DNA of 38,727 nucleotides from an uncultured SAR86 cluster bacterium (lineage in GTDB: Bacteria; Pseudomonadota; Gammaproteobacteria; Magnimaribacterales; Magnimaribacteraceae). Numbering within the stretch: position 1 is the stretch's first letter; every line of letters begins with the position of its first letter. Of the stretch, positions 1-38,727 are shown one piece after another. The notes under the pieces were generated by a model. The model was given only the letters and a program-made list of their open reading frames with translations. It had not been told where the DNA came from and made no database searches. The position numbers and the translations under genes are program-made. The stretch covers positions 1 through 38,727 of the forward strand of contig CACLEI010000011.1 in NCBI GenBank assembly GCA_902605935.1, read 5' to 3'.

Positions 1-1346
<1,346 letters not shown>

Positions 1347-1357
1347 TTAATACATAA

Positions 1358-2428
1358 TTAGATATTAATCTGTGTAAAATTTGTCATTTTCTTTAAAGAT
1401 TTATGCATCTCTTCACCCTCAATCCCTGTTAAGATTATTTGATTCTCAGATTCGAGAATCTTCATGATTATAGATGTGAGGTTGCTCAAATCTAATTCTG
1501 AGCCCAGATCATCTATCATAAGAAGAATTTCAGTATCTTTTAAATCTTTCAAAAGTTTTATACTAGATAAAAAGACTAACAAAATCAATATCTTAATTTG
1601 ACCTCGGGAAAGATTAGAGGAAGCCTTTTTATTTTCTACTGTAAATGTAAAATCCATTCTGTGAGGCCCTTTTGACGTATATCCCAATGCCATATCCCTC
1701 TCAAGACTTTCAAACAAAGACTCTTCTAGTTTTTTTGGGCGTTCCCACCCTTTAGAAAAAGTTACACTTAATTTATCAAGGTAATTAAAAGAGCCGATAG
1801 AAATATTTTTTTCTATTGATTCTAAAGTATATTCTTTAAAAACCTTAAAAAAATTATATTGCTCAAGGCTGAGCTTTAAACCTAAGGTTGATAGCTCTTT
1901 GCTCCACAAGGAAACCTCTGAACTAGAAAGCTTTTTCTTTAGCGCCCTATTCCTTTGTTTGAGAGTTTTTTGATAGGCATTATGCAATTTTTTTATCTCA
2001 GGTTTCACGTGGAACATAAGATCATTAAAAAACTCCCTTCTGATTTCTGGCTCTCCATCTATCATTCTAAAGTTTTTAGCAAGTACGACTTGTAAAAAAT
2101 ATAACTCTTCTTTTTTTACAGATTGTTTTGCAAGCAATCTTTTTGAGAATAGTTTTTTATTATGACTATTTTCAACGACAAGATTAAGGTTTTTGCCATT
2201 AATGATTCCTTTTGCAGATATATTATAAAATTCCTTGTCAGAATGAATACATTCCTTGGTTTCCTTTGCTCTAAAAGAATTTCCAGTTAAGAGGACATTT
2301 AATGACTCTAAGACTGTTGTTTTTCCAGAACCGTTTTTTCCTAATATGAGATTTATCCCATCAGAGAAGGAGAAGGTTTTATCTTTAAAAAGCCTAAAGT
2401 TCTTTAAGTGAAGCCTCTGAAGAGGCAT
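1358..2428 (-). CDS. recF: DNA replication/repair protein RecF
   Basis: Walker A GKNGSGKTT, N-terminal LHLKNFRLF, SRGQ signature; between dnaN and gyrB; start overlaps the dnaN stop. Confidence 0.96.
   Translation of the reverse strand: MPLQRLHLKNFRLFKDKTFSFSDGINLILGKNGSGKTTVLESLNVLLTGNSFRAKETKECIHSDKEFYNISAKGIINGKNLNLVVENSHNKKLFSKRLLAKQSVKKEELYFLQVVLAKNFRMIDGEPEIRREFFNDLMFHVKPEIKKLHNAYQKTLKQRNRALKKKLSSSEVSLWSKELSTLGLKLSLEQYNFFKVFKEYTLESIEKNISIGSFNYLDKLSVTFSKGWERPKKLEESLFESLERDMALGYTSKGPHRMDFTFTVENKKASSNLSRGQIKILILLVFLSSIKLLKDLKDTEILLMIDDLGSELDLSNLTSIIMKILESENQIILTGIEGEEMHKSLKKMTNFTQINI
2001..2016 (-). promoter_or_regulatory. parS: parS-like ParB-binding site inside recF
   Basis: Plus strand GGTTTCACGTGGAACA; minus strand TGTTCCACGTGAAACC matches TGTTNCACGTGNAACA except the last base. 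Confidence 0.8.
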
Positions 2429-3528
2429 TACAGCCTCATTGGCATGATGACGTACACGTCATCTTCAGAATTTTGTTCTTTGATAATACAACTAGAATCT
2501 TCGCCATAGAATTCAAAAGAAACAGTTTCACTATCTATGGAGTTAAGAACATCTAATAGATATCCTATATTAAACCCAACCTCAAGGTCAGAGCCTTTAT
2601 ACATAACATCTACTTCTTCTTCAGCTGATTCTTGCTCTGGATTGTTAGCGGTAAGCTTAAGCTTATTTTGAGATAATTGGAATCTTACACCTCTGTACTT
2701 TTCATTTGACAAAACAGAGGCTCTAAAGAGGGCTGATTGGAGAATTTCTTTGCTTATTTCTAAAGGCAGCGGCTCCCCGGTTGGAAAAACCTTATTATAG
2801 TCTGGATACTTTCCATCTATTAATTTGCTTGAAAAACTAAGATTTTCAGAACGCACATCTACATAAGAAGCACCTATGAGGAGCTCTACAGTCCCTTCAT
2901 TCGGTGAAAGCAGTTTTGAAAGTTCTAAAACTGCTTTTCTTGGAAGTATGTTTCTTACATCTAAATCTGCAGCATTAGTTGTTGCTGTTGAAAACGCCAA
3001 TCTGTGCCCATCAGTTGCTACTCCATTTATTTTATTACCTTCTATCTCTAAAAGCATGCCATTTAAATAATATCTTACATCTTGCGAAGCCATAGAAAAT
3101 GATGTTTTAGATAATAATCTTTTTAGAACACTGGACTCTACAGTAATTGGGATCTGCTCTTCATTAATTTCTATTTCAGGAAAATCGTCTGAAGAAATAG
3201 TTGCAAAATCTGCGTGAAAATTACTAGAGCTAACAGTCAATTTTCCATTTGATAGAGAAAAGTTAACATTTTCTCCTGGTGGCAATGACCTGCATAATTC
3301 TGACATTTTTCTTGCAGAAACTGTAGTTTCACCCTCCTCTATAATTTCGATTAAATCGGAAAAGGTTTTTATTTGTATTTCTAAGTCTGTTGCGGTAACT
3401 TCTAATTTTCCATTAACTGTTTTTAACCTCAAATTTGCTAAAATAGGTATTGTTTGGCGTCTTTCAGCTACAGCTGCAGCATTTTGTAGAGAGTCAACTA
3501 TTTGTGCCTTTTCTGTGATGAACTTCAT
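2428..3528 (-). CDS. dnaN: DNA polymerase III subunit beta (sliding clamp)
   Basis: 366 aa, DnaN pattern from MKFITEKAQIVDSLQNAAAVAERRQTIPILANL to the C-terminal YVIMPMRL. Confidence 0.97.
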   Translation of the reverse strand: MKFITEKAQIVDSLQNAAAVAERRQTIPILANLRLKTVNGKLEVTATDLEIQIKTFSDLIEIIEEGETTVSARKMSELCRSLPPGENVNFSLSNGKLTVSSSNFHADFATISSDDFPEIEINEEQIPITVESSVLKRLLSKTSFSMASQDVRYYLNGMLLEIEGNKINGVATDGHRLAFSTATTNAADLDVRNILPRKAVLELSKLLSPNEGTVELLIGASYVDVRSENLSFSSKLIDGKYPDYNKVFPTGEPLPLEISKEILQSALFRASVLSNEKYRGVRFQLSQNKLKLTANNPEQESAEEEVDVMYKGSDLEVGFNIGYLLDVLNSIDSETVSFEFYGEDSSCIIKEQNSEDDVYVIMPMRL

Positions 3529-3535
3529 TCTTATA

Positions 3536-4906
3536 TTATATAGTTAAAACCCTTAAAAGCTTTCTATAATCTTCTTCTATATCCAGATTAAATGACCTAA
3601 GTTGATTTATTTTTTTACATGCATGTATGACTGTTGTGTGGTCTCTTCCACCAAAAGACTCACCTATTTCAGGCAAACTGTAGTTTGTTAGCTCCTTTGC
3701 TAAGAACATTGCCATCTGTCTAGGTCTAGCAACTGATCTACTTCGTCTTTTTGAGAGGATATCACTCATTTTTATGTTGTAATACTCAGCTGTTGTTTTC
3801 TGAATATTCTCTACACTTACTTGCCTAGCCTGTATGGCTAGAAGATCTTTTAAAGAGTCCTTTATTAGGTCTATTGTTATTGGTTGTCCTGTAAAGTTCG
3901 AGTTTGCGATAACTCTTTTTAGAGCGCCCTCCAGCTCTCTTACATTCGATCTTACTTTTTGGGCTATAAAAAAAGCAGATTCTTGATTAAGCTCATGGTT
4001 CAAGATCGATGCTTTACTTAAGAGTATTGCAACTCTTGTTTCTAATTCGGGTGGCTCTATAACAACAGGCAGACCCCATCCCAACCTCGACTTTAGTCTG
4101 TCCTCTAATCCGTCTATTTCCTTAGGATACTTGTCACAAGTCAGAATCATCTGACTTCCTTTTTCAAGTAATGAATTGAACGTGTGAAATAACTCTTCTT
4201 GTGATTGCTCCTTTTTTGCAAAAAACTGAATGTCATCAATCAATAGAGCGTCTAAAGACCTATAGTGCTGCTTAAATTCATTAATTGCTCCTAATTGTAA
4301 CGATTTTACCATATCACTCACAAATTTCTCTGAATGAACGTAAGCTATTTTCTTGTTGGGGTCTTGTTTCAAAATCTCATTTCCCACAGCATGCATAAGA
4401 TGAGTTTTTCCCAGTCCCACTCCGCCGTATATAAAAAGAGGATTGTAAGAATTTTTAAGACCACCACCTATTTGTCTTGAAGCGGCTAAAGCAATATGGT
4501 TTGACTTACCCTCTACAAATGTTTCAAAAGTGAAATTATCTATTAGATTGTTTTTTTTGGGAACTCCCGCAGACTGAGAGGTTTTGTTTGTTATTTCAGA
4601 ACTATTACTTTCTATCCCTGGTTCTTCATTATGAAGCTTATCATGGTAGTCAACAAATATTTCAAAATTAAGATTAAGGTCTCTCATGCTAGTAATGGCA
4701 CTTAATCTCTCTTTAATGGTTGTTCCGTAATTATCTTCAACCCAATCAGATATAAACTTGTTTGGTGCTAAAACACTGTAAGAAAGGGGGTTAGAGCCAT
4801 TATTTTGTTCTAGAGTTAGTGGTGCAATCCATGTAGAATACTCTTCGATAGGCAAATCTCTTTCTAAAGTTTTCTTACATTCTCCCCAAAAGTGCAATTC
4901 CGTCAT
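3536..4906 (-). CDS. dnaA: Chromosomal replication initiator DnaA
   Basis: Walker [24 protein letters not shown]-terminal [14 protein letters not shown]. Start assigned to [19 protein letters not shown] (ATG at 4904-4906) rather than the ORF-track start at 4993. Confidence 0.97.
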
Positions 4907-5058
4907 TGGGGTGATTATATATAGATTAACAAAGTTATCCACAGTATAACCACAAATATTTATTGTGGATAACTTGTTGATATATTGTTTCAATTATTTT
5001 GCTTGTCTTAGATCAACAAAAACTCTATCATTCGCTGCCCAATAACCTTTTAAGAACT
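4907..5058. promoter_or_regulatory. oriC: dnaA-rpmH intergenic region with two inverted perfect DnaA boxes; candidate oriC and/or dnaA autoregulatory region
   Basis: TTATCCACA at 4935-4943 (+) and TGTGGATAA at 4964-4972 (-); the 10-bp arms GTTATCCACA/TGTGGATAAC form an inverted repeat 4934-4973. AT-rich divergent intergenic region between dnaA and rpmH, a known oriC location in e.g. Pseudomonas. Confidence 0.7.
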
Positions 5059-5193
5059 ATGAAAAGAACATATCAGCCGAGTAAAATTAAACGAGCTAGA
5101 ACTCATGGTTTCCGTTCGAGAAATTCTACACTCGGAGGTAAAAAGGTGCTAAGCAACAGAAGAAAAAAGGGGAGGCTATCCCTTACTGTCTGA
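5059..5193 (+). CDS. rpmH: 50S ribosomal protein L34
   Basis: [47 protein letters not shown] at 5059 chosen over the ORF-track start at 4999. Confidence 0.97.
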
Positions 5194-5532
5194 ATGAGCC
5201 CCAAGCGCTCCATATCATCTAAAGAAGGTTTTGGTGATATTTTCGATAGCCCTGATCAAAAACATTCCACCAAAAACATTTTGATTCTTTCAAAAAATAA
5301 TTCTTTGGGTTTTTCAAGAATAGGGGTGGCTATTAGGAAGAAAGATAATAAGCTTGCTGTAGACAGAAATAATATAAAGAGAAAAATAAAAGGAAGTTTT
5401 CTTGCAAAGGTTTTAGAATTGCCCCATAAAGATTTTGTTGTGTACGTAAAAAAAAATTTAAAGGGAAAAGATGAGGAACTTAAAAAAGATTTAGATAAAA
5501 TCTGGACAAAGTTTATGGGCAATAATGATTAA
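5194..5532 (+). CDS. rnpA: Ribonuclease P protein component
   Basis: RnpA signature [29 protein letters not shown]; position directly after rpmH. Confidence 0.9.
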
Positions 5533-5761
5533 CAAAACGCTTATAAGGATTATAAAATTTTACCAAAAGTACCTGAGCCCAATGTTAGGTCAAAACTGTA
5601 GGTTTCATCCAACCTGCTCTCAGTATGCGCTGGAAGCTTTGAAGGTTCATGGGACTTGTCGAGGCTCTATCCTGGCTGTAAAAAGAATCATTAGGTGTAA
5701 TCCTTGGGGCGGCAGTGGAATAGATAATGTACCTGGAGACTCAAAGCATGGACGTAATTAA
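5525..5761 (+). CDS. yidD: Membrane protein insertion efficiency factor YidD
   Basis: [64 protein letters not shown] is canonical YidD. Confidence 0.96.
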
Positions 5762-7403
5762 AACATCCTTGATAATAGGAATCGGCCTTACCCTTTATTA
5801 CCTTCTTTTGCAATGGCCGATTGATAATGATGCCTATAATGGTTCTTCTCAAGAACAATTTGAAATCAATACTTTTAGTGATAGTGAGCGTTCACTTTCA
5901 GAGCCTCTTGCCCCCCTTTCGCAAACAAGTCAAGGGCCGGGAGAGAATACCTTTCAAGAGCTTAATTATTTTGAAATACAAAATAACGATTTGTCATTAT
6001 TGGTTGAATCAAGAACAGGAAGGTTTGAGGTTTCTAGTTTAAAAAACATATCGGAAGAGAAGGGCTCTAAGGAGAGGTTAAATATATTTGGAAAAACCTA
6101 TGATGCCGACTCTGGGAGAGAAAATATATATTTTGCAAACAGCGGTTTCTATACCCGAACCCAAGGATATTTGAATCCACAGTTTGAAAAAATAACAGAG
6201 CAGTTAGGTGAAGGAAATTTAAAAGTTTATATTCTTGAAGGCACATCTGGTGGGTTGAATTTTTCTAGAAAAATAGAAATTGAAAATACAGGTTATTCTA
6301 TAAAAATTGAAGACGCGGTGAACTCAGTTTTGAGTGAAGATATCTCAATGACACCTTATGTGGTTATTGAAAGAGATGGCTCGCCAGTAGAAGAGGGCGG
6401 TTTGATGTATACCTATCTTGGTCCTGTCTTTTCATCAACAAAAGATACTTATGAAAAATATGATTTTGATGACATTAGAGAGTCTTCTTATCAGAACAAG
6501 TCTGTAGGGGGCTGGGTTGCTTTAATACAACACTACTTCTTGTCTGCATGGATTCCAGATCAAAATGAAGAATATCTATATCAGGGAAGGTATGGAGAAA
6601 ACTCAGGAAGATACTCTTTAGGTTACACCTCCAGAGATTCTGTTCTTTCCTATGGTGAGACAGTTTCTACAAATAATACTCTCTATGTGGGGCCTAAACT
6701 ACCTAAACAGCTTGTTGAAATTGAAGAAAACCTTGATCTAACCGTAGATTACGGGTTTTTGTGGTGGTTAGGTAAGCCTATGTATTGGTTTTTAGACCTC
6801 GGATATAGTCTTTTTAACAACTGGGGCCTAGCAATTATCTTTCTTACTGTTGCCTTGAAGCTCTTAACTTGGCCTCTTTCAGCAAAAGCCTATGTATCAA
6901 TGGGTAAGATGAGAGAATTAGCACCCAAAATGCAGCTTTTACAAGAGAAACACGGAGACAACAGACAGGCTATGAGCCAAGAATTGATGGAAGTGTATAA
7001 AAAAGAGGGTGTAAATCCGCTTGGGGGCTGCTTGCCGATGTTAGCTCAAATGCCTTTTTTCCTAGCCTTTTATTGGGTATTACTCGAAACCGTCGAATTA
7101 AGGCATTCTCCCTTCTTTTTATGGATAGATGACTTGTCAGCCATGGACCCTTACTTTGTTCTTCCTATTCTTAATGGGGCTGGCATGTACCTTTCTCAGA
7201 AACTTACACCTACTCCGCCAAATGCGGACCCAATGCAAGCCCAGATGATGAAGTTCTTTCCTCTTATTTTTGCTGTTATTTTTGCTTGGTTCCCGTCAGG
7301 CTTAGTTTTGTATTGGCTTGTGAATATGATTATCCAAATATTTCAACAGTGGTGGTATTCGAGAGGAACCAAGTATGGAACCGGGTCTGTTGGTTCTGGC
7401 TGA
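5748..7403 (+). CDS. yidC: Membrane protein insertase YidC
   Basis: YidC core [49 protein letters not shown] and periplasmic domain; likely start [10 protein letters not shown] at 5748 rather than 5727. Confidence 0.95.
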
Positions 7404-7418
7404 TGAGCTTTATCGGCT

Positions 7419-8735
7419 TTGAGTAAAAATAGAACTATTATTGCTCCTGCGACTGTCCCAGGAAGAGGTGGTGTTTCAATAATTAGAATGTCTGGAGAGC
7501 TCTCTAAGAGCATTGCCGAAAGTATGTGCGGGGAGCTCGCAGAGGCCTGGCGCTTTAAGCGATGCTCCATAAGGTCACGTGGAGGATCTAAAATAGATGA
7601 TGGTATGGTTGTTTTTTTTAAATCTCCTAACTCTTACACGGGAGACGACGTGGTAGAGTTCCATTGTCATGGAAATCCAACTATAGTGAATTTAATAGTA
7701 GAAGAGGCCGTTTATCGTGGTGCAGTAGTCGCTGAGCCTGGAGAGTTTACAAAAACAGCATTTCTAAACGAAAAAATTGATCTGGTTCAAGCTGAATCTG
7801 TTGCTGATTTAATAAATGCACAGAGCGAAACGGCTGTTGTAGCGGCTAACTCTTCACTCTCGGGACAGTTTTCTGAACAAATAAACTTGTTGCTTGATGG
7901 TATTGTTAAGGCAAGAGTTGTTGTTGAGGCAAATATAGATTTCCCAGAAGAGGAGGTTGATGGTTCGGTTCTTGAGTCTGTCAAAGAGGAGCTCCAGGGC
8001 TTTTACGCCGAGATAAATGAATTGCTGTCTCGCGTTAAAGAAGGAGTGAAGTTAAGAGATGGTTATTCGGTTGCTATTGTGGGGCCTCCGAACGCCGGAA
8101 AGTCCTCTTTGTTGAACCTCTTGGCCCGTGAAGACCTTGCAATTACTTCAGAGGTTCCTGGAACTACACGCGACTTGGTAAAAACATCTGTGAATATCGG
8201 AGGTGTCCTTATAGAGTTTGTTGATACAGCCGGAGTCAGGATGAATCCTGAAGGACCTATTGAAGAAGAGGGTATACAGAGATCAAAAGAAGTTATTAAA
8301 AAGTCCAACTTGAGCCTCTTAGTGCAAGATGCAACGGCCATTCAAAAATTTGATGTTGACTTGGGTGATTCATTGACTGTGTTAAATAAGTCTGACTTGC
8401 TTGAAGATGAGTTTTGTAATGTTGATAACACTTTCTACTTGTCGTGCTCTACAGGTCAGGGGGTTGAAGAACTACTCAAAGCATTAATTGTAAGATTAGG
8501 GATAGACGAGGGGGGAGAAACTGTGTTTCTGTCCAGACAAAGGCATGAGATTTCTTTAAGAAGTGGGGGTCTTTTTTTAGAAGAAGCCATAATGTCTTTG
8601 GGTGAAGGGCAGGTGTTAGAGTTGGTTGCAGAAAGCTTGAGATCTTCGCATGCGGCGCTCGGTGACATTTTAAGGCCTATGAGTGCCGACGACCTTCTGG
8701 GTGAAATTTTTTCGGAGTTTTGTATAGGTAAATAG
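7419..8735 (+). CDS. mnmE: tRNA uridine-5-carboxymethylaminomethyl(34) synthesis GTPase MnmE
   Basis: TTG start; APATVPGRGGVSIIRMSG, G1 GPPNAGKSSLLN, C-terminal CIGK. Confidence 0.96.
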   Translation: MSKNRTIIAPATVPGRGGVSIIRMSGELSKSIAESMCGELAEAWRFKRCSIRSRGGSKIDDGMVVFFKSPNSYTGDDVVEFHCHGNPTIVNLIVEEAVYRGAVVAEPGEFTKTAFLNEKIDLVQAESVADLINAQSETAVVAANSSLSGQFSEQINLLLDGIVKARVVVEANIDFPEEEVDGSVLESVKEELQGFYAEINELLSRVKEGVKLRDGYSVAIVGPPNAGKSSLLNLLAREDLAITSEVPGTTRDLVKTSVNIGGVLIEFVDTAGVRMNPEGPIEEEGIQRSKEVIKKSNLSLLVQDATAIQKFDVDLGDSLTVLNKSDLLEDEFCNVDNTFYLSCSTGQGVEELLKALIVRLGIDEGGETVFLSRQRHEISLRSGGLFLEEAIMSLGEGQVLELVAESLRSSHAALGDILRPMSADDLLGEIFSEFCIGK

Positions 8736-8974
8736 CTGTTCAAACGCTGTTGAAAAATATTTTTAATTTGTGCCTATTTTTTTTTATTAACCGAATATAC
8801 AAATCAATAGAGAGTTTATATTTTGGTTTTCTACAGCTTTCACGTCCTTAGCAAATCAATGAAATTAAAGGTTCGTGCTAGTTTTTCACAGGTATTGAGG
8901 TCCCTAATAATAACCAAGTAAGTTAAAATATGCATATTATAAAAATAAATTTAATTTTTTTTAATTGTGGATAA
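8736..8974. promoter_or_regulatory. AT-rich mnmE-mnmG intergenic region with DnaA-box-like sites; alternative or secondary origin-like locus
   Basis: Perfect TGTGGATAA (reverse of TTATCCACA) at 8966-8974 overlapping the mnmG GTG start; TTTTTCACA at 8882-8890 fits relaxed TTWTNCACA; long A/T tracts at about 8920-8965. Confidence 0.45.
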
Positions 8975-10163
8975 GTACGATGTAATAGTCATAGGTGGGG
9001 GGCACGCGGGCGTTGAGGCCGCAGAGGTGTGTTCTAGGTTTGGTGTAAAAACCTTACTTATTACCCACGATAAATCAAAGATAGGTGAAATGTCTTGCAA
9101 CCCTGCAATTGGAGGTATTGGTAAAAGTCACCTAGCCAAGGAAGTTGACGCCCTTGGGGGTTTGATGGCTCGAGCCACTGATAAGGCAGGCATACACTAC
9201 CGCGTTCTCAACTCTACTAAGGGACAAGCCGTAAGGGCCACTAGAGTGCAAACCGATAGAGAGCTTTATAAAGCTGCAATACAAAACTGTCTTTCTTCTT
9301 CTGCAAATCTCACGATCAAAGAAGGCTCAGTTGTCGACCTGGATATTAAGAATTCAACTATTAAGTCTGTCATAACCGAAAAAGAGGAAAAAATCTTTTC
9401 CAATTCAGTAATTTTAACAACAGGAACCTTTTTAGGGGGGGTAATGCATACTGGTCTGAAGCAATCTTCGGGCGGGCGAGTAGGAGATCCCTCTAGCGAT
9501 AAACTGGCTCAGAAACTTAGAGGGTTAAATTTAAAGGTTGGCAGATTAAAAACAGGAACACCCCCCAGACTCAATAAACACTCCATAGACTGGTCCCTTC
9601 TTTCACCGCAACCAGGCGATACTCCAACACCACTTCTTTCTTATACTTCCGAAGACAGCGAAAGGCCCGAGCAGTTAAATTGCTACATGACACGTACCAA
9701 CCAAACAACGCACCACGTAATATTAAAATACCTTGACGAATCACCGATGTATTCAGGTGTGATCGAGGGTATAGGACCAAGGTATTGCCCCTCTATTGAA
9801 GATAAAGTTATGAGATTTTCAGAAAGAGACTCTCATCAGATATTTGCTGAGCCGGAAGGACTTAATTCAGATCTTATTTATCCAAACGGCATTTCAACAA
9901 GCCTACCATTGAATGCTCAAAAAGAGCTTATAAAATCTATTAAAGGCTTTGAAAACGCAGAAATAGTAAGGCCCGGATATGCAATAGAGTATGATTTCTT
10001 TGACCCTACAGGCTTAAAACACTCTCTAGAAACAAAGACAATTTCGGGTTTATTCTTCGCGGGTCAAATCAACGGAACCACAGGATACGAAGAAGCAGCA
10101 GCTCAAGGCATAATGGCAGGAATTAACGCATCACTTTCAAATAGCATTGAATTTGGAAAATGA
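8967..10163 (+). pseudogene. mnmG: tRNA uridine-5-carboxymethylaminomethyl(34) synthesis enzyme MnmG, N-terminal portion only (truncated)
   Basis: FAD motif [16 protein letters not shown] through [26 protein letters not shown], then 8-10 residues of unrelated sequence and a stop. The C-terminal third (starting about YIGVLIDDL in homologues) is absent here and is found inverted at 38080-38727. Confidence 0.9.
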
Positions 10164-10641
10164 TGAACTAACTTTGTATAGACGTCTTGGATACAGAACT
10201 TCAGCCTATACTGAGGGCTGGGCCCTTTATGCTGAACAATTAGGAGTTGAAGTAGGGATGACTAAAAGTCTCTATGATGAATTGGGAGTGCTTCAAAGTG
10301 AAATGTTTAGAGCTAACAGATTGGTAGTAGATACTGGCTTACATTACAAAAAATGGACTAGGGAAAAAGCTATGGAGTATATGAAAAAAGTAACCGGTAT
10401 GTCTGATACTGAGGTGAGGGTTGAGATTGAAAGATATATTGTTTGGCCTGGACAAGCAACCAGTTACAAGATGGGTATGATAAAAATCTTAGATTTAAGA
10501 GATAAGGCCATGAAAGAACTGGGTGCAAAATTTGATCTCAGAAAATTTCATTCAATAGTTTTAGATCAAGGCATAGTCCCCTTATTTATCCTAGATGATT
10601 TAATAGATGAATGGATAAATGAAGAGAAAACTGTCAATTAG
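10129..10641 (+). pseudogene. DUF885-family protein, C-terminal fragment lacking its N-terminal portion
   Basis: Frame of ORF 10147-10641 extended upstream reads [39 protein letters not shown]...LVVDTGLHYKKWTREKAMEYMKKVTGMSDTEVRVEIERYIVWPGQATSYKMGMIKI, the C-terminal DUF885 pattern; homology begins abruptly at HHFQ (10129). Confidence 0.85.
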
Positions 10642-10712
10642 CTTTTAATTCAAAAAAAGCTGAGCCACTTTAGGCATATTTAGTATTTATGAGAAACTAT
10701 TTAAATAACTGA

Positions 10713-11138
10713 TTAGGCTGAGTGACAAGAGTCACAATCAAGTTTTCGGCAAAGTTTATAATTTTTATAATGCGCAAAAACAATAAGTGATGCTCCGATA
10801 GTAGTAAATAATTTCTCTCCGAACTCACCCCAAATAGCTGTGCCAATAATTACAGCAAAAATTAAAGCAATGATCCCGAGCAGTCCAGTGACAAAAAAGC
10901 TTAATTTTGAATGATTTTTCATTCCTCTAAAGAGAGCATAAAGGCTTACTGGTATTGCAAGTAACAATAGCAGGTAATGTATCAATTCATTGTTATATGA
11001 AAGCGTTACGTAACCTGAAAACAAAACTAACAACATAGGTACCAACAAACAATGAGCCAAACAAATAAGCGATAGGCTAATAGCTGTTTTATCTGAATAT
11101 TCTTGTGTAACTTTCATTATGTTTTGAAGGCGTTGCAC
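10713..11138 (-). CDS. MerC-domain membrane protein (alternative start at 11117)
   Basis: Four predicted TM segments, LSLICLAHCLLVPMLLVLFSG motif typical of MerC, C-terminal CRKLDCDSCHSA cysteine cluster. Confidence 0.75.
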   Translation of the reverse strand: MQRLQNIMKVTQEYSDKTAISLSLICLAHCLLVPMLLVLFSGYVTLSYNNELIHYLLLLLAIPVSLYALFRGMKNHSKLSFFVTGLLGIIALIFAVIIGTAIWGEFGEKLFTTIGASLIVFAHYKNYKLCRKLDCDSCHSA

Positions 11139-11187
11139 TTTAAATTATTAAATCTAATAATACAAATTTTAATTTATTAAATTTTTA

Positions 11188-11709
11188 CTAGACAATGTTG
11201 CTATCAATAAGAACAGCGATTAATAATGCTGGTTCAGTACCATTATTTACCCAAGCGTGATTTGTGCCTCTTTGAACAACAACATCATGCGGTTGTAGAG
11301 CTACCTCTTCTTCATCCAAAATCAGAGTAACATCCCCTTTGAGGAGAATAATATAATCAATGGTATGTGTCTCATGCATTGCTGCATTTCGTGAGGTATC
11401 AACCCTATGATGAGCTGCTCCCATTTTCTCAAAAGCCTCTGCAGTAGCCGCCTCAATTACCTCTTGAGGAACACCTTCTGGAATTGGATTAATCTGAAAA
11501 TATCTGAATTTAGTTCCGTCTTTAACTGGCGATAACATTATATCTATATCTGCTCTGTCATTATCTGACTTTGTTTCAAATCCCGATCCATCTGTATTCC
11601 AGATTTCAAATAATCCTCCAGCATCCTCTCCCAATGATCGGGCAGGAGGTCCGTCTATTGAAATGATGGATTTCCCATTTTCATTGTGACCAGTAATTAT
11701 TCGTCTCAT
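11188..11709 (-). CDS. Cupin-domain protein
   Basis: HETHTIDYIILLKGDVTLILDEEEVALQPHDVVVQRGTNHAWVNNG cupin motifs. Confidence 0.82.
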   Translation of the reverse strand: MRRIITGHNENGKSIISIDGPPARSLGEDAGGLFEIWNTDGSGFETKSDNDRADIDIMLSPVKDGTKFRYFQINPIPEGVPQEVIEAATAEAFEKMGAAHHRVDTSRNAAMHETHTIDYIILLKGDVTLILDEEEVALQPHDVVVQRGTNHAWVNNGTEPALLIAVLIDSNIV

Positions 11710-11728
11710 TTTATTCTCCCTTATAAGT

Positions 11729-12655
11729 TTATTGACTATGTTCTAAAAGAAACTGAATGGAATCTTGCATTGATGATTTCCTTGCTTGCCAATTGCAACC
11801 CAAGTGGGCTCCAATCTTTGCTCTGTCTTTGAATAATTTTGTTCTCTCATGTGGCTCATTCATCATAGTTTTTTTTCCATCTACATCTAAATGATAGTGT
11901 GTACCATCCTTTGCAACAATTGTATGTCGTCTTCCAACTGCTATTGCATTAGGCACAAATACTACTGGGTCTACAGAATCAAAAGAATGATGGCTATCTT
12001 CATAAGTAATTATCTTACTATTACCCCCATTTTCATTAATGGCTGGAGATAATTCTTCTATCAGAATAGATGGAGTGTAATCATCTTCTTTGCCAATCAG
12101 AGTTAAGATTGGTGCATCGCTCCAGCGCATTTCTTCTGGCCACATAAAAGCACCAGGATAGAAAGCTAAATGTCCTGCGAATCTTTCACCTGTCGGTGCT
12201 AATTTTTCAGCTAAAGGCTCCCAGGCTGAATAAATTGCTGTACTCCCGCCAAGACTCCATCCGGCAATGTAAATTTGATTAGAATCTATATCAGGATGAT
12301 CGGATAAAAGTTTCAACGCATTAAAGCAATCAGAGAGAACTGAAGCTAAAGTTACTTGCATTTGGTCTTCCACAATAGAGACGACACCTCTAGCATCAAA
12401 ACTATTTACTCGAAATATGGCAAAGCCATTATTTAGAAAGTTTACTGAATGCTCGTGGTGATGCCCTCTCCAGCCCATGCTGCCATGCATACATATAACA
12501 AGAGGATATTTTTTTTTCTTTCGTTCAGGAAAGATAAGAGATCCAAACATCTGTTGTTCTTCAGAAGGCGTAGAATTCAAAATATGAAAGAATTCAAATG
12601 GATTGGATGACTTGTAAGCGATCACACCCTCATCACCTGATTGCAATCTATGCAT
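11729..12655 (-). CDS. Alpha/beta hydrolase, dienelactone-hydrolase-like
   Basis: LVICMHGSMGWRGHHHEH, nucleophile elbow GWSLGGSTAIY, acid LIGKEDDYTP, His in DSHHSFD. Confidence 0.82.
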   Translation of the reverse strand: MHRLQSGDEGVIAYKSSNPFEFFHILNSTPSEEQQMFGSLIFPERKKKKYPLVICMHGSMGWRGHHHEHSVNFLNNGFAIFRVNSFDARGVVSIVEDQMQVTLASVLSDCFNALKLLSDHPDIDSNQIYIAGWSLGGSTAIYSAWEPLAEKLAPTGERFAGHLAFYPGAFMWPEEMRWSDAPILTLIGKEDDYTPSILIEELSPAINENGGNSKIITYEDSHHSFDSVDPVVFVPNAIAVGRRHTIVAKDGTHYHLDVDGKKTMMNEPHERTKLFKDRAKIGAHLGCNWQARKSSMQDSIQFLLEHSQ

Positions 12656-12660
12656 CTTAA

Positions 12661-13869
12661 CTAGTCCAATTGTTTCTTAAAACGTTCTCCGCGTTCTTTT
12701 GCAAGTTTATAGGCTGCTTGTGTTTCGGCCTTAACCTCATCATTTTGTTTTTCACGTAACTCAGCATATTCCTCAGCCCACCAACGCCTAGTTACCTGCG
12801 GAAAGGTCCCCATACGATTTACACTAGCATTTGCACCTCTGTCTCGTCCAGACTCATACCCTGCCGCACCTAAAGAATCAGCTTCAGATTTACCAAAAGG
12901 AATCAGATCTCCTTCCATTTTAGGCAATAAAAAATAAGGCATAGAAACTCTAGTCTCTCCTTCAGGTATCAATGTTGTATTAACGCGGTGTAAAGTAGCT
13001 GAATATCTACCTTCGCTAAGGTGCATTAAAGTTCCACCAGTATTGACGATGACAGATCCCGGGATAACTGGTACGTGGTATTCACCAGGTGCTGTTTGAC
13101 AGGTAACGGGGGCATCGATCCACTTGCCTTCTCCGGCAACAACTTGCAGTCCAGGACGATCGTTGATCAGCAGAGCTATAAATGGGGGCCCATCTATATG
13201 GGCACCTACTTTATCACTTGTGAATTTTTTATACTCATTTCTGACAATTTCCCGATCCTTTTCAGCAAATGCATCAATGCTATAATTATGATTAAGGCTC
13301 GCGGCCAGGTCTGGATTATCAAAATCAAAATATTCACGGAATGATTCAACATCTTCTCCCAGAGACTCGACAATGGCCTCCCCTAGTTCATGAGTAAGGC
13401 GATGATAACAATCATTCAGCTCATCTATTAAAGGTCGAAATCCTGGCAATGATTTATCTTCAGGCCAGGTGTTGGGGCCACGAAAGAGTCGGTGGTGAAT
13501 TGGTTGAGATTTATCATCGTAGTCACATAATGATTCTTGTTCGAATCCATACTGGAAAGCTTCTATAACTTGCCCAAAGCCACGATCAGCAGGAGTGGGC
13601 AAACTATAGCCACGAAAATATGGCGTATTGGATATATGAGCGGTTTTTTTTAATTCCATTGGAGAATCAAAAAAGCCTCTCACTTCTCTAAATGCACGCT
13701 TCTGAAATTCGTCAGATAATCCAGGTGCATTAGTAAGGACCATAAATCCGAATTCCGATAATGCGTAAGATAAGTCTTTAAAAAACTGTTCTGGGTTTGA
13801 CTCACGATCAAGCCAATCAACCTTAGGTAGTTGTAAGTCCGTCACGTAATTTTCTCTAGTTGCCTTCAT
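12661..13869 (-). CDS. Isopenicillin N synthase-like 2-oxoglutarate/Fe(II)-dependent oxygenase
   Basis: HID iron motif (GAHIDGPPFIALLINDRPGLQV), PGSVIVNTGGTLMHLSEGRYSATLHRV, R-x-S (TRVSMPYF), N-terminal DIOX_N-like region. Confidence 0.88.
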   Translation of the reverse strand: MKATRENYVTDLQLPKVDWLDRESNPEQFFKDLSYALSEFGFMVLTNAPGLSDEFQKRAFREVRGFFDSPMELKKTAHISNTPYFRGYSLPTPADRGFGQVIEAFQYGFEQESLCDYDDKSQPIHHRLFRGPNTWPEDKSLPGFRPLIDELNDCYHRLTHELGEAIVESLGEDVESFREYFDFDNPDLAASLNHNYSIDAFAEKDREIVRNEYKKFTSDKVGAHIDGPPFIALLINDRPGLQVVAGEGKWIDAPVTCQTAPGEYHVPVIPGSVIVNTGGTLMHLSEGRYSATLHRVNTTLIPEGETRVSMPYFLLPKMEGDLIPFGKSEADSLGAAGYESGRDRGANASVNRMGTFPQVTRRWWAEEYAELREKQNDEVKAETQAAYKLAKERGERFKKQLD

Positions 13870-13990
13870 CTGATCTTCCCCGGATTGTTATTTCTACAAT
13901 AGCGCTTTTGTATGGAAGAGTGAATAATTTTATAAATAAATGTGGTTAGTTCTTATATTTTTACAAATACTCTTCTATAGGTTTCCATTT

Positions 13991-14413
13991 TTACTTTTCT
14001 GGAAATAAAGTGCTCGGATCAAACATAGTTTTAATTTCAAGAACATTTCCACTTGGATCTTCAATGAAAAAAGTTTCTTGTTCTCTAGAATCTCCCTCAA
14101 ACCTTAAATAAGGTTTATCTAAAAAGTCATATTTTTCTCTATCGTTGACGCGCGATTTTAATTTATCAAAATCTTCCCTCATAAGGTGCACCCCAAAATG
14201 AGGTACGCACACATCACCCATATCTACATGATGCCTTTCTCTTGGAAGAGCTTCACTGGCTTCATGCAAAGTTAATTCGTTACCCCAAAAGTTTATGTCT
14301 TGCCATTTTCCTTCTTCAAAACTTCCAGCTTCGCAACCCAGAAAGTCACAATAAAACTTTTTTGATTCTTCTATACTGCCTACTGGAATGGCTAGATGAA
14401 ATCGATTTGACAT
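13991..14413 (-). CDS. VOC (glyoxalase/bleomycin resistance/dioxygenase) superfamily protein
   Basis: FHLAIPVGSIEESKKFYCDFLGCEAG ... HFGVHLMREDFDKLKSRV ... EQETFFIEDPSGNVLEIKTM. Confidence 0.88.
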   Translation of the reverse strand: MSNRFHLAIPVGSIEESKKFYCDFLGCEAGSFEEGKWQDINFWGNELTLHEASEALPRERHHVDMGDVCVPHFGVHLMREDFDKLKSRVNDREKYDFLDKPYLRFEGDSREQETFFIEDPSGNVLEIKTMFDPSTLFPEK

Positions 14414-14480
14414 ATATGTATGCTCCTAATTACTTCTATCTAATATTCAATATTATAAACAAAATTTTATTGATTAAGTT

Positions 14481-15278
14481 TTATCCATGTTTTTTTATTA
14501 AATTTATTGCCCATTTTTTTACTTTTGGATTTTTTTCAATATCAAGAATGAATTCTTGTCCAAACCCCCTATAAAAAACTGTAGATTCTTCTTTATCCTC
14601 CCATTTCATTCTATTTAAAAAAAGGTCTTTCGAATCTTTAAAGTATTTGGAGGGCAGCTTCCATCTTGATCTAGTTTTATTTTTTTCAGTCAAAATTAAA
14701 TCATCATGGGTAAACTTAAACAAACCATGGCCTCGATCAAAAATTTTTCTTTTGTTAAGCTCTAATTTTTTCCTAGCTATGTAAAGTGTGTTGTTAGAAA
14801 ATTTCGAGGTATCTCCATGTCCATGAGGGTGTTGAATATTATTCTCACAAAGATATCTTTTAATTTCTTTTGATCCTTCAATTATTTTGTCTATTTGCAA
14901 CCAACCGAATAAATGATGCAAATCTCTACCATTTGCAGAAAAGTTTTTAAACCATCCAAAAAATAAAAACAAATCTCCAGGACCTACATTATTATTCTTT
15001 AATTCAGTCTGAGATGCACTTGCTTGGCCAAAAATGCCAATTTTTTCATTGAGCATTGGGTCGTTATGGCAATAATCCGTATCCCTAACTTTGGCTGAAA
15101 CCTCATTCAATAATTCAGTGCCTGAGATTCCATTAAAATTCAGGTCTTTATATTTTTTTGGTGAAGAATGATTTTGGGGGATAGGTATTGAAAAAAAACG
15201 CCCATCATTAAATATAGGTGAAGCACTGCCACCTGCCTTCGAGTCAAAACCCTTTCTACTTAATATTAATCTTCTCAA
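14481..15278 (-). CDS. Nmad3-like protein (putative nucleotide-modification-associated domain 3)
   Basis: MRRLILSRKGFDSKAGGSASPIFNDGRFFSIPIP, VGPGDLFLFFGWF, HHLFGWLQIDKII, HPHGH, FGQEFILDI, matching the Nmad3 pattern as I recall it; no search run. Confidence 0.6.
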   Translation of the reverse strand: MRRLILSRKGFDSKAGGSASPIFNDGRFFSIPIPQNHSSPKKYKDLNFNGISGTELLNEVSAKVRDTDYCHNDPMLNEKIGIFGQASASQTELKNNNVGPGDLFLFFGWFKNFSANGRDLHHLFGWLQIDKIIEGSKEIKRYLCENNIQHPHGHGDTSKFSNNTLYIARKKLELNKRKIFDRGHGLFKFTHDDLILTEKNKTRSRWKLPSKYFKDSKDLFLNRMKWEDKEESTVFYRGFGQEFILDIEKNPKVKKWAINLIKKHG

Positions 15279-15295
15279 CTAGCCTTAATTCACAA

Positions 15296-15655
15296 TTAAC
15301 CAAAGCCAATAGAACAGAAACCAGAATATATTATCAACATTCCATCATCAATTGTACTTAGTCTCCCTTCAACGCCCATGTCTCCTCCAACGAGATAAAC
15401 TGTTCCTTTATCGGTTTCACCTGCTCTAAAAATTTCCTGTGTATCCAGATTGGCCAAAAGTGAGTTTTCCATAGGTAGTGATAAACCTTCACCAAATATA
15501 TCCCATATATCTTCATAGCCGGCAGTACCAATCCAGGCTCCAGAAGAAATAGAGTAAGCCTCACCAGACATAAAATTACAACTGACTGTTGCTGCCTTGA
15601 TGTTGGGCGATAAAAATGAAGCTAAAAAGATTAATTTTATTAAATAATTTTTCAT
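15296..15655 (-). CDS. Small secreted protein of unknown function
   Basis: From internal ATG at 15653-15655: MKNYLIKLIFLASFLSPNIKAATVSCNF..., a signal-peptide-like N-terminus with AxA-type cleavage; mature part ~100 aa with two Cys. Confidence 0.55.
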   Translation of the reverse strand: MKNYLIKLIFLASFLSPNIKAATVSCNFMSGEAYSISSGAWIGTAGYEDIWDIFGEGLSLPMENSLLANLDTQEIFRAGETDKGTVYLVGGDMGVEGRLSTIDDGMLIIYSGFCSIGFG

Positions 15656-15753
15656 ACGAGTCTCCTGGTGTGATGTAATTTTAAGAATAAAGATTATCAC
15701 TAATAATTAACTGCGTCATTTTACGAAAAAATTGTAAAAAATTAATTCTTAAG

Positions 15754-18700
15754 TTAGAGACTCAACATTAGCTCAAGAAAACAGATTTCTGATGACGAGA
15801 GATCATTGCTAGAAATACTTGAGTAGTCAGAAAAATAGCTAGATCTACCTTGCCATCTGCAACCAAGATTAGTGGTCATATCGGTAGAAATTTCAAGTAT
15901 CAATCCTAAGTCTACTTCCCAATTGTGAGTTTTCACCCCATTGTCCAATAGCAAGACGTAATTGATATTAGGCCCTTCTACGTTGTAATACATATTCTGG
16001 TTAGAAGTTTCCGAGTAATCTAAGCCATATTCTAGGGTTATATATGGCATTGCATTATATTTTGATCCAACAAATAGATAGCTGATATCAGTTCCAATTG
16101 AAGCCTTAACATTGGATAGTGTTAGTTCATCGAAAGTTAATGCGGCTTCACCGCCTATTTCACTAAATTTATCAAACTCAGTATATGAGGCATCAAATCT
16201 AAGATAAGGAGAAATTTGCCAGTTGCTTGATTCACTGCTGAATGAACGGATGAACGCAAGAGATCCATATATCTGATTAGCCTCACGTTGACCTCTCAAA
16301 AGCTCTTTACCATCTAAACGGTCTGAGTCAAATTCTAATCTACTGATCCCTAAAATAAATTGTAGGGCATTATTCCTATCATCGAATTTTCCATATGTTG
16401 AAAAGCTATAGTTTCTGGACTCTACATGAGATTCGTTATTTTTGTTTATTGGTTTAGCCTCTCCTAGGCCAAAGGCAAAACCAAATAGATTTCCATCATT
16501 ATTTAATCTATCAATTCCTACATGAAAAGATCTTTCATCTAGAATTCTTGTACTGTTTTTGTTTTTACGAAGAGTAAATTCTCCAAATTCACCATCAATC
16601 CATACTGTCCAATCTCCAAGCAGTTCCCTGAGCTCACCTTCAGCCGTAACTTTCACAGGATCTGATACCCAATCTTTAACGGTTGACTTAATTTGATCTA
16701 AATCTTGAGAGCTCTCAGCCTCTTCTCGTTCATTATAAATATTAGAAATTTGGATATCAGGATCAGTATCTGCAAGGCTTATATCCTGATTATAGTATTG
16801 GGGGTTTGTAACTAGCGAGTAGGAATGGTAAGAAGATTTTGTAAGGATAGATGTTGATGATTTAGGATTATCAAATTCTGTTACACAGAAATAATTTTCA
16901 TTAGGATCTGTCCATACTTTAAGGTCGTCTGTGAGTGTGTGGGTGTAAACCAAATTCTCGCCTAATTGTGCATTTGAAGATTCTAAAAGAGTCACAATAA
17001 TTTTTTTATCCCCTGTGGTAAAACCAAATCTTTCTGGCGGAATACCATCGATGAGAATAATGGCAGATTTGAGCCCAGCCTCTATATTTAACATACCTTC
17101 CCCAAATGAAAAGTTTTCTGTGCTTGATGAGCCCGTAATATTAAAATCAAGGACAACATCTTTGGGTGCAATCTTAGATAAATGTACTTTTATCTTCAAA
17201 GATGGGTCGGTTTTGGGTCCGCTAGATTTGATGGTACATAACTCTAAGATTGGCAATTCAACAAAATTATCATCGCGTTCATTAATGCTCATATTCTTAA
17301 TTGAATCAATAACATTATTGTTAAAATTAACCTTTAAACGATTCAAGCCTTGTTGCGCTGAGATCTTCATCCGTTTAGAAATTACATTGACATTTTGATC
17401 AACCCAACGTGTTGCAATCTGTAACATAGCTTTCGCATTATCAATAACAGGCTGCTTTAAAGTAGGATCCGTCAATATGATGGGAGTTTTAAAATTGAAC
17501 TCTTTTTTATCACTTATGCCTCTATAAGAATTGCCTATAATGTCTATAAATACGGTGTTTTCAATTAATACGTAATATTCTGTTTCATACTCAAGATCCG
17601 TTGGTAGATTAATTGTTATTGTCTCTGTCCCGCAACCTGTCACAGATTCATTTGGTAAACTGACAGCAAAAGAGGAAGAATTATCTTCTGATTCAATATT
17701 AATTATGCCTGATTCACAATTCACGATTTTGTTAAACGTCAAGATGATATCGCTATCCACTGGAACCCTGGTGCTGTCATCTTTGGGGTCAGTTCCAATT
17801 AGGATTGGTCTTTTATCATCGTCATTTGCCAATATTGTGTGAGTATAAACATAGTCCTCTCCCAGGGTTGCATTGGTAGGATTAGACAAGGTCACGATAA
17901 TCGTTTCGTCTTCCTCGGCCAGGTCGTCATCAATAATGCTAGGAATAGTTACGATTCCGGTATTTTCACCAGCAATAATTATTAAAGTACCGTTGTCTAA
18001 ATTATAGTCAACGCCTGATCCGGTTGCCGTTCCTGTTAATTCATAATCCACTGATATTTCCTTGGCGGATACCGCAGAAAGGTCAACTGTAATGCTTATT
18101 GATGGAGAAGGCTCATCGCTTTGGGAGCTGCTAATATTAAAATCTATGTTAGGAAGACTATCATTATCATTAATGGTATAAGTGTGGACATTATCAGCCC
18201 CTAAGGTTGCATTGCTTGGATTTGATAAGGTTACTATCACCGTCTCATTTTCTTCATCCAATAGGTCATCGATAATATCTGTTATCGTAATAGTTCCAGT
18301 AGTTTCGCCAGCACTTATCGTGAGCGTTCCATCAGCTAAGGTGTAATCTGTACCGGAGCCTGTAGCAGTCCCAGTAACCGCAAAGTCAAGTGTCACATTT
18401 TGAGTGGGCGCAACAGATAAATCTAAAGTTAAGGCTGCAGAAGTTATAGATTCATCACCATTTGAAGTTGGAGCACTAAAGTTAATGATCGGAGTAGTGT
18501 CATTATCAATAATTGTAAAAGTATGGGCACTATCATTACCCAGAGTTGCATTGACTGGATTAGATAAAGTAATAATTATTGTTTCATCAGGCTCGTCAAA
18601 TGGATCATCAATAATACTCGCGATGGTAATCGTGCCGCTAGTTTCACCCGCATTAATAGTTAGTTTTCCAGCGCCAAGGGTGAAATCTTCTCCTGATCCA

Positions 18701-21700
18701 GTTGCAGTACCTGTAATTGCATAATCAACTGTCACGTTTTGATTTGATACAGCAGATAAATCTACTGTTAGGCCTGCAGAAGAAACTGATTCAGCTCCGC
18801 TTGAGCTGGTTGTATTAAAGTCAATTTCGGGAGGATTGTCATTATCAGTAATAATGGCAGTATGGACAATATCACTCCCAAGGATCGCACCGGTTGGATT
18901 TGATAAAGTGATGATTATTGTTTCATCAGCTTCATCTGCTTGATCATCTATAATCGATGGAATGACTATTGTTCCACTTGTTGCACCCTCCTCAATAGTC
19001 ACGCTGCCAGATGACAATGAGTAGTCTGTGCCTGATCCAGCAGTGCCCCCGGTGACTCCATAATCAACCTGAATTGCTGTAGAAGCTGCAAAGAGAACAC
19101 CGATAGCTATTGATCTCGTAGTAACTGATTCCGAATCAGTGGAGGTCGAAGTAGAAAATGCTACCGTTGGAGTGCCATCATTATCACTGATGGTGTATGT
19201 ATGGACAATATCATTTCCAAGAACAGCATTATTTGGATTAGATAAAGTAATGATTACTGTCTCATTAGCTTCGTCCAGATCATCATCAATAATTCCGGCT
19301 ATTGTGATAGTTCCAGAAGTTCCACCAGCACTTATAGTAAGGGTTCCATTGGCAAGAGTGTAATCGGTACCAGAACCTGAAGCCGTTCCTGTAACTGCGT
19401 AATCCACAGTAATGTTGCTACTTGAAGCTGCAGATAAATCAACAGTTAAAGCTACTGATGATATATCTTCAGCACCATTTGAACTTGCGACATTAAAGTC
19501 GATTGTAGGCAAGCCATCATCATCAGCAATTGTATAAGTATGAACATCATCACTACCTAATGTAGCATTACTAGGACTTGATAAAGTTACGATTACCGTT
19601 TCATCTGGTTCGTCCGCAGAATCATCAACAATATCTGTAATCGTTATAGTGCCTGTTGTGGAACCTGCAGCAATACTTAAGGTTCCATTTATTAGCGTAT
19701 AGTCTGTTCCTGATCCACTAGCTGTGCCTGTAACTGCGTAATCGACCGTTACGGTTTCGCTAGAAGGCCCAGATAAATCCACTGTAATAGCCTTAGAAGA
19801 TACAGATTCAGCTCCACTTGAACTGGTAGAATTGAAGTCAATGGTTGGAGTATTGTCATTGTCAGTGATAGTGTAAGTATGAACTTTGTCAGTACCCAGA
19901 GTTGCGTTACTTGGGTTGGAAAGAGTCAGAACAACAGTTTCATTAGCTTCGTCTATAGAGTCGTCAACTATGCTAGCAATTGTTATCGTGCCAGTTGAGG
20001 ACCCAGCATTAATTGTAAGAGTTCCACTCCCAAGAGTGTAATCAGTGCCTGTGCCTGTTGCAGTTCCAGTCAAAGCATAATTAACAGTGACGGCTTTTGC
20101 AGAAACTGCAGATAAATCAACAGTAATGGCTTTGGAGGAAACTGACTCGGCTCCAGTTGAGCTTGAAGTATTGAAATCAACTACTGGAGCATCGTCATTA
20201 TCAGCGATGGTATAAGTATGAACAGTGTCAGTACCCAGAGTTGCGTTACTTGGGTTGGAAAGAGTCAGAACAACGGTCTCGTTGTCTTCATCTAAAGAGT
20301 CATTAACAATGCTTGCGATAGTAATCGTTCCAATTGTTGTTCCTGAATTGATGGTTAGGGTCCCGTTCGCAAGTGTGTAATCGGTACCTGATCCTGTCGC
20401 AGTTCCTGTCAAAGCATAATCAACTGTGACGTTTTGACTGGAAGCTGCAGATAAATCCACTGTAATAACTTTGGACGATACTGATTCAGCTCCACTTGAG
20501 CTTGTAGTATTGAAGTCTACTGCTGGTGCGTTATCGTTATCAGTAATGGTGTAAGTATGAACTTTATCACTGCCAAGGGTTGCATTACTGGGGTTCGACA
20601 AAGTAACAATAACGGTCTCATTGGCTTCATCTAAAGAATCATCAATAATTCCTGCTATCGTAATTAAGCCTGTTGTTGATCCTGCACTTATGGTGAGTGT
20701 TCCATTAGCTAGCGTGTAATCTGTACCTGATCCAGTTGCAGTTCCTGTGATTGCATAATCAACTGTTACGTTTTGACTTGACGCGGCGGATAAATCCACA
20801 GTTAAACCTGCCGAAGAAACTGATTCAACATTACTTGAGCTTGTGGCATTGAAGTCAACTACAGGTGCGCTGTCATTATCAGTAATGGTGTACGTATAAA
20901 CGCTATCACTGCCTAGCGTTGCATTGTTTGGGTTGGATAGAGTCAAAATGACTGTCTCATTAGCTTCATCAGCTGCATCATCAATAATGCTAGAGATAGT
21001 TATAGTCCCAGTTGATGAGCCTGCATTGATAGTTAAGGTGCCATTGGCTAAGGTGTAATCAGTGCCTGACCCTGTTGCAGTTCCAGTTACCGCATAATCA
21101 ACTGTTACGTCTTGTGCCGAAACTGCAGATAAATCTACAGTAATGGCCTTTGAAGATATTGATTCCGCACCACTTGAGCTGGTGGTATTGAAATCAACAG
21201 CTGGTGGATCATCATTATCAGTAATGGTGTAAGTATGAGCGTCATCACTGCCCAAGGTTGCATTACTGGGGTTAGACAAGGTCACGATGACGGTTTCATT
21301 TGCTTCGTCTAAAGAGTCATTAACAATGCTACCGATTGTAATAGTCCCGCTTGTTTCACCGGCATTGATAGTTAAGGTGCCATTGGCTAAGGTGTAATCA
21401 GTACCTGACCCTGTTGCAGTTCCAGTTACCACATAATCAACTGTTACATTTTGTCCTGAGACTGCTGATAAATCTACAGTCAAACCTGCCGAAGAAACTG
21501 ATTCAGCGTCACTTGAGCTGGTGGCATTGAAGTCAACTACAGGTGCGCTGTCATTATCGGTTATAGTGTAAGTGTGAGCATCATCACTGCCTAAGGTTGC
21601 ATTACTGGGGTTCGACAAAGTAATGATGACTGTCTCATCAGCCTCATCAATTGAGTCATCGATAATACTTGATATATTAATAGTCCCAGTTGATGAGCCC

Positions 21701-24700
21701 GCATTGATGGTTAAGGTGCCATTGGCTAAAGTGTAATCAGTGCCTGACCCTGTTGCTGTTCCCGTAACTGCATAATCAACTGTTACGTCTTGTGCTGAAA
21801 CTGCAGATAAATCTACAGTCAATGCTGCAGAAGAAACTGATTCAGCGTCACTTGAGCTGGTGCCACTAAAATCAACCACTGGCGGGTTATCATTATCAGT
21901 TATGGTATAAGTATGAACAAGAATGGTGCCTGGATCTGCGTTTGACGGATTAGATAAGGTGATAATGACTGTTTCATTGACCTCATCCAAAGAGTCATCA
22001 ACAATTCCAGCAATAGTAATCGTCGTTGATGTTGAACCAGCTGCAATAGTCGCAGTACCATTAGCTAAAGTGTAATCAGTGCCAGATCCTGTAGCAGTTC
22101 CAGTCACTGCATAATTAACTGTCACATCTTCTCCCGAGGTTGCCGATATATTGACTGTAATGGCTGTAGAAGATGATGATTCAGCTCCGCTTGAAGTGGC
22201 ATCAGCAAAAGATATATCTCTGTCTCCTTCTGGCTCCTGAATTGTGAACGTATGAACATTGTCACTACCTAGAGTTGCATTACTTGGACTTGATAAAGTA
22301 AGAATGACGGTTTCATTTGGGTCAGTAACTCCATCATTAACAATCCCAGCTATTGTGATAGTCCCTGTTGTTGATCCTGCACTTATGGTGAGTGTTCCAT
22401 TAGCTAGAGTGTAATCAGTACCTGATCCAGTTGCAGTTCCGGTTACCGCATAATTGACCGTTACATTTTGTCCTGAGACTGCTGATAGATCAACTGTGAC
22501 AGCTTTAGTAGATACAGATTCTAATCCGCTAGAACTAGTTAATTCAAAATCAATAACTGGGGCGTTGTCATTATCAGTAACGGTATAAGTATGAGCATCG
22601 TCACTTCCTAAGGTTGCATTACTGGGGTTCGACAAAGTAACGATGACTGTTTCATTTGCCTCATCCAATGAATCGTCAGCGATGCTACCAATAGTAATGA
22701 TTCCAGAAGTTGCACCAGCGTTTATAGTTAAGGTGCCATTTGCTAGCGTGTAATCAGTGCCCGATCCAGTTGCAGTTCCTGTAACAGCATAATCAACTGT
22801 TACATTTTTACTGGATGCAGCGGATAAATCTACCGTTAAAGCTTTAGAAGAAACTGACTCAGCTCCGCTTGAGCTGGTTGTATTAAATTCAACCACAGGT
22901 GCATTATCGTTATCATTGATAGTATAAGTATGGGTATCGTCACTTCCTAGAGTTGCACTGGTGGGACTAGATAACGTAACGATAACAGTCTCATTGGCTT
23001 CATCTAGAGTGTCGTTAACAATACTAGCAATGGTGATAGCTCCAGATGTTGACCCGGCGCTTATGGTTAGCGTTCCATTAGCTAGCGTGTAATCTGTACC
23101 TGATCCAGTGGCAGTTCCTGTAACCGCATAATTAACTGTAACATTTTGACCAGAGGCGGTGGATAAATCGACGGTGATAGCTTTGGCAGATACGGATTCA
23201 GCTCCATTTGAGCTGGTGGTATTAAAATCCACCACTGGGGCACTGTCATTATCGGTGATGGTATAAGTATGAGTATCGTCACTTCCTAAGGTTGCATTAC
23301 TGGGGTTTGACAAAGTAACGATAACTGTCTCATTGGATTCATCTAGAGTATCGTTAACAATGCTGGCAATGGTTATCGTGCCAGATGTCGACCCGGCAAC
23401 TATAGTGAGCGTTCCATTGGCTAAAGAGTAATCAGTGCCTGATCCTGTTGCAGTTCCTGTAACAGCATAATCAACTGTTACGTTTTGACTCGATGCTGCC
23501 GATAAATCGACAGTGAGTGCTTTAGAGGAAACTGACTCAGCTCCATTTGAGCTGGTTGTATTGAAATCAACGACTGGAGCGTCGTCATTATCAGTAATGG
23601 TATAGGTATGTGCATCATCACTTCCCAAAGTTGCATTACTGGGGCTGGATAAAGTAACTATTACTGTCTCATTAGGCTCATCTAAACCATCATCGACAAT
23701 TCCTGCTATTGTAATAGTTCCTGATGTTGCACCAGCACTTATAGTTAGTGTTCCGTTAGCAAGCGTGTAATCTGTTCCCGATCCAGTTGCCGTTCCAGTC
23801 ACCGCATAATCAACCGTCACATTTTGGGTTGATGAAGCAGATAAATCCACCGTGAGAGCTTTGGAAGAGACAGATTCAGCACCGCTTGAACTAGTAGTAT
23901 TGAAATCAACTACTGGCACATCATCGTTATCAGAAATGGTGTAAGTGTGAACGCTGTCACTACCCAATGATGCGTTACTAGGACTAGATAAGGTTAGTAT
24001 GACTGACTCACTGCCCTCAGTGATTGAATCGTCCACGATGCTGGCAATAGTGATAGTGTCGGATGTTGCACCCGCATTGATTGTAAGGGTGCCGTTGGCC
24101 AGCGTGTAATCTGTACCGGAGCCTGTTGCAGTTCCGGTTACCGCATAATTGACCGTTATGTTTTGTGCTGAAGCTGCAGATAAATCTACTGTGATTGCCT
24201 GAGAAGACACAGATTCAGCGCCGCTTGAACTAGTAGTATTAAAATCAACTACTGGCGCGTTATCGTTATCAGTTATGGTATATGTGTGAACGCTGTCAGA
24301 ACCCAAAGTTGCATTGCTGGGACTTGATAAAGTGACGATTACTGTCTCATTGGCTTCATCCAGACTATCATCAACAATCCCGGCTATTGTAATGGTTCCA
24401 GATGTTGCTCCTGCATTGATGGTTAAGGTGCCATTTGCTAGCGTGTAATCAGTGCCTGATCCTGTTGCAGTTCCAGTAACCGCATAATTGACTGTTACAT
24501 TTTGTGCCGAGGCTGCTGATAAATCTACCGTAATGGCCTTGGAAGATACGGATTCAGCTCCATTTGAGCTGGTGGTATTAAAATCCACCACTGGGGCACT
24601 GTCATTATCGTTGATGGTATAAGTATGAGCGCTATCACTGCCCAATGTTGCATTACTGGGATTCGACAACGTGACTACGACTGTCTCATTAGCTTCATCG

Positions 24701-25677
24701 AGAGAATCATCGATGATACTGCCAATGGTGATGGTACCGGATGTTGCACCAGCACTAATAGAAAGTGTTCCGTTGGCTAGAGTGTAATCAGTGCCTGATC
24801 CTGTTGCAGTTCCTGTAACTGCATAGTCAACCGTTACGTTCTGCGTTGAAGCGAATGATAAGTCTACAGTTAAGGCAGTAGAGGAAACAGATTCTGCTCC
24901 GTTGGAACTGGTGATATTAAAATCAACAGTTGGGTTCGCAGCTCTAGTTATAACTCGAATATAGTCACCTGGCTTACCATTTTTCGAGCCAAATCTTAAT
25001 GTTCTTTTGTCAGAGCCAATTGATACCCAGTCACCGGACTGAGTTGAGCTTGTTGTGCTGCTACCATAATGAACATGATCTTCGGTCTGCCTTGCACTGA
25101 AACCACTATTACTTGAGGTTGGATAGGTTGCACTTAATTTATCTACATAATCAAAATCAACAGTCATTGAGGGGTCTGTCCAGTATCCTAATATTTCATA
25201 ATCAAACACTATTTCACCAATCATTGAGGTTCGATCAGATTTATTGCTATGTTGGTCATTAATAAAAACTAGGTAAGAATTGGCAGGAGTATTCCCAAAT
25301 ACAATTGAAGTCGCACTTCCAGTAGGAACATAGCCAAGGCCACTAAAGTTATAAGTATTTGTGCATATGGAGCTACTCTGGCCTTGCTGACAGATTGCTG
25401 TTCTTTCAGGAGTGATGATAAAGTCAAATCCCGAAGATGATCTTTGACCATCCATGCTTTGTTTTCGAGCCCTAAAATCTGTGGCGCTACTGTTGATTTC
25501 TACATAGGAATTAGTGCTTGCAATACCATCTGCATGGACTTGTATAGACAACAAGCCGACAAATAATAGAAATGCACCTTTATAAAAGGATCTTATTAAA
25601 TTCACCCCTAATTTCAAAACAACCCCACCAAAAAAAATTCCGGCCTGAATTCTATATAAATAATGACAAATTATCAT
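15754..25677 (-). CDS. Giant Calx-beta-repeat surface protein with signal peptide, Big_5-like domain and C-terminal autotransporter-type barrel
   Basis: 3307-aa ORF; hydrophobic FYKGAFLLFVGLLSIQVHA signal-like segment; 21 repeats ending HTYTI-x-DND; RPILIGTDPKDDSTRVPVDSDIILTFNK Big_5-like; C-terminal ~300 aa of alternating amphipathic strands (WIDGEFGEF..., HVGIDRL..., FGFAFGLGEA...). True start may be internal (e.g. GTG of VNLIRSFYKG). Confidence 0.85.
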   Translation of the reverse strand: MIICHYLYRIQAGIFFGGVVLKLGVNLIRSFYKGAFLLFVGLLSIQVHADGIASTNSYVEINSSATDFRARKQSMDGQRSSSGFDFIITPERTAICQQGQSSSICTNTYNFSGLGYVPTGSATSIVFGNTPANSYLVFINDQHSNKSDRTSMIGEIVFDYEILGYWTDPSMTVDFDYVDKLSATYPTSSNSGFSARQTEDHVHYGSSTTSSTQSGDWVSIGSDKRTLRFGSKNGKPGDYIRVITRAANPTVDFNITSSNGAESVSSTALTVDLSFASTQNVTVDYAVTGTATGSGTDYTLANGTLSISAGATSGTITIGSIIDDSLDEANETVVVTLSNPSNATLGSDSAHTYTINDNDSAPVVDFNTTSSNGAESVSSKAITVDLSAASAQNVTVNYAVTGTATGSGTDYTLANGTLTINAGATSGTITIAGIVDDSLDEANETVIVTLSSPSNATLGSDSVHTYTITDNDNAPVVDFNTTSSSGAESVSSQAITVDLSAASAQNITVNYAVTGTATGSGTDYTLANGTLTINAGATSDTITIASIVDDSITEGSESVILTLSSPSNASLGSDSVHTYTISDNDDVPVVDFNTTSSSGAESVSSKALTVDLSASSTQNVTVDYAVTGTATGSGTDYTLANGTLTISAGATSGTITIAGIVDDGLDEPNETVIVTLSSPSNATLGSDDAHTYTITDNDDAPVVDFNTTSSNGAESVSSKALTVDLSAASSQNVTVDYAVTGTATGSGTDYSLANGTLTIVAGSTSGTITIASIVNDTLDESNETVIVTLSNPSNATLGSDDTHTYTITDNDSAPVVDFNTTSSNGAESVSAKAITVDLSTASGQNVTVNYAVTGTATGSGTDYTLANGTLTISAGSTSGAITIASIVNDTLDEANETVIVTLSSPTSATLGSDDTHTYTINDNDNAPVVEFNTTSSSGAESVSSKALTVDLSAASSKNVTVDYAVTGTATGSGTDYTLANGTLTINAGATSGIITIGSIADDSLDEANETVIVTLSNPSNATLGSDDAHTYTVTDNDNAPVIDFELTSSSGLESVSTKAVTVDLSAVSGQNVTVNYAVTGTATGSGTDYTLANGTLTISAGSTTGTITIAGIVNDGVTDPNETVILTLSSPSNATLGSDNVHTFTIQEPEGDRDISFADATSSGAESSSSTAITVNISATSGEDVTVNYAVTGTATGSGTDYTLANGTATIAAGSTSTTITIAGIVDDSLDEVNETVIITLSNPSNADPGTILVHTYTITDNDNPPVVDFSGTSSSDAESVSSAALTVDLSAVSAQDVTVDYAVTGTATGSGTDYTLANGTLTINAGSSTGTINISSIIDDSIDEADETVIITLSNPSNATLGSDDAHTYTITDNDSAPVVDFNATSSSDAESVSSAGLTVDLSAVSGQNVTVDYVVTGTATGSGTDYTLANGTLTINAGETSGTITIGSIVNDSLDEANETVIVTLSNPSNATLGSDDAHTYTITDNDDPPAVDFNTTSSSGAESISSKAITVDLSAVSAQDVTVDYAVTGTATGSGTDYTLANGTLTINAGSSTGTITISSIIDDAADEANETVILTLSNPNNATLGSDSVYTYTITDNDSAPVVDFNATSSSNVESVSSAGLTVDLSAASSQNVTVDYAITGTATGSGTDYTLANGTLTISAGSTTGLITIAGIIDDSLDEANETVIVTLSNPSNATLGSDKVHTYTITDNDNAPAVDFNTTSSSGAESVSSKVITVDLSAASSQNVTVDYALTGTATGSGTDYTLANGTLTINSGTTIGTITIASIVNDSLDEDNETVVLTLSNPSNATLGTDTVHTYTIADNDDAPVVDFNTSSSTGAESVSSKAITVDLSAVSAKAVTVNYALTGTATGTGTDYTLGSGTLTINAGSSTGTITIASIVDDSIDEANETVVLTLSNPSNATLGTDKVHTYTITDNDNTPTIDFNSTSSSGAESVSSKAITVDLSGPSSETVTVDYAVTGTASGSGTDYTLINGTLSIAAGSTTGTITITDIVDDSADEPDETVIVTLSSPSNATLGSDDVHTYTIADDDGLPTIDFNVASSNGAEDISSVALTVDLSAASSSNITVDYAVTGTASGSGTDYTLANGTLTISAGGTSGTITIAGIIDDDLDEANETVIITLSNPNNAVLGNDIVHTYTISDNDGTPTVAFSTSTSTDSESVTTRSIAIGVLFAASTAIQVDYGVTGGTAGSGTDYSLSSGSVTIEEGATSGTIVIPSIIDDQADEADETIIITLSNPTGAILGSDIVHTAIITDNDNPPEIDFNTTSSSGAESVSSAGLTVDLSAVSNQNVTVDYAITGTATGSGEDFTLGAGKLTINAGETSGTITIASIIDDPFDEPDETIIITLSNPVNATLGNDSAHTFTIIDNDTTPIINFSAPTSNGDESITSAALTLDLSVAPTQNVTLDFAVTGTATGSGTDYTLADGTLTISAGETTGTITITDIIDDLLDEENETVIVTLSNPSNATLGADNVHTYTINDNDSLPNIDFNISSSQSDEPSPSISITVDLSAVSAKEISVDYELTGTATGSGVDYNLDNGTLIIIAGENTGIVTIPSIIDDDLAEEDETIIVTLSNPTNATLGEDYVYTHTILANDDDKRPILIGTDPKDDSTRVPVDSDIILTFNKIVNCESGIINIESEDNSSSFAVSLPNESVTGCGTETITINLPTDLEYETEYYVLIENTVFIDIIGNSYRGISDKKEFNFKTPIILTDPTLKQPVIDNAKAMLQIATRWVDQNVNVISKRMKISAQQGLNRLKVNFNNNVIDSIKNMSINERDDNFVELPILELCTIKSSGPKTDPSLKIKVHLSKIAPKDVVLDFNITGSSSTENFSFGEGMLNIEAGLKSAIILIDGIPPERFGFTTGDKKIIVTLLESSNAQLGENLVYTHTLTDDLKVWTDPNENYFCVTEFDNPKSSTSILTKSSYHSYSLVTNPQYYNQDISLADTDPDIQISNIYNEREEAESSQDLDQIKSTVKDWVSDPVKVTAEGELRELLGDWTVWIDGEFGEFTLRKNKNSTRILDERSFHVGIDRLNNDGNLFGFAFGLGEAKPINKNNESHVESRNYSFSTYGKFDDRNNALQFILGISRLEFDSDRLDGKELLRGQREANQIYGSLAFIRSFSSESSNWQISPYLRFDASYTEFDKFSEIGGEAALTFDELTLSNVKASIGTDISYLFVGSKYNAMPYITLEYGLDYSETSNQNMYYNVEGPNINYVLLLDNGVKTHNWEVDLGLILEISTDMTTNLGCRWQGRSSYFSDYSSISSNDLSSSEICFLELMLSL
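17815..24933 (-). repeat. 21 x 339-bp tandem coding repeat (113-aa Calx-beta-like unit)
   Basis: Unit boundaries placed at P-x-(V/I)-(D/E)-F: first unit starts at 24933 (PTVDFN), last ends at 17815 (...ILANDDD); 24933-17815+1 = 7119 = 21 x 339 exactly. Consensus core TVDYAVTGTATGSGTDYTLANGTLTI. Confidence 0.92.
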
Positions 25678-25714
25678 TATTTATACTGAAATAACTGGTA
25701 TTAGTAAAAGTGAA

Positions 25715-26119
25715 CTATTCCTCAGTTACTGATTGTTTTAGAGTAAATATTAAAACAGCACTTTGAATTAAAAACATTGTAGAAAACATAAAGACATTAA
25801 GCGGGATCCCAATTATGAAAGGTTCAGGTACCCCCTCACCGGTTGCGGCCCCTCCGTAAAGTGACATAGTTGCAGCTGAAAAAACAAAGCCTAAATGTAT
25901 ACAAAGACTAAGACATGCTGGCAATACCTCATTCTTTTTCACCCATAACAAATATATGCCAAAACCAAATATAAGGAAGTTGGTTGAGAGTCTCCATACT
26001 TCATGAACTCGCGCGTGTGCATCCCAGTCAGGGTTAAATAAGTGGCTAGAACTTATATCAACTATTATTGGAACTATACCTCCTACAATTAAGCAGAGAG
26101 TAGTTATATGTTTGCCCAC
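25715..26119 (-). CDS. Small integral membrane protein of unknown function
   Basis: 134 aa, about four hydrophobic segments, conserved-looking WDAHARVHEVWRL motif. Confidence 0.6.
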   Translation of the reverse strand: MGKHITTLCLIVGGIVPIIVDISSSHLFNPDWDAHARVHEVWRLSTNFLIFGFGIYLLWVKKNEVLPACLSLCIHLGFVFSAATMSLYGGAATGEGVPEPFIIGIPLNVFMFSTMFLIQSAVLIFTLKQSVTEE

Positions 26120-26154
26120 CTATTTGTCTCTGTTTTCTAATTTACTGTTCTAAA

Positions 26155-27990
26155 CTACTCCACCGTCACAGACTTAGCGAGGTTTCGTGGCTGATCAATG
26201 TCAGTTCCCTTAAGGATGGCTACATGATAAGCAAGCAGCTGTAGTGGGATAGAATATATGAGAGGGGCAATCAGCTCAGGGACTTCAGGCAGTTCAATAA
26301 ATTTGGTTATTGATTCATCTTCCTGATGAGCTGCAGAGTGTCCAAAAACATAAAGCTTTCCTCCTCGCGCTCTAACTTCTTCAAGGTTTGATTGAAGTTT
26401 TGCAAGCAGATCATCATTAGGGGCAACCGCGACAACAGGCATTTCTGAATCAACGAGAGCTAATGGTCCGTGTTTCAGTTCTCCTGCAGGATATGCTTCT
26501 GCGTGTATATAGGAAATTTCTTTAAGCTTTAGCGCACCTTCCATGGCTACGGGGTAATGAATGCCTCTACCCAAAAAGAGAGCATGTTCCTTTTGATCAA
26601 AATCTTCTGCCATTTCAATAATTTGATCTTCAAGCAACATTACCGAATCTAAAGAATCAGGTAGTGCTCTTAGTGAATTATTTATGGTATTTTCTGCAGC
26701 CGAGGATAGACCATGATGCCTTCCGAGAATTAAAGTTAACATCAATAAGCCAACGAGCTGAGTGGTAAAGGCTTTTGTTGAAGCAACACCTATTTCAGGG
26801 CCTGCTTTGGTTAAAAATACTAAATCAGATTCTCTCGCTAAAGAGCTTGAAGGGACATTGCATATACCAAGGCGGGCTAAGTAGCCTGAATCTTTTGCAG
26901 CACTTAAGCAAGCAAGCGTATCTGCTGTTTCACCAGACTGAGAAATCGTTATAAATAGTGTATTTGGCGCTACAACTTTATTTCTATATCTAAATTCACT
27001 TGCCACTTCTACGCTGCAGGGCAAACCAGCAAGACCTTCTAACCAATATTTAGCTACTGTTCCGGCATGGAAGCTAGTTCCACAAGCTACAATCTGGACA
27101 GCCTCTACTTTTTTGAAAATATCTGGGGCAATTGGACCGAAGATTTCTTCCTGAACACCAGAATCAGTCAGTTGTCCTTCTAACAGGCCTTTGATTTTTG
27201 ATGGCTGCTCATTAATTTCTTTTAGCATGAAGTGCCTATATTCACCTTTATCAACCGTCTCTCCTAAAGACTTAGCAACTACAACAGGTCTTTGAACTTC
27301 AGTATCATCCAGGTCCCAGTAGCGAATTGTTTCAGATGTAATTTCGGCAAGGTCGCCATCTTCAAGAAATACAAAATTCTCAGCAAAATCTGCTAAAGCA
27401 AGTTGATCGGAAGCTATAAAATTTTCACCATGGCCCATACCGATAACCAAGGGACTTCCTTTTCTGGCTGAAGCCAAAATTCCAGGTTCGTTCTCACAAA
27501 CTGCACCTATTGCATAAGCTCCTCTGAGATCCTTCACTGCCGCCTTCAAGGCATCGATTAAAGTCACTTTATTCTCGCTCATTTTTGCATGAATCAGGTG
27601 AGCAATAACTTCTGTGTCTGTTTCTGACTCAAAAACATAACCTAAAGCTTTAAGCGTAGTTCTAATTTCTTGATGATTTTCAATAATGCCGTTATGAATA
27701 ACAAAAATATTATTATTTGAATGGTGCGGGTGAGCATTTGTCTCTGTTGGCAGGCCATGAGTTGCCCATCTGGTGTGGGCAATACCCGTATTACCGTTCA
27801 CAGGATTTTGATCAATGGAGTTTTGGAGCTCTGCCACCTTACCAGTGCTTTTAAATACCTTTATTTGTTCTGTTTCATCAAAAATAGCAAGGCCAGCTGA
27901 GTCATATCCTCTATATTCCTGACGCAAAAGCCCTACCAGCAGTTTATCTACTGAGGGTTTGCTAGAAGCTACTCCGATTATTCCACACAT
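26155..27990 (-). CDS. glmS: Glutamine-fructose-6-phosphate aminotransferase (isomerizing)
   Basis: MCGIIGVA N-terminal nucleophile, HTRWATHG, SIS domains, C-terminal DIDQPRNLAKSVTVE. Confidence 0.97.
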   Translation of the reverse strand: MCGIIGVASSKPSVDKLLVGLLRQEYRGYDSAGLAIFDETEQIKVFKSTGKVAELQNSIDQNPVNGNTGIAHTRWATHGLPTETNAHPHHSNNNIFVIHNGIIENHQEIRTTLKALGYVFESETDTEVIAHLIHAKMSENKVTLIDALKAAVKDLRGAYAIGAVCENEPGILASARKGSPLVIGMGHGENFIASDQLALADFAENFVFLEDGDLAEITSETIRYWDLDDTEVQRPVVVAKSLGETVDKGEYRHFMLKEINEQPSKIKGLLEGQLTDSGVQEEIFGPIAPDIFKKVEAVQIVACGTSFHAGTVAKYWLEGLAGLPCSVEVASEFRYRNKVVAPNTLFITISQSGETADTLACLSAAKDSGYLARLGICNVPSSSLARESDLVFLTKAGPEIGVASTKAFTTQLVGLLMLTLILGRHHGLSSAAENTINNSLRALPDSLDSVMLLEDQIIEMAEDFDQKEHALFLGRGIHYPVAMEGALKLKEISYIHAEAYPAGELKHGPLALVDSEMPVVAVAPNDDLLAKLQSNLEEVRARGGKLYVFGHSAAHQEDESITKFIELPEVPELIAPLIYSIPLQLLAYHVAILKGTDIDQPRNLAKSVTVE

Positions 27991-27993
27991 AAT

Positions 27994-29340
27994 TTATTTC
28001 TTCTTGTTCAGATTAACTTGTTTGCCTCTTGCAACAGCAAGTTTACCCTTTGGAACGTCCTTAGTTATAACCGATCCGGCTCCGGTGTAAGAGTTTTCTC
28101 CAAGAACCAAGGGCGCAACAAGTGAGCTATTAGAGCCTATAAATGTCCCATCTGCAATTATGGTTTTATGTTTATTTTTTCCATCATAGTTACAGGTTAT
28201 AGTCCCAGCACCTACATTTACTTTAGTACCTAGTCTTGCGTCACCTAAATAAGTAAGGTGTTTAGCCTTAGAGTTTTTTCCAATATTACTTCTATTAGAC
28301 TCAACAAAATTACCAAGTTCTGCTCCTTCTGTTAGCTCGCTACCTCCTCTTATTCTTGCAAAAGGCCCAATCTTGCAGTTTTTTCCAATTACACTATCTT
28401 CTAATACAGTATTTGCATAAACAATAGTGTTCTCTTTGATGCTGCAGTTAGAAATGTAGCAATTAGGTCCTATGTGAACATTCTTTCCCAAGACATTGTT
28501 GCCCTCAAAAACATTATTGATATCTACAAAAGCGTTTTGTCCTATTTTGATATCTCCCCTGATGTCTATCCTTGAAGTGTCGGCAATAGTCACCCCGCTT
28601 TTAAGCAAATCTTCAGCTAATTTCTTCTGATAGGCTCTTTCAATCTCATGCAACTCCTTTTTGTCATTAGCGCCACCAACTTCATAAGGGTCGCATAAAG
28701 TAGCCACAACATCTACTGAATGATTATTTGCAATTTCAACCAGATCAGTCAGATAATATTCTTTCGCTGCATTGTTATTTTTGATTTTAGAAATAAATTG
28801 TTGAAGCAGGTTGGCTTTGATCGCTAAGATGCCAGAATTAACTTCTCTTAATTCTTTTTCCGCTGATGACGCATCTTTGTGCTCTATAATTTTTTGAACA
28901 TTTTTCTTAAAGCTGCGGATAATTCTGCCATAACCTGTGGGGTCTTCCTTTATAAAGGTCAATAACGAAAGTTTTCCTGTTGATGCAGATTTTATAAGTC
29001 TGTTAAGTGTATTCTTTTTTACCAAGGGAACGTCGCCGTAAAGAACTACAGCTACAGAATTCTTTCTAATATTAGGCAGTGCATGCTTAACAGCATGAGC
29101 TGTTCCCAGCTGATTTTTTTGTTTTACAAAGCAAAGCTTTTTTTTAGAAACAAGATCTCTTTCAACTTCATTAGATTTGTAACCCACCACAATTGAAGTT
29201 TTAGAACTAGGAAATGAATCGACTGTATCGATTAGGTGCTGGATCATGGGTTTGCCTGCTATGCTCGCAAGCACTTTAGGAGAATCTCCTCCCATCCTTG
29301 TGCCTTTACCGGCAGCTAAAATTATAAAATCTATATTCAT
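27994..29340 (-). CDS. glmU: Bifunctional UDP-GlcNAc pyrophosphorylase / glucosamine-1-P acetyltransferase
   Basis: LAAGKGTRMGGDSPKVL, C-terminal left-handed beta-helix hexapeptides, VNVGAGTITCNYDGKNKHKT. Confidence 0.96.
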   Translation of the reverse strand: MNIDFIILAAGKGTRMGGDSPKVLASIAGKPMIQHLIDTVDSFPSSKTSIVVGYKSNEVERDLVSKKKLCFVKQKNQLGTAHAVKHALPNIRKNSVAVVLYGDVPLVKKNTLNRLIKSASTGKLSLLTFIKEDPTGYGRIIRSFKKNVQKIIEHKDASSAEKELREVNSGILAIKANLLQQFISKIKNNNAAKEYYLTDLVEIANNHSVDVVATLCDPYEVGGANDKKELHEIERAYQKKLAEDLLKSGVTIADTSRIDIRGDIKIGQNAFVDINNVFEGNNVLGKNVHIGPNCYISNCSIKENTIVYANTVLEDSVIGKNCKIGPFARIRGGSELTEGAELGNFVESNRSNIGKNSKAKHLTYLGDARLGTKVNVGAGTITCNYDGKNKHKTIIADGTFIGSNSSLVAPLVLGENSYTGAGSVITKDVPKGKLAVARGKQVNLNKKK

Positions 29341-29383
29341 CGGAACAATGGCGCATTCGCCCCAAGTGGTTTTTCTTATTTAA

Positions 29384-29797
29384 CTACTTCTTACGGAGTT
29401 TCTGCAAGGCTTTTAACCTGGCAGCTGCCTCAGCTAGTTGGGCTGATGCCATGGAATAATCCATCTCTGATTTTTGATCTTCTAGTTCTCTTTCTGCTAA
29501 TTCTTTTGCTCTTTCAGCGGCTGCTGAGTCTATATCATCAGCTCTCTCTGCAACATCTGTTAGAAGAGTTATCTCTCCAGGCTGGACTTCTAGGAATCCA
29601 CCTGAAGCAAAAAATATCTCTTCTTCACCCCCCTCTAACACGAGCTTAACCGGACCGGGCTTTAGGTTTGTTAGAAGCGGAGCATGTCTCGGTGTAATAG
29701 CTATTTCACCGGCACCACCTTCAGCACTCAATAACTCGACAGGTCCAGAGAAAAGCTCTCCTTCTGGACTAACTATATTGCACTGAATAGTTGACAT
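29384..29797 (-). CDS. atpC: ATP synthase F1 epsilon subunit
   Basis: STIQCNIVSPEGELFSGPVELLSAEGGAGEIAITPRHAPLLT. Confidence 0.95.
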   Translation of the reverse strand: MSTIQCNIVSPEGELFSGPVELLSAEGGAGEIAITPRHAPLLTNLKPGPVKLVLEGGEEEIFFASGGFLEVQPGEITLLTDVAERADDIDSAAAERAKELAERELEDQKSEMDYSMASAQLAEAAARLKALQKLRKK

Positions 29798-29800
29798 AGA

Positions 29801-32079
<2,279 letters not shown>

Positions 32080-32085
32080 TGATCC

Positions 32086-33630
32086 CTACCAGGTTTGTGT
32101 TTCCATGAATTTATCTAGGGCTTCTTTGAAGGCATTTTGAATATCGTCTCCATATTCTCCGGTCTCTGATACCTTGTCCATGAGATCTTTATGCTCGGAA
32201 TTCATATAGGCTATCAAGCTCTTTTCAAAGTCTTTGATTTTTTCGACCTCAACCTGCCTTAGATATCCTTCATTAGCTGTGTATAGCATTAGACCCATTT
32301 CAGCTACAGACATTGGTGAAAACTGATCTTGTTTCGTCAGCTCTGTAACCCTTACACCATGCTCTAATTGCTCTTTGGATGCCTCATCAAGATCTGAAGC
32401 AAATTGGGCAAAAGCCTCTAACTCTCGATATTGAGCGAGAGCTGTTTTAATTCCGCCACCTAGCTTTTTAATTATTGGAACCTGAGCAGCACCACCTACC
32501 CTTGAAACTGAAATTCCAGGATCCATGGCTGGTTTTAATCCTGAACTGAATAAAGACGACTCGAGGAAAATTTGTCCATCGGTTATTGAAATTACGTTCG
32601 TAGGAACAAACGCTGAAACGTCTCCAGCCTGAGTTTCGATGATTGGCAGTGCAGTCAACGAACCGGTTTTTCCCTTCACCTCACCATTTGTATAGTTCTC
32701 TACATACTCCTCATTCACTCTTGCGGCTCTTTCTAGTAGTCTTGAGTGAAGGTAGAAAACATCACCGGGATAAGCCTCCCTTCCGGGCGGTCTTCTTAGT
32801 AAAAGAGACATCTGTCTATATGCAACGGCTTGTTTAGAAAGGTCATCGTAGATAATTAGAGCATCCTCTCCCCTATCTCTGAAATACTCGCCCATAGAAC
32901 AAGCTGCAAAAGGGGCAATATATTGCATGGGTGCTGGGTCAGCCGCCGCAGCCACTACAACAATTGTGTTTTCCATTGCGCCATACTGCTCAAGAGTTCT
33001 AACTACCTGGGCAATTGAAGATTGCTTTTGTCCTATTGCTACATATATACACTTAACGCCAGTGTCTTTTTGATTGATTATTGCATCAATGGCAATAGCA
33101 GTTTTACCGGTCTGTCTGTCTCCAATGATCAACTCACGCTGACCTCTTCCAATAGGAACCATGCTATCAACCGCCTTTATGCCTAGTTGCACAGGTTGAT
33201 CTACAGACTTTCTTGAAATAACTCCAGGAGCGACTTTCTCTACTGGGGCGGTTTGATCTGTCTGCACTTCGCCTTTACCATCAATTGGGTTGCCTAGTGC
33301 GTCCACAACCCTGCCCATAAGAGCCTCTCCAACGGGGACCTCTAAAATTCTTCCAGTACACTTAGCAGAGCCGCCTTCTGCCAGTAGCTTGTAATCTCCC
33401 AAGATAACGGCCCCAACAGAGTCAACTTCTAAATTAAGTGCCATTCCCATGACGCCATGTTCAAACTCTATAAGCTCACCATTCATGACTTCGCCAAGAC
33501 CGTGTATTCTCGCTATACCGTCCGCAAGGAAAACAATTGTGCCTTCATTGCTAGGAGTGGAGGCGGTATCAAGAGCATCAATTTTCTGTTTGATGACCTG
33601 ACTAATTTCTGATGGGTTTAATTCTTCCAT
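32086..33630 (-). CDS. atpA: ATP synthase F1 alpha subunit
   Basis: [29 protein letters not shown]; 514 aa. Confidence 0.98.
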
Positions 33631-33634
33631 TGTT

Positions 33635-34147
33635 TTATTTGATTTGATTTCTTAATTTTTCAAGCTTTCCTTTAACGCTGTAATCTGTAACTTCGTCACC
33701 GCATTTGATAGAAAAACCACCTATTAAACTTTTATCTATTACTTGTTCCACTGTTAATGAATCTCCATACCTTCCTTTCAAAGAGTCTGTAACTTTTTTT
33801 AATTGCTCATCTGTTAACTCAAAAGCTGACGTAATTAAAACCTCGCTAGAGCCTTTTGTTCCTGATAACAACTTTTTGTATTCTCTGGAGATATGTGGAA
33901 TAAGAGAAATTCTTTTAGACTCACCTAAAACTTTAATGAAGTTGCTGGTTTTGCTTTCAATTTGGCCTTCAAATAAGGAGAGGAACACTTCAGTCTTTTC
34001 CTTGTAAGCGAGCTTAGGAGAATCTATTAGCTGTTGTACTTCAGATGTCTCTAGAGCAAGCTCAAGCTGATCAAGATCCTTTTCCCACCCTTTAGAATGG
34101 TCATAGATCGCTTGGGCGTATGGTCTTGCTATGGTCTCGAAATTCAA
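33635..34147 (-). CDS. atpH: ATP synthase F1 delta subunit
   Basis: [17 protein letters not shown] ... [32 protein letters not shown]; operon position. Confidence 0.94.
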
Positions 34148-34149
34148 AG

Positions 34150-34620
34150 TTATAACTCCTTAGCTATTTGATCGATGATTTGTGAGTTTTTATCTTTATC
34201 AACCTCTGAGCCTAGTATTTTTTCAGCCCCCGCAACGGCTAGGGCTGCTACTTCAGATCTTAATTCTTCCTTGGTTCTTTTTGCGGCTTGATCTAGATCG
34301 CTTTGAGCAGAGACTTTTATCCTTTCAGCTTCTTCGTGTGCAGTAGATTTTGCATCCTCCACTAGCTGATTTGCTCGAGCATTTGCCTGATTGACTAAAT
34401 CAGCAGCCTCTTTCTTGGCCTCTTCTAAAATTTCAATTTTTTTCTGATGCGCTTCATCAAGCTCTCGCTTTCCTCGGCTGGCAGCTTCTAAACCATCGGA
34501 TATTTCTTTTTCTCTCTCTTCTAGTGCCTCAAGAATAAAAGGCCAAACGTATTGCATGGTGAACCACACAAAAAATACAAATGCTAAAAGCTGTCCGAAT
34601 AATGTGGCATTAAAATTCAT
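34150..34620 (-). CDS. atpF: ATP synthase F0 subunit b
   Basis: [40 protein letters not shown]. Confidence 0.96.
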
Positions 34621-34642
34621 TTACAAAACTCCGGGCTTATTT

Positions 34643-34873
34643 TTATGTGAATAAGAATAAAAGACCGATCGCAAGCGAAACAATGGGTATCGCATCTACT
34701 AGACCCATACCAATTAGCAGCTGTGTAAAAAGGTACGGCTGAAGTTCAGGCTGTCTTGCGATTCCTTCTAGGTATTTTGCAGTAATTAGACCAACGCCGA
34801 TTCCGACACCAATGGCGCCTCCTCCTGTTAGTAGGGCTCCTGCGACCCTTCTTATAGCTTCTGCTTCTTCCAT
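34643..34873 (-). CDS. atpE: ATP synthase F0 subunit c
   Basis: MEEAEAIRRVAGALLTGGGAIGVGIGVGLITAKYLEGIARQPELQPYLFTQLLIGMGLVDAIPIVSLAIGLLFLFT; ATG at 34871-34873 preferred over the ORF-track start at 34993, which overlaps atpB. Confidence 0.95.
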   Translation of the reverse strand: MEEAEAIRRVAGALLTGGGAIGVGIGVGLITAKYLEGIARQPELQPYLFTQLLIGMGLVDAIPIVSLAIGLLFLFT

Positions 34874-34896
34874 TTTATTCTCCTTAGATAAAAAAA

Positions 34897-35856
<960 letters not shown>

Positions 35857-35883
35857 TTAGTGAAAGAAGAATTTGTTACTTTT

Positions 35884-36771
35884 TTAAGATTTTAATTTAT
35901 CTAAGACGCCCTCTAAGGCATCAAGGGTTTTGTAGCTTACTATTATTTTACCAGAGCCCTTCTTGCTGTGTTTTATTTCTACAGGCGAGCCAAGTGTTTC
36001 AGACAATTCTTTTTCAAGCGACACTATATTCGGGTCTCGTTGGGTTTTTGATTTAACAGTCTTTTTTTTATTGCCAGACAAGCCTCCAACAATGGCTTCA
36101 CACTCTCTTACTGAAAGTGATTCTGAAACCACTTTCTTTGCACATTGAAGTTGAGCATCTTCAGTTAATGTTAAAAGCGCTCTTGCGTGGCCCATTTCAA
36201 TTTTTCCTTCTTCTAATAAAGATTGAACTTCAGGACTAAGCGATAGAAGCCTCAAAAGGTTGGTTACTGTTGAACGAGATTTTCCAACTGCGGCCCCAAG
36301 CTCTTCTTGTGAGAGATTAAACTCTCCTTGAAGCCTCAAAAGGCCCTTGGCCTGATCAAGAGCATTAAGGTCCTCTCTTTGAAGATTTTCTATTAGAGCA
36401 ATTTTGGCAGTTTCATCGTTATTCAGATCTCTTATGATGGCTGGAACAGAGCTAATACCAGCAAGTTGAGCAGCCCTCCACCTTCTCTCACCCACAACTA
36501 TCTCAAACCTTCCTGAGGCCAGCCTCCTTACAACCAGCGGCTGAAGAACTCCTTGTTCTTTTATGCTTTGAGACAACTCTTCAAGAGTAGACTTGTGCAT
36601 TTTTGTTCTGGGTTGATACTGCCCGGGAGCAAGATCGTCTAACGGAATCTGAGAAACCGAAACTCCATCTGATTTGGGTCTGTCTCCCAAAAGAGAGTCT
36701 AGTCCAGTGCCTAGACTAGATTTGTCTTTGTTCATGAGTGTTATCGCTATACTGTTCTTCCGTCTTGCCAA
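35884..36771 (-). CDS. parB: Chromosome-partitioning protein ParB (likely start MNKDKSSLGTGLDSLLGD, about 36735)
   Basis: GLDSLLGD, IPLDDLAPGQYQPR, IVVGERRWRAAQLAG, ALIENLQREDLNALDQA. Confidence 0.95.
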   Translation of the reverse strand: MARRKNSIAITLMNKDKSSLGTGLDSLLGDRPKSDGVSVSQIPLDDLAPGQYQPRTKMHKSTLEELSQSIKEQGVLQPLVVRRLASGRFEIVVGERRWRAAQLAGISSVPAIIRDLNNDETAKIALIENLQREDLNALDQAKGLLRLQGEFNLSQEELGAAVGKSRSTVTNLLRLLSLSPEVQSLLEEGKIEMGHARALLTLTEDAQLQCAKKVVSESLSVRECEAIVGGLSGNKKKTVKSKTQRDPNIVSLEKELSETLGSPVEIKHSKKGSGKIIVSYKTLDALEGVLDKLKS

Positions 36772-37510
36772 TCAATTCTCCGGCCAAGGCAAGATAAGCT
36801 AAAGAGCCTTTGGCGTTAGGCTCATAAGATAGAACGGACTTACCAAAACTAGGGGCTTCTGCTAATTTTATATTTCTAGGTATGACTGTTGAGTAAAGTT
36901 CGCTGGAAAAATGTTTTTGTAGCTCTCCTGTTACCTGTTGACCGAGCTTATTGCGAGGGTCAAACATGGTCCTTACAACGGCTTTCAATTGGAGGTTGTG
37001 GCCGGTGCTGTCATTTAATTGTCCTACAGTCTCTAAAAGTCCAGCCAAGCCTTCAAGGGCAAAATATTCACACTGCATTGGAACGAGTAAATCTTTGGCG
37101 GCTCTTAAACCGTTGAGAGTTAATAAGTTTAAAGAGGGCGGGCAGTCGATTATTATGTAATCGTACTTTTCATTAATGTCGGTTAAGTAGTTCAAAAGGG
37201 CTCTTTCTTGATCACCACCCCCTCTTAAGAAAGATTCTGCAGCTATTAGCTCCGGACCTGACGGCATAATGTCGTAACCCAGTTCTGTTCCAAAAACAAC
37301 TTCCCCCTGTGTTCCCATTAAAGCTGCAGCTGACCCTTTGGTTTGATCACATTTTTTTATGCCAGATCCGGTGGTTGCATTTGCCTGCGGATCTAGATCT
37401 ACCAACAGGACGGCTCGTTTCATTGCACTCAAAGATGCCGCCAGGTTTACGGCAGTGGTTGTCTTGCCAACACCTCCTTTCTGGTTTGCTATAACTAATG
37501 TGTTAACCAT
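36716..37510 (-). CDS. parA: Chromosome-partitioning ATPase ParA
   Basis: IANQKGGVGKTTTAVNLAASLS deviant Walker A, DLDPQANATTG, IIIDCPPSLNLLTLN. Confidence 0.96.
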   Translation of the reverse strand: MVNTLVIANQKGGVGKTTTAVNLAASLSAMKRAVLLVDLDPQANATTGSGIKKCDQTKGSAAALMGTQGEVVFGTELGYDIMPSGPELIAAESFLRGGGDQERALLNYLTDINEKYDYIIIDCPPSLNLLTLNGLRAAKDLLVPMQCEYFALEGLAGLLETVGQLNDSTGHNLQLKAVVRTMFDPRNKLGQQVTGELQKHFSSELYSTVIPRNIKLAEAPSFGKSVLSYEPNAKGSLAYLALAGELIGKTEEQYSDNTHEQRQI

Positions 37511-38087
37511 TGTTTTGCTCGGCTTCTATTGTAACTAAGATATGCGTCTTGTCTTTCGCTTTTGAAGGAAATTTGTCAATTTTTTTTAAAAGATAACCAG
37601 AAGGTATTCTTTCCTGATCAAATTGCTCCTGGGTCTTCATGAGCTTTAGCTCTACTCCTCTTTTTTGGAGCAAAGTGGCTGTTAAGCTAATGATTAATTC
37701 TGTAGAGCCTACTGCTCTGCAGACTATGTCAAATGATTCAGGAAAAGTTTTTGTTTGTATTTTTTCGATCCTTTGGTTGATGACGCTTGTGTTTTCTAGG
37801 CCCAAGCGAGAAGTTGCGTGTAATAAAAACGATGATTTCTTGGTGTTACTTTCTACTAAATGGAATTCTTTATTGGGGTTGGTGATGGCAAGTGGTATGC
37901 CCGGAAGCCCGCCTCCGCTGCCTAGATCAACTATGGTTTTCTTTAACAAAGGGGAAATGATCAAAGAATCTTCTATGTGATCATCGATTTTTTGGACTTG
38001 TTTTTTGGATATCAGGTTGTGGGTTTTATTCCAGGCAACCAGGTGGGCTTTATAGTCTGCTAGCAGGTTTGTTTGGTCCTTACCCAA
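37503..38087 (-). CDS. rsmG: 16S rRNA (guanine(527)-N7)-methyltransferase RsmG
   Basis: WNKTHNLISKKQ, DLGSGGGLPGIPLAI, FDIVCRAVG; between parA and mnmG. Confidence 0.95.
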   Translation of the reverse strand: MGKDQTNLLADYKAHLVAWNKTHNLISKKQVQKIDDHIEDSLIISPLLKKTIVDLGSGGGLPGIPLAITNPNKEFHLVESNTKKSSFLLHATSRLGLENTSVINQRIEKIQTKTFPESFDIVCRAVGSTELIISLTATLLQKRGVELKLMKTQEQFDQERIPSGYLLKKIDKFPSKAKDKTHILVTIEAEQNNG

Positions 38088-38727
38088 CGGCTTGTCTTTC
38101 CTTTTTCAAGTAGATCATTAGTAAAGAAATTGCTGCAGGAGTGACGCCCGGCAATCTTGAAGCCCGGGCAAGGCTCCCCGGTCTTGCCTCAGATAGTTTT
38201 TGTTTTACTTCATTAGATAGCCCAATCACTTTCTCATAATCTATGTGTTCTGGGATTGGGGTGTTTTCGTTTCTTTGCAATCTCTCTATGTCAATTTTTT
38301 GCCTTTTTATGTATCCCTCGTATTTAACAGAAGCTTCTATTTCGTCTACTGCGTTCGGGGCTAGAATTATTTCCCCCGGTGGCAAGTGTGAATGAAGAAT
38401 TTTGGGGCGTTTTAACATTTCGAAGAGGCTAATGTTGTTTGAAATACTTTCTCCTGTTTGTTCTTGTATTTTTTTGGCTTCTGGTGTGTTTGGTTTAAGT
38501 TTGTCTTTTTTTAATCTTAAGATTTCCTGAGTTGTGGTGTCTCTTTTGTCTTGATATTTTTGCCACAACAAATCTGAAACTATGCCGAGCTTTCTGCCCT
38601 TTTCAGTTAAGCGCATGTCTGCATTGTCTTCTCTAAGTATCAGTCTATATTCTGCTCTGCTGGTAAACATTCTGTAGGGTTCTTTTGTACCAAGGCTTAC
38701 CAAATCATCTATCAAAACTCCTATATA
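38080..38727 (-). CDS. mnmG: MnmG C-terminal portion (open at right window edge)
   Basis: Minus-strand frame open to the edge: YIGVLIDDLVSLGTKEPYRMFTSRAEYRLILREDNADMRLTEKGRKLGIV ... RPGSLARASRLPGVTPAAISLLMIYLKK, the GidA-associated C-terminal domain. Confidence 0.95.
   Translation of the reverse strand, partial: YIGVLIDDLVSLGTKEPYRMFTSRAEYRLILREDNADMRLTEKGRKLGIVSDLLWQKYQDKRDTTTQEILRLKKDKLKPNTPEAKKIQEQTGESISNNISLFEMLKRPKILHSHLPPGEIILAPNAVDEIEASVKYEGYIKRQKIDIERLQRNENTPIPEHIDYEKVIGLSNEVKQKLSEARPGSLARASRLPGVTPAAISLLMIYLKKERQAVG

Follow-up and report, generated by a model that had tools for sequence, protein, structure and literature searches.

A stand-alone Nmad3 gene of SAR86 bacteria: horizontal exchange and a predicted PUA-like fold that may serve in handling modified bases

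Introduction

Nmad3 (PF18754, nucleotide modification associated domain 3) is a protein family that takes its name from nucleotide-modification genes. Our literature search found no paper characterising Nmad3 and no assay of any member. DefensePredictor lists an unspecified NMAD among its unvalidated predicted defence domains (PMC13092281), and Nmad5, a different family, has been linked to Tmn defence (PMC11846954); Nmad3 was tested in neither study.

The closest described systems by predicted structure are PUA-like domains. EVE proteins (PF01878), including VcaM4I and THYN1, read modified bases. In VcaM4I, a flipped 5mC or 5hmC sits in the EVE pocket, held there by the residues that follow strand 1 and by aromatics on either side (PMC7897488). 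ASCH proteins (PF04266), ZmASCH among them, are a second such family. Other systems offer further comparisons: EVE-HNH and other type IV modification-dependent restriction enzymes, and the base-hypermodification systems of phages. Here we compare an Nmad3 gene from a SAR86 genome with these families and systems, and with its own relatives.

Results

The window carries a full-length, stand-alone Nmad3 gene

The window, the whole stretch of 38,727 nucleotides that was analysed, is one complete contig (C11) of an 855-kb genome that is ~51% complete and whose near relatives are SAR86 cluster bacteria, a gammaproteobacterial group. Reading of the open frames and similarity to relatives place dnaA, dnaN, recF, rnpA, yidC and mnmE at one contig end and the atp genes at the other; genes upstream of glmU were identified only through similarity to relatives. 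The Nmad3 gene lies between glmS and a junction of mnmG with a DUF885-like gene, in the following setting:

26155-27990, minus strand: glmS, which anchors the Nmad3-bearing variable region on its upstream side
15754-25677, minus strand: 3307-aa predicted secreted protein with 21 Calx-beta stretches, a variable-region gene and not an Nmad3 partner
15296-15700, minus strand: small protein, predicted to be secreted, encoded immediately upstream of Nmad3 and without a Pfam match; a genus-specific neighbour (7 loci)
14481-15278, minus strand: Nmad3, coding for 265 aa from a TTG at 15278, PF18754 match, GC 31.6%
13991-14413, minus strand: VOC/glyoxalase-family gene (PF00903), next downstream of Nmad3; only 3 of the SAR86 loci examined have one
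10713-13869, minus strand: block of 2OG-Fe(II) oxygenase (PF03171/PF14226), DLH hydrolase (PF01738), cupin (PF07883) and MerC genes, downstream; positional neighbours only

An initial annotation, made from the letters alone, had placed an Nmad3-like gene at exactly these coordinates. The plus strand is full of stops there, and the minus strand is open for 265 aa from the TTG, which lines up with the GTG and ATG starts of relatives (VKRIILSRKG in L037, MKKVILSRKG in L039). The family assignment held when a Pfam scan was run: residues 3-246 match positions 1-247 of the 247-position PF18754 profile (E 2.6e-57), and the score of 194.7 bits against a curated cut-off of 27 bits excludes a chance match. 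Nmad3 is the sole Pfam family detected in the protein, and all motifs by which it had been recognised are there (LSRKGFDS, AGGSASPI, GPGDLFLFFGWF, GWLQ, HPHGH and GQEFILD). PADLOC, from which Nmad3 is absent, PHROGs and NCBIfam gave no useful match, and no solved homologue was found by sequence. Around the gene, a promoter scan returned fewer matches than in shuffled sequence.

No phage, integrase, restriction or base-modification gene was seen beside Nmad3 among the window ORFs read or scanned, in agreement with the initial description of a gene without phage context. Nucleotide-modification genes accompany other members of the family; none adjoins here, and membership rests on the profile. 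Unlike a phage base-hypermodification system, the window Nmad3 has neither neighbouring modifying enzymes nor a phage or prophage setting; unlike type IV restriction enzymes, it has no nuclease domain in the protein (Pfam scan) and no nuclease gene adjoining it within the window. The window gene is a true, stand-alone member of Nmad3.

Two features of the surroundings deserve a brief description. The Calx-beta protein is predicted to be secreted, and its C-terminus, on our reading, resembles an outer-membrane barrel; its gene has shorter open frames, partly cut by contig ends, in relatives L019, L020 and L139, and it occurs without Nmad3 in G014/L139. At the other side, within 8967-10641 (plus strand), mnmG encodes only 398 aa and runs directly into a 164-aa C-terminal fragment of the DUF885-like gene, which is 609 aa long in relatives (L019); similarity to relatives begins near 10129. 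This junction probably reflects a deletion, or a chimera formed during assembly or amplification.

The predicted fold resembles PUA-like domains

AlphaFold2 models of the window protein (pLDDT 91.6) and of L109, a 34%-identical relative (pLDDT 90.4), were compared with the PDB by Foldseek. Neither model gave a match below E 1e-3; the lowest value was 0.067, with a target-based TM-score of about 0.33. The matches of both were mostly PUA-like (EVE, ASCH, YTH, Lon-N and ATP-sulfurylase-N), none individually significant. The ten best PDB matches of the window model are, on our reading, all of EVE or ASCH type; ATP sulfurylase, YTH and further proteins come next. With L109, EVE and ASCH recurred and were joined by ATP sulfurylase, Lon N-domains and BPP1347, which are PUA-domain-like in SCOP. 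Among viral models, ASCH and DUF3850 proteins recurred.

The likeness to EVE lies in the predicted topology: strand 1, a helix, a GD motif and two long strands, an order of elements that DSSP analysis of the window model found compatible with the PUA-like comparison. The top EVE matches were 2hd9, 1wmm and 2p5d, none of them significant. In contrast to EVE, Nmad3 has no Pfam EVE match, is ~100 residues longer and has other invariant residues. ASCH was matched through 5y6b, 5guq and 2z0t and through ASCH-annotated viral models, yet Nmad3 has neither a Pfam ASCH match nor profile similarity to that family. In hhalign, EVE was the best of 36 profiles but reached a probability of 2%, aligning the GD-FF motif (sAQthL-N-gVg-GDlFLFFG in Nmad3, Arn-mr-mqiGDlgffYh in EVE); ASCH reached 0.1%. 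No Pfam PUA-like family matched any of 28 Nmad3 members. On the models, we consider it likely that Nmad3 contains a PUA-like core of the kind found in EVE, ASCH, YTH and SRA.

We judged invariance in three alignments of 22, 28 and 19 Nmad3 members. About 30 residues are invariant, including H71, D73, H121, H150, H152, Q241 and E242, and the window protein keeps all the family-invariant elements conserved across divergent members: SRKGFD, H-D-P, GQ, D-F-F-G, HPH, W and QE. The parts of the gene that matter here are:

15243-15260, minus strand: residues 7-12, SRKGFD loop, invariant and directly after strand 1 in the AlphaFold2 model; candidate ligand pocket loop
14877-15035, minus strand: residues 82-134, a strand, helix 87-95, the GD motif and strands 103-112 and 120-134; proposed PUA-like core
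14823-14831, minus strand: residues 150-152, HPH; both histidines (H150, H152) are invariant throughout the three alignments, and P151 in two of them (A3 and A4)
14553-14558, minus strand: residues 241-242, QE, invariant, near the C-terminus

The SRKGFD loop occupies the place that matches the pocket loop of EVE, and by analogy it is a candidate pocket loop in Nmad3. Base modification had been the function anticipated for the family; the predicted fold would point at least as much to a binder of modified bases as to a base modifier. The invariant polar residues listed above keep an enzyme possible, and we return to that alternative with the partner genes below.

The downstream genes are neighbours by position

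Pfam agreed with the initial annotation that VOC, 2OG-oxygenase, hydrolase and cupin genes follow Nmad3 on the same strand. The accompanying hint that these genes matter was not supported. One rival reading joins Nmad3 to the VOC, 2OG oxygenase, DLH hydrolase and cupin genes as a metabolic operon; they share its strand and are adjacent in eight loci of the genus. However, the four genes of the block, 2OG-DLH-cupin-MerC, occupy the same site in three congeners in which Nmad3 was not detected (G005, G014 and G017), so the block is a neighbour by position and not a partner. G009 has DLH-MerC-cupin on a short contig, lacking both the 2OG gene and Nmad3. Conversely, in every other SAR86 family examined, Nmad3 is present and the block is missing. 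We rejected the operon, which is largely refuted and now hardly credible.

Nmad3 is patchy in SAR86 and rare in other gammaproteobacteria

We found Nmad3 in 9/19 genomes of the genus, 12/35 of the family and 48/199 of the order (SAR86), and in 18 of 40 high-quality SAR86 genomes. Elsewhere it was detected in 5/365 sampled gammaproteobacteria, after removal of SAR86 members, and in 9/399 genomes of a phylum sample that includes the window's own genome. The enrichment in SAR86 (48/199 versus 5/365) has p 2e-18, with related genomes counted as independent.

The stand-alone state noted at the outset is correct, but it is less unusual than had been implied. Three queries (SAR86, gammaproteobacterial and Firmicutes-type) gave 0 matches in 50,697 phage records, and stand-alone chromosomal copies are common in proteobacteria, many of those outside SAR86 having plain metabolic neighbours. 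Lack of phage context is the rule for Nmad3. Two plasmid records carried the gene, both very large replicons (Burkholderia and Cupriavidus), and an alignment-based scan of IMG/VR yielded 11 loci, whose contigs are (pro)viral or element-like and carry structural and recombinase genes.

The IMG/VR contigs, together with the low GC and horizontal spread described below, would suit a gene that is leftover or cargo of a mobile element or prophage and shields the element from host restriction. Against this reading, and against a phage origin, stands the absence of matches in the phage records, and no mobile-element gene was seen beside the SAR86 copies examined. We regard it as very unlikely.

Nmad3 is exchanged at a variable site downstream of glmS

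We compared the divergence of Nmad3 with that of GlmS. Between SAR86 families, Nmad3 is 85-88% identical where GlmS is 49-65% identical (for example, 88 and 52% for L028/L032), a contrast indicating that Nmad3 moves horizontally. Within the genus the order is reversed, with Nmad3 at 89-94% identity (one pair 97%) and GlmS at 97-99%, and in L028/L040 GlmS is 97% identical and Nmad3 only 65% (over the longer fragment). The Nmad3 tree groups copies of families f2, f3 and f4 at 85-91% identity, whereas other f3 and f4 copies are only about 49-59% identical to that group, an incongruence. SAR86 copies of Nmad3 cluster in a separate clade that shares 31-40% identity with the outgroup copies in the comparison. 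The GC content of the gene is 31.6%, against a window gene median of 39.2%. Slow evolution of Nmad3 was considered as a cause of the high identity across families and was rejected, since among congeners the divergence is greater in Nmad3 than in GlmS.

A further copy, in L025 (2697-3494), lies beside glmU-glmS in a record labelled Betaproteobacteria TMED41 and is 80% identical to that of the window, with GlmS at 50%; this is either a cross-class transfer or a mislabelled bin. Misbinning of metagenome contigs could account for single cases such as L025, L034 and G002. It would not explain what is seen in single-cell genomes. In L040 (8001-8799), a frameshift divides Nmad3 between two ORFs of 110 and 165 aa that overlap, and L028, close by GlmS, has a different, intact allele. 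From the identity contrasts, the tree and the low GC, we conclude that SAR86 bacteria exchange Nmad3 horizontally, as an accessory gene of a variable region that follows glmS. Tn7 classically attaches in this same region downstream of glmS; Tn7 genes were not seen at the Nmad3 locus.

This mode of inheritance bears on a housekeeping-like role, in which Nmad3 would bind RNA through its PUA-like core or maintain tRNA or rRNA. PUA and ASCH domains are mostly RNA-associated (PMC7641849), most Nmad3 copies are chromosomal, stand-alone and intact, and housekeeping genes adjoin the gene in some lineages. Such a role is nevertheless distinctly unlikely for a gene that is patchy even in the high-quality SAR86 genomes, rare outside the order in both samples, and horizontally transferred with swapping of alleles.

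Neighbours differ among SAR86 clades, and partners appear elsewhere

A gene-neighbourhood survey, proposed with the initial annotation, found no fixed partner in SAR86. Neighbours differ clade by clade: a 228-aa putative zinc metallopeptidase adjoins Nmad3 in eleven loci (two being second copies of the same contig), and a gene that we read as ArsC-like does so in another clade. The variable region of relatives also holds restriction genes: type III mod/res in L026 and L028 and, in L027, a C5-methylase together with a type II REase that PADLOC recognises. L028 has homologues of both L027 genes. An HNH gene is present in the region in L022 and L033 (4548-5477 and 2401-3330, respectively); it adjoins a HIT-like gene and encodes 309 aa (PF13395; weakly similar to the Cas9 HNH, PADLOC). 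An N6/N4 methyltransferase lies within 5 kb of Nmad3 in 2 of the 8 SAR86 genomes having both, an arrangement with a probability of about 0.003 by chance. Genome-wide linkage of Nmad3 with an N6/N4 DNA methylase in SAR86 was also considered and rejected (8/48 versus 21/151, p 0.64).

Outside SAR86, partners recur. Nmad2 directly adjoins Nmad3 at four loci, two chromosomal (L078 and L084) and two from IMG/VR (L101 and L106), and IMG/VR loci L102, L103 and L104 carry a ParB-fused N6/N4 methylase on the stretch that holds Nmad3, directly upstream of it in the last two; the Pfam scan for these loci covered the L102 and L103 proteins. An IMG/VR scan for further Nmad2 returned the query itself as its sole match. 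Near Nmad3 in L107 are HARE-HTH, UvrD-like and TIR-STAND genes. In comparison with other members of the family, then, SAR86 copies are without an adjoining Nmad2, seldom accompanied by a methylase and in a clade of their own. In L105 (758-2068, plus strand), Nmad3 has a C-terminal extension of ~155 residues with a sub-threshold HNH_3 match (E 0.1), a possible analogy to EVE-HNH and type IV enzymes; if confirmed, the extension would be the first effector clue for Nmad3.

The mobile loci that link Nmad3 to Nmad2 or a ParB-DNA methylase fit an enzyme acting on DNA or RNA, which would install or alter a base modification through its conserved His, Asp, Gln and Glu residues, as do the Pfam name and the many invariant polar residues across the whole length. 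PUA-like enzymes exist, among them ZmASCH, reported to be an RNase (PMC5615036). On the other hand, no cofactor- or nucleotide-binding family is recognisable in the protein (Pfam, NCBIfam), the fold matches are mostly binding domains, and the gene has no pathway partner in SAR86, where Nmad2 was found in 0/61 genomes by a search run without a positive control. We consider such an enzyme somewhat unlikely.

Discussion

Our preferred explanation, a tentative one to which we give a probability of roughly 0.4, is that Nmad3 is a PUA-like protein that senses or processes modified bases, is encoded by a single accessory gene and probably takes part in phage or DNA conflict. Bound to nucleic acid, it would flip a modified base or nucleotide into a pocket whose lining includes the invariant SRKGFD loop together with conserved aromatic and histidine residues, and would mark or process it. 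In SAR86, Nmad3 would work by itself or together with chromosomal factors, with incoming phage or foreign DNA as its most likely target, and outside SAR86 it may work with Nmad2 or a DNA methylase. Support for this explanation comes from the defence-like locus, with its type III and type II restriction-modification and HNH genes in the variable region of relatives, from the horizontal mobility and low GC of the gene, from the Nmad2 and methyltransferase partners elsewhere, and from the EVE- and ASCH-like fold matches. Counted against it are the low significance of those fold matches and of the EVE profile alignment, the absence of any Pfam PUA-like match, the ~30 invariant residues, which exceed the needs of a simple reader and would suit an enzyme, and the lack of an adjoining nuclease or effector in the window, of a genome-wide methylase association and of an entry in PADLOC.

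A bolder form would make Nmad3 a new PUA-like family of modified-base recognition, a one-gene anti-phage module that in SAR86 replaces the usual readers and is swapped downstream of glmS. No EVE protein was found in the 41 SAR86 relatives searched. We hold this stronger version to be unlikely.

For the Nmad3 family, the sensor or processor reading provides a testable fold and a type of ligand, a modified base, both of them predicted. SAR86 is an abundant, uncultured ocean lineage, and the gene is common, mobile and partner-free there, which favours simple one-gene tests. If Nmad3 recognises modified DNA, it would add one more family of readers to the conflict between phages and bacteria.
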